Shown here in pieces: positions 1 to 64,000 of a stretch of 64,000 nucleotides of DNA; position 1 is the stretch's first letter, and every line of letters starts with the position of its first letter. The DNA is taken from positions 3,720,001 through 3,784,000 of the forward strand of contig NZ_JACHZG010000001.1 of NCBI RefSeq assembly GCF_014193425.1, read 5' to 3'. The DNA is from Microlunatus antarcticus (lineage in GTDB: Bacteria > Actinomycetota > Actinomycetes > Propionibacteriales > Propionibacteriaceae). Both the position numbers and the translations under genes were made by a program. The notes under the pieces are model-generated. The model searched no databases, had not been told where the DNA came from, and saw nothing but the letters and a program-made list of their open reading frames with translations.

Positions 1-24
1 CTGAGGCTGAACCTCTGAACGCCA

Positions 25-62
25 CGAAGGGCGGGTCCGGCTCACGCCGGGCCCGCCCTTCG
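25..62. terminator. Strong hairpin, probable terminator
   Basis: The two arms form a 17-bp stem (one G-T pair) closed by the tetraloop TCAC. No T-run follows, which is usual for intrinsic terminators in high-GC actinobacteria. It probably ends a gene lying left of the window, and could also serve the leftward gene that stops at 149. Confidence 0.7.
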
Positions 63-112
63 CGTTCATCGGTGCGGGTACGCCCTGCAGTCCCCCTGAA
101 CCCGGGCTACGC

Positions 113-145
113 CCCCTGAGCCTGTCGAGCGCGCCCCCTGAGCCG
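113..145. repeat. Partial REP-like repeats (two half copies)
   Basis: The string CCCCCTGAGCCTGTCGAGCG is followed by a second CCCCCTGAGCC. Both match one end of the dispersed element found intact at 3433-3518 and 25306-25342. These are degenerate copies between the hairpin at 25-62 and the permease gene. Confidence 0.6.
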
Positions 146-148
146 CCG

Positions 149-1378
149 TCAGCGGGACACGACCGACGTCTCCGGGTTGGGCAGCTCGTCGGAGAGGTGC
201 TGGACGAACGTCTTGACGAAGGCCAGCATCGGCACCGCGAAGAGGGCACCGATGATGCCGCCGAGGATGATGCCGATGGCGATCGCGAGCAGCACGGCGA
301 GCGGGTGGATCTTGACCGCCCGGCCCATGAGGAAGGGCTGCAGGATGTGGCTCTCGAGCTCCATCACGAGGACGATCGCGCCGAGCATGAACAGGGCCTG
401 GACCCAGCCCAGCGCGACGAGGGCCACGAGCACGGCGACGAAGCCGGACACGAAGGCCCCGACGATCGGGACGAAGGCGCCGAGGAAGACCAGGGCGGCC
501 AGCGCCGGCGCCGCCGGCACCCCGATGATCAGCGCGGCGATCAGCACGCCCACGCCGTCGGCCAGCGCGACGAGGATGGTCGCCCGGACGTAGGACGAGA
601 GCGACTGCCAGCCGTTGAGGGCGGCGCGGTCCACGCGGGCCCGCGACTTCCGCGGGAAGAACCGCAGCAGGAACGCGAAGATCTCGCGGCCGTTGTGGAG
701 GAAGTAGAACAGCGAGAACAGCGCCAGGGCGAAGCCCGCGAGGAAGTGCCCGACGGACGACCCGATCTCGGCCGCGTACGTGGTGATCGTGTCCTGGCTC
801 GTCTTCACCCAGTCCGTGATGCGGGTGACCCACTCGTTCGGGTTGAAGTACGTGGCGCTGACGTGCAGCGGCCCGTTCTGGAGCCAGTTGGCGAGCTGGT
901 TGAAGCCCGTGGTGACGTTCGTGCCCAGGGTCGACGACTGAGAGACGATCGAGCTGACGATCAGGAACAGCACGCCCGCGATGACCACGAGACCGCCGAG
1001 CACGGTGATCGCGGTCGCGAGGCCGCGGTTGACGCCCCAGGTGTGGAGGCGCTTCGTCACCGGCAGGAGCAGCGCGGTGAGCAGCACGGCGACCAGCAGC
1101 GGGATGGTGACCTCGGAGAGGAACGCCAGCACGTACGCGATCCCCGCGACCATGATCGCGACGACGATGACCCGCCAGCCCCAGGCCGCGGCCACGTGCA
1201 GGCCGTCCGGCACCGCCTCGTTGAAGCGCGAGTTCACGTCCTCGACGTGGACGGAGACCTCCGGGATCTCCGCGACGTCGGTGTCGGCCCCGTCGCCCCG
1301 GGTACCGGTCCTGGTCGGGAGCAGCGCCGGTGGGATCGCGCCGCCTCCGCCACCGATCCTGCGGCGGAGCTGGTCCAT
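149..1378 (-). CDS. AI-2E family transporter (PerM/YdiK type)
   Basis: This 409-residue polytopic membrane protein has the AI-2E exporter/PerM layout. A hydrophilic N-terminus of about 60 residues is followed by paired helices (VIVVAIMVAGIAYVLAFL, then VTIPLLVAVLLTALLLPV), a central soluble part and a C-terminal helix bundle with the family-like segment LGGIIGALFAVPMLA. The start is the ATG at 1378; an upstream in-frame start would add 37 poorly hydrophobic residues, and a GAGGAGAG stretch lies about 14 nt before 1378. The family exports small molecules or ions; the substrate is not predictable here. It is divergent from the MFS gene that follows. Membrane-protein family confidence is high, function low. 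Confidence 0.85.
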   Translation of the reverse strand: MDQLRRRIGGGGGAIPPALLPTRTGTRGDGADTDVAEIPEVSVHVEDVNSRFNEAVPDGLHVAAAWGWRVIVVAIMVAGIAYVLAFLSEVTIPLLVAVLLTALLLPVTKRLHTWGVNRGLATAITVLGGLVVIAGVLFLIVSSIVSQSSTLGTNVTTGFNQLANWLQNGPLHVSATYFNPNEWVTRITDWVKTSQDTITTYAAEIGSSVGHFLAGFALALFSLFYFLHNGREIFAFLLRFFPRKSRARVDRAALNGWQSLSSYVRATILVALADGVGVLIAALIIGVPAAPALAALVFLGAFVPIVGAFVSGFVAVLVALVALGWVQALFMLGAIVLVMELESHILQPFLMGRAVKIHPLAVLLAIAIGIILGGIIGALFAVPMLAFVKTFVQHLSDELPNPETSVVSR

Positions 1379-1482
1379 GAACGTCACGCTTCTGCTCTCC
1401 TCGTGCTCGGTGAGGGGCCCGAGACGGCTCAACGTTAGTGGTCGGACCGCGTTCTCCCGGCCGATGCGGGCACACTGTCCCG

Positions 1483-2757
1483 GTGCCACCCGCCCGACCC
1501 GCCTTCCTGCGGCGGCGACAGCACCCCGGCGAGGCGCGGCTGCCCCGTGAGGTCTACGTCCTGGGCCTGATCGCCTTCTGCGTCGCCGTGGGCTTCGGCG
1601 TCCTGGTCCCGGTGCTCCCCGTCTTCGCGCGGAGCTTCGGGGTGAACAACTTCGAGGTGGGAGCGGTCGTCTCCGCCTTCGCCCTGATGCGGCTGGCGTG
1701 CAGCCCGTTCTGCGGTCGCCTGATCGGGATCTTCGGCGAGCGCGTCGTCCTGGCGGTCGGCATCTACGTCGTCGCCGTCAGCAGCGGGCTGGCGGGGATC
1801 TCGACGAGCTACGAGCAGCTGCTCGTGCTGCGCGGGCTCGGCGGGATCGGCTCGGCCATGTTCACGGTGTCGGCCACCACGCTCCTGCTGACCAGCGTCG
1901 GACCGGGCGTCCGGGGCCGCGCGACGGGCTTCTTCCAGGCCGGCTTCCTGCTCGGCGGCATGGCGGGCCCGGCCATCGGCGGCGTCCTCGCGGCCATCAG
2001 CATCACCGCCCCGTTCTTCTTCTACGCCGCCACCCTCGCCGTGGCCGGCACGGTCGGATTGTTCCTGCTGCGCACCCGCAGCGAGCGGCCCGGCGACGCA
2101 CCCGACCTCGCCGTACGCCCGCTGCGCGAGGTGCTGCACGACAGGCGGTTCCAGGCCGCGTGCCTGGTGAGCCTGGGTCAGGGCTGGTCGTCCTTCGGCG
2201 TCCGGTCGGCCCTCGTGCCGGTGCTCGTGGTCGAGGTCCTGCACCGCAGCACGTCCTGGACCGGCATCGCCTTCACCTGCGCGGCCGTCGTCCAGACCGT
2301 GGCGGTCGGGCCCGCCGGGCGGTTCGTCGACACGGTCGGTCGCCGGCCCGCGATGATGCTCGGCACGGTGCTCGCGGCCGCCTCGATCCTGGGCGTGGCC
2401 TTCGCCCCGAACATCGTCGTCCTCATCGCCCTGCTCTGCCTCTACGGGGTCGCCGCCGCGTTCCTCGGCACGGCGCCGGCGGCCTCCGTGGGCGACGCGG
2501 CCGGGGCACGGGGCGGCACCCCGGTGGCGATCTTCTCCATGTCGTCCGACGTCGGCGCGATCCTCGGCCCGCTGGTCGCCGGCTTCCTCGCCGACCGCGT
2601 CGGCTACCCCGTCGCCTTCGCCGTCGGCGCGGCGCTGCTGCTCGTCGGCACCGTCGCGTCGGCGCGGATGCCGCGCGAGACGCCGCACCCGGGTGCCGCG
2701 CCGGTGCCCGTGCCGACCGATCCCCAGGGGAGCGATGAGCCGACCCGTGTGGACTGA
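1483..2757 (+). CDS. MFS transporter
   Basis: This 424-residue major facilitator protein has about 12 hydrophobic helices. The loop between helices 2 and 3 carries the MFS-like [12 protein letters not shown], and [14 protein letters not shown] provides the equivalent loop of the second half. It is probably a drug or metabolite exporter; the substrate is unknown. The GTG at 1483 is preferred because CACACT sits 6 nt upstream, matching the leaderless pattern seen at many genes here; a GTG at 1438 would add 15 residues. The 3' end overlaps the ung start by 23 bp, so the two are probably co-transcribed. Confidence 0.85.
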
Positions 2758-3421
2758 CGGGCTCAGCCCGGACTGGGCGGACGCCCTCCGTCCGGCCGCT
2801 GCGGCGCTCGACCGCGCCGAGGCCTTCTGCGACGCCGAGGAGGCCGCCGGGCGCGCGTACCTCCCCGACCGGCCCCGGGTCCTGCGGGCCTTCAGCCGCC
2901 CGCTGGCCGACGTCCGCGTGCTCGTCGTGGGCCAGGACCCCTACCCCACCGCCGGCCACCCGGTCGGGCTCGCCTTCTCGGTCGCGCCCGACGTACGACC
3001 GGTGCCGCGCTCGCTGCGGAACCTCTACGTCGAGCTCGAGGCCGACCTCGGCATCCCGCCCGCCGAGCACGGCGACCTGACGGCGTGGTTCGAGCAGGGC
3101 GTGCTGCTGCTCAACCGGGTCCTCACCGTGGAACCGGGCCGCTCCGGCTCGCACCGGCGCCGCGGCTGGGAGCAGGTCACGCAGCGGGCCATCGAGGCGC
3201 TCGTCGAGCGCGGCGGTCCGCTGGTCGCGGTGCTCTGGGGCGGCGACGCCCGCAAGCTCGCGCCGGTGCTCGGCGACGTCCCGGTCGTCGAGAGCGCGCA
3301 CCCCTCGCCCCTCTCGGCACGCTACGGGTTCTTCGGCTCACGCCCCTTCAGCCGCGTGAACGACCTGCTCGCCGCCCAGGGTGCCGCGCCGATCGACTGG
3401 CGCCTGCCGACCGTCTCCTGA
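2735..3421 (+). CDS. ung: Uracil-DNA glycosylase, family 1
   Basis: The enzyme removes uracil from DNA, the first step of base excision repair. The 228-residue protein has the water-activating motif GQDPYPT at residues 66-72 (catalytic Asp68) and the DNA-intercalating motif HPSPLSA at 189-195 (His189), both diagnostic of family 1 UDG. The ATG at 2735 follows a GGGGAG ribosome site and lies inside the end of the MFS gene, so translation is probably coupled. Length is normal for the family. Confidence 0.95.
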
Positions 3422-3430
3422 GCCGAGACG

Positions 3431-3556
3431 CCCCCTGAGCCTGTCGAAGGGCCTCGAAGAGGTCGGCGTTCCACCTCAGCAGCGCCAACCCGTTCCGGGC
3501 CCTTCGACAGGCTCAGGGAGCGTTCTCGCGACTCGTCGACAGGCTCGGGGAACGTC
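3431..3556. repeat. REP-like repeat cluster with long inverted repeat
   Basis: Arms 3433-3453 and 3498-3518 are perfect inverted copies of 21 bp (core GCCTGTCGAAGGGCC) separated by 44 bp. A third, diverged copy (GTCGACAGGCTCGGGGAACG) ends near 3556. The segment 3433-3469 matches 25306-25342 at 35 of 37 positions on the opposite strand. The cluster lies between the convergent ung and metB genes, where a large hairpin could act as a bidirectional terminator. Confidence 0.85.
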
Positions 3557-3561
3557 CGGGC

Positions 3562-4710
3562 TCAGCCGAGGGCCTGCGCGAGGTCCGCGATGAGGTCGTC
3601 CGCGTCCTCGATGCCGACGCTGAGGCGGACGAGGTCGGAGGGCACCTCGAGCGGGGTGCCGGCGACGGAGGCGTGGGTCATCCGGGCCGGGTGCTCGATC
3701 AAGGACTCGACGCCGCCGAGAGACTCGCCGAGGATGATCACCTTCGTCTTGGCGCAGACGTCGAGGGCCTGCTGCTCGCCGCCGGCGACGCGAAAGCTGA
3801 TCATGCCGCCGAAGCGCCGCATCTGGCGGGCGGCGAGGTCGTAGCCGGGGTGCGACGTGAGGCCCGGGTAGATCACCTCGGAGACGGCCGGGTGCTCCAC
3901 CAGGAACTCGGCCACCCGCTCCGCGTTGTCGCAGTGCCGCTCCATCCGGACGCTCAGCGTGCGCAGGCCGCGCAGCGTCAGCCAGGCGTCGAAGGGGCCG
4001 GCGACGGCGCCCATCGCGTTCTGGTGGAAGCGCAGGCGCTCGGCGAGGGTGTCGTCGTTCACGACGAGCGCCCCGCCGACCACGTCGGAGTGCCCGCCGA
4101 TGTACTTCGTCGTCGAGTGCACGACGATGTCGGCCCCCTGGGCGAGCGGCTGCTGCAGGTAGGGCGAGGCGAAGGTGTTGTCGACGACGAGCAGCGCCCC
4201 GGCGGCGTGCGCGAGGCCGGCGACCGCGGCGATGTCGACCACGTTGAGCATCGGGTTGGTCGGGGTCTCGACCCAGACGACCGTCGTCTGCTCCGGCACG
4301 ATCGCGGCCTCGACCGCGGCGAGGTCGGTCAGGTCGACGGGCGAGCAGCGCAGGCCCCAGCCGTCGTACACGCGGGCGAACAGGCGGTAGGTGCCGCCGT
4401 ACGCGTCGTGCGGGACGACCGCGTGGCCGTCGGGACCGGTGAACGCCCGCAGCACCGCGTCCTCCGCGGCGAGCCCGCTCGCGAAGGCGAGCCCGTGACG
4501 ACCACCCTCGAGCGAGGCCAGGGTCTCCTCGAGCACGGTGCGGGTCGGGTTGCCCGAGCGCGAGTACTCGTAGCCGCCGCGCGTCCCGCCCACGCCGTCC
4601 TGCTTGTAGGTCGAGGTCGCGTAGATCGGCGGTGTCACCGCGTTGTACGCGGGGTCCGCCTCCGGCCCGGCGTGGATGGCGCGGGTGGAGAAGCCGAGGG
4701 GTTCAGTCAC
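3562..4710 (-). CDS. metB: Cystathionine gamma-synthase
   Basis: This PLP enzyme of the Cys/Met metabolism family joins an activated homoserine with cysteine to give cystathionine for methionine synthesis. The 382-residue protein shows the PLP lysine in STTKYIGGHSD (Lys202), the pyridine-binding Asp in VVDNTF (Asp177) and the family segment YEYSRSGNPTR. The GTG at 4710 is chosen because TAACCT lies 7 nt upstream, a leaderless arrangement. It is divergent from msrA. A cystathionine beta-synthase is encoded at 22613-23983, so gamma-lyase activity (reverse transsulfuration) is also possible from sequence alone; the two activities cannot be told apart here. Confidence 0.88.
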   Translation of the reverse strand: MTEPLGFSTRAIHAGPEADPAYNAVTPPIYATSTYKQDGVGGTRGGYEYSRSGNPTRTVLEETLASLEGGRHGLAFASGLAAEDAVLRAFTGPDGHAVVPHDAYGGTYRLFARVYDGWGLRCSPVDLTDLAAVEAAIVPEQTTVVWVETPTNPMLNVVDIAAVAGLAHAAGALLVVDNTFASPYLQQPLAQGADIVVHSTTKYIGGHSDVVGGALVVNDDTLAERLRFHQNAMGAVAGPFDAWLTLRGLRTLSVRMERHCDNAERVAEFLVEHPAVSEVIYPGLTSHPGYDLAARQMRRFGGMISFRVAGGEQQALDVCAKTKVIILGESLGGVESLIEHPARMTHASVAGTPLEVPSDLVRLSVGIEDADDLIADLAQALG

Positions 4711-4840
4711 GCGCCCGAGGTTAATAGGCACCCCGCCACCGGGCTCGGGGAACGTCGCCCGCCCCGGAACATCCGGTCGCACGCGACAGTTGTGTCGGTG
4801 CCGGCCCATCCAGGTCCGTGCAGAGAGGCAGACTCGAACC

Positions 4841-5473
4841 ATGTTCTTCTCGAAGATGAAGTCGACGCTCGTCGAGCCGGAGCAGGCCCTGCGCGGCCGC
4901 GGCCGCTCGGTCCTCGCCGAGCCCACGTTCCACGAGATCTTCGGCATCCCGGTCCAGCAGGTCCCCGCGGGCTCCGAGGTCGTCTACCTCGCCCTCGGCT
5001 GCTTCTGGGGCGCGGAGAAGCTCTACTGGCAGGCGCCGGGCGTCACGAACACCGCCGCCGGCTACCAGGGCGGCTACACCCCCAACCCCTCGTACGAGGA
5101 GGTCTGCAGCGCCCGCACCGGGCACACCGAGATCGTCAAGGTCAGCTACGACCCGACCAAGACGACGCTCGAGGACCTGCTGCGGATCTTCTTCGAGAAC
5201 CACGACCCGACCCAGGGCATGCGCCAGGGCAACGACGTCGGCACGCAGTACCGCTCGGCGGTCTACACCACCACGCCCGAGCAGCTGGCCACGGCCGAGC
5301 GCGTCCGCGACGAGTACCAGGTGCAGTACACGCGGTCCGGCTACGGCCGCATCACCACGGAGGTCAAGCCGGCCCCCGAGTTCTTCTACGCCGAGGACTA
5401 CCACCAGCAGTACCTCGACAAGAACCCGAACGGCTACTGCCCGGTCCACGCCACCGGTGTGACCTGCAACTGA
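4841..5473 (+). CDS. msrA: Peptide-methionine (S)-S-oxide reductase
   Basis: This enzyme repairs oxidised methionine residues with thioredoxin as reductant. The 210-residue protein has the MsrA signature GCFWG at residues 53-57 with catalytic Cys54, the conserved GYQGG and GHTEIVKVSYDP segments, and C-terminal cysteines (Cys200 in GYCPV, Cys209) suited as resolving cysteines. The ATG at 4841 follows a CAGAGAGG ribosome site. It is divergent from metB, and both genes deal with methionine. About 50 nt downstream is a hairpin (5524-5556). Confidence 0.95.
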   Translation: MFFSKMKSTLVEPEQALRGRGRSVLAEPTFHEIFGIPVQQVPAGSEVVYLALGCFWGAEKLYWQAPGVTNTAAGYQGGYTPNPSYEEVCSARTGHTEIVKVSYDPTKTTLEDLLRIFFENHDPTQGMRQGNDVGTQYRSAVYTTTPEQLATAERVRDEYQVQYTRSGYGRITTEVKPAPEFFYAEDYHQQYLDKNPNGYCPVHATGVTCN

Positions 5474-5523
5474 TTACTCCTCCTCGCGCCCGGTCGTCCG
5501 CCTTCGACGGGGTCTTCCGGCTC

Positions 5524-5556
5524 GCCGGGAACGACGAAGAGCGTGTCGTTCCCGGC
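5524..5556. repeat. Hairpin repeat, GAARAGCGT-loop family (copy 1)
   Basis: The perfect 12-bp arms GCCGGGAACGAC and GTCGTTCCCGGC enclose the 9-nt loop GAAGAGCGT. A second copy with unrelated stem sequence but nearly the same loop (GAAAAGCGT) is at 22515-22543. Both are followed within about 10 nt by CGTCCAGRC. It lies in the 197-bp gap between msrA and the ABC-F gene and may terminate msrA. Confidence 0.7.
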
Positions 5557-5670
5557 TCGTCGTCCAGACTCCGCCGGGCTCCCTCCCTTGCCGACGCTCG
5601 GAGGTGGTCCGCTCCCTGCCCCGCGGTAATCGGTCGCGCTCGGTCCGCCACGACCGTAAGTTGAGGTCTC

Positions 5671-7314
5671 GTGTCAGCCACCCTCGTCGCCCGTGACCTC
5701 AGCGCCGGGCACGGGGCGCGGGTGCTGTTCTCCGGGCTGGACCTCACCGTCGCCCCGGGAGACGTGATCGGGCTCGTCGGGGCGAACGGGGCCGGCAAGT
5801 CGACGCTGCTCGGCCTGCTCGCCGGGCACGGGCGACCCGAGGCGGGCACCATCAGCCTCAGCCCGCCGAGCGCGGCCGTGGGCCTGCTGCCCCAGGAGCC
5901 GGAGCGCCGCGAGGGCGAGACCGTCACCGCGTACGTCGCCCGCCGGACCGGCGTCGAGCCCGCGCAGGCCGACCTCGACGCGGCCACCGAGGCGCTGACC
6001 CGCGAGGAGGCCGGCGCCGACGACTGGTACGCGACGGCGTTCGACCGCTGGCTCGCCCTCGGCGGGGCCGACCTCGAGGAGCGGGTGGCCGAGCAGAGCG
6101 CCGACCTCGGGCTGACCGTCGGGCCGGACGCGCTGATGACCAGCCTGTCCGGCGGCGAGGCCGCCCGCGTCGGGCTGCTGGCGCTGCTGCTGTCCCGCTT
6201 CGACGTCCTGCTGCTCGACGAGCCGACGAACGACCTGGACCTCGACGGCCTGGACCGGCTGGAACGCTTCGTGACCGACCTCCGCGTCGGCGCCGTCGTG
6301 GTCAGCCACGACCGCGAGTTCCTGCGCCGCTGCGTGACGACCGTGGTCGAGCTCGACCTCGCCCAGCAGCGCGTCGAGGTGTTCGGCGGGAGCTACGAGG
6401 CCTACCTGGCCGAGCGCGAGGTGCGCCGCCGGCACGCGCGGGAGGCGTACGACGAGTTCGCCGAGACCAAGGCCGACCTGACCACGCGGATGCGCTCGCA
6501 GCGTGCGTGGGCGGTGCAGGGCGTGACCAAGGAGAAGAAGAACCCCAAGGACGGGGACAAGGCGCAGCGCGACTTCCGCATCAACCGGACCGAGAAGCAG
6601 GCGTCCAAGGTCCGGGCGACGGAGCGGCTGATCGAGCGTCTCGACCAGGTCGAGGAGCCGCGCAAGGAGTGGCAGCTCCAGATGGAGATCGCCGCCGCCC
6701 CGCGGTCGGGTTCGGTCGTCAGCACCGCCAACCGCGCGGTCGTCCGACGGGGCGACTTCACCCTCGGCCCGGTCGACCTGTCGCTCGCGTACGGCGACCG
6801 GGTGGCCGTCGTCGGGCCGAACGGGGCCGGCAAGACGACGCTCATCGGGCTGCTCCTCGGCCGCACCGTCCCGGACGAGGGCTCGGCGTCGCTGGGCGCC
6901 TCGGTGCAGGTCGGCGAGATCGACCAGGCCCGCGACCTCGTCGACGGGCCCGACCTGCTCACCGACGTCGTGGAACGTGCCCTGCCCGACTGGTCGCCGG
7001 CCGACGTGCGGACGCTGCTGGCCAAGTTCGGCCTGCGGGCCGACCACGTGGGCCGGGCCGCCGAGTCCCTCTCCCCCGGCGAGCGCACCCGGGCCGCGCT
7101 CGCGCTGCTGCAGGCCCGCGGGACGAACCTGCTCGTCCTGGACGAGCCCACCAACCACCTCGACCTGCCGGCGATCGAGCAGCTCGAGAGCGCGCTCGCC
7201 TCGTACGCGGGCACGCTCGTCCTGGTCAGCCACGACCGTCGGCTCCTCGAGGCCGTGCACGTGACCCGCCGCCTGCACGTCGACCACGGCCGGGTCGAGG
7301 AACGACCCGTCTGA
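5671..7314 (+). CDS. ABC-F family ATP-binding cassette protein
   Basis: This 547-residue soluble protein has two ABC ATPase domains and no membrane segment, as in the ABC-F family of ribosome-associated translation factors and antibiotic-protection proteins. Walker A motifs are GANGAGKST (residues 37-45) and GPNGAGKTT. Signature and Walker B include LSGGEAARVGLL with LLLDEPTND, and LSPGERTRAAL with LVLDEPTNHLDL. The two domains are joined by a Lys/Arg/Glu-rich linker (GVTKEKKNPKDGDKAQRDFR) typical of the family's P-site tRNA-interaction motif. It starts with GTG at 5671. Housekeeping and resistance roles cannot be separated from sequence. Confidence 0.9.
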   Translation: MSATLVARDLSAGHGARVLFSGLDLTVAPGDVIGLVGANGAGKSTLLGLLAGHGRPEAGTISLSPPSAAVGLLPQEPERREGETVTAYVARRTGVEPAQADLDAATEALTREEAGADDWYATAFDRWLALGGADLEERVAEQSADLGLTVGPDALMTSLSGGEAARVGLLALLLSRFDVLLLDEPTNDLDLDGLDRLERFVTDLRVGAVVVSHDREFLRRCVTTVVELDLAQQRVEVFGGSYEAYLAEREVRRRHAREAYDEFAETKADLTTRMRSQRAWAVQGVTKEKKNPKDGDKAQRDFRINRTEKQASKVRATERLIERLDQVEEPRKEWQLQMEIAAAPRSGSVVSTANRAVVRRGDFTLGPVDLSLAYGDRVAVVGPNGAGKTTLIGLLLGRTVPDEGSASLGASVQVGEIDQARDLVDGPDLLTDVVERALPDWSPADVRTLLAKFGLRADHVGRAAESLSPGERTRAALALLQARGTNLLVLDEPTNHLDLPAIEQLESALASYAGTLVLVSHDRRLLEAVHVTRRLHVDHGRVEERPV

Positions 7315-7358
7315 CGCTCGGGCGACGGCGGTGCGGCAGGGCCCAGTAGGTTCGGGGC

Positions 7359-7652
7359 ATGACCAACGAGCAGCCCGAGACCCCGCAGCAGCAGGACATC
7401 GACGTCCGCGACAACCGTGAGTCCAAGGCGTACGCGGCCAACAGCATGCAGCGCGTGGCCCGCGCCAGCAACGGCGGCGCACCGCCGCGGGACGCGCTGA
7501 AGCCGGGCGAGATGCCCGAGCACGGCACCGAGGGCACGGCGTCGGGCAACCCCGTCGCCGGCCTGGAGATCGACGCGAAGGACCTCGAGGAGGCGGTCGA
7601 GCCCAGCCAGGACGTCCAGGAAGTCGACGGCCCCACGGTCGGCCACGCCTGA
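7359..7652 (+). CDS. Small acidic hydrophilic protein of unknown function
   Basis: This 97-residue protein has no membrane segment, no cysteine and no motif I recognise. It is rich in Glu, Gln, Asp and Pro, with an N-terminal NEQPETPQQQD stretch and an acidic C-terminus (DAKDLEEAVEPSQDVQEVDG); it looks largely disordered. Coding status is supported by TAGGTT placed 6 nt before the ATG (the leaderless pattern repeated across this window), biased codon third positions, and a strong terminator hairpin 20 nt after the stop. It therefore appears to be a monocistronic gene. Confidence 0.7.
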   Translation: MTNEQPETPQQQDIDVRDNRESKAYAANSMQRVARASNGGAPPRDALKPGEMPEHGTEGTASGNPVAGLEIDAKDLEEAVEPSQDVQEVDGPTVGHA

Positions 7653-7671
7653 CCTGACCTGTTCCCGACCG

Positions 7672-7714
7672 ACGGGGATGATTCGGCACCGCAGCGGTGT
7701 CGAATCATCCCCGT
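7672..7714. terminator. 19-bp hairpin terminator
   Basis: Arms of 14 bp (ACGGGGATGATTCG and its complement) continue inward as GCACC/GGTGT with one G-T pair, closed by the loop GCAGC: 19 bp in all. It starts 20 nt after the stop of the small gene at 7359-7652 and precedes the MFS gene. Stem AT content is unusually high for the window. Confidence 0.8.
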
Positions 7715-7833
7715 TGTCGTTCCCCACCTCGCTGTGAGGTGAGGCACAGCCGGAACAAGCGGGCGGCGACCGAGGTTGGCGCGGACGGTCAGAGGCGACC
7801 CGTTCGCCCGACCACCCCCTCAGGAAGACGTTG

Positions 7834-9090
7834 ATGACTGCCGCTGCGCCCCCCGAGCCGTCGACGACCTCGAGCCCCACCCACTTCGACTCCCTCGGAG
7901 CAGACCGGCCGACCCGGGCGAGCTGGGCGCTGTTCGCCCTCGCCGTCGGCGGCTTCGCGATCGGCACGACCGAGTTCGCGTCGATGGGTCTGCTGCCCCA
8001 GATCGCCGCCGGGGTCGGCGTCTCGATCCCCACCGCGGGCCACCTCGTCTCCGCGTACGCGCTGGGCGTCGTCGTCGGCGCCCCGCTGATCGCCGCCGTC
8101 GCCGCGCGGGTCCCGCGCCGTCAGCTCCTGCTGATCCTCATGCTCGTGTTCCTCGTCGGGAACGCGGCCTCGGCCTTCGCCACGTCGTTCGGCTTCCTGC
8201 TGGTCGCGCGGTTCGTCTCCGGGCTGCCGCACGGCGCGTACTTCGGGGTGGCCTCGGTGACCGCCGCCGCCCTGGTGCCCGCCAACCGTCGCGCCTCCGC
8301 CGTGGCCCGGGTGATGCTCGGGCTCACGGTGTCGAACATCGTCGGCGTGCCGGTGGCCACCTGGGCCGGGCAGCACCTCGGCTGGCCCGCGCTCTACATC
8401 GCCGTCGCGGTCCTCGCGTTCGCGTGCCTGGTCGCCGTGAACACCTGGGTGCCCCCGGTCCGCGTCGGCACCGGGACGGCGAGCGTGCGCTCCGAGCTGA
8501 GCGCCCTCGCCCGCCCGCAGGTCTGGTTCGCGCTGGTGACCGGCATGGTCAGCTTCGGCGGCATGTTCGCGACGTACTCCTACATCGCCCCCACGGTGAT
8601 GACCCTGGCCGGGCTGAGCGAGAACGGTGTGGTCTGGATCCTCGCGTCCTTCGGCGTCGGCTCGACCGTCGGGACCCTGCTGGGCGGGCGGCTCGCCGAC
8701 CGCGCGCTGGTCCCGACCCTGTTCGCCGGCCTCGTCGCCATCGGCGTGGTCCTCGGCGCGTTCGGCTTCCTGGCCACGACGCCGGTCGGCGCGTTCCTCG
8801 CCGTCTTCCTGCTCGGCGGCTCGGGCAGCTTCATGATGCCGGCGCTCCAGACCCGCCTGATGGACGTCGCCGCGGGCGGCCAGTCGCTCGCCGCCGCGCT
8901 GATGCACTCCACCCTCAACGTCGCGAACGCGGTCGGCGCCTGGCTCGGCGGCGCCGTGCTCGCCGCGGGCTACTCGTACGCGTGGCCGAGCCGGGTGTCC
9001 GTCGTGCTGCCAGTGGTCGGCATCATCATCTTCGCCGTCGGGCTCGCGTTCCAGCGGCGCGAGAAGGCCCGCGAGACCGTCCTCAGCTGA
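7834..9090 (+). CDS. MFS transporter, DHA1 drug/sugar efflux type (AraJ/Cmx-like)
   Basis: This 418-residue protein has about 12 transmembrane helices. The first helix region (LFALAVGGFAIGTTEFASMG) and GLLPQIAAGVGVSIPTAGHL closely follow the conserved start of the AraJ/CmlA/Cmx branch of DHA1 exporters, which have a T-E-F in helix 1. The substrate is unknown. The ATG at 7834 is preferred over the TTG just before it because AGGAAG lies 7 nt upstream. The end overlaps the convergent peptidase gene by 8 bp. Confidence 0.88.
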   Translation: MTAAAPPEPSTTSSPTHFDSLGADRPTRASWALFALAVGGFAIGTTEFASMGLLPQIAAGVGVSIPTAGHLVSAYALGVVVGAPLIAAVAARVPRRQLLLILMLVFLVGNAASAFATSFGFLLVARFVSGLPHGAYFGVASVTAAALVPANRRASAVARVMLGLTVSNIVGVPVATWAGQHLGWPALYIAVAVLAFACLVAVNTWVPPVRVGTGTASVRSELSALARPQVWFALVTGMVSFGGMFATYSYIAPTVMTLAGLSENGVVWILASFGVGSTVGTLLGGRLADRALVPTLFAGLVAIGVVLGAFGFLATTPVGAFLAVFLLGGSGSFMMPALQTRLMDVAAGGQSLAAALMHSTLNVANAVGAWLGGAVLAAGYSYAWPSRVSVVLPVVGIIIFAVGLAFQRREKARETVLS

Positions 9091-9958
9091 CCGCGCCCGC
9101 GGCGAACGTGTCGCAGGCGTTCGGGTCGCCGGTGGTGAAGCCGGTCGTGAGCCACTTCTGACGATTCGCCGCGGACCCGTGCGTCCACGACTCCGGGGTC
9201 ACCTGGCCCTGCATCTTCTTCTGGATCCGGTCGTCGCCGACCGCGGCCGCCGCGTCCAACGCGTCGTCGAGGTCGGCCTGCGTGACCTCGCTGATCGGTG
9301 ACTGCGGGTCGTTCGTCGCGTGGTTGAACCAGACGCCGGCGTAGCAGTCCGCCTGGAGCTCGAGCCGGACGCCCGGCGAGGTCGGTCCCGTCCCGCCGCT
9401 GCCGCCCTGGACCCGGCGCAGCGTGCCCTCGAGGTCCTGCACGTGGTGGCCGAACTCGTGGGCCAGCACGTACGCCTCCGCCGCGTCCCCACCCTGGGCG
9501 CCGAGCTTGGTCGTGAGCTCGTCGAAGAAGCCGAGGTCGAGGTAGACCGCGGTGTCGCCGGAGCAGTAGAAGGGCCCGACCTCCGACGTCGCCGTGCCGC
9601 ACGCGGTGGAGATCTGCCCGGTGAAGGTGTTGACTTTGATGACCTGGTAGTCGGGCACCGCGTCGCCCCAGTAGTCCTGGATCGAGTTCGTGTAGGCCAC
9701 GAAGCGGCAGTTCCGGTCGGTGCCGATGTCGCTGCCCCGGGTGCACTGCGCGAAGGGCGAGGACGCGGCCTGGCTCGACCCGGGCTGCTGCCCCGGCTGG
9801 GCGTCCGTGCCGAGCAGGTCGCCGGGGTTGACGCCGAGCAGCAGGGCGAGGATCAGCACGACCACGCCGGCCCCGCCGCCGATCGCGATCTTGCCACCGC
9901 CGCCGGAACGGCCGCCGACCTGCGACGGGTCCAGGTTCGCGCCCTCGTTGTACTTCAC
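9083..9958 (-). CDS. Putative neutral zinc metallopeptidase (YpfJ/KPN_02809 family)
   Basis: This 291-residue, single-pass membrane protein has a Gly-rich cytoplasmic N-terminus, one helix near residues 28-42 (AGVVVLILALLLGV) and an extracytoplasmic domain with the zinc motif HEFGHHVQ (His167, Glu168, His171). Four cysteines (72, 84, 120, 132) could form two disulfides outside the cell. The family is widespread; its substrate is unknown. GTG at 9958 is supported by CACACT 7 nt upstream. It is convergent with the MFS gene (8-bp overlap). Confidence 0.85.
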   Translation of the reverse strand: MKYNEGANLDPSQVGGRSGGGGKIAIGGGAGVVVLILALLLGVNPGDLLGTDAQPGQQPGSSQAASSPFAQCTRGSDIGTDRNCRFVAYTNSIQDYWGDAVPDYQVIKVNTFTGQISTACGTATSEVGPFYCSGDTAVYLDLGFFDELTTKLGAQGGDAAEAYVLAHEFGHHVQDLEGTLRRVQGGSGGTGPTSPGVRLELQADCYAGVWFNHATNDPQSPISEVTQADLDDALDAAAAVGDDRIQKKMQGQVTPESWTHGSAANRQKWLTTGFTTGDPNACDTFAAGAVS

Positions 9959-9991
9959 GACGCACAGTGTGGCCGAGACCGGCGGCTGACG

Positions 9992-11173
9992 TCAGATCCC
10001 GGCGCCGAGCTCCCGTGAGAGCACGAGGCCCGCGCCGCCGAGCAGAGCGATCTGGTCGCCGCTCTCCCCCAGGACGACGGTCGTCGGGAGGCCGCGTCGC
10101 GGGCTGAAGGTGGTCAGCCAGTGCTGCAGCCGGCTTCGCATGAGCTCGCCACCAGCCGCCACATCACCGTGGACGACGTACGTGCCCGAGGCCAGCATGT
10201 GCTCGTTGTTCGCCATCCCGATGGCGAGATTCCGCGCGTAGAGGTCGAGCAGGTCAGAGGCCGCCGCATCGCCAGTTCCCGCGGCACGGGACAACCGTGC
10301 AGCGCCCACGGTCTGCGGGTCTTCGACACCGCGCCGCTCCGCCTCCCGACGCAGCCACAGCACGCTCGCCACCGTCTCCCAGCACCCGTGCCGACCGCAG
10401 AGGCACAGCTCACCGCCCATGTCGACGACCGTGTGGCCGTACTCACCACCGGCACCGGCCGGGCCGGCGATGATCTGGCCCTCGTGCACGATGCCCATGC
10501 CCAGGGCCTCGCCGGTGTAGACGGACGCGAAGCTCGGCAGGTGGCGTCCGTACCCGAACCACTTGTCGCCGAGCGCCTGGACGCGAGGGTGGTGGTCGAC
10601 GGCGACCGGCACCCCGAACCTCTCGGCCAGCACAGGTCCCAGCGGGTAGTGGTTCAGCACCGGCGCGAGGTGCAGGGAGATGATCGTGCCCGACGTGGTG
10701 TCCACCATGCCCGAGGCGGCGATGCCGATCCCGAGCAGCGGCCGGTCCCCGAAGCAGCGCGCGGCCAGCGCCAGCACCGTCTCCTCCAGGTCTTCGATGC
10801 TCTGCCCCGGGTCGAGGGGGGCGTGCTCGGACGCGTGGGTCGTACCGTCCATCCCGATGCGCGCCACCGCGACGGCCTGGGCCGCCAGCCGCATGGCCCC
10901 CAGCTCGAGCCCGTCGGCGTTGAACCACAGCGGTCGGGCCGGCTTGCCCCCGTGCGGAGAAGCGGCGACCTGCTCCCCCTCAACGAGCGTCCGGTTGTCG
11001 ATCAGCGGGTGGAGGATCGAGGCGATGGTGGCGCGGTTGACGTTCAGCGCCCGGGCGAGCTGCGCCCGGCTGGACGGTCCGTTCTGGTGCAGCAGCTCGA
11101 GCACGCGCGACCGGTTCACCTGCCCGATGCTCGCGGGGTTGAGCAGCCCCGCGTCGCGCTTGACCGTCGGCAT
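9992..11173 (-). CDS. ROK family transcriptional repressor (NagC/XylR type)
   Basis: This 393-residue regulator combines an N-terminal winged helix (about residues 18-65, with SSRAQLARALNVNRATIASI as the recognition region) with a ROK sugar-binding domain. The ROK zinc site is intact: GEYGHTVV (His247) and CLCGRHGCWE (Cys257, Cys259, Cys264). The kinase catalytic Asp position appears replaced (VDHH instead of END), as expected for a regulator. It is divergent from the sugar operon starting at 11351 and almost certainly controls it, with the likely operator at 11262-11286. The effector is probably a phosphorylated or free amino sugar (inference). Confidence 0.9.
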   Translation of the reverse strand: MPTVKRDAGLLNPASIGQVNRSRVLELLHQNGPSSRAQLARALNVNRATIASILHPLIDNRTLVEGEQVAASPHGGKPARPLWFNADGLELGAMRLAAQAVAVARIGMDGTTHASEHAPLDPGQSIEDLEETVLALAARCFGDRPLLGIGIAASGMVDTTSGTIISLHLAPVLNHYPLGPVLAERFGVPVAVDHHPRVQALGDKWFGYGRHLPSFASVYTGEALGMGIVHEGQIIAGPAGAGGEYGHTVVDMGGELCLCGRHGCWETVASVLWLRREAERRGVEDPQTVGAARLSRAAGTGDAAASDLLDLYARNLAIGMANNEHMLASGTYVVHGDVAAGGELMRSRLQHWLTTFSPRRGLPTTVVLGESGDQIALLGGAGLVLSRELGAGI

Positions 11174-11261
11174 GGTCGAGGTCGCCCTTCCTGCGTGAGG
11201 CGCAGGACGCCCCGAGATGGTTCACATGATCGTAATTGCGGACCCTGGACAGCCCCTCCAC

Positions 11262-11286
11262 GGTATGTAAGAGTTCACAACATACC
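11262..11286. promoter_or_regulatory. Probable ROK repressor operator
   Basis: The perfect 7-bp arms GGTATGT (11262-11268) and ACATACC (11280-11286) are separated by 11 bp in the divergent promoter region between the ROK gene and the sugar operon. Arm length and spacing fit the helix-turn-helix dimers of ROK repressors. GTTCACA occurs at 11220 and again at 11273, so a second weaker half-site is possible. Confidence 0.6.
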
Positions 11287-11350
11287 TTCTGGGTGCCCGT
11301 CCTGATCCTGGCTCCCGGGACCCCGAGCTCGCATACGAAGGCGGTACCGC

Positions 11351-12373
11351 ATGGTCTTCCCCGCACGCCCTCAGGTCGTCGTCGTCGGCGGTGGCATCCG
11401 TGGCTCCATGTTCGCGACCACGGTGCTCCAGCACCCGGACGCGGTGCTGGTCGCGCTCTGCGACCCGTCGCCGGCCGTGCGCGACCGGAACGCGACGACG
11501 CTGGGCGTCCCCGTCCACGCCGACGTCGAGACCATGCTCAGCGCCCACCCGGACGCCACCGCCGCCATCATCGCCACCCCGGACTTCGCCCACCGCGACG
11601 TCGCCGTGGCCTGCGCTTCCCGAGGTCTGGACCTGCTGGTGGAGAAGCCGCTGGCGACGACCACGGAGGACGCCGAGGCGATCCGCGCAGCGGCCGAGGA
11701 GTCGGGTTCGCGGGTCGTGGTCGGCTTCGAGAACCGCTGGAACCAGAAGTTCCTCGAGGTCCGGGACCAGCTCGCCCAGGCGGCGGCAGGACGCGTCGTC
11801 GCCCAGGTCGTGAACCTCAACGACACGCGGTGGGTGCCCACCGAGATGCTGTCCTGGGCCTCGAAGAGCTCGCCGGCCTGGTTCCTGATGCCCCACAGCC
11901 TCGACCTGACCATGTGGTTGACCGGCACCCATCCCGTCGAGGTGTTCGCTCGGGGCACGAAGCGGGTGCTGCCCGAGCTGGGCGTCGACACCTGGGACGC
12001 CGTGACCGCCTCGTTCGCCATGTCGGACGGGTCGACCGTCGTGCTCAACTCGTCCTGGGTGCTGCCGGAGACCGCTCCGTCGGTCTTCGACTTCCGCTAC
12101 GAGGTGCAGACCGAGAGCTCGGTCTACCACTTCGACATCTCCCACGACGGGGTCACCCGCTACGACCCCGACGGCATCAGCTGGCTGCAGTTCGGCGTGC
12201 ACGAGCGTCACGGCCGGCTGCGCGGAGTGCCGATCGACATGGCCTCGGACTTCATCGCCGCGCTGAACGGCGAGGAACGCGACCTGCCGGACGCCGCCTA
12301 TGGGTGTCGCATCACGGCCGCCATCGAGGCCGTGCACGCCAGCCTCGCCACTGGTCTCCCGCAGCCTCTCTGA
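11351..12373 (+). CDS. Gfo/Idh/MocA family oxidoreductase
   Basis: This 340-residue NAD(P)-dependent sugar dehydrogenase-like protein has a Rossmann start (VVVVGGGIRGSMFATTVL) and the family motif EKPLATTTEDA near residue 100, followed by the C-terminal alpha/beta domain. It is the first gene of the amino-sugar operon and starts 29 bp upstream of the binding-protein gene's own start. The family oxidises or epimerises sugars and sugar derivatives, so it may modify the imported substrate before or instead of deamination. No clear ribosome site precedes the ATG at 11351. Confidence 0.88.
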   Translation: MVFPARPQVVVVGGGIRGSMFATTVLQHPDAVLVALCDPSPAVRDRNATTLGVPVHADVETMLSAHPDATAAIIATPDFAHRDVAVACASRGLDLLVEKPLATTTEDAEAIRAAAEESGSRVVVGFENRWNQKFLEVRDQLAQAAAGRVVAQVVNLNDTRWVPTEMLSWASKSSPAWFLMPHSLDLTMWLTGTHPVEVFARGTKRVLPELGVDTWDAVTASFAMSDGSTVVLNSSWVLPETAPSVFDFRYEVQTESSVYHFDISHDGVTRYDPDGISWLQFGVHERHGRLRGVPIDMASDFIAALNGEERDLPDAAYGCRITAAIEAVHASLATGLPQPL

Positions 12374-12402
12374 CCACCCACCCCACACCTCGGAGGAACG
12401 CC

Positions 12403-13737
12403 ATGCCCACACCGCTCACCCGCCGTCGCCTGCTCTCCTTGAGCGGCCTCGCCGTCGGTGCGGTCGCCCTCGGCGGCTGCGTCAGTGCCAACGACAGCTC
12501 CAGCAACGGCGCGTCCGGCGCGGCGTCAGAAGGTCCGCTCAAGCCGGGCAGCGCGCCGACCGGCGAGATCACGATCGTGGACGACAACACGAACAAGCTC
12601 TTCCAGGCCTCGACGATCGCCGCCTTCGAGGCCAAGACCGGCATCAAGGTGAAGTCCTACACGCAGGGCAACTTCAACGACCTGCACGACCGCTACGCCA
12701 CCCTGTTCGCCGCGCAGGACAGCAGCATCGACGTGGTGATGACGTGGGCGGGCTGGTCGGCCGAGTTCGGCCAGGCAGGCTGGCTGCAGGAGCTGGACAG
12801 CTCCGCGGTCCCGGCGGACCTGATCAAGCCGGCCCTGGACGCGGTGTCGTGGCAGGGCAAGGTCTACGGGCTGCCGAAGTTCTCCAGCGTGCAGACCATG
12901 TTCTGGTCGAAGCCGCTGTTCGAGCAGGCTGGGGTCGACCCGACGAAGGGCCCCGAGAGCTGGGACGAGTTCGTCAGCACCGCCAAGGCGCTGACCACCA
13001 AGGACCGGTACGGCTACGCCTGCGACATCGGCAACGCGGCGGGTGCCTACCAGAACTTCCTGCGCGTGCTGCTGCTCAACGGCGGCGACATGTACGACGC
13101 GGACTACAAGCCGATCTTCAACAGCGAGCAGGGTGTCCAGGCGCTGTCCAACTTCGTCGACCTGCTGCAGGTGCACAAGGTCATGGACCCCTCCTCCCTG
13201 CAGATCAGCAACGCCTCCGACCTCGGCGACCTGTTCGCCAAGGGCCGGACCGGGATGGTCTTCAACTGGCCCTTCCAGTACGCGGTCGCCACCGCTCAGG
13301 GCTCAGCCCTGGACGCGAGCACGGTCGGCAACGGCCTGATCCCCGGCATGGGGGTCCGGTCGGCATCCATCGACGGCTCCGAGGGCTTCGCCGTCAGCAA
13401 GTTCAGCAAGAACAAGGAGGCGGCACTCGCCTGGCTGCAGTTCGTGGCGACCGGTGACGTGCAGAAGCAGATCGTCACCCAGGAGGGCTGGTTCCCGGTC
13501 TCCGAGCCGGTGCTGACCGACCCGGCGAGCGTCAAGGCGCTTCCGGTGCTGAAGACCTACCAGGAGTCGACGGCGTACGCGACCAAGCGCTGGGGCACCC
13601 CGTGGTCGAGCGAGCTCGACCAGCTGATGTCGGTCCAGATCATCAACGCGATGAACAAGAAGACGACGCCGAAGGAGGCGCTGGACACGCTGGCGACCCA
13701 GACGCAGGCCCTGGTCGACAAGTACCTGAAGCGGTAG
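12403..13737 (+). CDS. ABC transporter sugar-binding lipoprotein
   Basis: This 444-residue extracellular solute-binding protein, family 1 (maltose-binding type), has an N-terminus with RRR, a hydrophobic stretch and the lipobox LGGC, giving lipidation at Cys26; the double arginine would also allow Tat export. The mature part contains family segments such as FEAKTGIKVK and GRTGMVFNWPF. The start at 12403 has an excellent CGGAGGAACGCC ribosome site. It is followed by two permeases and an ATPase and binds the operon's sugar outside the membrane. The substrate is probably an amino sugar or oligosaccharide (inference from the isomerase and kinase downstream). Confidence 0.92.
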   Translation: MPTPLTRRRLLSLSGLAVGAVALGGCVSANDSSSNGASGAASEGPLKPGSAPTGEITIVDDNTNKLFQASTIAAFEAKTGIKVKSYTQGNFNDLHDRYATLFAAQDSSIDVVMTWAGWSAEFGQAGWLQELDSSAVPADLIKPALDAVSWQGKVYGLPKFSSVQTMFWSKPLFEQAGVDPTKGPESWDEFVSTAKALTTKDRYGYACDIGNAAGAYQNFLRVLLLNGGDMYDADYKPIFNSEQGVQALSNFVDLLQVHKVMDPSSLQISNASDLGDLFAKGRTGMVFNWPFQYAVATAQGSALDASTVGNGLIPGMGVRSASIDGSEGFAVSKFSKNKEAALAWLQFVATGDVQKQIVTQEGWFPVSEPVLTDPASVKALPVLKTYQESTAYATKRWGTPWSSELDQLMSVQIINAMNKKTTPKEALDTLATQTQALVDKYLKR

Positions 13738-13785
13738 GACTCGGAAGGCAGGACGGAGGAGCAGCACGATGGCGAGGAGGGGACG

Positions 13786-14712
13786 ATGACGGTGACGACA
13801 CGCGCCGACGTACGACGACGGCGTGACCTCCGCTTCGGGCTGGGCCTCTCCCTGCCCGCGGTGGCGGTCGTGGTGCTGCTGCTCGGCTACCCGATGGGCT
13901 ACGCCCTGTACATGTCGGGCTTCAGCTGGAACGACAAGCTCGGGTCCTACCACCCGTTCGTCGGCCTGGCCAACTACGGCGACCTGCTCAGCGACCCCGC
14001 CGTGCATCGTGCGGTCGGGCGGACGCTCTACTTCTCCGCGTTCACCGTGCTCGGCGGCGTGGCCCTCGCCGTGCTGATCGCCGTGCTGCTCAACGTCGAG
14101 TTCCGCGGCCGCACCCTCGTCCGGGTGCTGCTGCTCGTGCCGTGGGCCGTGCCGCCCGTGGTGAACGGCATCATGTGGAAGCTGATCTTCGACGGCTCGA
14201 GCGGGATCATGAACACGATCTTGCTCAGCACCGGGGTGATCGACACCCGGGTGCAGTGGCTGGCCGACCCGGGCCTGACGATGAACGTGCTGATCTTCGC
14301 CGAGATGTGGAAGCTCCTGCCGTTCCTGTGCCTGCTGATGCTGGCCGGCCTGCAGGGGATCCCGAGCAACATCTACAAGGCGGCCCGGATCGACGGGGCC
14401 AACGGCTGGCAGCGGTTCCGCAAGATCACCCTGCCCAACCTGAGGGGACCGATCATGTTCGCGCTGATCGTGCAGTCGATGTGGTCGCTGAAGGTCTTCG
14501 ACACGATCTTCGTCCTGACCGGCGGCTCCGGCGGCCCGGCCGAGGGCACGACCACGATCAACTTCCTGGCCTACCTCGTCACCTTCAGCAACCTGGACCG
14601 CGGCTACGGTGCCAGCCTCGCCGTCGCGGCGATGGTCCTGATCATCCTCGTGACCCTGTTCTGGATCCTGCTGCTCGGGCGACGGGGCGACGACCGGACG
14701 GAGGCGCGGTGA
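13786..14712 (+). CDS. Sugar ABC transporter permease (MalF/UgpA type)
   Basis: This 308-residue membrane protein has six predicted helices. The first is near residues 15-38 (LSLPAVAVVVLLLGYPMGYA), and the EAA loop IYKAARIDGANGWQRFRKIT contacts the ATPase. It has a good GAGGAGGGGACG ribosome site before the ATG at 13786, and the stop overlaps the next permease start (GTGA). It pairs with the second permease to form the channel. Confidence 0.93.
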   Translation: MTVTTRADVRRRRDLRFGLGLSLPAVAVVVLLLGYPMGYALYMSGFSWNDKLGSYHPFVGLANYGDLLSDPAVHRAVGRTLYFSAFTVLGGVALAVLIAVLLNVEFRGRTLVRVLLLVPWAVPPVVNGIMWKLIFDGSSGIMNTILLSTGVIDTRVQWLADPGLTMNVLIFAEMWKLLPFLCLLMLAGLQGIPSNIYKAARIDGANGWQRFRKITLPNLRGPIMFALIVQSMWSLKVFDTIFVLTGGSGGPAEGTTTINFLAYLVTFSNLDRGYGASLAVAAMVLIILVTLFWILLLGRRGDDRTEAR

Positions 14713-15608
14713 GCACGCTGACGACGCCTGCGGGCACGACGAGCGGACCACGGGCGAGCACGCCGGGGGACGCGGGCCGTCGGCGCCGTCGCCGGCTGGG
14801 GACCGTGGGCCACCGCGTGCTGGTCGCGCTCCTGCTGGTGTACCTGCTGGCCCCGTTCCTGTGGATGCTCGTGTACAGCCTGTACCCGTCATCGGCGCTC
14901 CAGCAGGCGCACCCGGACCTGGACCCCGCCCTGCTGACCGGAGCCTCGTACGGGCGGCTGCTGTCGGACTCCTCGTTCCTGGTCCCGATGGCCAACTCGG
15001 CCATCGTGGGGATCTCGACCACGGTCGTCTGCATGGTGCTCGGCTCGGCCTGCGCCTACGCCTTCGCCCGCTACCGCTTCCGCGGGCGGAACGCGCTGCT
15101 GCTCGGGATGCTGACGGTGCAGGCCATCCCGGTCATCGTGCTGGCCGTGCCGCTGTTCATCCTGCTGCGCGCCTTCGGCCTGTACGACCAGCTGGGCGGG
15201 CTCGTCGTCACCTACACCGCGTTCATCCTCCCGCTGGTGGTGTGGATGCTCGTCGGCTTCTTCGACGAGATCCCGCCGAGCCTGGAGCGGGCGGCCCGGA
15301 TCGACGGCTGCAACCGCCTGCAGATCATGGTCAAGATCGCCTTCCCCCTGGCCGCCCCCGGGCTGGCCGCGACGGCGATCCTGGCCTTCATCACCAGCTG
15401 GAGCGACTTCTTCCTGGCGAAGGTGCTGACCTCCACCGCGGCGACGACGCTGCCGGTGAAGACGGCCGCGTTCCAGGGTCTGTTCGCCATGGACTACACG
15501 TCGGCGGCGACCGCGGGAGTCATCACCGCGGTGCCGGTGCTCGTCCTCGCGCTGGTGGCGCAGAAGTGGATCATCCATGGCCTCGTCGAAGGTGCGGTGA
15601 AGGGGTAG
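14709..15608 (+). CDS. Sugar ABC transporter permease (MalG/UgpE type)
   Basis: This 299-residue second permease has a basic N-terminus (GRRRRRRLG), six helices and the EAA loop LERAARIDGCNRLQIMVKIA. It starts with GTG at 14709, overlapping the stop of the first permease by 4 bp, so translation is probably coupled. The ATPase gene follows 2 bp after the stop. Confidence 0.93.
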   Translation: MSTLTTPAGTTSGPRASTPGDAGRRRRRRLGTVGHRVLVALLLVYLLAPFLWMLVYSLYPSSALQQAHPDLDPALLTGASYGRLLSDSSFLVPMANSAIVGISTTVVCMVLGSACAYAFARYRFRGRNALLLGMLTVQAIPVIVLAVPLFILLRAFGLYDQLGGLVVTYTAFILPLVVWMLVGFFDEIPPSLERAARIDGCNRLQIMVKIAFPLAAPGLAATAILAFITSWSDFFLAKVLTSTAATTLPVKTAAFQGLFAMDYTSAATAGVITAVPVLVLALVAQKWIIHGLVEGAVKG

Positions 15609-15610
15609 AG

Positions 15611-16681
15611 ATGGCAGAGATCGAGCTCGTGCACGTGGAGAAGACCTACGGCGGCCGCAAGGGTGGTGCGCCTGCCGTGCAGGACCTGAGCTACACCATC
15701 GGCGACGGGCAGTTCGTCTCGTTGCTCGGGCCGTCGGGGTGCGGCAAGTCGACCACCCTGAACATGATCGCCGGCCTGGAGGACATCACGTCCGGCGAGA
15801 TCCTGATCGACGGCGAGCGCGTCGACGACCTCGACGCGGACAAGCGCGACCTCGCGTTCGTGTTCCAGGACTACGCGCTCTACCCGCACATGAACGTCTA
15901 CGAGAACATCGCTTTCGGGCTGCGGATGCGGAAGGTCCCCAAGGCCGAGCTCGACCAGCGGGTGCACGACGCCGCCCGTCGGCTCGACATCGAGCACGTG
16001 CTGCGCGACAAGCCGCGTCGGCTGTCGGGCGGCCAGCGGCAGCGGGTCGCGCTGGCCCGGGCCATCGCCCGGCGGCCCGCGGTGTTCCTGTTCGACGAAC
16101 CGCTGTCCAACCTGGACGCCCTGCTGCGCGACCAGACCCGGAGCGAGCTCAAGCTGCTGCACGCCGAGCTCGGGGCGACCAGCGTCTACGTCACCCACGA
16201 CCAGGAGGAGGCGATGACGCTCTCCGACCGCATCGTCGTGATGAGCCGCGGCAGGCTCGAGCAGTACGGGACGCCGTACGAGATCTACCACCAGCCGGCC
16301 ACCGAGTTCGTCGCCTCCTTCGTCGGCAAGCCCCGGATGAACCTGCTGCCCGCGCAGCGGGACGGGGACGGGCGGTACGCGATAGCCCGTTCGACCCTGC
16401 GGGTCGGGCTCCCCGCGTCCGCCGACGAGGTCCGGGTCGGCCTGCGGCCCGAGGAGTGCGGTCTCGTCGCCGCGCCGGGGTCCGACGCCCACGGCACTGT
16501 CAAGGTGATCGAACCGCTCGGTAACGCCTCCGACGTGACCGTCGATCTCGGGACCGCCCTGTTCGCCGTGCGCGTGCCCGGTTTCGGCACGTTCCAGGTC
16601 GGAGACCCGGTGAAGATCGACACCTCGGCGGCCCGGTTGCACACCTTCGACCCCGCGTCCGGGACGCGTCTGGCCGACTGA
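15611..16681 (+). CDS. Sugar ABC transporter ATP-binding protein (MalK/UgpC/MsmX type)
   Basis: This 356-residue ATPase has Walker A GPSGCGKST (residues 40-48), signature LSGGQRQRVALARA, Walker B VFLFDEPLSNLD, the switch His in VYVTHDQEEAM, and a C-terminal TOBE/OB regulatory domain (VRVGLRPEECGL onward). It is immediately downstream of the permease pair, so this importer has its own ATPase; many actinobacterial sugar importers instead share a distant MsiK. The ATG at 15611 follows GGGGTAGAG, which contains the preceding stop. Confidence 0.94.
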   Translation: MAEIELVHVEKTYGGRKGGAPAVQDLSYTIGDGQFVSLLGPSGCGKSTTLNMIAGLEDITSGEILIDGERVDDLDADKRDLAFVFQDYALYPHMNVYENIAFGLRMRKVPKAELDQRVHDAARRLDIEHVLRDKPRRLSGGQRQRVALARAIARRPAVFLFDEPLSNLDALLRDQTRSELKLLHAELGATSVYVTHDQEEAMTLSDRIVVMSRGRLEQYGTPYEIYHQPATEFVASFVGKPRMNLLPAQRDGDGRYAIARSTLRVGLPASADEVRVGLRPEECGLVAAPGSDAHGTVKVIEPLGNASDVTVDLGTALFAVRVPGFGTFQVGDPVKIDTSAARLHTFDPASGTRLAD

Positions 16682-16794
16682 CCCCAACCCCGGGCGGTCG
16701 ACCGTCTGACCGAGGGTCAGAAGGGTCCGACCGCTCCCCCGACGCACTGCACCGCGGCGCTGACGCCGCCCGCCCCTGGACACCGGGAGAACTC

Positions 16795-17940
16795 GTGACC
16801 GTCACCGACCACGGCCTGCACACCGAAGCCGAGATCCTCCAGCAGCCCGTGCTGTGGCCGGAGGTGGCCCGCCTGGTGGCCGACCACCGGACCGAGCTGG
16901 AGGCCCTGCTCGGACCGCTGCTGAACGATCCGACCAGCCGGATCCTGCTCTGCGGCGCCGGTACGAGCGCGTACGCCGGGCAGGTCGCGGGCTCTGCGCT
17001 GTCGACGGCTCTGGGCCGTCAGGTCGAGGCGGTGGCGACGACCGACCTGGTCACCGCCCCTGCCGCCCACCTCGTCCCCGACGTGCCCACGCTGATCGTG
17101 TCCTTCGCCCGCTCGGGCAACAGCCCGGAGAGCCTGGCCGCGACCGAGCTGGCCGACCAGCTGCTCGGCGACGTCCGACACCTGGTCCTCACCTGCGACT
17201 CCGAGGGCGGGCTGGCGCGTGCGCACCGTGGTCGCGCCACGTCTGTGGTCCTGCTGATGCCGCCCGCGGCGAACGACCGGGGCTTCGCGATGACGTCCAG
17301 CTTCACGTGCATGACCCTGGCGGCCCTGCTGGCCCTCGGGGGCTCCGACGAGGGGACGGCCGACCGGGTGGAGCAGCTGTCAGGAGCAGCAGCGATGCTG
17401 CTCGCCGACCGGGCGCAGATCGCCGAGCTGGCCGGTCTCCGCCCCGACCGGGTCGTGTACCTCGGGAGCGGAGCTCTGACCGGGCTGGCCCGGGAGTCCG
17501 CCCTCAAGCTGACCGAGCTCACGGCGGGCGAGGTGGTCACCCTGGCCGAGTCCTCGCTCGGCTTTCGCCACGGACCGAAGTCGGTCCTCACGCCGCGCAC
17601 CCTCACCGTCGTCTACGTCTCCAACGACTCGTACACCCGGCGTTACGACGTCGACCTGCTCGCCGAGCTGACCGCCGGCCAGGACCCTGGCCCGGTGCTG
17701 GCCGTCGACGGTTCAGGTCGTGCCGACCTGCCCGGGTCGGTCCACGTGCTCCGGCTGAGAGGCGTCGCCGACCTGCCCGACGCGTGGTGGGGACTGCCTG
17801 CCGTCCTCGTCGCTCAGCTGATCGGTCTGGAGAGCTCGCTGCTGCGCGGTCACACCCCGGACAACCCGTTCCCGACCGGCGAGGTCAACCGCGTCGTGCA
17901 GGGTGTCACGATCCACCCCTGGCAGCACGACCCGCGATGA
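16795..17940 (+). CDS. SIS-domain sugar isomerase/deaminase, AgaS-like
   Basis: This 381-residue protein has two SIS domains. The N-terminal TEAEILQQPVLW is the AgaS-type signature; sugar-phosphate binding loops include LLCGAGTSAYAG and SFARSGNSPES, and LTAGEVVTLAESSLGFRHGP matches the second domain. AgaS proteins deaminate/isomerise hexosamine 6-phosphates such as galactosamine-6-P. Start GTG 16795 follows CCGGGAG. The stop overlaps the kinase start (ATGA). Together with the kinase it would process the imported amino sugar; the exact sugar is unknown. Confidence 0.87.
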   Translation: MTVTDHGLHTEAEILQQPVLWPEVARLVADHRTELEALLGPLLNDPTSRILLCGAGTSAYAGQVAGSALSTALGRQVEAVATTDLVTAPAAHLVPDVPTLIVSFARSGNSPESLAATELADQLLGDVRHLVLTCDSEGGLARAHRGRATSVVLLMPPAANDRGFAMTSSFTCMTLAALLALGGSDEGTADRVEQLSGAAAMLLADRAQIAELAGLRPDRVVYLGSGALTGLARESALKLTELTAGEVVTLAESSLGFRHGPKSVLTPRTLTVVYVSNDSYTRRYDVDLLAELTAGQDPGPVLAVDGSGRADLPGSVHVLRLRGVADLPDAWWGLPAVLVAQLIGLESSLLRGHTPDNPFPTGEVNRVVQGVTIHPWQHDPR

Positions 17941-18941
17941 GCGAGGCGCTCTTCCTGGGAGTCGACGGCGGCGGCACCAAGACCGCGCTCTGCCTCGTCA
18001 CCCCTGACGGCCGGGTGGCCGCCCACCGGATCGCCGGCAGCGTCTACTACGCCGGCCAGAGCGTCGACCTCGTCGCCGACGTGCTCACGCCAGCGGTCGC
18101 GGCACTTTGCGCCGACGCGGGCGTCACACCCGCCTCGGTCACTCACGCCTTCTTCGCCCTGCCTGGCTACGGCGAGTCGAGCACAGACCGTCCCCTGCTC
18201 GACGCCGCGCCGCTACGGGTGCTCGGGCACGACCGCTACTCCTGCGACAACGACATGGTGGCCGGCTGGGCCGGTTCGCTCGGAGCGCTCGACGGCATCA
18301 ACGTCATCAGCGGCACCGGCTCGATGACCTACGGCGAGCGCCAGGGACGCCGCGTGCGCGTGGGCGGCTGGGGTGCGTTGTTCGGGGACGAGGGGTCCGC
18401 CCACTGGATCGCGGTCCGAGGGCTGAACGCGTTCTCGCGGATGAGTGACGGGCGGTTGCCTCCGGGTCCCTTGCTGGAGGTTCTGCTGGAGCACCTCCGA
18501 CTACCGAGCGACCTCGACCTCGTCGACGTCGTGCTGCTCCGCTGGCGCTCGGACCGCGCCCGCGTGGCCGGTCTGTGCCGACAGGTCGTCGAGGCGGCCG
18601 ACGCGGGCGACGAGGTGGCCGCCGCCATCCTCGACGAAGCCGCCCACGAGCTCGCGCTGCTCGTCTCCCGCACCCGCGCACAGCTCGGGTTCACCGTCGA
18701 CGACGCGGTCCGCGTCTCCTGGTCGGGCGGCACCTTCGCCGCTGACCGGATCCGCGAGGGCTTCAGCCGTGCGCTGCTCGCGCAGCACCCGAACGACGAC
18801 CTGCGCGAGCCGCTGCTCCCGCCCGTGATCGGCGCCGCCCTCTACGCGGCGCGACTGGCCGGTCGGCCACTGGACACCCCGGCGTTCAGCCGCCTCACCG
18901 CAGCGACCCGCACCCTACCGACGGCATCCTCGACGGCCTGA
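17937..18941 (+). CDS. BadF/BadG/BcrA/BcrD-type sugar kinase, N-acetylglucosamine kinase-like
   Basis: This 334-residue ASKHA-fold ATPase has the phosphate-1 motif FLGVDGGGTKTALC at residues 6-19, phosphate-2 NVISGTGSMTYG, and the adenosine motif VSWSGGTFAAD. Members of this branch next to SIS-domain genes phosphorylate N-acetylglucosamine or related amino sugars. It is the last gene of the operon, overlapping the isomerase by 4 bp. No deacetylase (NagA) or glycosidase gene is in the operon. Confidence 0.87.
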   Translation: MSEALFLGVDGGGTKTALCLVTPDGRVAAHRIAGSVYYAGQSVDLVADVLTPAVAALCADAGVTPASVTHAFFALPGYGESSTDRPLLDAAPLRVLGHDRYSCDNDMVAGWAGSLGALDGINVISGTGSMTYGERQGRRVRVGGWGALFGDEGSAHWIAVRGLNAFSRMSDGRLPPGPLLEVLLEHLRLPSDLDLVDVVLLRWRSDRARVAGLCRQVVEAADAGDEVAAAILDEAAHELALLVSRTRAQLGFTVDDAVRVSWSGGTFAADRIREGFSRALLAQHPNDDLREPLLPPVIGAALYAARLAGRPLDTPAFSRLTAATRTLPTASSTA

Positions 18942-19056
18942 TCGGCGTCGTCGAACTTCTGTGCGGTTGACGACACCACAGGTCGGTCCGGCGTCGGAAG
19001 TTCCGCGCGGGGTCCCCGGAATAGCGGGCGCGGCGCTGCGGTTTGGATCGACAAGA

Positions 19057-19072
19057 AGTTGAGCGTTCAACT
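19057..19072. promoter_or_regulatory. MarR-type palindromic operator
   Basis: The perfect inverted repeat AGTTGA-GCGT-TCAACT lies immediately before the AGGAG ribosome site of the monooxygenase gene. TTGA...TCAA palindromes of this size are typical binding sites of MarR-family repressors in actinobacteria. No regulator gene is adjacent; the 141-bp gap back to 18941 holds nothing else that I recognise. Confidence 0.55.
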
Positions 19073-19082
19073 AGGAGCGACC

Positions 19083-20201
19083 ATGCAGTTCGGGATCTTC
19101 ACCGTCGGCGACGTCACGACCGACCCCACCACCGGGCGTACGCCGTCCGAGGCCGAGCGGATCAAGGCGATGGTGACCATCGCCCAGAAGGCCGAGGAGG
19201 TCGGGCTCGACGTCTTCGCTACCGGCGAGCACCACAACCGGCCCTTCGTTCCGTCCTCGCCGACCACGATGCTCGGCTACATCGCCGCGAAGACCTCGCG
19301 GCTGCTGCTGTCGACGTCCACGACGCTGATCACGACCAACGACCCGGTCAAGATCGCCGAGGACTACGCGATGCTGCAGTACCTGGCCGACGGTCGCGTC
19401 GACCTCATGATGGGCCGCGGCAACACCGGGCCGGTCTACCCCTGGTTCGGCAAGGACGCGCGCGACGGCATCGCCCTCGCCGTCGAGAACTACGCCCTGC
19501 TGCGTCGGCTGTGGACCGAGGACGTCGTCGACTGGACCGGTGAGTTCCGGACGCCGCTGCAGGGCTTCACCTCGACGCCGCGGCCGCTCGACGGCGTACC
19601 CCCGTTCGTCTGGCACGGCTCGATCCGGAGCCCCGAGATCGCCGAGCAGGCCGCGTACTACGGCGACGGCTTCTTCGCCAACCACATCTTCTGGCCGACC
19701 CACCACTTCCAGCGTCTGGTCGGCTTCTACCGCGACCGCTTCGCGTTCCACGGCCACGGCACGCGTGACCAGGCGATCGTGGGCCTGGGCGGTCAGGCGT
19801 TCATCCGGCCCAAGAGCCAGGACGCCGTGCGCGAGTTCCGCCCCTACTTCGACTCGGCGCCGGTCTACGGCCACGGCCCCGCGCTGGAAGACTTCATGCG
19901 CGAGACGCCGCTGACCGTCGGCAGCCCGCAGGAGGTCATCGAGCGGACGATGACGTTCCGCGAGCACTTCGGCGACTACCAGCGTCAGCTGTTCCTGGCC
20001 GACCACGCGGGCCTGCCGCTCAAGACCGTGCTCGAGCAGCTCGACCTGCTGGGCGAGCACGTCGTGCCGGTGCTACGCCGCGAGATGGACGCGCTGCGTC
20101 CCGCGCACGTCCCCGACGCGCCCACGCACGCCTCGCGGGTGCTGGCCGCCCAGAGCCCGGCCCCCACCGCGCAGCTGACCACGGCGGGGCGTGCGGCATG
20201 A
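19083..20201 (+). CDS. LLM-class flavin-dependent monooxygenase (CE1758-like)
   Basis: This 372-residue bacterial luciferase-like TIM-barrel oxidoreductase contains typical segments near the N-terminus (FGIFTVGDV, FATGEHHNRPFVPSSP) and LMMGRGNTGPVYPWFG. It overlaps an FMN reductase gene by 4 bp (ATGA), reproducing the two-gene monooxygenase/FMN-reductase unit described in corynebacteria as CE1758-CE1759. The reductase would supply reduced FMN. ATG 19083 follows AGGAGCGACC. The substrate is unknown; the palindrome at 19057-19072 suggests repression by a MarR-like protein. Confidence 0.9.
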   Translation: MQFGIFTVGDVTTDPTTGRTPSEAERIKAMVTIAQKAEEVGLDVFATGEHHNRPFVPSSPTTMLGYIAAKTSRLLLSTSTTLITTNDPVKIAEDYAMLQYLADGRVDLMMGRGNTGPVYPWFGKDARDGIALAVENYALLRRLWTEDVVDWTGEFRTPLQGFTSTPRPLDGVPPFVWHGSIRSPEIAEQAAYYGDGFFANHIFWPTHHFQRLVGFYRDRFAFHGHGTRDQAIVGLGGQAFIRPKSQDAVREFRPYFDSAPVYGHGPALEDFMRETPLTVGSPQEVIERTMTFREHFGDYQRQLFLADHAGLPLKTVLEQLDLLGEHVVPVLRREMDALRPAHVPDAPTHASRVLAAQSPAPTAQLTTAGRAA

Positions 20202-20803
20202 CCCGCCGCATCGTCGTCGTCAGCGCCGGCCTCGGCCAGCCGTCCTCGAGCCGGCTGCTGGGCGACCGCCTCGCCGCTGCGGCGGCCCGTGCGCTGCGGG
20301 CGGAGGGCGAGCAGGTCGAGGTGGACGTGGTCGAGCTCCGCGAGCTCGCGGTCGACCTGGCCAACCAGCTGGTGACCGGCTTCCCCGGTGCCCGCCTCGC
20401 CGCCGTGCTCGACCGGGTCGCCGCCGCGGACGCGGTGGTCGCGGTCACCCCGGTCTTCAACGCCTCGTACAGCGGGCTGTTCAAGATGTTCGTCGACGCG
20501 CTGTCGGTCGGCTCGCTCGACGGCGTCCCGGTGCTGCTGGGGGCGACCGGCGGCAGCGCACGGCACTCGCTCGTCCTGGAGCACGCGCTGCGACCGCTGT
20601 TCGCCTACCTGCGCGCGACGACCACGTCCACCGGCGTGTTCGCGGCGACGGAGGACTGGGGCTCCCCCGGCGAGCTCGACACCCGGGTCGACCGGGCGGG
20701 CCGGGAGCTGGCCGTGCTGGTCGCCGGCCTCGCCCGACCGGCCGCCGTCGACCCGTACGACGTGAGCGCCGTCAGCGCGCGCTTCTCCGCGCTGTCGGCG
20801 TAG
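20198..20803 (+). CDS. NAD(P)H-dependent FMN reductase (CE1759-like)
   Basis: This 201-residue flavodoxin-fold reductase starts with the beta-strand and phosphate loop VVVSAGLGQPSSSRLLGDRL; VTPVFNASYSGLFKMFVDAL and GATGGSARHSLVLEHALRP are characteristic of the NADPH-dependent FMN reductase family. It is translationally coupled to the monooxygenase upstream and probably feeds it FMNH2. Its 3' end overlaps the convergent membrane-protein gene by 32 bp. Confidence 0.9.
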   Translation: MTRRIVVVSAGLGQPSSSRLLGDRLAAAAARALRAEGEQVEVDVVELRELAVDLANQLVTGFPGARLAAVLDRVAAADAVVAVTPVFNASYSGLFKMFVDALSVGSLDGVPVLLGATGGSARHSLVLEHALRPLFAYLRATTTSTGVFAATEDWGSPGELDTRVDRAGRELAVLVAGLARPAAVDPYDVSAVSARFSALSA

Positions 20804-21269
20804 GCCGGGTGCGGCGGAGCCAGAGCAGCCCGAGGACCGGCAGGACGAGCGGCACGAAGCCGTACCCGCTCCCGTAGAGCGACCAGACGGTCGCTCGCGG
20901 GAACGCGGCCGGGTCGAGCACGCTCAGGGTGCCGACGGTCAGGACGCCGACGAGCTCGACGCTCACCGCGACCAGGGCCACCCGCCGCGAGGTGGCCGTG
21001 CCACGCGCCAGCGTGAACGTCGCGACGATGTAGACGATCCCGGCGACCAGGGAGAGCACGTACGCGAGCGGCGCCTCGTCGTAGCTCGTGACGAGCTGCG
21101 TGACCCCGCGGGCCGTCGCCGCGAGGGCGAAGAGGCCGTAGACCGCCACCAGCGCGCGGCCGGGGCCGGAGCTCGTCCGCGGCGGCTTCGCGGTCCCCGG
21201 GTCGGTGGTCGTGGGGTCGGGGGCGGCGGGGTCAGGGGTGGCGGCGGGCTCGCCGACGGGGGTGCTCAC
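20772..21269 (-). CDS. Integral membrane protein of unknown function
   Basis: This 165-residue protein has a Pro/Thr-rich hydrophilic N-terminus (about 35 residues) and four predicted helices (VAVYGLFALAATARGVTQLV, VLSLVAGIVYIVATFTLA, VALVAVSVELVGVLTVGTLS, YGFVPLVLPVLGLLWLRRT). It starts with GTG at 21269, overlapping the stop of the upstream membrane gene by 4 bp. No recognised motif. The tail overlaps the convergent FMN reductase gene by 32 bp. Confidence 0.75.
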   Translation of the reverse strand: MSTPVGEPAATPDPAAPDPTTTDPGTAKPPRTSSGPGRALVAVYGLFALAATARGVTQLVTSYDEAPLAYVLSLVAGIVYIVATFTLARGTATSRRVALVAVSVELVGVLTVGTLSVLDPAAFPRATVWSLYGSGYGFVPLVLPVLGLLWLRRTRPTPTARRSAR

Positions 21270-21625
21270 GCCGGCACCCACAGCACGACCAGCCGGAACG
21301 TCATCGCCGCGACCGCAGCGGCGGCGACCGCGAGCACGACGCCGGAGAACCGGGTGCGCTCGGCGTTGGCCCAGAACCAGGCCACCGGGATCAGCACGAG
21401 GATGCCGATCAGGTAGCCGATCGTCGTGGCGAGCTCGGCGGGCCGGAAGCCACGGACCAGGCCGACCAGCGCGATGACCGACTGCACGAGGACGACGAGC
21501 TCGAGGAACGCGGCGTACAGCAGCTGCGCCTTGCCCGGGGCGCGGTCGAGGACGGCGGTCAGCAGCCCCCAGCACATGGACACCAGGGCGAGGGCGGCGA
21601 CGGCGTAGCCCAGCGGTGCGATCAC
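21266..21625 (-). CDS. Small integral membrane protein of unknown function
   Basis: This 119-residue, four-helix protein (GYAVAALALVSMCWGLLTAV, LLYAAFLELVVLVQSVIALV, TIGYLIGILVLIPVAWFW, VVLAVAAAAVAAMTFRLVVL) forms a two-gene operon with the next membrane protein (4-bp overlap), so the two probably act together. There are no catalytic or transport motifs that I can assign. Confidence 0.75.
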   Translation of the reverse strand: MIAPLGYAVAALALVSMCWGLLTAVLDRAPGKAQLLYAAFLELVVLVQSVIALVGLVRGFRPAELATTIGYLIGILVLIPVAWFWANAERTRFSGVVLAVAAAAVAAMTFRLVVLWVPA

Positions 21626-21705
21626 GCTGGTCCTCCACGCTCGGGTCTGGTCGGCACGAGGCCCCAGGCTACGACGCGCCCGCGAGCCGTTCTGTCGCGC
21701 GCCAC

Positions 21706-21711
21706 TAGATT
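21706..21711 (+). promoter_or_regulatory. -10 element of a leaderless NUDIX transcript
   Basis: TAGATT is followed by 6 nt and then the GTG at 21718, leaving no room for a ribosome site. This places the transcription start at or next to the start codon and is one of the clearest examples of a pattern seen at about twenty genes in this window. Confidence 0.55.
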
Positions 21712-21717
21712 AGGCGC

Positions 21718-22443
21718 GTGGACCCCGAAGATCATCTCGCTGCGCGCCCGGCCGGCGCGCAGATGCGGGTGATCGGGGTGGCAGCCAAGGGTCGTCGCGT
21801 GTTCGACCAGCCGCTCGGGCACGGCGTCGACCCGCGGGTGCTGGCGTACGAGTCGGGGTGGGTCGTCCTGCGCCCGGTCGAGGCCGACCTGGACGAGCAC
21901 GACACGCTGCGCCTCGTGCTCAAGGTGCGGCACCGCCGCAAGGGCGACGGCCACCCGCGGACGCGGCGGCCCGGACGCGACCGCGGGCTGGCGACCTCGA
22001 CCGACGACCCGCCTGTGGTGCGGCAGCGCTTCGCCGCGTACGCGGTCGTCGAGTCCGAGCTCGGCCTGCTGGCCACGGAGTACTCCGACCTCACCGCCGT
22101 CTCCGGCCGCTGGGGCATGCCCGGCGGCGGCATCGACGAGGGCGAGGCGCCCGTCGCGGCGGTCGTGCGCGAGGTGCACGAGGAGACCGGCCAGCCCGTC
22201 GACGTCGGCGACCTCGTGCTCGTGCAGAGCTCGCACTGGGTGGGCCGCAGCCCGCACGGCGGCGTCGAGGACTTCCACGCCGTACGCCTCATCTACCGCG
22301 GCACCTGCCCCGACCCCACCGACCCGGTCGTCCACGACCAGGGCGGCACGACCGCGGCCGCGAAGTGGGTGCCCAAGGCGGCCTGGCAGGACCTCACCTG
22401 GACCGCCAACTGGCGCCAGGCGCTCCGACGCCTCATGAGGTAG
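21718..22443 (+). CDS. NUDIX hydrolase
   Basis: This 241-residue protein has a complete Nudix box at residues 137-159 (G-x5-E-x7-REVHEETG, with the metal-binding Glu152, Glu155 and Glu156), so it hydrolyses a nucleoside diphosphate linked to another group. The N-terminal 100 residues before the fold have no recognised motif and contain a basic stretch (RHRRKGDGHPRTRRPGR). It starts with leaderless-type GTG. It is convergent with cbs; the 169-bp gap contains the hairpin repeat at 22515-22543. Confidence 0.88.
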   Translation: MDPEDHLAARPAGAQMRVIGVAAKGRRVFDQPLGHGVDPRVLAYESGWVVLRPVEADLDEHDTLRLVLKVRHRRKGDGHPRTRRPGRDRGLATSTDDPPVVRQRFAAYAVVESELGLLATEYSDLTAVSGRWGMPGGGIDEGEAPVAAVVREVHEETGQPVDVGDLVLVQSSHWVGRSPHGGVEDFHAVRLIYRGTCPDPTDPVVHDQGGTTAAAKWVPKAAWQDLTWTANWRQALRRLMR

Positions 22444-22514
22444 CGGAGCTGTGCTGTCTGTCCTCGCTCCGCTCGGACGCGGCCCGCGCTCTGACCCGAT
22501 GCCTTCCTCCCTCC

Positions 22515-22543
22515 CGCGCAGGACGAAAAGCGTGTCCTGCGCG
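22515..22543. repeat. Hairpin repeat, GAARAGCGT-loop family (copy 2)
   Basis: The 10-bp perfect arms CGCGCAGGAC and GTCCTGCGCG enclose loop GAAAAGCGT. The stem differs from copy 1 (5524-5556), but the closing AC/GT pairs, the loop and the trailing GTCGTCCAG are shared. It sits between convergent nudix and cbs genes and could terminate both. Confidence 0.7.
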
Positions 22544-22612
22544 TCCGGTCGTCCAGGCACCGGCGCGCGAACCGGCGGTGGTCGATTCTGCGAAACGCCC
22601 TGCTGACCCTCT

Positions 22613-23983
<1,371 letters not shown>

Positions 23984-24032
23984 CCCCCGACTCTACGGAG
24001 CGTTCGGCACCGCTGGGTTCAGCTCGGGTGGT

Positions 24033-25274
24033 TCAGCTCCGCGGTGTCGAGCCCGGTGCGAGGACGGCGTCCGCGGCCCGGCGCCCCGAGACGAGCGCAC
24101 CCTGGATCGACGCCGTGTCGCGGTGGTCGCCCGCCACGAACAGCCCTTCGTCGAGCGCGGCCGGCTGCCGTACGTCGAGCGGCGCCGGCTGGGCCGGGAG
24201 CGCGGCGGCCACCACGTGCGTCGTCACGAGCTCCCAGCGCTCCGTGCCAACGCCGTAGACGAGACCGGCCTGGGTCCGCGCGGAACGTTCCGTGGCGGCG
24301 GAGCCGTCGGCCCCGAGCACCGTCACCTGCACCAGCGCACGACCGGCGGGCGCGTACGAGGGGGCCGCGTTCGTCATGACGGCCGTGTTGACCAGCGGGC
24401 CGCGGTGGTCGGCGTCGAGGTGCAGCAGGTTGCGCGCGCTCGGGGGCTCGTCGGCGGCGTACCAGAACGTGGTGAGCGCCTTCATCCGCGGCGCATCGGC
24501 CCCGGTCAGCTCGCCGGCGGTGGCCGGGTCGGCCGCGACGACGACCGCCCGGGCGGCCAGCTCGCCGTCGTCGGTCCGGACGGATCGGCCCGTCACGCCG
24601 TGCACGCGGACGCCGAGGCGGACCGTCCCGGCGGGGAGCGACGCGGCGACCAGCTCGGGGAGCCGCCCCATCCCGAGCGAGGGGACGGACGGCGAGCCGA
24701 GGACGAAGGAGCGGACGAGCAGCCGGGCGAGGCGGGCGGAGCTCGAGCCGTCGCTCTCGGCGAGGACGCCGGTCAGGAACGGGTCGACGACGCCGGCGCG
24801 GAGCCGACCGGTCACCCCGAACGCGTCGAGCTCCTCGGTGCGCGACCGGTCCGGCCGGGCCAGCTGCGTCCGGACGGGGACCAGGGTCAAGGCGGCCCAG
24901 GCGGCGAAGCGGACCTTCTCGGCGAAGGTCCCGAGCGGCGCCCGCAGCGACGCGACCATCAGCGAGGGCTCGCGGCGCGGGTCGGCGAGGATCGACCGCG
25001 TCCGCCCGTGCGCGACGACGACGCCGGCCCCGAAGGCGTGGAGGTCGAGCGCTCCGACGTCCACGACGTGCTTCAGCGCGGGGTAGGCCGGGTTGAGCAG
25101 CTGGAAGCCACGGTCGCAGCGGAAGCCGTCCACCACGTCGGTCCGGACCCGACCGCCCACGCCGTCGGACGCCTCGAGCACGACCACCTCGACGCCGGAC
25201 CGGACGAGGTGCTGCGCGCAGGCGAGGCCGGCGAGGCCGGCGCCCACGACGATGACCGGGGCGTCGTTGCTCAT
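24033..25274 (-). CDS. FAD-dependent amine oxidase/protoporphyrinogen-oxidase-like oxidoreductase
   Basis: This 413-residue flavoprotein begins with the dinucleotide-binding motif VVGAGLAGLACAQHL followed by the acidic strand end VVLEASDGVGGRVRT, the hallmark of the phytoene desaturase/amine oxidase superfamily. The C-terminal FAD contact is GLFVAGDHRDTASIQGALVS. The substrate cannot be predicted. The ATG at 25274 is chosen over in-frame starts 9 and 60 bp upstream because CAGGAT precedes it by 7 nt. A REP-like repeat lies just upstream. Confidence 0.87.
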   Translation of the reverse strand: MSNDAPVIVVGAGLAGLACAQHLVRSGVEVVVLEASDGVGGRVRTDVVDGFRCDRGFQLLNPAYPALKHVVDVGALDLHAFGAGVVVAHGRTRSILADPRREPSLMVASLRAPLGTFAEKVRFAAWAALTLVPVRTQLARPDRSRTEELDAFGVTGRLRAGVVDPFLTGVLAESDGSSSARLARLLVRSFVLGSPSVPSLGMGRLPELVAASLPAGTVRLGVRVHGVTGRSVRTDDGELAARAVVVAADPATAGELTGADAPRMKALTTFWYAADEPPSARNLLHLDADHRGPLVNTAVMTNAAPSYAPAGRALVQVTVLGADGSAATERSARTQAGLVYGVGTERWELVTTHVVAAALPAQPAPLDVRQPAALDEGLFVAGDHRDTASIQGALVSGRRAADAVLAPGSTPRS

Positions 25275-25305
25275 GCCCCCCATCCTGCCCAGTCCACGGA
25301 AGAGC

Positions 25306-25342
25306 ACGCCAACCTCTTCGAGGCCCTTCGACAAGCTCAGGG
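25306..25342. repeat. REP-like repeat (single copy)
   Basis: These 37 bp match the reverse complement of 3433-3469 with two mismatches and contain the palindrome CTCTTCGAG followed by the core GGCCCTTCGACAAGCTCAGG. It is intergenic, upstream of the FAD oxidoreductase gene. Confidence 0.8.
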
Positions 25343-25422
25343 AGCGTGTTCGGCGCGTCGAACGCGCCCTGATCTGGTCGAACGGCCCGGAGCGGGTCGG
25401 CTTGCACCCCCAGAACGCACGA

Positions 25423-25454
25423 GGGCCGCGTCCCCCAGGAGGGAGACGCGGCCC
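25423..25454. terminator. Hairpin terminator of the Bax-inhibitor-1 gene
   Basis: A stem of GGGCCGCGTC with its complement extends through one mismatch to CCC/GGG and is closed by AGGA (13 pairs in total). It lies 22 nt beyond the stop of the leftward gene at 25477-26304. There is no T-run, as is usual in this GC range. Confidence 0.75.
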
Positions 25455-25476
25455 GCGTACGTGGTTCGAGCGAGGA

Positions 25477-26304
25477 CTACCGGCGGATGTAGGAGATCAG
25501 CCGGAGGAGCTCGATGTAGAGCCAGACCATCGTGACGGTCAGGCCGAAGGCCGCCCGCCAGGACTCGCTGGCCGGGGCGCCCATCTCGACGCCACGCTCG
25601 ACGTAGTCGAAGTCGAGGATCAGGTTGAGCACGGCCAGGACGATCGCGACGGCCGAGACCAGCAGCGACAGGCCGCTGACCGGGCCGGTGATCCCGCTGC
25701 GCAGGCCACCGCTGCCGGTGACGAGCGAGAAGATGAAGTTGACCAGCATCAGACCGGCGAACGCGGCGGTCGAGATGAAGACGATCTTGGTGAACTTCGC
25801 CGTCACGCGGATGTTGAAGAACTTGTACGCCGCGAGCGTCACGCCCGCCGCGACGAAGGTGGCCACGACCGCCTGGGCGACGATGCCGGTGTAGACCGAC
25901 TCGAAGACCTTGCTGATCATGCCGATGAAGACACCCTCGATGGCCGCGTACAGCACGACCAGGGCGGGCGAGACGACCCGGCGGAACGAGACGAGCAGCA
26001 CCACGCCGAAGCCGACGAGGGCCGACAGGATCATCGCCGGGAAGTAGAGGCTGTCCGGGACGAAGTTCCACGCGAGGGCCGCGGTGATCACCAGGACGGC
26101 GATCGTCACGGCGGTCTTGGTGATGACGTCGTCCAGGGTCATCCGGCCCTGGACCGTCTGGCTCGCGTTCGAGCGGGGGTCCTGCGGACCGCCGAAGCCG
26201 CCACCCTGGCCCGGGCAGCCCTGGTAGGGCTGCTGGCCGTACTGGGGTGCTGCGGGGGTGAACGCGTCCTTCTTGGAGAGGATCGGGTTCGAGCTGCGCA
26301 ACAT
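25477..26304 (-). CDS. Bax inhibitor-1/YccA family membrane protein
   Basis: This 275-residue protein has a Gly/Pro/Gln-rich cytoplasmic N-terminus (about 60 residues) and seven hydrophobic helices, ending with the typical TMVWLYIELLRLISYIRR. The family forms calcium-leak-type membrane proteins; the bacterial role is unclear. The ATG at 26304 has a CAGGAGGA ribosome site. Further upstream, TACACT at 26380-26375 resembles a -10 box, giving a leader of roughly 65 nt. The gene is followed by the hairpin at 25423-25454. Confidence 0.9.
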   Translation of the reverse strand: MLRSSNPILSKKDAFTPAAPQYGQQPYQGCPGQGGGFGGPQDPRSNASQTVQGRMTLDDVITKTAVTIAVLVITAALAWNFVPDSLYFPAMILSALVGFGVVLLVSFRRVVSPALVVLYAAIEGVFIGMISKVFESVYTGIVAQAVVATFVAAGVTLAAYKFFNIRVTAKFTKIVFISTAAFAGLMLVNFIFSLVTGSGGLRSGITGPVSGLSLLVSAVAIVLAVLNLILDFDYVERGVEMGAPASESWRAAFGLTVTMVWLYIELLRLISYIRR

Positions 26305-26480
26305 GGTGTTGGGGTCCTCCTGGGTGAGGCGCTCTGGAGCTTGCCGGGAAGGCCAACCCGCGCGCCGTGCTTCCAGTGTAGACAACGAACGGACCCGGGT
26401 CGCGTGTTCCCCCGCCGCCCCGACCCTGGATCTCCCCTGGTCAGACGCATGTTCGGGCTATGGTTCGGGGCTCTCGGCGT

Positions 26481-26552
26481 GCCCCCGGCGGGACTCGAAC
26501 CCGCACTGGAGCGGGTTTAAGCCGCCTGCCTCTGCCGTTGGGCTACGAGGGC
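26481..26552 (-). tRNA. tRNA with UAA anticodon (nominal Leu) and short variable loop
   Basis: The 72-nt sequence folds as a cloverleaf: 7-bp acceptor GCCCTCG/CGGGGGC, D arm of three pairs plus a C-A mismatch, anticodon arm GGCGG-CTTAAAC-CCGCT and T arm GCGGG-TTCGAGT-CCCGC. The anticodon by position is UAA, which reads the leucine codon UUA. The variable loop is only CCAGT, however, whereas leucine tRNAs are class II with a long variable arm. CCA is not encoded; the next base (discriminator) is A. The identity is therefore uncertain. Confidence 0.75.
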
Positions 26553-26593
26553 CGCGCCGAGCGTCGTGAGCCTAGTGCCGGAGCGCCGTCCGC

Positions 26594-28261
26594 TCAGCGC
26601 ACGGAGGCCTGGGGCGCCTCGGGCGTCGGCGAGGCGGTCTCCCCGGCCAGGCGGTTCCGGGTCTCGGGGGGCAGCGCGGCCACGTTCCCGGTGTCGGTGC
26701 GGGCGTCGACGACGACCTCGCCGTCGGGCTCGAGGTGCACCGCCTGCACGCCGGTGACCAGGCCGGTCGCCAGGTCCGAGAAGTAGAAGTACGAGTCCGC
26801 CCGCACCAGCGGCGGGCTGAAGGGCGTGCTGAACGAGGCCAGCGTCGGCTGCTTGACCCCGCCCGAGGTGCCCTGCTGCATCCCGACGGTCCAGGAGCCG
26901 TCGGCGTGGGTGACGACGGTCGGGCCCAGCTGGGCGTGCATGTGGCCCCACAGCACGAGCGCGGCGGGCGGGTCGGGCGCCTTCATGATCTCGGCCGCGG
27001 CGGTCGGCTGGTGGACGAGGATCGCGTCGACGGGCCGCGTCCGGGCCGCCTGGACCATCCGCTGCCCGAGCTGGGCCTCGTCCTCGGGCCGGTCGAGGGT
27101 GCGTTCCACGCTGAAGGGCACCTGGCGCTCGGGGTCGTCGTCGCCGAGGACGTCCCAGTCCCCGACCTGTGCGGCGCTCCCGTCGAGGACCGTGGCCCCC
27201 GCCGCGCGGAGCTGCGCCTCGGTGACGTCGGAGTCGTGGTTGCCCGTCGCCACCGCGAACGGCCGGCCGCCGGGGATCCCCGCCTCGCGCCGGATGCAGC
27301 CCCGCTCGGCCGCGGTCCCGTTGACGGTGTCGTCGCCCGAGTCGAGGACGACTGCCGGATCGGTGACCGCGACGAGCCGCGACATCAGCTCGGTGGTCGC
27401 CTGGTTGCAGTGCAGGTCGCTGAAGCCGTACGCCATCGTCTCGCCGGGGCGGGGACGCGGGAGCACCGCGAGCTGGGCGGACAGGCTCTGCGTCGCCGTC
27501 TCGACCCACGCCGCGACCGCCGCCTGCTGCCGGGCGCTGAGGATCCGGATGCCGGAGACGCCGCGCCCGAGGAGGTCGGCGAGCAGCGGGCTGTCGACGC
27601 TGATCGTCGGGCTGGCGTCGGGCAGCGGGAGGTCGATCGGGATGCGGGGCCCGTCGGGGCGCGTGGGCACGAGGACCCCGCCGACGACGACCGCCATCAC
27701 CACGCCGTAGACGGCGAGCGTGCGGCGGCGCGTCACCCGCCGCACCACCCACGGCGCCAGGAGGCGCGACCGCAGGCTCCACACCGCGAACCCGACGAGC
27801 AGCACCGCCTCGGCCACGGCCGTCCGCTCGAGCGCGTCACGCTGGAGCCGCTCGACGACGCCCCGGACCGCCTCCTCGGGGTCGGTGTAGAGGGCGGTGT
27901 AGGCGGCGAGCGTCTCGTTCGAGAAGAGCGAGCCGAGCGTCGAGCCGGACTCCCCCACCCCGCCCACGGTCGCCCGGAGGCCGACCGGGGCGTACGGGCT
28001 GGGGAGGTAGGCCCGGCCGAGCGGGCCCAGGTCGATCTCGATCTCGCCGCTGTAGTCGGCGGCGAGCGACACCCGGTTGGGCCCGAGGTAGTCGTCGACC
28101 CGGGCGTGCCCGACGCCCCACGCGGCGGCGAGCGGCAGCGCCAGCACGGCGGCGACGAGGGTCACGGCCAGGGCGCGACCGGTGCTGGCCAGGAGCGTGC
28201 GGCGCGAGCGGACCCGCGCGGCGTGCCGCGCGAGCACGCTGCCCAGCCGACGCGTACGCAC
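26594..28261 (-). CDS. Membrane-anchored metallophosphoesterase
   Basis: This 555-residue protein has an N-terminal membrane part (helix near residues 30-48, further helices around 165-180 and 200-217) and a C-terminal calcineurin-like phosphoesterase domain. The metal-binding motifs are in order: GFSDLHC (DxH), LDSGDD (GD), ATGNHDSD (GNHD), VHQPT and LWGHMHA (GHxH). The substrate is unknown; placement suggests an envelope or extracytoplasmic phosphoester. It starts with GTG at 28261. The tRNA gene follows its stop by about 40 bp. Confidence 0.88.
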   Translation of the reverse strand: MRTRRLGSVLARHAARVRSRRTLLASTGRALAVTLVAAVLALPLAAAWGVGHARVDDYLGPNRVSLAADYSGEIEIDLGPLGRAYLPSPYAPVGLRATVGGVGESGSTLGSLFSNETLAAYTALYTDPEEAVRGVVERLQRDALERTAVAEAVLLVGFAVWSLRSRLLAPWVVRRVTRRRTLAVYGVVMAVVVGGVLVPTRPDGPRIPIDLPLPDASPTISVDSPLLADLLGRGVSGIRILSARQQAAVAAWVETATQSLSAQLAVLPRPRPGETMAYGFSDLHCNQATTELMSRLVAVTDPAVVLDSGDDTVNGTAAERGCIRREAGIPGGRPFAVATGNHDSDVTEAQLRAAGATVLDGSAAQVGDWDVLGDDDPERQVPFSVERTLDRPEDEAQLGQRMVQAARTRPVDAILVHQPTAAAEIMKAPDPPAALVLWGHMHAQLGPTVVTHADGSWTVGMQQGTSGGVKQPTLASFSTPFSPPLVRADSYFYFSDLATGLVTGVQAVHLEPDGEVVVDARTDTGNVAALPPETRNRLAGETASPTPEAPQASVR

Positions 28262-28333
28262 GCCACCAGTGTGCGGAAGCCGTGTGTCGGGCGCGGGTCC
28301 TCCGTGAGACGCGGACGCCGGGGCGGGCGGAGG

Positions 28334-28891
28334 TCAGGCGCCGGGGTCGGCCGGGGCGTCGAGGTAGACCTGGCGGGCGTGCAGGGCATGGGCGCCGGCG
28401 ACGCGGTCGAGGAAGAGCAGGCCGGCGCAGTGGTCGATCTCGTGCTGGAGCGCGCGCGCCTCGAAGGCGTCGGTCACGACGTCGGTCTCCTCGCCGCTGC
28501 CCGGCAGCTGCCCGCGCACGGTCAACCGGGTCGCGCGCTTGACGTCGCCGGTGAGGTCGGGGACGGACATGCAGCCCTCGCGGGCGCGCTCGTTCCGGCT
28601 GGACTCCACGACCCGGGCGTTGACCAGGACGACGAGGCCGTGGGCCGTCCGGGTCTTGGGGTGGTCGGTCACGTCGACGCAGAAGGCCTGCGCCGAGACC
28701 CCCACCTGCGGCGCGGCGAGGCCGACGCAGCCGGGCGACACCCGCATGGTCGCCACGAGGTCGGCGCAGAGCTGGACGACCTCGGGGTCGGTCGGGTCGA
28801 CCTCCGGCCCGGCCGCGGCGAGGACGTGCGCGGGGGCGCGCACAACCTCACGCACCCGGCCCGGCGGCAGGGTGGTCTCGTCGAAGCTCAC
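28334..28891 (-). CDS. def: Peptide deformylase
   Basis: This enzyme removes the formyl group from nascent peptides. The 185-residue protein has all three motifs: GLAAPQVG (residues 57-64), EGCMS (105-109, metal ligand Cys107) and QHEIDH (149-154, ligands His150 and His154, catalytic Glu151). EGCMS replaces the commoner EGCLS, a conservative change. The gene overlaps the ACT-domain gene upstream by 4 bp, so the two form an operon. Confidence 0.95.
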   Translation of the reverse strand: MSFDETTLPPGRVREVVRAPAHVLAAAGPEVDPTDPEVVQLCADLVATMRVSPGCVGLAAPQVGVSAQAFCVDVTDHPKTRTAHGLVVLVNARVVESSRNERAREGCMSVPDLTGDVKRATRLTVRGQLPGSGEETDVVTDAFEARALQHEIDHCAGLLFLDRVAGAHALHARQVYLDAPADPGA

Positions 28892-29415
28892 AGCTCGTCG
28901 TTCTCCACGGACCGCAGCGTGACCTCGACGCCGAGGTCGGAGGCGACCTCCTCGAGGTGTGCGCGGAGGGCGTCGACGTCGGTCCCGGGGGCGGCGCCGA
29001 CCGGGAGCGCGACCTCGGCGAGGAGCACGTAGAGCTCGCCCGAGAGCCGCGTGGTGAGGTCGGTGACGTTGCCGCCGGCCTCGGAGACGACGCCGACGAG
29101 GCGCGCGACGATCCCGAGCCGGTCGGCCCCGTAGACCGTCACGAGGTGCGTCGCGACCGCCGCGGGCACGTCGGGGTCGGGGACCACCTCACGCACGGCG
29201 ACGTCGAGCCCGGACGCGGAGAGCGGCTCGAGCGCCGCACGCACGGCCTCGACCGCGGCGTCGCCGGCGCACACCAGCGTCATGGCGAAGTGCCCGCGCA
29301 GCAGGGTCATCGAGGAGTCCTCGAGGTTCATCCCGCAGGTGGCGAGGGCGTCGGCCGCCGCGGCGATGATGCCGGGGCGGTCGTGCCCGACGACGGTCAC
29401 GGCCAGGGAGCTCAC
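28888..29415 (-). CDS. ACT-domain protein, glycine-cleavage repressor (GcvR)-like
   Basis: This protein of about 175 residues consists of two ACT domains. The first begins VVGHDRPGIIAAAADALA and the second VYGADRLGIVARLVGVVSEAGGN after trimming; both have the D-R-x-G-I ligand-site pattern. ACT pairs of this kind bind amino acids; a regulatory role for glycine or serine metabolism is inferred. I place the start at GTG 29415 because CAGGAT stands 7 nt upstream; the ATG at 29424 would overlap that hexamer. It overlaps def by 4 bp. Confidence 0.82.
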   Translation of the reverse strand: MSSLAVTVVGHDRPGIIAAAADALATCGMNLEDSSMTLLRGHFAMTLVCAGDAAVEAVRAALEPLSASGLDVAVREVVPDPDVPAAVATHLVTVYGADRLGIVARLVGVVSEAGGNVTDLTTRLSGELYVLLAEVALPVGAAPGTDVDALRAHLEEVASDLGVEVTLRSVENDEL

Positions 29416-29491
29416 AGGCGTCATCCTGCCAGCCCGGGCGCCCGCACCGACCGGTCCGGCGGACCGGCGGGCGCGTCGGCATGATGGCCGG

Positions 29492-30376
29492 GTGCTGCCC
29501 ACCCACGGCCGGTTCGGCCACTCCGCCATCACCCAGCGCCCGGACTTCGACTGGCCGGGCGGCGCACGCCTCGCCGTCTACGTCGCGGTGAACTGCGAGC
29601 ACTTCGCCTACGACGACGGGGAGACCGACCTCGGCTGGACGCCCGGGCTGGACCAGCCGGACTCGTACAACTTCGGCTGGCGCGACTACGGCCTCCGGGT
29701 CGGCGCCTTCCGGGTGGCCGAGACCCTGGAGCGGGTCGGGATCGTGCCGACGGTGCTGGTGAACAGCGAGGTGTACGAGCACGCCCCGTCGGTGCCCGCC
29801 GCGTTCCGGGCGCTGGGGGCCGAGTTCGTCGCCCACGGCCGCACGAACTCCGTGCAGCCGAACGCGCAGACCGAGGACGAGGAGCGGGCCACCGTCGAGC
29901 TCGTGCGCCGCACGGTCGCCGACGCCGAGGGCGCAGCGCCACGGGGCTGGATGAGCCCCGGCGCCAACCCGAGCCGGGCTACCGAGGACCTGCTGGCCGA
30001 GGCCGGGTACGCGTACACGCTCGACTGGCCGATCGACGACCAGCCGGTCTGGATGACCACCCGCGGCGGGCCGCTGCTGTCGGTCCCCTACCCCCACGAG
30101 CTCAACGACCTGCCGGTCTTCGTGCACCACCACCAGACCGCCGAGACCTTCGCCTCGATGATCATCGACTCGTTCGAGGAGCTGCGCGAGGACTCCCGGC
30201 GCCAGCCCCTGGTGCTGTCGATCTCGCTGCACACGTTCCTGGCGGGGCAGCCCTACCGCCTGCGGCGGGTGCGCGAGGCGCTGGAGCACCTGCGGGCGCA
30301 CGCCGACGGCGTGTGGTTCACGACGCCGGGAGCGATCGCCGACCACTACGCGACGGTCGTGCCCCCGCCGCGGTGA
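29492..30376 (+). CDS. Polysaccharide deacetylase family protein (PuuE/NodB-like)
   Basis: This 294-residue cytoplasmic protein without signal peptide is most like the allantoinase/PuuE branch of carbohydrate esterase 4: VYVAVNCEHFAYDD, NFGWRDYGLRVGAFR, GRTNSVQPNAQ and SISLHTFLAGQPYR are family segments. The likely reaction is hydrolysis of a C-N or N-acetyl bond. Start GTG 29492 has CATGAT 6 nt before it (leaderless type). It is divergent from the ACT-domain gene and convergent with ppx. Confidence 0.82.
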   Translation: MLPTHGRFGHSAITQRPDFDWPGGARLAVYVAVNCEHFAYDDGETDLGWTPGLDQPDSYNFGWRDYGLRVGAFRVAETLERVGIVPTVLVNSEVYEHAPSVPAAFRALGAEFVAHGRTNSVQPNAQTEDEERATVELVRRTVADAEGAAPRGWMSPGANPSRATEDLLAEAGYAYTLDWPIDDQPVWMTTRGGPLLSVPYPHELNDLPVFVHHHQTAETFASMIIDSFEELREDSRRQPLVLSISLHTFLAGQPYRLRRVREALEHLRAHADGVWFTTPGAIADHYATVVPPPR

Positions 30377-30380
30377 GGGT

Positions 30381-31325
30381 TCAGCCGGCCTGCAGCAGCT
30401 GCAGGGCGATGCCGTCGAGGATGTCGGACTCGCTCACGACCAGGTCGGCGACGTGGAGGCGGGCGGCGACGCGGTTCGCGATGAGGGCGCCCGCGGTGAC
30501 CACGTCGGCGCGGCCGGGGTGCATGGACGGCAGCGCCTTGATCTGGTCGACGTCCATCCGGGAGAGCAGGAACGCGAGCTCGTCAAGCTTGGGCAGCGGG
30601 ATCGTGGAGCCGTGGACGCGCTCGCGGTCGTACGCCTCGAGCTGCAGGTGGACCCCGGCGAGGGTCGTGGCCGTCCCGGCGACGCCGACCCAGGTGCCCA
30701 CGGAGGCGAAGTCGACGCCGGACGAGTCGAGCAGCGCGTCGACGTGGTCGCGGGCGGCCGTCAGGGCGGCGGGAGCGGGCGGGCCGGCGCCCAGGAACCG
30801 TTCCGTCAGGCGGACGGAGCCGATGTCGAGCGAGATCGCCGAGGTCACCTCGCCGGCGGCGGTTCCGACGATGAGCTCGGTCGAGCCGCCGCCGACGTCC
30901 ATGACCAGGACGGGCTCGGCGGAGGGCCGGATGCGGCTGAGGGCGCCGGCGAAGGAGAGCCGGGCCTCCTCGTCGCCGCTGATGACGTCGGGGCGCACCC
31001 CGACCAGCTCCTCGATGCCGCTGAAGAACTCGTCGCGGTTGCGGGCGTCCCGCGAGGCGGAGGTGGCGACGAACCGGGTGCGCCCGGCGGGGACACCGGC
31101 CGCGCGGACGAGCTCGGCAAAGCGGCGCGTCACCGCGAACGTCCGCTCCAGCGCCTCCGGCGTGAACTCCCCGGTCGCGTCCACGCCCTGGCCGAGCCGG
31201 ACGATCTCCGTACGGCGGTCCAGGTCGGTCAGGGCCGTCCCGTCCTCGCCTCCGGTGCCCGGGCCGGCCAGCAGCAGGCGGAGCGAGTTGGTGCCGCAGT
31301 CGAACGCCGCCACGGTGGTGCTCAT
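30381..31325 (-). CDS. ppx: Ppx/GppA family exopolyphosphatase
   Basis: This 314-residue short form lacks the C-terminal HD domain and is typical of the second actinobacterial Ppx. Its ASKHA fold shows AAFDCGTNSLRLL at the N-terminus and VMDVGGGSTELIVG (second phosphate loop) near residue 140. It releases phosphate from polyphosphate or pppGpp. ATG 31325 follows GGAAGAGGACCG and overlaps the stop of the DUF501 gene (ATGA), so the two are co-translated. Confidence 0.9.
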   Translation of the reverse strand: MSTTVAAFDCGTNSLRLLLAGPGTGGEDGTALTDLDRRTEIVRLGQGVDATGEFTPEALERTFAVTRRFAELVRAAGVPAGRTRFVATSASRDARNRDEFFSGIEELVGVRPDVISGDEEARLSFAGALSRIRPSAEPVLVMDVGGGSTELIVGTAAGEVTSAISLDIGSVRLTERFLGAGPPAPAALTAARDHVDALLDSSGVDFASVGTWVGVAGTATTLAGVHLQLEAYDRERVHGSTIPLPKLDELAFLLSRMDVDQIKALPSMHPGRADVVTAGALIANRVAARLHVADLVVSESDILDGIALQLLQAG

Positions 31326-31891
31326 CGGTCCTCTTCCGTTCGGTCGCCCGCGCGTCCCGCGGAGGGTTCCGCGGGGCTCGGGAGACAGGGTCGTTCCCAC
31401 CAGGGCCCGACGAGCGCCAGCGTCTCATCCCCCAGCGGGTTGACCCCCGGGCCCGCGGCGAGGGCGTGCGCCGCGAGCGCGTGCAGGCACTTCACCCGGT
31501 CGGGCATCCCGCCCGCGCTGACCCCCGCGATCTCGGGGACGTCGCCGTCACCGGTCAGCGCGCCGATGCCGCGCCGCGCGGCCAGGTAGGCCTCGTGCGC
31601 GGCCGCGCACGCGTCGGCGAGGGCCGGGTCCTCGCGCAGCCGGGCGGCCATGGCGGCCATCACGCCGTTCGACTCCAGGGTCGAGCAGGCGGAGGAGGCC
31701 CGGGGGCAGGTGAGGTAGAACGTCGTCGGGAAGGGCGAGCCACCGGGTAGGCGCGGGCCGGTGGCGACCACGTCGGGGCGGCCGCACGGGCACCGGTGGG
31801 CGACCTCGACGGCGCCGCGGGGTGGGCGCCCCAGCTGCGCCTCGACGGTGGCGGTGTCCTCGTCGCTCAGCGTGGGGGTGGTGTGGTCCAT
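31322..31891 (-). CDS. DUF501 domain-containing protein
   Basis: This 189-residue protein shows the DUF501 pattern: LGRPPRGAVEVAHRCPCGRPDVV near the N-terminus, TTFYLTCPRASSACSTLE, then GGMPDRVKCLHALAAHALAAG. The conserved cysteines (CPCG, CP, C) suggest metal binding, but function is unknown. It sits directly upstream of ppx (4-bp overlap), the usual actinobacterial neighbourhood. The normal upstream partner divIC is displaced by 2.4 kb (an MFS gene and a ribokinase lie between). Confidence 0.92.
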   Translation of the reverse strand: MDHTTPTLSDEDTATVEAQLGRPPRGAVEVAHRCPCGRPDVVATGPRLPGGSPFPTTFYLTCPRASSACSTLESNGVMAAMAARLREDPALADACAAAHEAYLAARRGIGALTGDGDVPEIAGVSAGGMPDRVKCLHALAAHALAAGPGVNPLGDETLALVGPWWERPCLPSPAEPSAGRAGDRTEEDR

Positions 31892-31916
31892 CGGTCGCGT
31901 CCCGGGGTCGATGGTC

Positions 31917-33197
31917 TCAGGACCGCCGGCTCGTGCCGGGCAGCGAGAGCGAACGGACGGCGGGCGAGACCCAGCTGATGATCACGGCCACCATGATGAA
32001 GCCACCACCGAAGAGGAACGTGCTCGATGCGCCGAGGCCCTGGGCCGCGATGCCGGTGAGGGAGAAGCTGACGGGGTCGCCGAGGTAGCCGGACAGCGAC
32101 ACGGCGGCCATGATGCGGCCGAGCTGGGCGACCGGGGTCATGGCCACGAGCGCGGCGTTGACGAGCGTGCCGAACAGCCCGGTCCCGACGCCGAAGAAGG
32201 CGGCGCAGGACCCGGCCAGGAGGACCTCCCGCATCGGGGTGCCGTCGACCTGCTCGACGAGGCCGAGCGCGACGAGGCCGACGCTCATCATGGTCAGGCC
32301 GACGGCGGCCACCACACCGGCGCGGACGGTCGGGCGGCGCCACGCCAGCACGGCCGCCGTGACGACGGCACCCACCCCGAAGCCGCCGACGATCCAGCCG
32401 ATGCCCCCCGGTCCCCAGCCCTGCTCGGCGGCGAGGAGCGGGACGCCGGCCGTGGTCGGGCCGGCGAACCCGAAGTCGAGGATGGCGAGGACGCCGACGA
32501 CCACCAGGAGCTGCCGGTTGGAGACGATCAGCCGGAGCCCCTCGCGGATCTCGCCGAAGACGCTGGTCCGCGCGGTCCGGTCGACCGCGGCGGAGAGCGC
32601 GGAGCCGGACGCAGGGCGCGTCATCCGGGTGAAGGACAGCGCGACGACCGAGGCGGCGAAGAGGAAGGCCGTGACCCCGAAGGCGGTGACGGTGCCGTAC
32701 GTGAGGAGCAGCGCGCTGGCCAGCGGGGCGCCGACCATCGGGGCGCCGCGGTAGACGATCGTGCGCAGGGCCTGCAGCCGCGTCTGGCCCTCCACGGTCG
32801 CGACGAAGGCCGGGGCGGCCCCCACGGCCGGGAGGAACAGCCCGTCGACGAAGCCGAAGACGACGGTCAGGGCCCCGAGCAGGAACGTCCCCGTGAGCCC
32901 CACCCCGAGCAGCACCGCGGCGGCGACCATCACCGCGGTCCGCAGCACGTCGGAGACGATGATGAGGCGCTTGGGACCGGCCCGGTCCACGAAGACCCCG
33001 CCGGCGAGGAGCACGACCGCGCGGGGCAGCGAGCCCAGCACGAGGAGCAGGCCGACCTCGGCCGGCGACATGATCTGCACCGCGGCCCAGGTCAGGGCGA
33101 CGTAGAAGATCTGCTCGCCGACGAGGGAGTGGGCGTAGCCGAAGAGCCAGAGCCCGCTGTCGCGCGGACCGGGCAGAGCCCGGCGCGGTTCGGGCAC
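31917..33197 (-). CDS. MFS transporter
   Basis: This major facilitator of about 426 residues has 12 helices (YAHSLVGEQIFYVALTWAA, LLLVLGSLPRAVVLLAGG and others) with the loop GGVFVDRAGPKRLIIVSDVL. It resembles the MFS_3/enterobactin exporter-like branch; the substrate is unknown. The GTG at 33197 is the start closest to the first helix; longer starts would read back through the divergent ribokinase promoter. It lies inside the conserved divIC-DUF501-ppx order and is probably a lineage-specific insertion. Confidence 0.83.
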   Translation of the reverse strand: MPEPRRALPGPRDSGLWLFGYAHSLVGEQIFYVALTWAAVQIMSPAEVGLLLVLGSLPRAVVLLAGGVFVDRAGPKRLIIVSDVLRTAVMVAAAVLLGVGLTGTFLLGALTVVFGFVDGLFLPAVGAAPAFVATVEGQTRLQALRTIVYRGAPMVGAPLASALLLTYGTVTAFGVTAFLFAASVVALSFTRMTRPASGSALSAAVDRTARTSVFGEIREGLRLIVSNRQLLVVVGVLAILDFGFAGPTTAGVPLLAAEQGWGPGGIGWIVGGFGVGAVVTAAVLAWRRPTVRAGVVAAVGLTMMSVGLVALGLVEQVDGTPMREVLLAGSCAAFFGVGTGLFGTLVNAALVAMTPVAQLGRIMAAVSLSGYLGDPVSFSLTGIAAQGLGASSTFLFGGGFIMVAVIISWVSPAVRSLSLPGTSRRS

Positions 33198-33332
33198 GCG
33201 TCGAGAGCCGCGTCCCGAGGACGTGGTCTGGCCGCTGAGGCTCAGAGCTGCTCCGTTCTCCCCGGTTCCGGACGACCGCGCACGGCTGCGACCTGCGAGA
33301 ACCGTAACCCCGGTCCTCGCTACAGTTCGCGC

Positions 33333-34295
33333 ATGGCAGCGGCGGCAGCATCGGCGGGTCGTACCGCACCGGGACCGGGCACGGTCGTCGTGGTGGGGAG
33401 CATCAACGTCGACCTCACGGTCTCGGCCTCCCCGCTCCCCCGGCCCGGCGAGACGGTGTCGGGCACCCAGTTCTCCACGCTGCTCGGCGGCAAGGGCGCC
33501 AACCAGGCGGTGGCTGCGGCCCGCGCGGGTGCACGGACGCTCATGGTCGGGGCCGTGGGCCGCGACCCGTTCGGCGCGGTAGCGCTCGACGCCCTGCGCG
33601 CCGACGGGGTCGACGTGGGCTGGGTGGAGGAGGTGGACGGGTCCACCGGCGTCGCCCACATCCGCGTCGACTCCCGCACCGGTGAGAACAGCATCGTCAT
33701 CGTCCCCGAGGCGAACGGCGCCGTCACGGCCGAGCGCGTCCGGGCAGCGCTGACCGCCGCCGCCCCGACCTCTCCGGTGGTCCTGCTCCAGCTCGAGACC
33801 CCGCTCGAGGTCACGGTCGCGACCGCGAGCGCCTGCGCCGACCTCGGCCTGCGGCTCTCGCTCGACCCCGCGCCGGCGACGCCCCTGCCCGAGGAGATCT
33901 GGGCCGGCGTCTGGCTGGCCTGCCCGAACGAGACCGAGGCGGAGGTCCTCACCGGCACCCGGGTGACCGACGTCCGTTCCGCGGAACGTGCGGCGCGCTG
34001 GTTCCTCGAGCGGGGCGTCCATCAGGTCGTCATCACCCGCGGTGGCCGCGGGACGGTCGTCGTCGGGCCGTCCGGCACGACGGAGATCCCCGCCTTCGGC
34101 GTCACGCCGGTGGACACCACCGCCGCGGGCGACACATTCGCCGGAGCCCTCGGTGCCGCGGTCGCCGCGGGTCTGCCCTGGCCCGTCGCCCTGCGCCGCG
34201 CCGCCGCGGCCGGCGCCCTGGCCACCACGAAGCCCGGCGCGAGCCCGAGCATCCCGACCGCCGCCGAGGTCGACACGTTCCTCAAGGGCCGCTAG
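33333..34295 (+). CDS. rbsK: Ribokinase
   Basis: This enzyme phosphorylates ribose at O5. The 320-residue PfkB-family protein has GGKGANQAVAAARAG (family signature 1, from residue 52) and DTTAAGDTFAGAL (signature 2, catalytic base Asp267); the substrate segment GSINVDLTVSASPLPRPGET is ribokinase-like. ATG 33333 is preceded by TACAGT with 6 nt spacing and no ribosome site (leaderless). It is divergent from the MFS gene and convergent with divIC; no ribose transporter is adjacent. Confidence 0.9.
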   Translation: MAAAAASAGRTAPGPGTVVVVGSINVDLTVSASPLPRPGETVSGTQFSTLLGGKGANQAVAAARAGARTLMVGAVGRDPFGAVALDALRADGVDVGWVEEVDGSTGVAHIRVDSRTGENSIVIVPEANGAVTAERVRAALTAAAPTSPVVLLQLETPLEVTVATASACADLGLRLSLDPAPATPLPEEIWAGVWLACPNETEAEVLTGTRVTDVRSAERAARWFLERGVHQVVITRGGRGTVVVGPSGTTEIPAFGVTPVDTTAAGDTFAGALGAAVAAGLPWPVALRRAAAAGALATTKPGASPSIPTAAEVDTFLKGR

Positions 34296-34311
34296 CTGCG
34301 CGGACGCGAAG

Positions 34312-35088
34312 CTAGCGCGGCTTGGAGTCCGGCGTCACGGGTGCGCGGTTGGCGGGGTTGGCCTTGACCGGGGCGGGCTTGTCCGCGGCCTTGACCGAAC
34401 CCCACATGCGGTCCCACCACATCGGCTGCTGCTGCTCGGGGTCGGTGGTGGCCGAGGAGTCGAGCGTGAGACCGCCGCCGAGCGGCTTGCCGTCGGCGCC
34501 GACCACCGTGTAGCCGGTCTCCCCGGGCACCAGCCAGCCGAGCCGTTCGCGGGCCTGGGCGGCGACGTACGCCGGGTCGTTCCAGCGGGCGATCTGGCCC
34601 TGCAGGTCGCCGATGGCGGCCTGGCTGTCGGCGATCTCGGCCTTGGTGGTCGCGATCTCGTGCGCCTGCGAGAAGTAGATGCGCAACGAGGTCGCGTACG
34701 AGATCGTCAGCACGAGCACGACGACCACGAGCGCGAGGGCGCGCGCGGTCAGGTTGGCCCGTACGGCCCGGTGGAGCACGGCCGCGGACCGTCGCGTGAC
34801 CGCCGACCCGGCCGCCGCGGTCCGTCCCGACCGCGGAGCGGTCAGACCCGGCCGCGGAGCCGAGCTCCGGACCGGCGCCGCAGCGGCCGTCGTCCTTGCC
34901 TTCGCCTTCGCGCCGGCGGCGGCCGGCTTGGGCTCCGGGGCCGGCGTGCCGACCTCGAAGGCGACCGTCGGCTCGTTCGCCGGGTCGGTCGACCCGGACC
35001 GCTCGCGGGCCTGCGGCCGCGCGCGCGGCTTGCCCCGGCCGGGACCTGCGCCCGGCCGGGAGGTCGGACGAGGTCCGGACGGCGGCAC
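34312..35088 (-). CDS. divIC: Septum formation initiator, FtsB/DivIC family
   Basis: This 258-residue single-pass protein has a long basic/Ala-Pro-rich cytoplasmic N-terminus (about 115 residues), one helix (LALVVVVLVLTISYATSL), a coiled coil (AHEIATTKAEIADSQAAIGD) and an extracytoplasmic ERLGWLVPGETGY segment typical of FtsB. It helps assemble the division septum with FtsL and FtsQ. It begins 9 bp after the enolase stop, the usual eno-divIC pairing. Confidence 0.92.
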   Translation of the reverse strand: MPPSGPRPTSRPGAGPGRGKPRARPQARERSGSTDPANEPTVAFEVGTPAPEPKPAAAGAKAKARTTAAAAPVRSSAPRPGLTAPRSGRTAAAGSAVTRRSAAVLHRAVRANLTARALALVVVVLVLTISYATSLRIYFSQAHEIATTKAEIADSQAAIGDLQGQIARWNDPAYVAAQARERLGWLVPGETGYTVVGADGKPLGGGLTLDSSATTDPEQQQPMWWDRMWGSVKAADKPAPVKANPANRAPVTPDSKPR

Positions 35089-35097
35089 TGCTGCGGC

Positions 35098-36441
<1,344 letters not shown>

Positions 36442-36496
36442 CTAACGGCGCGACGGCGCACGGCCGCCGCGCCGCCTCGGCGGTTCGCGGAGGAGG

Positions 36497-37792
36497 TCAG
36501 CAGTTCTGCGGGACCACGATCTCGGGCGAGTCCTCGTCCCACGGCGCCGGCGACGCGAGGCTGAGGAAGTACGACTGGCTCAGCGACGTCGGGTCGTCGA
36601 GGTAGGCGGCCGCGTACGCGCCGGTGCTCTGCCACGGCACGGTCACGGTCTGCCCGGCACCCACCGTCACGGGGTCGACGTAGTCCTCGTCGGGGTCGCC
36701 GTCGCCCGCCGTCTCAAGCTCCACGACCACACCGATGGGGTTCGGGTTGCGCAGCTCGATCGCCTCGCAGCGCGGGGTGATCTCGACGCAGCCGAGCACG
36801 ACGAAGGCGACGTCCTCGAAGGGCTTCGCCAGGCCGTTGGCGTAGCTGCGGTAGGTGTACGAGCCGGCGGCCAGGCTCAGGTCCTTCTCGCGCCCACCCT
36901 TCGGGGTGCCCTTGGCGACGACGGCCTGCTGGGCGTCCAGCACCTCGAAGCGCAGCTTCTTCAGCGACGGCTGCGCTGACCAGCCCAGCTGGACGTCCGC
37001 CTTCGCCGCTGACTGGGCGCAGCCCACGTAGCCCGTGGTCTGCAGGGCGTGGGAGTCCGGCTGCGCGGCGCCGTGCTTGCAGGACTGCTTGACCTTGATC
37101 GTGCCATTCCCGAGACCGGAGTCGTCCGACGTCAGGTCGTAGTCGATCTTGGAGTGGTCGGCGCGCACGGTGAGCGATGCGCCCGGGGCGAGGTCGAGCT
37201 CGAAGTCCTGGTTCTTCTTGTGGCCGCGGTAGAGGCCGTACGCCGCCGGGTTGCCCGCCGGGTTGGTGAACGTGACCGCTCGGCAGCTGGCCTTCACCGT
37301 GACGCAGGGCAGGACGTCGAACGTCGCGTCCGCCACGAGGTCGGTCCTGCCGTGCAGGGCGACCGTGAGGTGGTAGGAGCCAGTGCGCACGGACGGCAGC
37401 GAGAACGACACGGGCCGGTCGGCCTTGGTCTTGACGGTGCCGGTCTTGCGCAGACCGGTCCCGGTCAGCACGTAGTCGAGCTTGACCTTCGTCGGCGTGT
37501 AGACGTAGCCGGCGACCTTGGCCTTGCCCGTGCCGGTCGCGCAGCCGGGATCGACGTCCAGCCAGGCCTCGTCGTCCTCGCCGGGGATCGCCAGGGCGTG
37601 GCGTTCGCCGGCCCGGTCGTGCTTCTGGGCGACGAGGTCGTGACCGGCGGCCTCCGCCAGCCGCTCCACGGGGGCGGGGACGGACACGGGCGTCGCCGAC
37701 GCGGGCACCGTCCCGAGGACGCCGGCGGTTACCGCCAGGACGACCACCCCGATGAAGCGCCGACCTGTCGCGAACCGCTGCTGTCGCACCAC
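36497..37792 (-). CDS. Secreted protein of unknown function with two cysteine-patterned modules
   Basis: This 431-residue protein has a Sec signal peptide (helix IGVVVLAVTAGVLGTVPASA, cleavage near residue 34). I recognise no family. The mature chain contains two related modules, about residues 84-238 and 258-431, each with four cysteines in the same order: C84...C163-x6-C170...C238 and C258...C335-x6-C342...C431. Matching segments such as CVTVKASCRAVTFTNP and CVEITPRCEAIELRNP show an internal duplication. The sequence is Thr/Val/Gly-rich and looks all-beta (Ig-like). It is monocistronic, upstream of eno. Confidence 0.8.
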   Translation of the reverse strand: MVRQQRFATGRRFIGVVVLAVTAGVLGTVPASATPVSVPAPVERLAEAAGHDLVAQKHDRAGERHALAIPGEDDEAWLDVDPGCATGTGKAKVAGYVYTPTKVKLDYVLTGTGLRKTGTVKTKADRPVSFSLPSVRTGSYHLTVALHGRTDLVADATFDVLPCVTVKASCRAVTFTNPAGNPAAYGLYRGHKKNQDFELDLAPGASLTVRADHSKIDYDLTSDDSGLGNGTIKVKQSCKHGAAQPDSHALQTTGYVGCAQSAAKADVQLGWSAQPSLKKLRFEVLDAQQAVVAKGTPKGGREKDLSLAAGSYTYRSYANGLAKPFEDVAFVVLGCVEITPRCEAIELRNPNPIGVVVELETAGDGDPDEDYVDPVTVGAGQTVTVPWQSTGAYAAAYLDDPTSLSQSYFLSLASPAPWDEDSPEIVVPQNC

Positions 37793-37881
37793 GTACCCCT
37801 GACCTCCACTGCCTCGTCGCCCGACCGGGCAGGAGGAGCGTACGGAGGATCAGAGCGGACTGTGCGGAAACTGAGAAGTCG

Positions 37882-38046
37882 TCAGGAGGGGGTTCCCGGC
37901 CGGCCCCGCAGCCGGTCGTCCTCGGCGAGGCGGCGGGCCGTCCGACGCCGCCGCTCGACGCGGGACGCGACCCACCAGCCGAGCACCGCGACCGCGAAGG
38001 TCAGGAGGATGCCGACGAGCACGACGGGCAGGAGCGGGATCTCCAC
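37882..38046 (-). CDS. Small single-pass membrane protein
   Basis: This 54-residue product has one helix (LLPVVLVGILLTFAVAVLGW) followed by a strongly basic cytoplasmic tail (RVERRRRTARR). GTG 38046 has GAGACT 7 nt upstream, the leaderless pattern. It lies alone between the secreted protein and the divergent SDR gene; no family is recognised. Confidence 0.55.
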   Translation of the reverse strand: MEIPLLPVVLVGILLTFAVAVLGWWVASRVERRRRTARRLAEDDRLRGRPGTPS

Positions 38047-38127
38047 GTCGCCGAGTCTCCCACGCGGGCGCGGGCCCGGGACCTGAGGCGGCGGCGTACG
38101 GCTCGCCTCGCGGGGTAAGTCCCACCC

Positions 38128-38937
38128 ATGAGCAACGACACCCCCGCCCCGACCTCGGACCGACCGTTCGCCCTGGTGACGGGGGCCTCCAGCGGCATCG
38201 GCCTGGAGCTCGCGCGCCAGCTGGCCGGCCGAGGCCACGACCTCCTGATCACCGCCGAGGTGCCGCTGGACGACCGGGTCGAGGAGCTCGCCGCGCTGGG
38301 CGCGGAGGTCCACACCTTCGTCGCCGACCTGCGGACGGGGACCGGGGTGGAGTCCCTCTACGCGGCGACCGTCGCGCTGGGCCGCCCGCTGGCCGTGGTC
38401 GCGCTCAACGCCGGGATCGGCCGGGGCGGGGCGTTCGTGGACAACAGCCTCGACGACGAGCTCGACGTCATCCGGCTGAACGTGCTCGGCACCGTGCACC
38501 TGGCCAAGCTCGTGCTCGACGACATGGTGCTGGCGAACACGGGCCGGGTGCTCGTCACCTCCTCGATCGCGTCGGAGCTGCCGGGCCCCTTCATGACCGT
38601 CTACAACGCGTCGAAGTCGTTCGTCCAGTCCTTCACCGAGGCGCTGCAGTCCGAGCTGGCCGAGACGGACGTCGTCATCACCGCGCTGATGCCCGGCCCG
38701 ACGGACACGGCCTTCTTCGCGCGCGCCGGCATGGACGACACGCTCATGGGCGAGGGCCCGCAGGACGACCCGGCCGAGGTCGCCCGTCAGGGCCTCGACG
38801 CGCTCATGGCCGGCAAGGCCAAGGTGGCGGCCTCGTCGCCGGGCCCCAAGGCCAGCGCGCTGGTGGCCGGCGTGCTGCCCGACAAGGTCAAGGCGCTGCT
38901 CAACAAGGTGGCCGCGAAGCCGCGTGACGAGGGCTGA
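38128..38937 (+). CDS. Short-chain dehydrogenase/reductase
   Basis: This 269-residue SDR has the cofactor loop TGASSGIG (near residue 19), LNAGIGRGG, catalytic Ser in VTSSIAS and the YxxxK pair in YNASK. The absence of an acidic residue right after the second strand does not settle NAD versus NADP. The C-terminal extension (KASALVAGVLPDKVKALLNK) is short and amphipathic. The substrate is unknown. It is followed 58 bp later by an aldo/keto reductase. Confidence 0.9.
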   Translation: MSNDTPAPTSDRPFALVTGASSGIGLELARQLAGRGHDLLITAEVPLDDRVEELAALGAEVHTFVADLRTGTGVESLYAATVALGRPLAVVALNAGIGRGGAFVDNSLDDELDVIRLNVLGTVHLAKLVLDDMVLANTGRVLVTSSIASELPGPFMTVYNASKSFVQSFTEALQSELAETDVVITALMPGPTDTAFFARAGMDDTLMGEGPQDDPAEVARQGLDALMAGKAKVAASSPGPKASALVAGVLPDKVKALLNKVAAKPRDEG

Positions 38938-38995
38938 GGCCCGGGCGCCGAAGCCCCGGCGCTGAGGCAGGTCTCGGCGGGGTAACACTGCGGAC

Positions 38996-40021
38996 ATGGA
39001 ATATCGCACCCTCGGCTCGAGCGGCACCGCCGTCTCCAGCCTCTGCCTCGGCACCATGACCTTCGGCAACGAGACCGACGAGGCCGGCTCCCACGAGCAG
39101 CTCGACACCTTCGTCGCCGCCGGCGGCAACTTCGTCGACACGGCGAACGTCTACACCCGCGGGGTCTCCGAGGAGATCATCGGTCGCTGGTACGCGAACC
39201 GCCCCTCCGACGTCACCGACCGGGTCGTTCTCGCGACCAAGGGTCGGTTCCCGACGACCGAGGGGCCGAACTCGTCCGGCCTCTCGCGCCGCAACCTCAC
39301 CCGGTCGCTCGACGCCTCGCTGGGTCGGCTCGGCCTCGACCACGTCGACCTCTACCAGGTGCACGCGTTCGACGCGTGGACCCCGCTGGAGGAGTCGCTG
39401 CGCACCCTCGACGGCTTCGTCCAGGAGGGCAAGATCGGCTACTACGGCCTGTCGAACTTCACCGGCTGGCAGCTCACCAAGGCCGTCCACACGGCGCGGG
39501 CGCTGGGTCTGAACGAGCCCGTCACGCTGCAGCCGCAGTACAGCCTGATCGTCCGCGAGATCGAGTGGGAGATCGTCCCCGCCGCCCTCGACGTCGGCAT
39601 GGGCCTGCTGCCGTGGAGCCCGCTGGGCGGCGGCTGGCTGTCCGGCAAGTACAAGCGCGACGAGCGTCCGACCGGCGCCACGCGGCTCGGGGACAACCCG
39701 GAGCGCGGCATGGAGGCGTACGACCGCCGCGGCACCGAGCGCACCTGGAACACGATCGACGCCGTCCAGAAGATCGCCGAGGACCGCGGCGTCTCGATGG
39801 CCGAGGTCGCCCTGTCCTGGGTCACCGACCGGCCCAGCGTCACCTCGACGATCCTCGGCGCCCGCACCACCGCGCAGCTCGAGACCAACCTCAAGGCCGC
39901 CGGTCTGCACCTGACCGACGAGGAGACCGCTGCCCTCGACGAGGCGAGCGACCTCCGCGCGACGGACTACCCCTACGGCGAGCTCGGCGTCGGGCAGCGC
40001 AACCGCAACCTCGAGGGCTGA
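38996..40021 (+). CDS. Aldo/keto reductase
   Basis: This 341-residue TIM-barrel NADPH oxidoreductase has the AKR start MEYRTLGSSGTAVSSLCLG, NFVDTANVY (catalytic Asp and Tyr), ATKGRF (catalytic Lys), LGLDHVDLYQVHAFD (catalytic His) and the C-terminal cofactor segment STILGARTTAQLETNL. It resembles the AKR11/YajO branch; the substrate is unknown. AACACT sits 6 nt before ATG 38996, suggesting a leaderless transcript of its own. Confidence 0.92.
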   Translation: MEYRTLGSSGTAVSSLCLGTMTFGNETDEAGSHEQLDTFVAAGGNFVDTANVYTRGVSEEIIGRWYANRPSDVTDRVVLATKGRFPTTEGPNSSGLSRRNLTRSLDASLGRLGLDHVDLYQVHAFDAWTPLEESLRTLDGFVQEGKIGYYGLSNFTGWQLTKAVHTARALGLNEPVTLQPQYSLIVREIEWEIVPAALDVGMGLLPWSPLGGGWLSGKYKRDERPTGATRLGDNPERGMEAYDRRGTERTWNTIDAVQKIAEDRGVSMAEVALSWVTDRPSVTSTILGARTTAQLETNLKAAGLHLTDEETAALDEASDLRATDYPYGELGVGQRNRNLEG

Positions 40022-40037
40022 CCGGCTGACCGGCTGA

Positions 40038-40415
40038 TCAGCCGACGTCAGGTCGACGGGGCCGTCGCCCGCGCAGGGCGGCGGCCACGTTGATCCCTAC
40101 GATCCCGGCCCAGGCGATCGCGGTGCTGATGATCGAGTCGTGGACGATCCCGGTGATCGGGATGCCGGCGCCGAGCGAGGCCAGCGCGATGAAGAAGCGG
40201 CCGTCTCCCGTCGCCTTCTCCTCGTCGCGCGCGTGCTGGCGTTCCTCGGGTGTCGCGACCACCTGCGCGGTCCGCTGCGCGACGATCTCCTCGACGCGGT
40301 CGGCCAGGCTCGCCGCGACCGCGTCCTCGTAGTCGGGCCCGAGGTCGTGGCGCGCTCCGAGCGCCGCGTCCACGTCGCGTCGGAGCTCTGAGGAGGGTCG
40401 TGTGGGCTCGCTCAC
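40038..40415 (-). CDS. Hypothetical protein with C-terminal membrane helices
   Basis: This 125-residue protein has a hydrophilic, charged first half that looks helical (LADRVEEIVAQRTAQVVATP), then two hydrophobic segments (FFIALASLGAGIPITGIV and AIAWAGIVGINVAAALRG) and a basic C-terminus. I recognise no family. GTG 40415 is preceded by TAGCCT with 6 nt spacing (leaderless). It lies 9 bp after the end of mazG on the same strand. Confidence 0.7.
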   Translation of the reverse strand: MSEPTRPSSELRRDVDAALGARHDLGPDYEDAVAASLADRVEEIVAQRTAQVVATPEERQHARDEEKATGDGRFFIALASLGAGIPITGIVHDSIISTAIAWAGIVGINVAAALRGRRPRRPDVG

Positions 40416-40424
40416 ACCGTCAGG

Positions 40425-41051
40425 CTAGCCCCGTTCGGCGTCGCGGACCCTCACCTCGAGGCGGCGTACGGCCGTGCGGGCCGACTGCTCGGCGTCGAGC
40501 CCGGAGGCTTGCGCGCGGACCACGAGGTCGAGCAGCGCCTCGCCGAGCGCCTCGTCCGTGATCGGCTCGACCTCCGCCGGGGCCGCCAGCGGCACGCGAC
40601 GCGAACGGGCCCGGGACAGGATCTTGCCCGCCCGGGACAGGGCCGAGAGCTGCTCGGGGATGCCCTCGAGCGCGGACGTCCTGCCCTTCTCGACCGCCTT
40701 GCGCTGCTCCCAGCTCGCGTGCGGGTCGTCGGGGGCCGTTTCGGTGGCGAACACGTGGGGGTGCCGGCGGACCAGCTTGTCGGCGATCCCCGCGGCCACG
40801 GCCTGGACGTTGAACGCACCCTCCTCCGCCGCCAGCTCGCTGTGGAACACGACCTGCAGCAGCAGGTCGCCGAGCTCCTCGCGCAGGTCGTCGGTCGTCC
40901 CGGCCTCGATGGCCTCGACCACCTCGCAGGACTCCTCGACGAGGTAGGGGACGAGCGAGCGGTGCGTCTGCTCGGCGTCCCAGGGGCACTCGGCGCGCAG
41001 CCGGTGCATCACCGCCACGAGCCGGTCGACCTCGGTCACCGCCTGGGGCAC
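40425..41051 (-). CDS. mazG: Nucleoside triphosphate pyrophosphohydrolase MazG
   Basis: This 208-residue all-alpha NTP-PPase hydrolyses (d)NTPs to NMP and pyrophosphate. The metal site is LVEESCEVVEAI (Glu39, Glu40, Glu43) with REELGDLLLQV (Glu58, Glu59, Asp62); ECPWDAEQTHRSL and ADKLVRRHPHVF are MazG hallmarks. It carries one MazG domain and a degenerate C-terminal half, as in other actinobacteria. The start lies 5 bp after the lipoprotein gene's stop, so both are probably in one transcript. Confidence 0.93.
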   Translation of the reverse strand: MPQAVTEVDRLVAVMHRLRAECPWDAEQTHRSLVPYLVEESCEVVEAIEAGTTDDLREELGDLLLQVVFHSELAAEEGAFNVQAVAAGIADKLVRRHPHVFATETAPDDPHASWEQRKAVEKGRTSALEGIPEQLSALSRAGKILSRARSRRVPLAAPAEVEPITDEALGEALLDLVVRAQASGLDAEQSARTAVRRLEVRVRDAERG

Positions 41052-41056
41052 CGGCG

Positions 41057-41614
41057 TCAGGGCGTGGGCGTCGGGCTGGGGCTCGCGGGCTGGGCGAGCG
41101 AGCCCGACTGGTCGGTGATGATCAGCTTCTGCTGCTCGTCGAGCACGCCGTAGCGCGGGTTGAGCGTGACCTTCTGCTGCGCGACCTGGTCGAGGTAGGG
41201 CTGGGGGCCGATCTTCTGGGCCACGATCTGCTGGTCGGCCACGTCGTACGCGACCTCCGCCGCCCCGGGGACCGACACGAGCGGCTCCAGGTTGGAGCCC
41301 TGCAGCGCGGCGCCGCGCTCGGCGTCGGTGACGACGATGTTGTTCTTCGCCGCGATGTGGTCGGCGATGACCCCGTGGACCATGGCGTCCAGCACCGCCT
41401 GGGGCGACACCTGCTGGCCCTCCTGGACGGTCGAGCCGACCCCGGCGACCGCGGCGTCGAGCTGCTTCGACGTGATCGTCGTGCCGTCGACGTACGCGGC
41501 GACCGACGGGCTCGCGTCGCCGCAGCCGGCGGTGAGGCCGACCGCGAGGAGCGCGACGGTCGTGGCGGCGAGGCGGAGCCGGCGCTGCGGTGCAGCCGGG
41601 AACCTGGGACGCAT
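41057..41614 (-). CDS. SurA-like (peptidyl-prolyl isomerase N-domain) lipoprotein
   Basis: This 185-residue lipoprotein has a basic start, the helix LAATTVALLAVGLTAGC ending in the lipobox LTAGC, then SPSVAAYVDGTTITSKQLDAAVA, which is the opening of the SurA N-terminal chaperone domain. No catalytic rotamase domain follows; the C-terminus is a Pro/Ser/Thr tail. It is probably an envelope chaperone. It lies between mfd and mazG, the place held by a lipoprotein in related genomes. Confidence 0.82.
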   Translation of the reverse strand: MRPRFPAAPQRRLRLAATTVALLAVGLTAGCGDASPSVAAYVDGTTITSKQLDAAVAGVGSTVQEGQQVSPQAVLDAMVHGVIADHIAAKNNIVVTDAERGAALQGSNLEPLVSVPGAAEVAYDVADQQIVAQKIGPQPYLDQVAQQKVTLNPRYGVLDEQQKLIITDQSGSLAQPASPSPTPTP

Positions 41615-41651
41615 GGGACCTCTCGAGACGTAGGGCGGAGCTGACCTGAGC

Positions 41652-45311
<3,660 letters not shown>

Positions 45312-45358
45312 TGGTCAGACTGTACTGAGGGCGCGAAACCGACGCGGGGGTGCGTCCC

Positions 45359-45940
45359 TCAGGAGTTGAACTGGCTCTGGGTCCGCTCGAGGTCGTTCTG
45401 GACGAGGAACTCGACCGCGTCGGCGGCCCGCTGGACCTCGATCTCGAGGTCCGTCCGGGCCGACGGAGGGAAGTTGCTCAGCAGGAAGTCGGCCGGGTCC
45501 TGCCGCCCGGGCGGACGCCCGACGCCGATGCGGACGCGGTAGTAGTCGCCGGTGCCGAGCGAGCGCCGGATCGACTTGAGGCCGTTGTGGCCGTTGTCCC
45601 CGCCACCGAGCTTGACCCGCAGCTGGGTGGGGTCGATGTCGAGCTCGTCGTGGATCACGATCAACGCCGACGGCTCGAGCTTGTAGTACGACATCAGCCC
45701 GGAGACGGGCCCGCCGGTCTCGTTCATGTACGAGCGCGACTTGGCCAGGACCAGCCGCTGCTGGTCGACGCCGGGAGGGCCGACGCGGACGTCGGCCGTC
45801 TCGGCGCGGATGCCCTTGACGGGTGAGAAACGAGCACCGCCACGACGGGCCAGCTCGTCGACGACGAGGAAGCCCACGTTGTGGCGGTGACCGGCGTAGG
45901 TCGGGCCCGGGTTACCGAGCCCGACCACCAGCCAGAGCAT
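45359..45940 (-). CDS. pth: Peptidyl-tRNA hydrolase
   Basis: This enzyme releases tRNA from stalled peptidyl-tRNA. The 193-residue protein has the N-terminal signature VVGLGNPGPTYAGHRHNVGF with Asn10 and catalytic His20, then SYMNETGGPV and VIHDELDIDPTQLRVKLGGG with the catalytic Asp. ATG 45940 has a GAGGCAGC ribosome site. It directly follows rplY (20 bp), the standard pair. Confidence 0.96.
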   Translation of the reverse strand: MLWLVVGLGNPGPTYAGHRHNVGFLVVDELARRGGARFSPVKGIRAETADVRVGPPGVDQQRLVLAKSRSYMNETGGPVSGLMSYYKLEPSALIVIHDELDIDPTQLRVKLGGGDNGHNGLKSIRRSLGTGDYYRVRIGVGRPPGRQDPADFLLSNFPPSARTDLEIEVQRAADAVEFLVQNDLERTQSQFNS

Positions 45941-45960
45941 GCTGCCTCGACCGGGTGAGG

Positions 45961-46635
45961 TCAGGCGTTCTCGGAGTCCTCGGAGGAACCGGACTCCTCG
46001 GCCTGCGCCGCGTCGGTCTCGGTGTCCTCGGCCAGCGTGGGCTCGATGCCCAGCTCGGCCTCGGCCTCGGCCAGCTCGGCCTCGACCTGCTCGGCGGTCG
46101 CGGCCGCCGTGATGTTGATGATGAGCGCCTCGGGGTCGAGCCCGGACAGGGTCGAGCCCTCGGGGAGCGTGATGTCGCCCGCGGTGATCTGCGTACCGGC
46201 CTTGAGGCCCTCGATCGACACGACCACGTTCACGGGGATGTGCGTCGCCTCGGCCTCGACCGGGATCGAGTTCGCGACGACGTCGACGAGCGCGTCCGGA
46301 GCCGCCTCGCCCTCGACGAGGATGGCGACGTCGACCGTGACCTTCTCGCCACGACGGACGAGGACCAGGTCGACGTGCTCGATGGTGCGCTTGATCGGGT
46401 CGCGCTGGACCTGCTTGGGCAGGGCGAGCTGGGCGCCCCCGTCGAGCTCGATGGAGAGGAGCGCGTTGGCGGTGCGCAGCGCGAGCAGGGTCTCGTGACC
46501 CGGCAGGGTGATGTGGACAGGATCCGTGCCGTGCCCGTACAGGACGGCGGGGATCTTGTCGGCACGACGGATACGGCGGGCAGCACCCTTGCCGAACTCG
46601 GTGCGCGCCTCGGCGATGATCGTGACCTCAGGCAC
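45961..46635 (-). CDS. rplY: 50S ribosomal protein L25/general stress protein Ctc
   Basis: This 224-residue long form of L25 has an N-terminal 5S rRNA-binding domain (ARTEFGKGAARRIRRADKIPAVLYGHG), the CTC/TL5-type beta domain (HIPVNVVVSIEGLKAGTQITAGDI) and a very acidic C-terminal tail rich in Glu and Ala. GTG 46635 has AAGGAG 8 nt upstream. The 5' region carries two direct copies of a 12-mer (46655-46679). The 281-bp gap to 46916 otherwise holds a possible -10 (TAGTCT near 46800) and the palindrome at 46870. Confidence 0.95.
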   Translation of the reverse strand: MPEVTIIAEARTEFGKGAARRIRRADKIPAVLYGHGTDPVHITLPGHETLLALRTANALLSIELDGGAQLALPKQVQRDPIKRTIEHVDLVLVRRGEKVTVDVAILVEGEAAPDALVDVVANSIPVEAEATHIPVNVVVSIEGLKAGTQITAGDITLPEGSTLSGLDPEALIINITAAATAEQVEAELAEAEAELGIEPTLAEDTETDAAQAEESGSSEDSENA

Positions 46636-46654
46636 GGACGAACTCCTTGCGATT

Positions 46655-46679
46655 TGCTTCGAACGACTGCTTCGAACGA
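46655..46679. repeat. Tandem 12-mer upstream of rplY
   Basis: TGCTTCGAACGA occurs at 46655-46666 and 46668-46679, giving two palindromic TTCGAA cores 13 bp apart, 20-44 nt before the rplY start. It could be a regulator site or part of the leader. It does not fit the spacing of the actinobacterial LexA box. Confidence 0.5.
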
Positions 46680-46869
46680 TGTGGGTTGGACTCGGATGTC
46701 AGCACCGGGAGGTGCGCAGCGGGCGACCGCAGGCCGGCCCGCGCGGAGCCGGTGCCCTGTCGATCACGGTCTGCGACCCTCGCCGAGGCAACCTCAGAAG
46801 ACTAGCCGACGGCGGCCGTACGCCCGAATCCGTCCCGTCGTGCCCTCCGCCCCTTCAGTCCTCCCGTCG

Positions 46870-46924
46870 AGAGTGACGGCGCGCCGGGGTTCTCGGGCGG
46901 GCTTCTCGGCATGTCGTCACACTC
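46870..46924. repeat. Bracketing palindrome, downstream copy (DUF559 gene 1)
   Basis: This 55-bp imperfect palindrome has outer arms GAGTG/CACTC, then ACGGC pairing with GTCGT, then GCGCCG with CGGCAT (one mismatch). The stop codon of the DUF559 gene (46919-46917) lies within the right arm. The partner at 47759-47813 is also 55 bp; the inner segment CGCCGGGGTTCTC occurs in both, in opposite orientation. Confidence 0.75.
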
Positions 46925-47690
46925 GGCGCTCGAAGTGCGCCACCCACTCGGGCGTGAAAGTGGGAGCAGGACCGCGGTAGCCCCGTTCGACGAGCCGTGC
47001 GTGGATCTTGCGCACCAGCTCACGCGGTCGGCGCAGGCGGTCCCGGGTCACGCGGATGGTCGAGAAGTCAGCGTCGGAGAAGGCGTCGTCGCGGTCCAGG
47101 TCGTTGTTCCACTGGCCGCGTTCACGGTGCTGGCCCCCGTCGTACTCGAGGATCAGCCCGAACTCCTCGACGAGCAGGTCGACCCTCCCGATCACGCGGT
47201 CCCCGTGCCCCAGCACCACGTTGCAGCGCGGTTCGGGCAGACCCGCGAGGACCAGGCACAGGCGCAGGCGCGTCTCCGGGATCGAGTCGACCCGTTCCCG
47301 GACCAGACCCGCGGCCCGCCGCACGAGCCGGCAGCCGCGACCGCCGGCCCGTGCCGCGACCGCCTGCAGGTCCGGCAGGGTCACGAGCCCGGCCTTCAGC
47401 AGGGCGTCGCCGGCGGCCACGAGCTCGACGAGGTCGAGGTCCGCTGCCGCCTGGCACCAGGCGGCGGCCGGGCGGGCCAGCCCGTCGCGGTGCGGCGGGA
47501 GCGACCGGACGCGGGAGAGCCGTACGCCGTGCCGCCGGGTCTGCGCCCGGGTGAGCGTCGAGGCACGCACGGGTCGTCGATCGCCGACGTCGACGCCGTA
47601 CAGCTGCAGGGCGGTCACCCCGACGAGCACGGCGTCGGCCGGCAGGTGGAAGCGCGCACGCGCGCAGCGGTCGAGCAGGTCCGGGTCCAC
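46917..47690 (-). CDS. DUF559 protein, VSR-like PD-(D/E)XK nuclease fold
   Basis: This 257-residue protein has a helical N-terminal half and a C-terminal DUF559 domain related to very-short-patch-repair endonucleases. The candidate nuclease residues are intact: Glu in DSIPETRLRL, Asp in VIGRVDLLVEE and Glu-x-Asp in LILEYDGGQHRERGQW. Such proteins are multicopy in actinobacteria and their role is unknown. The gene is bracketed by two 55-bp palindromes: the downstream one supplies its stop codon, and the upstream one ends 68 bp before its GTG. It interrupts the usual rplY-prs neighbourhood, so it is probably an acquired or mobile unit (inference). Confidence 0.82.
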   Translation of the reverse strand: MDPDLLDRCARARFHLPADAVLVGVTALQLYGVDVGDRRPVRASTLTRAQTRRHGVRLSRVRSLPPHRDGLARPAAAWCQAAADLDLVELVAAGDALLKAGLVTLPDLQAVAARAGGRGCRLVRRAAGLVRERVDSIPETRLRLCLVLAGLPEPRCNVVLGHGDRVIGRVDLLVEEFGLILEYDGGQHRERGQWNNDLDRDDAFSDADFSTIRVTRDRLRRPRELVRKIHARLVERGYRGPAPTFTPEWVAHFERRV

Positions 47691-47758
47691 ACCCAGATCT
47701 GTAAGGACCGGACCCGAGATCGGCCGGTCCGTCCCCGCGAGCTGTGGACAAGCCGTCC

Positions 47759-47813
47759 AGAGTGACGACGCGCCGAGGCGCCCCGCAGAGAACCCCGGCG
47801 TGTCGTCCCACTC
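47759..47813. repeat. Bracketing palindrome, upstream copy (DUF559 gene 1)
   Basis: This 55-bp palindrome has outer arms GAGTG/CACTC, a CC bulge, then ACGAC/GTCGT and GCGCCG/CGGCGT fully paired (one G-T). The loop of about 20 nt contains GAGAACC, the complement of GGTTCTC in the copy at 46870. It lies 68 bp upstream of the DUF559 start and 25 bp from the prs stop. Confidence 0.75.
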
Positions 47814-47838
47814 GCGGCGTCAGCCCCGCCGGACGGGG

Positions 47839-48816
47839 CTAGCTCTGCCCGTCGAACAGGCTCGTGACCGAGCCGTCCTCGAAGACCTCGCGGATGGCCC
47901 GGGCGATCAGGGGGGCGATGGAGAGCACCGTCAGCTTGGGGAACTGGCGCTCCGGCGTGATGGGGAGGGTGTTCGTGACGATGACCTCCTCGATCGAGGA
48001 GGCGGTCAGCCGGTCCACGGCGGGACCGGAGAGGACGGCGTGCGTCGCGGCGGCGACGACGGCCTTGGCCCCGCGGGCCATCAGCGCCTCGGCGGCCTGA
48101 CAGATCGTCCCGGCCGTGTCGATCATGTCGTCGACGAGCAGGCAGACGCGGCCCTCGACCTCGCCGACGACCTCGTGGACGACGACGGTGTTGGCGACGT
48201 CGTGGTCACGGCGCTTGTGCACGATGGCCAGCGGGACGTTGAGCCGGTCGCTCCACATGTCGGCGAGGCGGACACGGCCCGCGTCGGGCGAGACGACCGT
48301 GATCTCCGACTTGTCGTAGCGGCTCTCGACGTGGTCGGCGAGGACGGGCAGCGACCAGAGGTGGTCGACCGGGCCGTCGAAGAAGCCCTGGATCTGCGCG
48401 GCGTGCAGGTCGACCGACATGATCCGGTCGGCGCCCGCGGTCTTGAACAGGTCGGCGACGAGCCGGGCCGAGATCGGCTCACGGCCGCGGTGCTTCTTGT
48501 CCTGGCGGGCGTACGGGTAGAAGGGCGCGACGACGGTGATGCGCTTGGCCGAGGCCCGCTTGAGCGCGTCGACCATGATCAGCTGCTCCATCAGCCACTC
48601 GTTGACCGGGGCCGCGTGGCTCTGCAGGACGTACGCGTCGCTGCCGCGCACCGACTCCTCGAAGCGCACGTAGATCTCGGAGTTGGCGTAGCTGATCGCC
48701 CGCGTCGGGACGATGTCGACGTCGAGGATCTCGGCGACCTCGGCCGCGAGCTCGGGGTAGGCACGCCCCGAGAACAGCATCAGGTGCTTGACGTTCGGCC
48801 GCTTGAAGCCGGTCAC
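47839..48816 (-). CDS. prs: Ribose-phosphate pyrophosphokinase (PRPP synthetase)
   Basis: This enzyme makes PRPP for nucleotide, histidine and tryptophan synthesis. The 325-residue protein has the ATP flexible-loop region YPYARQDKKHRGREPISARL, the metal-site DLHAAQIQGFFD and the PRPP-binding loop LLVDDMIDTAGTI. GTG 48816 overlaps the glmU stop by 4 bp, so translation of the conserved glmU-prs pair is coupled. Normal length. Confidence 0.96.
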   Translation of the reverse strand: MTGFKRPNVKHLMLFSGRAYPELAAEVAEILDVDIVPTRAISYANSEIYVRFEESVRGSDAYVLQSHAAPVNEWLMEQLIMVDALKRASAKRITVVAPFYPYARQDKKHRGREPISARLVADLFKTAGADRIMSVDLHAAQIQGFFDGPVDHLWSLPVLADHVESRYDKSEITVVSPDAGRVRLADMWSDRLNVPLAIVHKRRDHDVANTVVVHEVVGEVEGRVCLLVDDMIDTAGTICQAAEALMARGAKAVVAAATHAVLSGPAVDRLTASSIEEVIVTNTLPITPERQFPKLTVLSIAPLIARAIREVFEDGSVTSLFDGQS

Positions 48817-50438
48817 GACTCCCTCTCGTCGGTGTTCGGTCGGTCGGGGCCGGGTGGCACGACCGCCTGGTCGGTGAGCGGCGCGTGGACGACGTCCTGC
48901 GCCTGCTCCGGCGGCGGCACCGGGGCGTCGGGCGCCACGTCCGCGGAACCGTCGCCTGCTCCGGCAGCCAGGCTCGCTCCGGCCGCCTCCGCCGCCGCGG
49001 CGGTCTTGGTCCCCGCCCGCTTGCGGGCGACCCAGCCGGCCACGTTCCGCTGGCGGCCGCGGCTGACCGCGAGCTCGCCGGCGCCGACGTCCCCGGTCAC
49101 GGTCGAGCCGGCCCCGACGTACGCGCCGTCGGCGACGACGACCGGGGCCACGAGGGTCGAGTCGCTGCCGACGAAGCTCGCGCGCCCAACCCGCGTCCGC
49201 GACTTGGTCACGCCGTCGTAGTTGGCGAAGATCACGCCGGCGCCGATGTTGGCGTCCTCGCCGATCTCGACGTCGCCGGCGTACGTCAGGTGCGGCACCT
49301 TCGTGCCCGCGCCGATGCTCGCGTTCTTGGTCTCGACGAACGTGCCGATCTTGCCCCGTTCGCCCAGCACCGTCCCGGGCCGCAGGTAGGCGTACGGGCC
49401 GACGCTCGCCCCCGCGCCGATCACCGCGAGCGAGCCGTGGGCGCGGACGACGGTCGCGCCCTCCCCCACCTCGACGTCGACGAGGGTGGTGTCCGGGCCG
49501 ATCGTCGCGCCGGCGGCGACGGAGGTGGCGCCCTCGAGCGAGGTGCCCGGCAGCAGCGTGACGTCCTCGGCGAGGTCGACGGAGGCGTGCACCCAGGTAG
49601 TCGCCGGGTCGACCACGGTCACGCCCGCGCGCATCCAGGCCTCGAGCGTGCGCCGGTTGACCTCGGCGTTCATCCGGGCGAGCTGCACCCGGTCGTTGAC
49701 GCCCTCGGTCTGCCAGGCGTCGGCCGTCGCGTACGCCGACACGGTCCGGCCGGCCTCCCGCGCCAGGGCGACGACGTCGGTGAGGTAGAGCTCGCCCTGG
49801 TCGTTCGTGGGCCGCAGCTGGGCCAGCCCCTCGCGCAGCGTCTGGGGCTCGAAGACGTAGATGCCCGAGTTGATCTCGTCGATCCCGCGCTGCTCCTCGC
49901 TCGCGTCGCGGTCCTCGACGATCGCCAGCACGTCGTCCCCGGCCCCGCGCACGATCCGGCCGTACCCCGTGGGGTCGTCGACCCGGGCGGTCAGCACCGA
50001 GACCGAGGTCCGCGCGCCGCGGTGGTCGGCGACGAGGGCCACGAGGGTGTCGGCGGTGAGCATCGGGACGTCGCCGTACGTCACCAGGACGTCGCCGGTG
50101 AGGTCGGGCAGCGCCGCGAGCGCGACCTGGACCGCGTGCCCGGTGCCGCGCTGCTCGGTCTGGACGACGGTCGTCACGTGGGGCGCGATCTCGGCGAGGT
50201 GGGCCTCGACCTGCTCCCGCAGGTGCCCGACGACGACGACGACGTGCTCGGGCTGGAGGGCCGCGGCCGCGTCGACGGCGTAGCTGAGCATCGAGCGCCC
50301 GGCGATCTCGTGCAGGAGCTTGGAGCGGGACGAACGCATCCGCTTGCCCTCGCCCGCGGCGAGGATGACGACCGCCGAGACGGGCTCGCCCTCGAAGGTG
50401 CTGGTCGGCGGCAGGCCGCTGCTCACGGGCACACGCAC
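48813..50438 (-). CDS. glmU: Bifunctional UDP-N-acetylglucosamine pyrophosphorylase/GlcN-1-P acetyltransferase
   Basis: This enzyme makes UDP-GlcNAc for peptidoglycan. The 541-residue protein has the uridylyltransferase domain first (VILAAGEGKRMRSSRSKLLH, then YGDVPML) and a left-handed beta-helix acetyltransferase second (hexapeptide repeats; VPHLTYAGDVEIGEDANIGA; active-site-like IFANYDGVTKSRT). A C-terminal extension of about 70 Ala/Pro-rich residues exceeds the E. coli length but is common in actinobacteria. Several in-frame GTGs exist (50438, 50432, 50426); the exact start is uncertain. tRNA-Gln lies just upstream. Confidence 0.95.
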   Translation of the reverse strand: MRVPVSSGLPPTSTFEGEPVSAVVILAAGEGKRMRSSRSKLLHEIAGRSMLSYAVDAAAALQPEHVVVVVGHLREQVEAHLAEIAPHVTTVVQTEQRGTGHAVQVALAALPDLTGDVLVTYGDVPMLTADTLVALVADHRGARTSVSVLTARVDDPTGYGRIVRGAGDDVLAIVEDRDASEEQRGIDEINSGIYVFEPQTLREGLAQLRPTNDQGELYLTDVVALAREAGRTVSAYATADAWQTEGVNDRVQLARMNAEVNRRTLEAWMRAGVTVVDPATTWVHASVDLAEDVTLLPGTSLEGATSVAAGATIGPDTTLVDVEVGEGATVVRAHGSLAVIGAGASVGPYAYLRPGTVLGERGKIGTFVETKNASIGAGTKVPHLTYAGDVEIGEDANIGAGVIFANYDGVTKSRTRVGRASFVGSDSTLVAPVVVADGAYVGAGSTVTGDVGAGELAVSRGRQRNVAGWVARKRAGTKTAAAAEAAGASLAAGAGDGSADVAPDAPVPPPEQAQDVVHAPLTDQAVVPPGPDRPNTDERES

Positions 50439-50483
50439 GTCCTGTCTGTCCTGGGGCGGAGACCGCCGCCGCTCGTGCCTTGC

Positions 50484-50561
50484 TCCCCGGGTAGGAGTCG
50501 AACCTACGTCGCTGGTCCTGATTCAAAGTCAGGCGGGCCCTGCCGGCAGACCAACCGGGGA
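50484..50561 (-). tRNA. tRNA-Gln (UUG)
   Basis: The acceptor TCCCCGG/CCGGGGA, D stem GGTC/GGCC, anticodon arm CCTGA-CTTTGAA-TCAGG (anticodon UUG) and T arm GTAGG-TTCGACT-CCTAC are all paired. The discriminator would be G at 50483. At 78-79 nt it is slightly long, with a 9-nt variable loop. A glutamine tRNA next to glmU is common in actinobacteria. Confidence 0.88.
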
Positions 50562-50701
50562 TCGCTTGCTCGCGGTGGGCCCTGGCCGTCGTGAGACCGA
50601 CCGGGGACCGGCCGGCACCAGGGTACGCACGGGGCGGCCCCCACGTCACCCGGGCGGGACGCCGCGGACGGTTGCGCGACGGCCCACGAGGTCCTACGCT
50701 G

Positions 50702-50721
50702 CTTCTGTAACGTTTAAGAAG
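50702..50721. promoter_or_regulatory. Palindromic operator in front of the MFS-MarR pair
   Basis: The 20-bp imperfect palindrome has outer arms CTTCT/AGAAG and a central AACGTT (16 of 20 positions symmetric). It overlaps the AAGGAG ribosome site of the MFS gene. Because a MarR-family gene follows the MFS gene, it is the natural candidate for autoregulation (inference). Confidence 0.5.
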
Positions 50722-50729
50722 GAGAACCC

Positions 50730-51938
50730 GTGAGCGCCTCTCTCGCGCCCGTGTCGCCGGTCGACCCGGCCACCCCCCGCTCGCTGGCCGCACCGGTGGC
50801 CCGTACGGCCGTGACGCTGATGTTCGCGGTCAACGGGCTGCTGATCGGCGGCTGGGGCGGTAGCCTCCCGTCCCTGCGCGACAAGCTCGCGATCAGCGAC
50901 GGCCAGGTCGCCGTGCTGCTCTTCACCGCCGGCATCGCCGGGATCACCTCGATGCAGATCGGCGGGCGGCTGTCCGACGTCGTCGGCGCCCGCCGGATCG
51001 CCCTCGTCGCGCTGCCGGTCCTCGTCGCCGCGATCGTCACGCTCGCGCTCGCCCCGGCCTACCCGGTCGCGGTCGTGGGCGCGGCGCTGCTCGGCCTCGG
51101 GAACGGGGCGATGGACGTCGCGATGAACGCCGTCGCGGTGCAGATCGAGCAGGCCCGCCGCCGGCCGGTCATGAGCTCGTTCCACGCGTTCTTCTCCATC
51201 GGCAACCTCCTCGGTGCCGCCGCCGTCCTCGGTCTGGCCGGCGCCTTCGGCCTCTCCGGCGGCACGGTCGTCACGCCGCTGCTGCTCACGCTCGCCGTGG
51301 TCGCGGTCCTCGTCCTCGTCGTGCTGGTCCGCATCGCCCCGACGGCCGCCCCGGTCGAGCACCGCGACGCCGAGGGCGGGAAGATCCGCATCCCGCATGC
51401 CGCCTGGGTCCTGGGGATCATGGCCCTGGCCTTCGGCCTGTCCGAGGGCACCGCGGTCGACTGGTCCTCCATCCACATCACCGACGTCGCTCGGGTCGAC
51501 TCGACCACCGGCGCGATCGGGCTGGTCGCGGTGAGCGGGTTCATGGTCGTCATCCGCCTCCTCGGCGACCGGCTCGTGACGCGCTTCGGGCGTCGTGCGA
51601 TCGTCCGCTTCGGCGGCGTCAGCGCTGCCCTCGGCTACCTCACGGTGACGCTCGTCAGCCCGCTCCCGCTGCTCGTCGCCGGGTGGGCCCTCGTCGGCCT
51701 CGGCGTCGGGATGATCGCCCCGCAGGTGTACGCGGTGGCCGGGCACCTGGGCGGTGGTCGGGTGCTCGCCGTGGTGGTCACGTTCGGCTACGCCGCGTTC
51801 CTCGCCGGGCCGGCCGTCATCGGCTTCCTCGTGCGCCACGTCGGCATCCACCACGCGATGGCCGTGCCGGCCGTGCTCTGCGCCGGCATCGTCGCCCTCG
51901 CCGCGACCATGCCGCGCGAGGACCGCGACCTCGCCTGA
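50730..51938 (+). CDS. MFS transporter
   Basis: This 402-residue, 12-helix major facilitator has the helix 2-3 loop GGRLSDVVGARRIAL and the strongly conserved NGAMDVAMNAVAVQIEQ segment, which places it near the FucP/YcaD-like or inner-membrane DHA branch. The substrate is unknown. GTG 50730 has AAGGAG 9 nt upstream. The MarR gene starts 28 bp downstream, so efflux and sensing are probably linked. Confidence 0.87.
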   Translation: MSASLAPVSPVDPATPRSLAAPVARTAVTLMFAVNGLLIGGWGGSLPSLRDKLAISDGQVAVLLFTAGIAGITSMQIGGRLSDVVGARRIALVALPVLVAAIVTLALAPAYPVAVVGAALLGLGNGAMDVAMNAVAVQIEQARRRPVMSSFHAFFSIGNLLGAAAVLGLAGAFGLSGGTVVTPLLLTLAVVAVLVLVVLVRIAPTAAPVEHRDAEGGKIRIPHAAWVLGIMALAFGLSEGTAVDWSSIHITDVARVDSTTGAIGLVAVSGFMVVIRLLGDRLVTRFGRRAIVRFGGVSAALGYLTVTLVSPLPLLVAGWALVGLGVGMIAPQVYAVAGHLGGGRVLAVVVTFGYAAFLAGPAVIGFLVRHVGIHHAMAVPAVLCAGIVALAATMPREDRDLA

Positions 51939-51966
51939 GCGGTGCCCCACCCCCTAGCCTGACCGC

Positions 51967-52479
51967 GTGAGCGACGCCCGGAGCGAGGTCGACGAGGTCG
52001 ACGACCTCGTCGTGGCCTGGCGTCGGGAGCGGCCGGACCTCGACACGTCGCCGATGGAGGTCCTGTCCCGGGTCGACCGGCTGGCCCGCCACGTCGACCG
52101 CGTCCGGGCGGCCGCCTTCAGCCGGCACGGGCTCGAGGGCTGGGAGTTCGACGTGCTGGCCGCCTTGCGCCGGTCGGGCGCGCCCTACCGCGCCTCCCCC
52201 AGCGCCCTGGTCCGCGCCACCGGGGTCACCTCGGGGACCATGACGAACCGCGTCGACCGCCTCGTCGGTCGGGGCCTGGTCCGCCGCGACAGCGACCCGG
52301 ACGACCGGCGCTCCATCCGGGTCGAGCTCACGCCCGAGGGTCGGGCGACCGTCGACTGGGCCCTGGTCGACCTGCTCGACGCCGAGCGCGAGCTGCTCGC
52401 CGGGCTGGACGCTCCCGGCCGGACGACCCTGGCCGCGGGCCTGCGGCGGCTGCTGGCCTCGTACGGGGACCCGGCCTAG
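51967..52479 (+). CDS. MarR family transcriptional regulator
   Basis: This 170-residue winged-helix regulator has the recognition helix region PSALVRATGVTSGTMTNRVD and the beta-wing VRRDSDPDDRRSIRVELTPEG, both classical for MarR. It functions as a dimer, usually a repressor released by small aromatic ligands. GTG 51967 has TAGCCT 6 nt upstream, so it may have its own leaderless promoter besides reading through from the MFS gene. It overlaps the convergent ltrA gene by 4 bp. Confidence 0.92.
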   Translation: MSDARSEVDEVDDLVVAWRRERPDLDTSPMEVLSRVDRLARHVDRVRAAAFSRHGLEGWEFDVLAALRRSGAPYRASPSALVRATGVTSGTMTNRVDRLVGRGLVRRDSDPDDRRSIRVELTPEGRATVDWALVDLLDAERELLAGLDAPGRTTLAAGLRRLLASYGDPA

Positions 52480-53723
52480 GCCCCGTCCCCGGCCGGCTCG
52501 CCGGCGTGCTCGTGGAGCGGGGGCGCGGCGTCCGCGAGGCGGGTCTCGACGATCACCAGGGCCGCGATGACGGCGCCCGCGAGCAGCTCGCTGAACGCCA
52601 GCGGCGTCCCGGCGAGCACGATCGCGGCCGCACCGAAGAAGGGCAGGCCGGTCCGCCAGGAAGCGTCGTGCAGGCGCAGGTGCACGACCCACATCGCCAC
52701 GAGGAGCACCGCGATCGGCACGGTCACGGCGGCCGACGTGACGAGGTCCAGGTGCTCGTCCCTCGGGTCGGCCACGTGCTCCGTCCGCGCCGCCAGCCCC
52801 GCGCCCACGGCCGCCGCGGCGGCGTAGATGAAGTAGTGGCCGAAGCCGAAGAGGTACTGCACGTGGGTGCCGTCGCGCCGGGCCCGTTCCCGGACCTCGG
52901 CGGCGTCGCGCGAGAAGTAGAGCCACCACAGCCCGAAGACGATCAGCACCCCGCCGAGCGTCACCGACGCCACGGCCAGCGGGTGCTCGGTCTCCCCCGT
53001 GAACGCCTCCTGCACCGCCAGGGTCGAGGACAGGATCGTCTCGCCGAGCACGATGATGAAGAACAGGCCGTACCGCTCGGCGATGTGGTGCGGGTGCCAG
53101 GTCGTCTCGCCCCGGCGCTCGGCCCAGGCCGGGACGCAGAGCTCGCACACGACCAGGAGCGCGAACAGCGGGACGACGAGCGCCTCGACGTGGCTGGCCG
53201 GGTAGAACGCGATCCAGCCCAGCTGGACGACGACGATGCCGAGCGCGTAGCGCAGGCAGGTCGCCCGTCGGTCCGGATCGTTGCGCGCGGCGCGCAGCCA
53301 CTGCAGGACGAGGCCGACGCGCATGATCACGTAGCCGACGATGATCAGCCCGAAGCGCCCCTCGCCCTCGTCCATGCCGGCGGCGAACGTCGCGATGCCG
53401 GCCGCCAGCGTCAGCACCCCGAGGATCTGCAGGATCGTCAGCAGCCGGAACACGACGTCGTCGTTGTCGTACGCCGAGGAGAACCAGCTGAAGTTCAGCC
53501 AGGCCCACCAGATGGCGAAGAAGGCCATGGCGTAGCCGAGGACGGCGGGACCGGCGTGACCGCCGACCAGGCCGTGGTGCAGCGCGAGGGCCGCCTGGGC
53601 CACGGCGACCACGAAGCACAGGTCGGTCAGCAGCTCGAGCTCGGAGGCGACGCGACCCTGCTCCAACGGGTCACGCGGCCGCAGGGGCCGCAGGAGCCGG
53701 GCGGTCACGGCGGGTGCGCTCAC
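52476..53723 (-). CDS. Low temperature requirement protein A (LtrA) family membrane protein
   Basis: This 415-residue protein has about 12 hydrophobic helices and matches the LtrA family: ASELELLTDLCFVVAVAQAA, YAMAFFAIWWAWLNFSWFSSAYDNDD and YGLFFIIVLGETILSST are its characteristic segments. The Listeria founder is needed for growth in the cold; the biochemical role is unknown. GTG 53723 has TACGGT 6 nt upstream (leaderless). Confidence 0.9.
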   Translation of the reverse strand: MSAPAVTARLLRPLRPRDPLEQGRVASELELLTDLCFVVAVAQAALALHHGLVGGHAGPAVLGYAMAFFAIWWAWLNFSWFSSAYDNDDVVFRLLTILQILGVLTLAAGIATFAAGMDEGEGRFGLIIVGYVIMRVGLVLQWLRAARNDPDRRATCLRYALGIVVVQLGWIAFYPASHVEALVVPLFALLVVCELCVPAWAERRGETTWHPHHIAERYGLFFIIVLGETILSSTLAVQEAFTGETEHPLAVASVTLGGVLIVFGLWWLYFSRDAAEVRERARRDGTHVQYLFGFGHYFIYAAAAAVGAGLAARTEHVADPRDEHLDLVTSAAVTVPIAVLLVAMWVVHLRLHDASWRTGLPFFGAAAIVLAGTPLAFSELLAGAVIAALVIVETRLADAAPPLHEHAGEPAGDGA

Positions 53724-53772
53724 GGGCGAACCGTAGCGGCGCGCGGACCCGGCGCGGGGACGTAGGCGCCGG

Positions 53773-54702
53773 TCAGGCGACGACGCGGGCGCCGACGACC
53801 GGCCCCGTGGCCCGCAGGACCTTGCGCGCGACCCCTTCGGCGCTGAGCGAGACGCTCAGGTCGATCGCCTCCTCCTCGTCCTCGACGAGGAACGCGCACG
53901 TCGGACCGGAGCCCGACACGATCGCGCCCACCGCACCCAGCTCGAGCCCGGTCTCGAGGACGCGCCGCAGCGCCGGACGCAGGCTGAGGGCGGCCGGCTG
54001 CAGGTCGTTGGTCAGCGCCGCACCCAGCTCGTACGGGTCTCCCCCGCGCAGCGCGTTCATCAGGTCCGCGGGGACCTCGGGCGGCGTGGGGTCGGGGTTG
54101 AGCTCGTCGAAGCGGCGGTAGACCGCCGGGGTGGACAGGCCCTGGTGGCCGAAGGCGAGCACCCAGTGGTAGCTCCCCCGAGCCAGCGCCGGGGCGACGT
54201 CCTCCCCGCGGCCGCCGCCCACCGCGGTGCCGCCGAGCAGCGAGAAGGGCACGTCGCTGCCGAGCTCGGCCCCCAGATGACGCAGCACCTCGGGCGCGAG
54301 GTCGATGTCCCACAGCGTCGCGCAGGCGAGGAGCGCGGCGGCCCCGTCGGCCGAGCCGCCCGCCAGCCCCGCCGCAACCGGGATGGACTTGCGGATGGTC
54401 AGCCGGACGCCCAGCCGGTCCTGGCCCCCGTGGACCCGGGCGAGCAGCCGGGCGGCGCGGAGGGCGAGGTTGTTGTCGTCGAGCGGCACGTCGGCGACGC
54501 CCTCGCCGGTGACCTCGAGCTCGAACTCGTCGGGCTCCGCCCACTCGGCGAAGACGTCCTCGTAGAGCGAGACCGCGTGGTAGACGGTCGCCAGCGGGTG
54601 GTAGCCGTCAGGGCGCGGGGCGCCCACCTTCAGCGCGAGGTTGATCTTGGCCGGTGCCCGGACGTGCACACCGACCGGGGACGGCGGCAGGGGCGAGGCC
54701 AT
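53773..54702 (-). CDS. ispE: 4-diphosphocytidyl-2-C-methyl-D-erythritol kinase
   Basis: This GHMP kinase of the MEP isoprenoid pathway phosphorylates CDP-ME. The 309-residue protein has VRAPAKINLALKVG at the N-terminus (catalytic Lys region), the ATP loop PVAAGLAGGSADGAAAL and GAIVSGSGPTCAFLV (motif 3). GLAGGSADG replaces the usual GLGGGSSDA, a mild variation. ATG 54702 directly abuts the rsmA stop; TAGCCT 7 nt upstream, inside the end of rsmA, could be an internal promoter. Confidence 0.94.
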   Translation of the reverse strand: MASPLPPSPVGVHVRAPAKINLALKVGAPRPDGYHPLATVYHAVSLYEDVFAEWAEPDEFELEVTGEGVADVPLDDNNLALRAARLLARVHGGQDRLGVRLTIRKSIPVAAGLAGGSADGAAALLACATLWDIDLAPEVLRHLGAELGSDVPFSLLGGTAVGGGRGEDVAPALARGSYHWVLAFGHQGLSTPAVYRRFDELNPDPTPPEVPADLMNALRGGDPYELGAALTNDLQPAALSLRPALRRVLETGLELGAVGAIVSGSGPTCAFLVEDEEEAIDLSVSLSAEGVARKVLRATGPVVGARVVA

Positions 54703-55557
54703 TCACCGAAGGCTAGCGCCTCCGGGCAGCCGCTCGGCGATCCGGGCGAAAGCGGTCACGTCCAGCACCTCGCCCCGGGCCTGCGGGTCGACGCCGGCCG
54801 CCTCAAGGGCCTCCGCGGCGGCCGCCGACGAGCCGGCGAGGCCCGCCAGCGCCGAGCGGAGCATCTTGCGCCGCTGACCGAAGGCGGCGTCCACGACGGC
54901 GAACACCTGCTCCCGGGTCGCGGTCGTGGGCGGCGGGTCGCGGCGTACGAGGGCGACGAGGCCGGAGTCGACGTTCGGCACCGGCCAGAACACGGTCGGC
55001 GGGACCGACCCGGCCCAGGTGGCCTCGCCGTACCAGGCGGCCTTGACCGACGGGACGCCGTAGATCTTGGAGCCGGGCGGGGCGCAGATCCGCCGCGCGA
55101 CCTCGGCCTGGACCATCACCAGCCCGCGGCGCCACCCGTCGAACGTGGCGAGCAGGTGCAGCAGCACCGGGACCGCGACGTTGTACGGCAGGTTGGCCAC
55201 GACCGCGGTGGGGACGGCGGGCAGCTCGGTGACCCGCATCGCGTCGGCGACGACGACGTCGAGCCGGTCGGACCGGTCGGGCAGCCGCTCGGCCGCCGTC
55301 CGGGGCAGCTCGCCGGCCAGCAGCTCGTCGATCTCCACCGCGACCACGCGGTCGGCGACCTCGAGCAGCCCGAGCGTGAGCGAGCCCAGCCCGGGGCCGA
55401 CCTCGAGCACGACGTCGGCGGGGCCGACGCCCGAGATGGCGACGATGCGGCGCACCGTGTTGGCGTCGACGACGAAGTTCTGCCCACGCTGCTTGGTCGG
55501 GCGCAGGTCGAGGCGTGCCGCGATCTCCCGGACCGACCGGGGGTCGAGGAGGCTCAC
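54703..55557 (-). CDS. rsmA: 16S rRNA (adenine1518/1519-N6)-dimethyltransferase
   Basis: KsgA dimethylates two adenines near the 3' end of 16S rRNA. The 284-residue protein has [16 protein letters not shown], the SAM motif [15 protein letters not shown], the acidic [13 protein letters not shown] and the catalytic NLPYN in [20 protein letters not shown] 55557 is the start that gives the usual length. Order rpfB-rsmA-ispE is conserved among actinobacteria. Confidence 0.95.
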
Positions 55558-55597
55558 CGGAGCTCCCGACCGCCGCAGCCAATCCCGGGACGGTGCG

Positions 55598-56662
55598 TCA
55601 GGCGCAGGACCAGTTCCCGAGCCCCGAGCCCTTGCGGACGCGCTCGGCGACGGCGATCTGCGCGGCCTTGCTCTGCTCGTTCGGCATGCCGGTGCCGCCG
55701 TACGCGCGCCAGGTCGCCAGCGAGAACTGCAGCCCGCCGTAGTAGCCGTTCCCGGTGTTGATCGACCAGTTCCCACCCGACTCGCACGCGGCGATCTTGT
55801 CCCACAGACCCACGTTCGCGACAGCGGGCTCTGCCGGGGCCTTCGTCCCGACCACCACGACGCGGTTCACGGGCTTGCGGGTGACGACGCTCTTGGTCGC
55901 CTTGGTGCTCACCACGTCGCCGTCGTGGGAGACCACGCGGTAGGTGGTGGTCCGGCTGCCCTCGCGGCCCTGGGTCTTCGTCTGGGTCTTGCCGCGCTCG
56001 AGCTTGGACGACTTCTGCTCGACGGTCTTGAAGTCGACGTCGGAGCGCTTGGACTTAGACGTGACGTCGACGCGGACGAAGGTGACCTTGGCCCCGTTCG
56101 TGAGGGTGGTCGTGACCGGCAGGCTGACCTGGTCGTCGTCGTCCGGGGCGATCCCCGCGGCCTTGAGCGCGGCACCGACGGTCGCACCGGTGGTGGTGAG
56201 GGTCTGCTTCTTGCCGCCGGCGTCGACGGTCACGCGCTTGGGCGTCGCGACGTTGACCGAGAGCCCCTGCCGCCCGATCGGGGCGCTGCGGCTCGTCGAG
56301 AGGTCCGCACCGGTGGTGTCGAGGCCGAGGGTGGCGATGGCGCTCCCGACGTCGGTCGCGGTTGTCCAGACGGTCTGCGGGGCGCCGTCCACGGACACGG
56401 TGACCTGGCGGCCGTACTTGACCGACACCTGGGTGCCGTCACGCAGCTCGGTGTTTGTCGACGGCGCGACGACGTCGTGCGGGCCGACAGAGATGTGCTG
56501 GGCGGAGAGCAGGTCCCCGACGGTCTGGGCGCTGGTGGTCACCTGGGTGGCCTGGCCGTCGACCGCCATGGTGACGTCGGACCGGAGGCCGGCGTAGGCG
56601 AGGGATCCACCGCCCACGGCGAGGACGGCGGCACCGGCGATGACGGGGACGAGGGAACGCAC
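55598..56662 (-). CDS. rpfB: Resuscitation-promoting factor RpfB
   Basis: This secreted muralytic enzyme promotes growth resumption. The 354-residue protein has a signal/anchor helix ([20 protein letters not shown]), three DUF348 repeats (starting near [28 protein letters not shown] and [14 protein letters not shown]), a G5 domain and the C-terminal Rpf lysozyme-like domain [20 protein letters not shown] with catalytic Glu294; the final Cys353 can pair with Cys293. GTG 56662 follows AGGAG. A consensus promoter lies at 56734-56762. Confidence 0.95.
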
Positions 56663-56733
56663 GCTGCTCCTGGCTGGAACCCCCGAGGGCCCCGGTCGAG
56701 TCAAGCGGCCGCTCCGGCCGCAAAGGTCACGGA

Positions 56734-56762
56734 ACCATAACGAGACCCTGAGAGGACGTCAA
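56734..56762 (-). promoter_or_regulatory. Consensus-like promoter of rpfB
   Basis: On the minus strand TTGACG (56762-56757) and TATGGT (56739-56734) are separated by exactly 17 bp, a good housekeeping-sigma promoter. The predicted leader is about 65 nt, too short for the c-di-AMP (ydaO-type) riboswitch that controls rpf genes in some actinobacteria. Confidence 0.6.
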
Positions 56763-56805
56763 ACTCGACGCCTCACCCGTCACGGCCGGATCGCGACGGT
56801 TCCCC

Positions 56806-57420
56806 TCACCAGCGCCCGCGGTGGACCAGCTCCTCCGCCGGTCGACGCCCGCGGCGGCTGGGTGACCCGCGACTGCCCCGGTCGCCCTGCGCGACCGGGT
56901 GCCCGAGGCTCACCACGCCGACGTCCAGCAGGTCGACGGGGACGCCGAACGCGGCCCGGACGGCGTCGCTCCGGTCGGCCGGGACGCCGAAGAAGCAGGC
57001 ACCCAGCCCGAGGTCCACGGCACGCAGCAGCATCGCCATCGCCGCCATGCCCGCGTCGACGAACCAGTACGGCGCCGACCAGCGGTCCTCGTCGCGGTCG
57101 GTCCAGCCCTTGTCGGCCTCGGCGTAGCGGTCGAGGTACGCCTGCCGGCTCGTCAGCACGAGCACGAGCACCGGGGCCGTCCGCATGCCGTCGAGCCAGC
57201 GGTTCGAGGCCTCGCCCGGGGTGCCCCCGGTGGCGGTCCAGAAGCGCTCGCGCTCGCCGGGGGACGCGAGGACGAGCAGCGAGACGCCCTGGGTGAAGCC
57301 GGCCGACGGCGCGCGCAGGGCCGCGGCGACCACGGCGTCGACCGCCTCGGCGGCGACGGGTGCGTCGGGGTCGTAGCGGCGGACCATCCGCCGCCGGGCG
57401 AGGGCGTCGGCGAGCTCCAC
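56806..57420 (-). CDS. Nitroreductase family protein
   Basis: This 204-residue FMN-dependent oxidoreductase has the N-terminal FMN-binding start LADALARRRMVRRYDPDAPV, the central APSAGFTQGVSLLVL and the helix DAGMAAMAMLLRAVDLGLGACFFG followed by VSLGHPVAQ. The C-terminus ends in a basic RGSPSRRGRRP tail. The substrate is unknown. GTG 57420 lies 1 nt after the tatD stop, so the two form an operon; this is not the usual tatD partner. Confidence 0.88.
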   Translation of the reverse strand: MELADALARRRMVRRYDPDAPVAAEAVDAVVAAALRAPSAGFTQGVSLLVLASPGERERFWTATGGTPGEASNRWLDGMRTAPVLVLVLTSRQAYLDRYAEADKGWTDRDEDRWSAPYWFVDAGMAAMAMLLRAVDLGLGACFFGVPADRSDAVRAAFGVPVDLLDVGVVSLGHPVAQGDRGSRGSPSRRGRRPAEELVHRGRW

Positions 57421-57421
57421 G

Positions 57422-58288
57422 TCAGGCGGCCGCGTACGGGGGCCAGGTCCCGCCGAGCGCCGCCTCGGCGTTCTCGTCGAGCGCCCGGCAGAGGTCCTCC
57501 AGCGGCAGCGCGCGCACCTCGGCCATGGCCCGGGCGGTGACCGGGACGAGGTACGACGCGTTCGGGCGCCCGCGCAGCGGCTCCGGGGTCAGGAACGGGG
57601 CGTCGGTCTCCACGAGGACCCGGTCCAGCGGGGTGATGGCCAGGGCCCGCCGCAGGTGCGCGTTCGCCTTGAACGTCACGGTCCCGGCGAACGACAGGTG
57701 CGCGCCGCGGTCCAGGCAGGCCCGGGCGAACGCCTCGTCCCCGCTGAAGCAGTGCATGACCACGCGGTCGGGCACGCCCTCGGCGTCGAGGACGTCGAGC
57801 ACGGCGTCGTGCGCGTCCCGGTCGTGGATGACGAGCGTGCGGTCGTACGCCTTGGCGAAGCCGATGTGGGCGGCGAAGGCGTCGCGCTGCACGGCCTGGC
57901 CGGCCGCGTCGGGGGTGCGGAAGAAGTCGAGCCCCGTCTCGCCGACCACGCGCACCAGCGGGTCTGGCGCCAACGCCTCGATCACGGCGAGGCCCTCGTC
58001 CAGGCTCCGGCGCGACGCGAGGCCGAGCCGGGCGGCGTCGTTCGGGTGCAGGGCGACCCCGGCCACCACCGACGGGTGGTTCCGCGCGAAGTCGACGGCC
58101 CACCGCGACTGCTCGGCGTCGCAGCCGATCTGCACGACCCGGGTCACCCCGACCGACGCCGCACGGGCCAGCGCGTCGTCGGCGTCGAGGCCGGAGTACT
58201 CGGCGGTGATGTCGAGGTGGCAGTGGGTGTCGACCACGGGCCCCGGCAGTGGCTCGGGTGCTGCGGGCGGCTCGGAGCGTGCGTTCAC
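57422..58288 (-). CDS. tatD: TatD family metal-dependent hydrolase/DNase
   Basis: This 288-residue TIM-barrel metallohydrolase has the first metal site VVDTHCHLD (residues 18-25; His22, His24), GVALHPND, the bridging Glu in VGETGLDFFRT, LVIHDRDAHDAVLDVL, VVMHCFSGD and the late Asp in VLVETDAPFLTPE. It acts as a 3'-5' DNase in DNA turnover or repair. In related genomes metG lies between rsmI and tatD; here the two genes are 37 bp apart with nothing between. Confidence 0.93.
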   Translation of the reverse strand: MNARSEPPAAPEPLPGPVVDTHCHLDITAEYSGLDADDALARAASVGVTRVVQIGCDAEQSRWAVDFARNHPSVVAGVALHPNDAARLGLASRRSLDEGLAVIEALAPDPLVRVVGETGLDFFRTPDAAGQAVQRDAFAAHIGFAKAYDRTLVIHDRDAHDAVLDVLDAEGVPDRVVMHCFSGDEAFARACLDRGAHLSFAGTVTFKANAHLRRALAITPLDRVLVETDAPFLTPEPLRGRPNASYLVPVTARAMAEVRALPLEDLCRALDENAEAALGGTWPPYAAA

Positions 58289-58325
58289 GCCCCCGATCCT
58301 TCCCGATCCGGGCCGGCCTCGCCGA

Positions 58326-59195
58326 TCAGGGCTTGACCGGGCGCCGGGTCAGCTCCAGCGCGGCCGCGTACAGGGCGTTCCGGGCGATGCCGTCACGTTC
58401 CGCGACCTCGCCGACGGCCGGCTTGAGGCGAGCACCGGCCGCGACCAGCGTCGCGACCTCCGCGGCCGCGGAGTTGAGGTCGACGACGCGCTCCGGCGCG
58501 CCGGCCACGACCAGCGTCACCTCGCCGCGGACCTGCTCGGCCGCCCAGGCGGCGAGCTCGGAGACCGAGCCGCGCACGACCTCCTCGTACGTCTTGGTCA
58601 GCTCGCGGCAGACCGCACCGGGGCGTCCGGGGCCGAAGGCCTCGACCATCGCGTCGAGCGTCTCGGCCGTGCGGTGCGGGGCCTCGAAGAAGACCATCGT
58701 CCGAGCCTCGTCGGCGAGCCGGGCCAGCTGCCGGGAGCGTTCTCCAGCCTTGCGCGACAGGAAGCCCTCGAAGCAGAACCGGTCGACGGGCAGGCCGGAC
58801 ACGGCCAGCGCGGTGAGCACCGCCGAGGGCCCCGGCACCGCGGTGACCCGGATGCCCGCCTCGACCGCGGCGGTCACCAGCCGGTAGCCGGGGTCGGACA
58901 CCGACGGCATCCCCGCGTCGGTCGCGACGAGGACGCGCGACCCGTCGAGGAGGGCCTGGACCAGCTCGGGCGTCCGGGCGGCCTCGTTGCCCTCGAAGTA
59001 CGACACGACGCGGGCCGAGGTGGTCAGCCCCATCCGGTGCAGCAGCGCGCGGAACCGCCGGGTGTCCTCGGCGGCGATGACGTCGGCCCCCTCCAGCTCG
59101 GCCCGCAGCCGGGGCGACGCGTCCGCCACGTCACCGATCGGGGTCCCGGCCAGGACGAGGACGCCCGGTCCGGCGGGGCTCGCGGTCTCCTGCAC
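58326..59195 (-). CDS. rsmI: 16S rRNA (cytidine1402-2'-O)-methyltransferase
   Basis: This 289-residue tetrapyrrole-methylase-fold SAM enzyme methylates C1402 in the ribosomal decoding centre. Motifs are [71 protein letters not shown] and [14 protein letters not shown] 59195 gives the family-typical N-terminus and has GATTCT 7 nt upstream; a GTG at 59219 would add eight residues. It is divergent from pmt with only 50 bp between starts, the conserved arrangement. Confidence 0.94.
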
Positions 59196-59245
59196 GTCCT
59201 TCAGAATCGCAGAAGGCACAGGCTCCGCTGACTACAGTGGCCGGC

Positions 59246-60883
59246 GTGACGCGGCCGGTGCTGGAGTTCGCGCCCCCCGCGCCGGGCGCCGAACCCGCCT
59301 CGACCACGGCCTCCGCGCCGCCCGAGGCGCCGCGCCCGACCACGGTGGAGCGGTTGCGGGACCCCATGCCGGCCGACCGGCTCCGCGGCTGGGTCGTCAC
59401 CCTCGTGGTCACGGCGATCGCCTTCGTCCTGCGGCTGCCGAACCTCGCCTACCCGAACAAGCTCGTCTTCGACGAGACCTACTACGCCAAGGACGCGTAC
59501 TCGCTCCTGAAGTTCGGGTACGAGCGGAACTGGCCCGAGAACGCCAACGAGCAGATCACGTCGGGCAACGTCGACGTGTTCCAGAAGACGGCCGAGTTCG
59601 TCGTGCACCCGCCCGTCGGCAAGTGGCTGATCGCGTTCGGCGAGCACCTCTTCGGGATGAACTCCTTCGGCTGGCGGGTCGCCCCGCTGGTCTTCGGCAC
59701 GCTGCTCGTGCTCGTGCTGATCCGGCTCGTGCGCCGGGTGTCGCGCTCGACGCTGATCGGCGGCCTGGCCGGGCTGCTGCTCGCCGTCGACGGGCTGGCC
59801 TTCGTCATGTCCCGCACTGCGCTGCTCGACGTGTTCGTCGCCTTCTTCACGGTGGCCGCGGTCGCCTGCCTGGCCGCGGACCGCGACTGGTTCCGCGCCC
59901 GGCTCGCGGCCGACCTCGTACGCCGGGGCGTCCCCGACCTCGGGCGCGCGTTCGGTCCGGCGCTGGTCGTCCGACCGTGGCGCCTGGCCGCCGGCGTCTG
60001 CTGGGGTCTCGCGCTCGGGACCAAGTGGAACGCCCTCTACGTGCTCGCCGCCTTCGCCCTGCTGAGCCTCGCCTGGGACGTCGGTGCCCGCCGCCTCGCC
60101 GGCGCCGGTCGGCGCGCGAACCTGGCGCTCCTGCGCGACGGCGTCCCCGCGTTCGTCTCGCTCGTCGTCGTCGCCCTCGGCGTCTACGTGGCGACCTGGG
60201 CGGGCTGGTTCGCCACGTCCGGCGGCTACGGGCGGCAGTGGGGCGCGCAGCACCCCGAGGCGGGGACGACGAAGGCGTTCGGGGAGACGTTCGCGAGCTG
60301 GCTGCACTACCAGCGCGACATCTGGAACTTCCACACGGGCGACTTCATCAACCACGCCGAGCACGCCTACCGCGCCGACCCGTGGGGCTGGCTGATTGTG
60401 GCCCGGCCGATCGGGATCGACGCGGTGAACAACATCGCGCCCGGCACCGACGGCTGCGCCGGTCCGGACAACTGCATCCGGGTCATCAGCGGCATCGGCA
60501 CGCCGATCCTGTGGTGGGTCGCCGTCCTCGCGCTGGTCGTCGCCCTGCTGCTCTGGGTCGGCGGGCGCGACTGGCGCTACGGCATCCCCGTCGTCGGCGT
60601 CGCCGCCGGCTGGCTGCCGTGGTTCCAGTACGACTCGCGGCCCCTCTTCTTCTTCTACGCGATCATGATCATCCCGTTCTCGGTGATGGCCGTCGCGCTC
60701 GTGGCGGGCCGGATCCTGGGTGACGCACGTTCCGGGGACCGCCGCCTGCTCGGCGGCATCGTCGTCGGCGTCTTCGTCGCCGTCGTGATCGCGAACTTCG
60801 CCTACCTCTACCCGATCCTCACCGACGAGCTCCTCCCCTACCCCCGCTGGCTGACGAGGATGTGGTTCCGCAGCTGGATCTGA
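59246..60883 (+). CDS. pmt: Dolichyl-phosphate-mannose-protein mannosyltransferase
   Basis: This GT39 membrane enzyme O-mannosylates secreted proteins with polyprenyl-phosphate mannose. The 545-residue protein has about 10-11 helices; the catalytic Asp-Glu pair is in the first outer loop (LVFDETYYAKDAYSLLKFGY), followed by the conserved FVVHPPVGKWLIAFGEHLFG; FVMSRTALLDVFVAF and WGLALGTKWNALYVLA are also typical. GTG 59246 has TACAGT 7 nt upstream (leaderless); a GTG at 59237 would overlap that box. Confidence 0.94.
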   Translation: MTRPVLEFAPPAPGAEPASTTASAPPEAPRPTTVERLRDPMPADRLRGWVVTLVVTAIAFVLRLPNLAYPNKLVFDETYYAKDAYSLLKFGYERNWPENANEQITSGNVDVFQKTAEFVVHPPVGKWLIAFGEHLFGMNSFGWRVAPLVFGTLLVLVLIRLVRRVSRSTLIGGLAGLLLAVDGLAFVMSRTALLDVFVAFFTVAAVACLAADRDWFRARLAADLVRRGVPDLGRAFGPALVVRPWRLAAGVCWGLALGTKWNALYVLAAFALLSLAWDVGARRLAGAGRRANLALLRDGVPAFVSLVVVALGVYVATWAGWFATSGGYGRQWGAQHPEAGTTKAFGETFASWLHYQRDIWNFHTGDFINHAEHAYRADPWGWLIVARPIGIDAVNNIAPGTDGCAGPDNCIRVISGIGTPILWWVAVLALVVALLLWVGGRDWRYGIPVVGVAAGWLPWFQYDSRPLFFFYAIMIIPFSVMAVALVAGRILGDARSGDRRLLGGIVVGVFVAVVIANFAYLYPILTDELLPYPRWLTRMWFRSWI

Positions 60884-60904
60884 GCGGTGCTGTACCTCTG
60901 GGTC

Positions 60905-60991
60905 CAGCCGCACACCTCTCACACAGCCGCACCCCTTCCGCACCGCCGCACACGTTGGGTCCTGTGCGCCTGTGTCCTGTTTGTGCGGCTG
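60905..60991. repeat. Bracketing palindrome, upstream copy (AbiEi/DUF559 gene 2)
   Basis: This 87-bp element starts with CAGCCGCAC and ends with its complement GTGCGGCTG. A second CAGCCGCAC is inside at 60924-60932 and GCCGCAC recurs at 60945. It lies about 100 bp before the start of the nuclease-fold gene. The rest of the 210-bp gap after pmt shows no other feature. Confidence 0.65.
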
Positions 60992-61093
60992 ACCGTGCCC
61001 GCTGTCCACAGGAGCCGGCTGCAGGTGCGTACGTCGTCCACAGCTCGCCGGCCTCGCTGGAGCGAGAGCACCCGGCCTGCTCCGCTGGACGTC

Positions 61094-62026
61094 ATGCCGC
61101 TCCTACCCGTGACGACCGAACCCGTCCTGCTGGCCCGCGACCTGCGCAGAGCTGGCTTCGGCAGCGGCGACCTGGCCACCATGCGTCGGACCGGCGAGCT
61201 CGCCCACCTGAGGCGTGGTGCCTACGCCAGCCGAATGGCGGCGGCAATGGACGAGGCGGAGGCACACCGGTTGCTCGTCGGCGCGACCATGCCGCTGCTG
61301 TCGGACGACGCGTGCGTGAGCCACCTTTCAGCTGCTCTGCTCCACGACCTGCCCTGGTGGGGCGACCTCCTGGAGCGGGTGCACGTCACCCGTTCGCGAC
61401 TGGGAGGCGGTCGACGCGATCCGCTGGTCCACGTCCATCCCGCCCTTCTCGAGCCGACCGACCGGGCGCGGCTGGGCGGCACCGCCGCGACGTCCCTGGC
61501 ACGGACCACCGCTGACTGCCTTCGTACGCTGCCCTTCCGCCGAGCGGTGGCGCTCGGTGACGCCGCCCTGCGACGGGGGTTGGACCCTGCCGAGCTCGCC
61601 GACCAGCTCCGCCGAGCCGCGGGCCGCGTCGGGATCACCACGGCCCGCCGGGCGGCGGCCTTCCTCGACGGACGGTCCGAGAGTGTCGGCGAGTCGTACA
61701 GCCGGGTGGTCATCGACGAGCTCCGCCTGCCCCCACCAGACCTCCAGGTGAAGGTCTTCGACGCGGACGGCAGGTTGGTCGGGCGGTGCGACTTCGGCTG
61801 GCGGCAGTTCCGCACGCTCGGCGAGTTCGACGGCAAGGTCAAGTACGGCCGTCTGGTGCCCGACGACGAGCAGCCGGGTGACACCGTGTTCGACGAGAAG
61901 GTGCGCGAGGACGAGCTGCGGGGGCTCGGGAACGAGATGGTCCGCTGGATCGACGCCGACCTCTGGCGGCCCGACCGGCTTCGCGCGCGGCTCCTTCGCG
62001 CCTTCGACCGCGGGGCGCGCCGTTGA
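61094..62026 (+). CDS. AbiEi/DUF559-like protein with PD-(D/E)XK-type domain
   Basis: This 310-residue protein has an N-terminal winged-helix-like region as in AbiEi-type antitoxins (DLRRAGFGSGDLATMRRTGE, then HLRRGAYASR) and a C-terminal DUF559-like domain. Candidate nuclease residues are Glu in SVGESYSRVVI, Asp in VGRCDFGW and Glu-x-Asp-x-Lys in TLGEFDGKVKYG. No toxin partner (AbiEii-type nucleotidyltransferase) is adjacent, so an ordinary toxin-antitoxin role is not supported. ATG 61094 lacks a clear ribosome site. The gene is bracketed by palindromes with CAGCCGCAC ends; the downstream one begins 5 bp after the stop. Confidence 0.8.
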   Translation: MPLLPVTTEPVLLARDLRRAGFGSGDLATMRRTGELAHLRRGAYASRMAAAMDEAEAHRLLVGATMPLLSDDACVSHLSAALLHDLPWWGDLLERVHVTRSRLGGGRRDPLVHVHPALLEPTDRARLGGTAATSLARTTADCLRTLPFRRAVALGDAALRRGLDPAELADQLRRAAGRVGITTARRAAAFLDGRSESVGESYSRVVIDELRLPPPDLQVKVFDADGRLVGRCDFGWRQFRTLGEFDGKVKYGRLVPDDEQPGDTVFDEKVREDELRGLGNEMVRWIDADLWRPDRLRARLLRAFDRGARR

Positions 62027-62031
62027 CCGTG

Positions 62032-62099
62032 CAGCCGCACAGACCGCGCACACCCGCACAGGCCCGGACCTGTGCGGGTGTATCGGGCCCGTGCGGCTG
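62032..62099. repeat. Bracketing palindrome, downstream copy (AbiEi/DUF559 gene 2)
   Basis: This 68-bp nested hairpin has outer arms CAGCCGCAC/GTGCGGCTG and a perfect 12-bp inner stem CACCCGCACAGG/CCTGTGCGGGTG with loop CCCGGA, separated by a 10x10 internal loop. A partial second copy (CCGGACCTGTGCGGCT) follows at 62103. It can also act as the gene's terminator. Confidence 0.75.
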
Positions 62100-62143
62100 T
62101 TCCGGACCTGTGCGGCTATGCGGCTACGCGGATATGGGTGGCC

Positions 62144-63973
62144 TCAGCCCAGCTCGCGGTCGAGGTTGTGGGCGGCGCTGATGAGGGCGAGGTGGGTGAA
62201 GGCCTGGGGGAAGTTGCCGAGCTGCTCGCCGTTGAGGCCGATCTGCTCGGCGTAGAGGCCCACGTGGTTGGCGTAGGTCATCATCTTCTCGAGCGCGAGG
62301 CGGGCGTCGGCGAGGCGGCCGACGCGGGTGAGGGCCTCGACGTACCAGAACGAGCAGAGCGAGAACGTCCCCTCCGTCCCGTCGACGCCGTCGGGCGAGG
62401 CCTCGACGTCGTAGCGGAACACGAGGGTGTCGGTGACGAGACGTTCCTCGATGACCTTCAGCGTCGACAGGAAGCGCGGGTCGAGCGGCGCGACGAACTT
62501 CACCTGGGGCAGCAGGAGGAGGCCGGCGTCGACCGTGTCGGAACCTTCCGCCTGCGTGAAGGTCTGCCGCTCCGCGTCCCAGCAGTCCTCCATGACGCTG
62601 GTGTAGATCTCGTCGCGGACCCGCGACCAGGCGCTGATGTCGCCGGGCAGGCCCCGCTGGCGGGCGACCCGGATCGCGCGCTCGATGGCGACCCACTCCA
62701 TGATCCGGGAGGTGGTGTGGTTGCGGGGCTCGTCGCGCGACTCCCACATGCCGGCGTCGGGACGGTCCCAGTTGCGCATCAGCCAGTCGACGAGCCGGGT
62801 CAGGTCCTGCCAGGCGTCGTGGCTGATCCCGGGCCCGTACTTGTTGAACAGGTAGATCGAGTCGATCAGGTCGCCGTAGATGTCGAGCTGCAGCTGGCCC
62901 GACGCCGCGTTCCCGACGCGCACCGGCCGGGAGCCCGCGTAGCCGGCGAGGTGGTCGAGCTCGACCTCGGTGTCGGGGATGTTGCCGTCGAGGTCGTAGA
63001 GGACCCGGAGCGGGCCGAGCTCCTCCGTACGGGGGCCGTCGTGGTCCCCCAGCCGCTCCGAGAGCCAGCGGATGAAGGCACCGGCCTCCTCGAGGAAGCC
63101 GAGCCGCAGCAGCGCGTAGAGGCTGAAGCCGGCGTCGCGGATCCAGACGTAGCGGTAGTCCCAGTTGCGCTCGCCGCCGATCAGCTCGGGGAGGCTCGTG
63201 GTGACGGACGCGACGATGCCGCCGGTCGGCTCGTGGCACAGCATCTTGAGCGTCAGGGCCGAGCGCTCGACCGTCTCGCGCCACCGGCCGCGGTAGGTGG
63301 AGTGCGCGATCCAGCCCTGCCAGAAGGCGTTCGTGGCGTCGAAGAGCCCGTCGGCGTCCTCCGTCGTGCACGGCACGAAGTCGCCCTCGTCGCCGAGGAC
63401 CTCGAGCACGAACAACGCGCGCTCGCCGCCGGTCAGCTTCAGCTCGGCCACGACGTCGTCGCCCTCGACCCGGACCGGCACCGTGGTGGCGAGGCCCAGC
63501 CGGACGGAACCGCTCTCGATGAGCACCCCGCCGTCGACCGCGGTCAGCGTCGGCCGCTCGCGGCCGTAGTCGGGGCGGGCGGCGAGGCGCATCCGGACGG
63601 TCAGGTCGCCGCGCACGCTCTGCACGCGCCGGACGATGCGCTGCCGGTGCTCGCCGTCGTGGCCCTTCACCAACGGCATGAAGTCGTGCACCTCGACCAT
63701 GCCCTGGTCGGCGAGGAAGCGGGTGTTGAGGATGTTGGAGCCGGGCAGGTACGTCTGGTGGGTCCGGACGCCGCCGTCGACCGGGGCGAGGTCCCAGGAA
63801 CCGCCCACGTCGGTGTCGAGGATCCGGGCGAAGACGCTCGGGGAGTCGAAGCGACCCGGGCAGAACCAGTCGATGCTGCCGTCGGTCGCGACCAGGGCCG
63901 CCGTACGGAGGTCGCCGATCATCCCGTGCTCGGAGATGGTCGGGAGGGGCGTCGGGGAAGGTTGGTCGCTCAC
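62144..63973 (-). CDS. Glycoside hydrolase family 15 protein (glucoamylase/trehalase type)
   Basis: This 609-residue cytoplasmic enzyme has no signal peptide. The N-terminal beta domain begins ISEHGMIGDLRTAALVATDG and SIDWFCPGRFDSPSVFARIL, and the C-terminal (alpha/alpha)6 barrel contains NWDYRYVWIRDAGFSLYAL and the acidic-residue segment around CSFWYVEALTRVG. Actinobacterial members of this type include trehalases and glucan glucohydrolases; which substrate applies is not decidable here. GTG 63973 has CAGGGT 6 nt upstream (leaderless). The last 27 bases of the window hold only its upstream region. Confidence 0.92.
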   Translation of the reverse strand: MSDQPSPTPLPTISEHGMIGDLRTAALVATDGSIDWFCPGRFDSPSVFARILDTDVGGSWDLAPVDGGVRTHQTYLPGSNILNTRFLADQGMVEVHDFMPLVKGHDGEHRQRIVRRVQSVRGDLTVRMRLAARPDYGRERPTLTAVDGGVLIESGSVRLGLATTVPVRVEGDDVVAELKLTGGERALFVLEVLGDEGDFVPCTTEDADGLFDATNAFWQGWIAHSTYRGRWRETVERSALTLKMLCHEPTGGIVASVTTSLPELIGGERNWDYRYVWIRDAGFSLYALLRLGFLEEAGAFIRWLSERLGDHDGPRTEELGPLRVLYDLDGNIPDTEVELDHLAGYAGSRPVRVGNAASGQLQLDIYGDLIDSIYLFNKYGPGISHDAWQDLTRLVDWLMRNWDRPDAGMWESRDEPRNHTTSRIMEWVAIERAIRVARQRGLPGDISAWSRVRDEIYTSVMEDCWDAERQTFTQAEGSDTVDAGLLLLPQVKFVAPLDPRFLSTLKVIEERLVTDTLVFRYDVEASPDGVDGTEGTFSLCSFWYVEALTRVGRLADARLALEKMMTYANHVGLYAEQIGLNGEQLGNFPQAFTHLALISAAHNLDRELG

Positions 63974-64000
63974 CCCACAACCCTGCCAGGTCCGGGAGGT

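Follow-up and report, generated by a model that had tools for sequence, protein, structure and literature searches.

Among the described bacterial systems, the closest to the locus considered here is that of the RAYT genes and their REP palindromes. According to the accessible portions of two reports (PMC2817692, PMC3116915), a RAYT gene is bracketed by palindromes, the repeat is specific to the gene and diverges together with it, and cognate repeats, including those organised as REPINs, occur elsewhere in the genome as pairs and arrays. CGTC-tagged REPs are presented, in the available part of a 2013 report, as lacking a dedicated transposase, and the question is left open there (PMC3733652). 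On the side of the nucleases, the homing endonuclease I-Bth0305I is reported, in the accessible part of a review (PMC3943268), to form dimers on a target nearly 60 bp long, and VsrA of Caulobacter, a DUF559 protein, has a proposed role in mismatch repair, as given in the accessible main text of its report (PMC12907096). DUF559 nuclease genes are a little-studied bacterial family: the open-licence PMC literature yielded nothing joining DUF559 with an inverted repeat, and the co-mentions of DUF559 and palindromes in it appear unrelated, going by titles and the first lines of abstracts.

Here, we analysed a 64,000-nucleotide stretch of the Microlunatus antarcticus genome (the window), in which a DUF559-type nuclease gene lies between two palindromes in the interval separating rplY and prs. 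An earlier note on this DNA had likened the arrangement to the geometry of REP palindromes around RAYT genes, with a VSR-like protein in their place, and this comparison is supported by the bracketing, the repeat specificity, the dispersal and the nuclease-domain match. We propose, with a probability of roughly 0.6, that the gene and its two palindromes belong to a large class of nuclease-palindrome dyads. The features of the site are as follows.

45961..46635, minus strand: rplY (named by eye), flanking the DUF559 gene at its 3' end and bounding the site
46871..46924, no strand assigned: imperfect palindrome of 54 bp on the 3' side of the DUF559 gene, containing the TGA of the gene
46917..47690, minus strand: DUF559-type nuclease gene, 257 aa, GTG start, without the N-terminal region of its relatives
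47743..47751, minus strand: TTGTCCACA motif, between the upstream palindrome and the start of the gene
47760..47813, no strand assigned: imperfect palindrome of 54 bp on the upstream side of the DUF559 gene
47839..48816, minus strand: prs (named by eye), flanking the DUF559 gene at its 5' end and bounding the site

The palindromes had been described as exactly 55 bp long from 46870; each measures 54 bp and the first starts at 46871. Their common ends, GAGTGACG at the start and CGTC[A/C]CACTC at the finish, are present in both copies, and so is the segment found in opposite orientations, CGCCGGGGTTCTC in the copy at 46871–46924 and its reverse complement in the copy at 47760–47813; the outer ends run in the same direction, with the inversion confined to this inner segment. 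The TGA of the gene does lie within the 3'-end palindrome, at 46917–46919 (TCA on the plus strand). The inner arms were said to vary while still pairing, which holds in full for ACGAC/GTCGT and by way of one G·T wobble for ACGGC/GTCGT. Long stems had been attributed to both copies: folded as single-stranded DNA, in 55-nt pieces starting one base ahead of each palindrome and set against 200 shuffles, the second copy reached z −4.1 on the plus strand (0/200 shuffles as good) and −2.9 on the minus strand (3/200), whereas the first is a moderate hairpin because its values are just −2.2 (6/200) and −1.5 (16/200). Folding this modest is compatible with chance or with the composition of GC-rich DNA; however, the strict palindrome pattern matches the entire 4.37-Mb genome twice, at the two gene-flanking copies (control, 0), and the cross-gene and ordinary-gene controls given below contradict such an origin, which we find scarcely credible. 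The motif at 47743–47751, TTGTCCACA, or more generally TTRTCCACA, resembles the actinobacterial DnaA box; TTRTCCACA is present within −300..+60 of 31 of the 68 DUF559 genes in the family and class sets defined below, versus 3 of 278 control genes, all of the latter drawn from the genus of the host.

The rplY-prs site could be compared in 14 of 20 genomes of the genus, those with both genes on the fetched stretch, the remaining 6 being uncomparable. The two genes are close neighbours in relatives, as the earlier note had it: the DUF559 gene is missing from 12 of the 14 genomes, in which the matched ends of rplY and prs lie 172–455 bp apart, and it is present in the genome of the window (G000) and in G010. 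The search for empty sites suggested in that note thus yielded intervals without the gene, which are too diverged for reading an insertion junction; no target duplication and no excision was seen. The G010 gene at this site stands in inverted orientation, and the tree pairs it with the window gene as sisters (support 100/100), at 68% identity; the two could conceivably be independent insertions of two close relatives. The rplY-prs interval of G003 contains the DUF559 repeat type of that genome itself (scores 23–31), against just 13–14 in G012 and G002, where the interval is shorter. The same intergenic site is hence occupied by a DUF559 gene in the genome of the window and by G003's own DUF559 repeat in G003 (L100). 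A gene recognised by eye as gatB is adjoined by DUF559 genes in both G010 and G000 (L060, L061), in opposite orientations, and these two are not mutual closest relatives in the tree.

The link between DUF559 genes and palindromes extends far beyond this site. A search of 198 genomes of the host's family with P0001, a Microlunatus speluncae relative (from G019) that is 50% identical to the window protein, gave matches in 49 genomes at E 1e-10, and the best 40 places, that of the window included, made up a family set in which 39 genes could be tested (L077 being too short). The flank test set the 300 bp preceding the matched region of a gene against a 175-bp piece beginning shortly ahead of its stop codon, in both orientations; the upstream distances are approximate because the start of the matched region is not always the true start. 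At a threshold of 15.1, the 99th percentile of the cross-gene scores in the family set, the two flanks proved alike in 23 of the 39 genes. Among 276 ordinary genes, taken from the window and from twenty 20-kb stretches of genomes of the genus, 7 pass (Fisher p 1e-18), the two highest-scoring of these being copies of another dispersed repeat. Profile A3, built on 35 of the 40 proteins (L054, L069, L071, L077 and L079 omitted), has matches at E 1e-25 in 159 of 296 Actinomycetes genomes, covering 78 of 114 genera in this class. The 30 loci listed include L188 and L189, which the family set contains already, and the too-short L214; without these three, the class set has 27 genes, 25 of them above 15.1. 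Cross scores in this set have a median of 10, a 95th percentile of 14 and a 99th percentile of 43, the last value reflecting a repeat common to several closely related loci; in 22 of the 27 genes the self score is higher than every cross score of that gene, and for L192, L205 and L216 cross scores reach or exceed the self score.

The association between gene and palindrome is firm, with exceptions. The flank test failed for 16 of the 39 family genes and 2 of the 27 class genes; several genes have a palindrome on one side only, and L057 has none on either side. The idea that each DUF559 gene is accompanied by its own palindromes, offered in the earlier note as a check, thus holds for most genes of this subfamily; it fails for four further DUF559 genes that the genome of the window carries from other subfamilies, none of which has alike flanks (scores 8.5–10.5). 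Downstream hairpins were detected at 13/39 family genes, 9/27 class genes and 24/276 controls; because hairpin strength alone discriminates weakly, the case rests on the likeness of one flank to the other.

Outside Actinomycetes, short DUF559 matches were found in 44 plasmid records, of which 12 were chosen (L245–L256; 10 from alphaproteobacteria, 1 from Deinococcus and 1 from a cyanobacterium). Seven of the 12 score above 15.1 and above their own 99th cross percentile of 22, and the repeats of most genes with alike flanks are C/G-rich palindromes on both sides, L253 being one of the seven with no convincing common palindrome; this result is a pointer, not a survey. The possibility that DUF559 proteins are the enzymes of CGTC-tagged REPs was tested and gained no support, the familiar forms of the CGTC-type head being found in the flanks of 0 of these 12 loci. 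Other searches contributed little: no record in the plasmid and phage collections covers 80% of P0001, PF04480 matched one place only in nine alphaproteobacterial plasmid records, too few for use, and one scan of genome contigs returned a single locus, L017, from Microlunatus speluncae.

The repeats vary by gene, as exemplified by GAGTGGACCGGTTGGCCACC (L055), GGTGCGCAGATGT (L063) and AACTCATCAGAACGC (L074). Across 2207 protein pairs with alignments longer than 150 residues, and with repeats taken to be alike at scores above 15.1, alike repeats occur in about 1–2% of the pairs below 50% protein identity, 5/58 pairs at 50–55%, 4/12 at 55–60%, 10/27 at 60–70% and 15/17 at 70% or more, although some of the high repeat scores take in shared neighbouring genes (e.g., L059/L062). 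Repeat and enzyme diverge together, repeats being common mainly to close proteins. Such dependence on gene type speaks against ordinary REP or MITE repeats that are moved by an unrelated transposase and on which DUF559 genes hitch-hike, or near which they prefer to settle. An explanation of this kind would accommodate a different dispersed repeat, CCCTGAGCCTGTCGAAGGG (L117, L119, L095, L097), alongside which no DUF559 gene was seen, but we consider it quite improbable.

Cognate repeats are dispersed in the genomes as well. With up to one mismatch allowed, the L074 repeat has 70 matches in G007 and none in G000 or G009 (reversed control, 1), and its copies in G007 form arrays with a period of ~51 bp, in plus orientation upstream and in minus orientation downstream of the gene. 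At the same stringency, the repeat of another DUF559 gene in the genome of the window (contig C2) has 25 matches there, one of which (C1:1045885) falls inside an ORF and may be due to chance; the corresponding numbers are 0 in G010, 2 in G004, 1 in G001 and 0 in G007. A clearly inverted orientation of the flanking repeats is characteristic of these two array types, those of G007 and of contig C2 of G000. In G000, arrays of the contig-C2 gene repeat occupy the infB–rbfA and rplL–rpoB intervals (names by eye), and the former array is restricted to this lineage: on the stretch of ~1.1 kb upstream of rbfA, 5 copies are present in G000 and 0 in 18 other genus genomes, infB being recognised on 15 of the 19 stretches compared. 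The G007 repeat also occurs as inverted copies on either side of an IS30-like transposase ORF (L128, 756–2078; family assigned by eye).

The same kind of dispersal was observed in another taxonomic family, where the half-site GATCTTGGAGTTGTTC occurs 127 times in G341, 123 times in G272 and 100 times in G389, compared with 9, 8, 4, 3, 2, 1 and 0 times in seven other genomes of that genus and 0, 0, 0, 0 and 1 times in five genomes of other families; all ten genomes of the genus, which span 0 to 127 half-sites, have DUF559 matches, not all of the cognate type. Copy number does not simply track the gene, a point that counts against the dyad model. The four half-sites of G310 all belong to the two palindromes that bracket its DUF559 gene. 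The genome of the window resembles G310 in that its strict pattern matches the two flanking copies only, and the window copy looks like a two-copy, non-amplified state. For the palindrome family of the window, the earlier note had called for a covariance-model search of the genome and its relatives. The resulting model, R1, recovers at least 37 distinct places in G019, at least 16 in G008, at least 6 in G010 and at least 3 in G000 (one of them weak, E 0.007), as well as 1 weak place in G004 and 0 in G001, among 150 candidates scored per genome; these places were tallied by hand from a two-strand list and include the 12 training sequences (7 from G019, 3 from G010, 2 from G000 and none from G008). 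Since only 2, 3, 1 and 2 places adjoin a DUF559 gene in G019, G008, G010 and G000, respectively, most copies are solitary. Judged on these few genomes, cognate repeats are abundant where the gene is present, and their abundance varies widely.

The G310 state, with nothing beyond the two flanking copies of the half-site pair, could also be that of a free-standing homing endonuclease sitting in its own palindromic target, the scattered palindromes being landing sites of other origin. Indeed, I-Bth0305I is among the best matches of the enzyme by both sequence and fold, and its target of nearly 60 bp, as cited in the accessible part of the review (PMC3943268), is comparable in size to the palindromes here, of about 54–66 bp. 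Homing, however, leaves unexplained both the dispersed copies in genomes with the cognate gene and the arrays with a period of ~51 bp, and we regard it as unlikely.

The window protein scores barely above the cut-off of Pfam DUF559 (21.3 versus 20.6 bits) and also matches, weakly, a DpdF model. It has the conserved residues E139, D171, E182, Y183, G185 and H188, and those invariant across the aligned relatives include E139, E182, Y183, G185 and H188. Among 35 relatives, Pfam MTES_1575 is matched by 31 and DUF559 by 30, each of three Pfam AbiEi families by 2 or 3, and the IS200/IS605 tyrosine transposase families by none at E 0.1, these being absent among the 15 families listed. One PADLOC AbiEi model is matched by 24 of the 35 relatives; the window protein matches neither the PADLOC nor the Pfam AbiEi models. 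It starts past the N-terminal, AbiEi-like region, and its G010 sister nearly does so too; the window copy may be inactive or have a changed specificity. The window coding sequence appears to be under constraint (dN 0.258 and dS 0.80 against the G010 sister gene), at a fairly high dS. A profile search of solved structures yielded 3hrl (E 2e-4) and 3r3p, that is, I-Bth0305I (E 0.03), along with weak matches that include Csm6 (E 0.01, in the N-terminal part). With a model of the L017 protein of low confidence (mean pLDDT 52; only the C-terminal domain usable), Foldseek gave nothing at E 0.001, and 3r3p was retrieved with probability 0.97, E 0.7 and a TM-score of 0.73 by target length. Judging by these moderate scores, the nuclease domain resembles that of I-Bth0305I.

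The resemblance of the relatives to AbiEi models raises the possibility that the palindromes are regulatory, with the AbiEi-like region binding them as autoregulatory operators and the downstream copy serving as a terminator. The palindromes do hug the start and stop of the gene, and the stop codon lies within a downstream hairpin in 8/39 family genes and 3/27 class genes. Nevertheless, a terminator has no need of the sequence of an operator, the unlinked copies and the lineage-restricted array would be left unexplained, and the window protein is without the N-terminal region, yet both palindromes are kept. Autoregulation is accordingly granted a small place among the explanations.

We favour the view that the nuclease likely handles its palindromes and, as the best reading, that it spreads them, with putative mobility. 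Under this model, each DUF559/MTES_1575 protein would combine an AbiEi-like N-terminal region with a Vsr-like nuclease domain of the EDxHD type and would recognise its own palindrome, probably by binding in dimeric form to both arms or to the extruded hairpin. The protein would nick or cut the recognised palindrome, and repair would then copy single palindromes, inverted pairs or ~51-bp arrays into intergenic sites elsewhere and, on rare occasions, the gene together with its bracketing pair. This mode of working would be akin to that of RAYT/REP, with a nuclease of an unrelated fold.

More broadly, DUF559/MTES_1575 proteins, from Actinomycetes to alphaproteobacteria, Deinococcus and cyanobacteria, might be dedicated enzymes of REP-like palindromes outside RAYT, and the class a form of nuclease-driven miniature mobile DNA, a joint proposition to which we give about even odds. 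If it is correct, a widespread domain of unknown function would gain a function and families of bacterial palindromic repeats an enzyme, and partnerships of the REP type would have arisen with more than one kind of nuclease. The general question of palindromic repeats without a dedicated transposase would become testable, even though no CGTC-type head was found here, and the gene-specific palindromes provide ready-made biochemical substrates.

Compared with the known systems, DUF559 genes share with RAYT/REP the bracketing, the gene-specific repeats, the co-divergence and the dispersed copies, pairs and arrays. They differ in the enzyme, which is not an IS200/IS605 tyrosine transposase (0/35 relatives), and in the palindromes, which in the window are 54 bp long, of the form GAGTGACG..CACTC and without the GTAG head. 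CGTC-tagged REPs are likewise short palindromes without a known enzyme, and the window palindromes have CGTC near one end, but no CGTC-type head lies beside the 12 short DUF559 genes. A likeness to AbiE systems lies in the PADLOC AbiEi matches of most relatives, a few of the relatives also matching Pfam AbiEi; by contrast, no AbiEii-like partner adjoins the window gene, which has rplY and prs on its two sides (identified by eye from the ORFs and matched in relatives). VsrA of Caulobacter has a DUF559 nuclease domain, as does the window protein, whereas the role proposed for it is in mismatch repair and the word palindrome is absent from the accessible main text of its report (PMC12907096). Finally, the EDxHD, Vsr-like homing endonucleases (I-Bth0305I, 3r3p) have a similar nuclease domain, in which, on the DUF559 side, E139, D171, E182 and H188 are conserved; unlike them, the window gene is intergenic, lies outside any intron and has palindromes on both sides.
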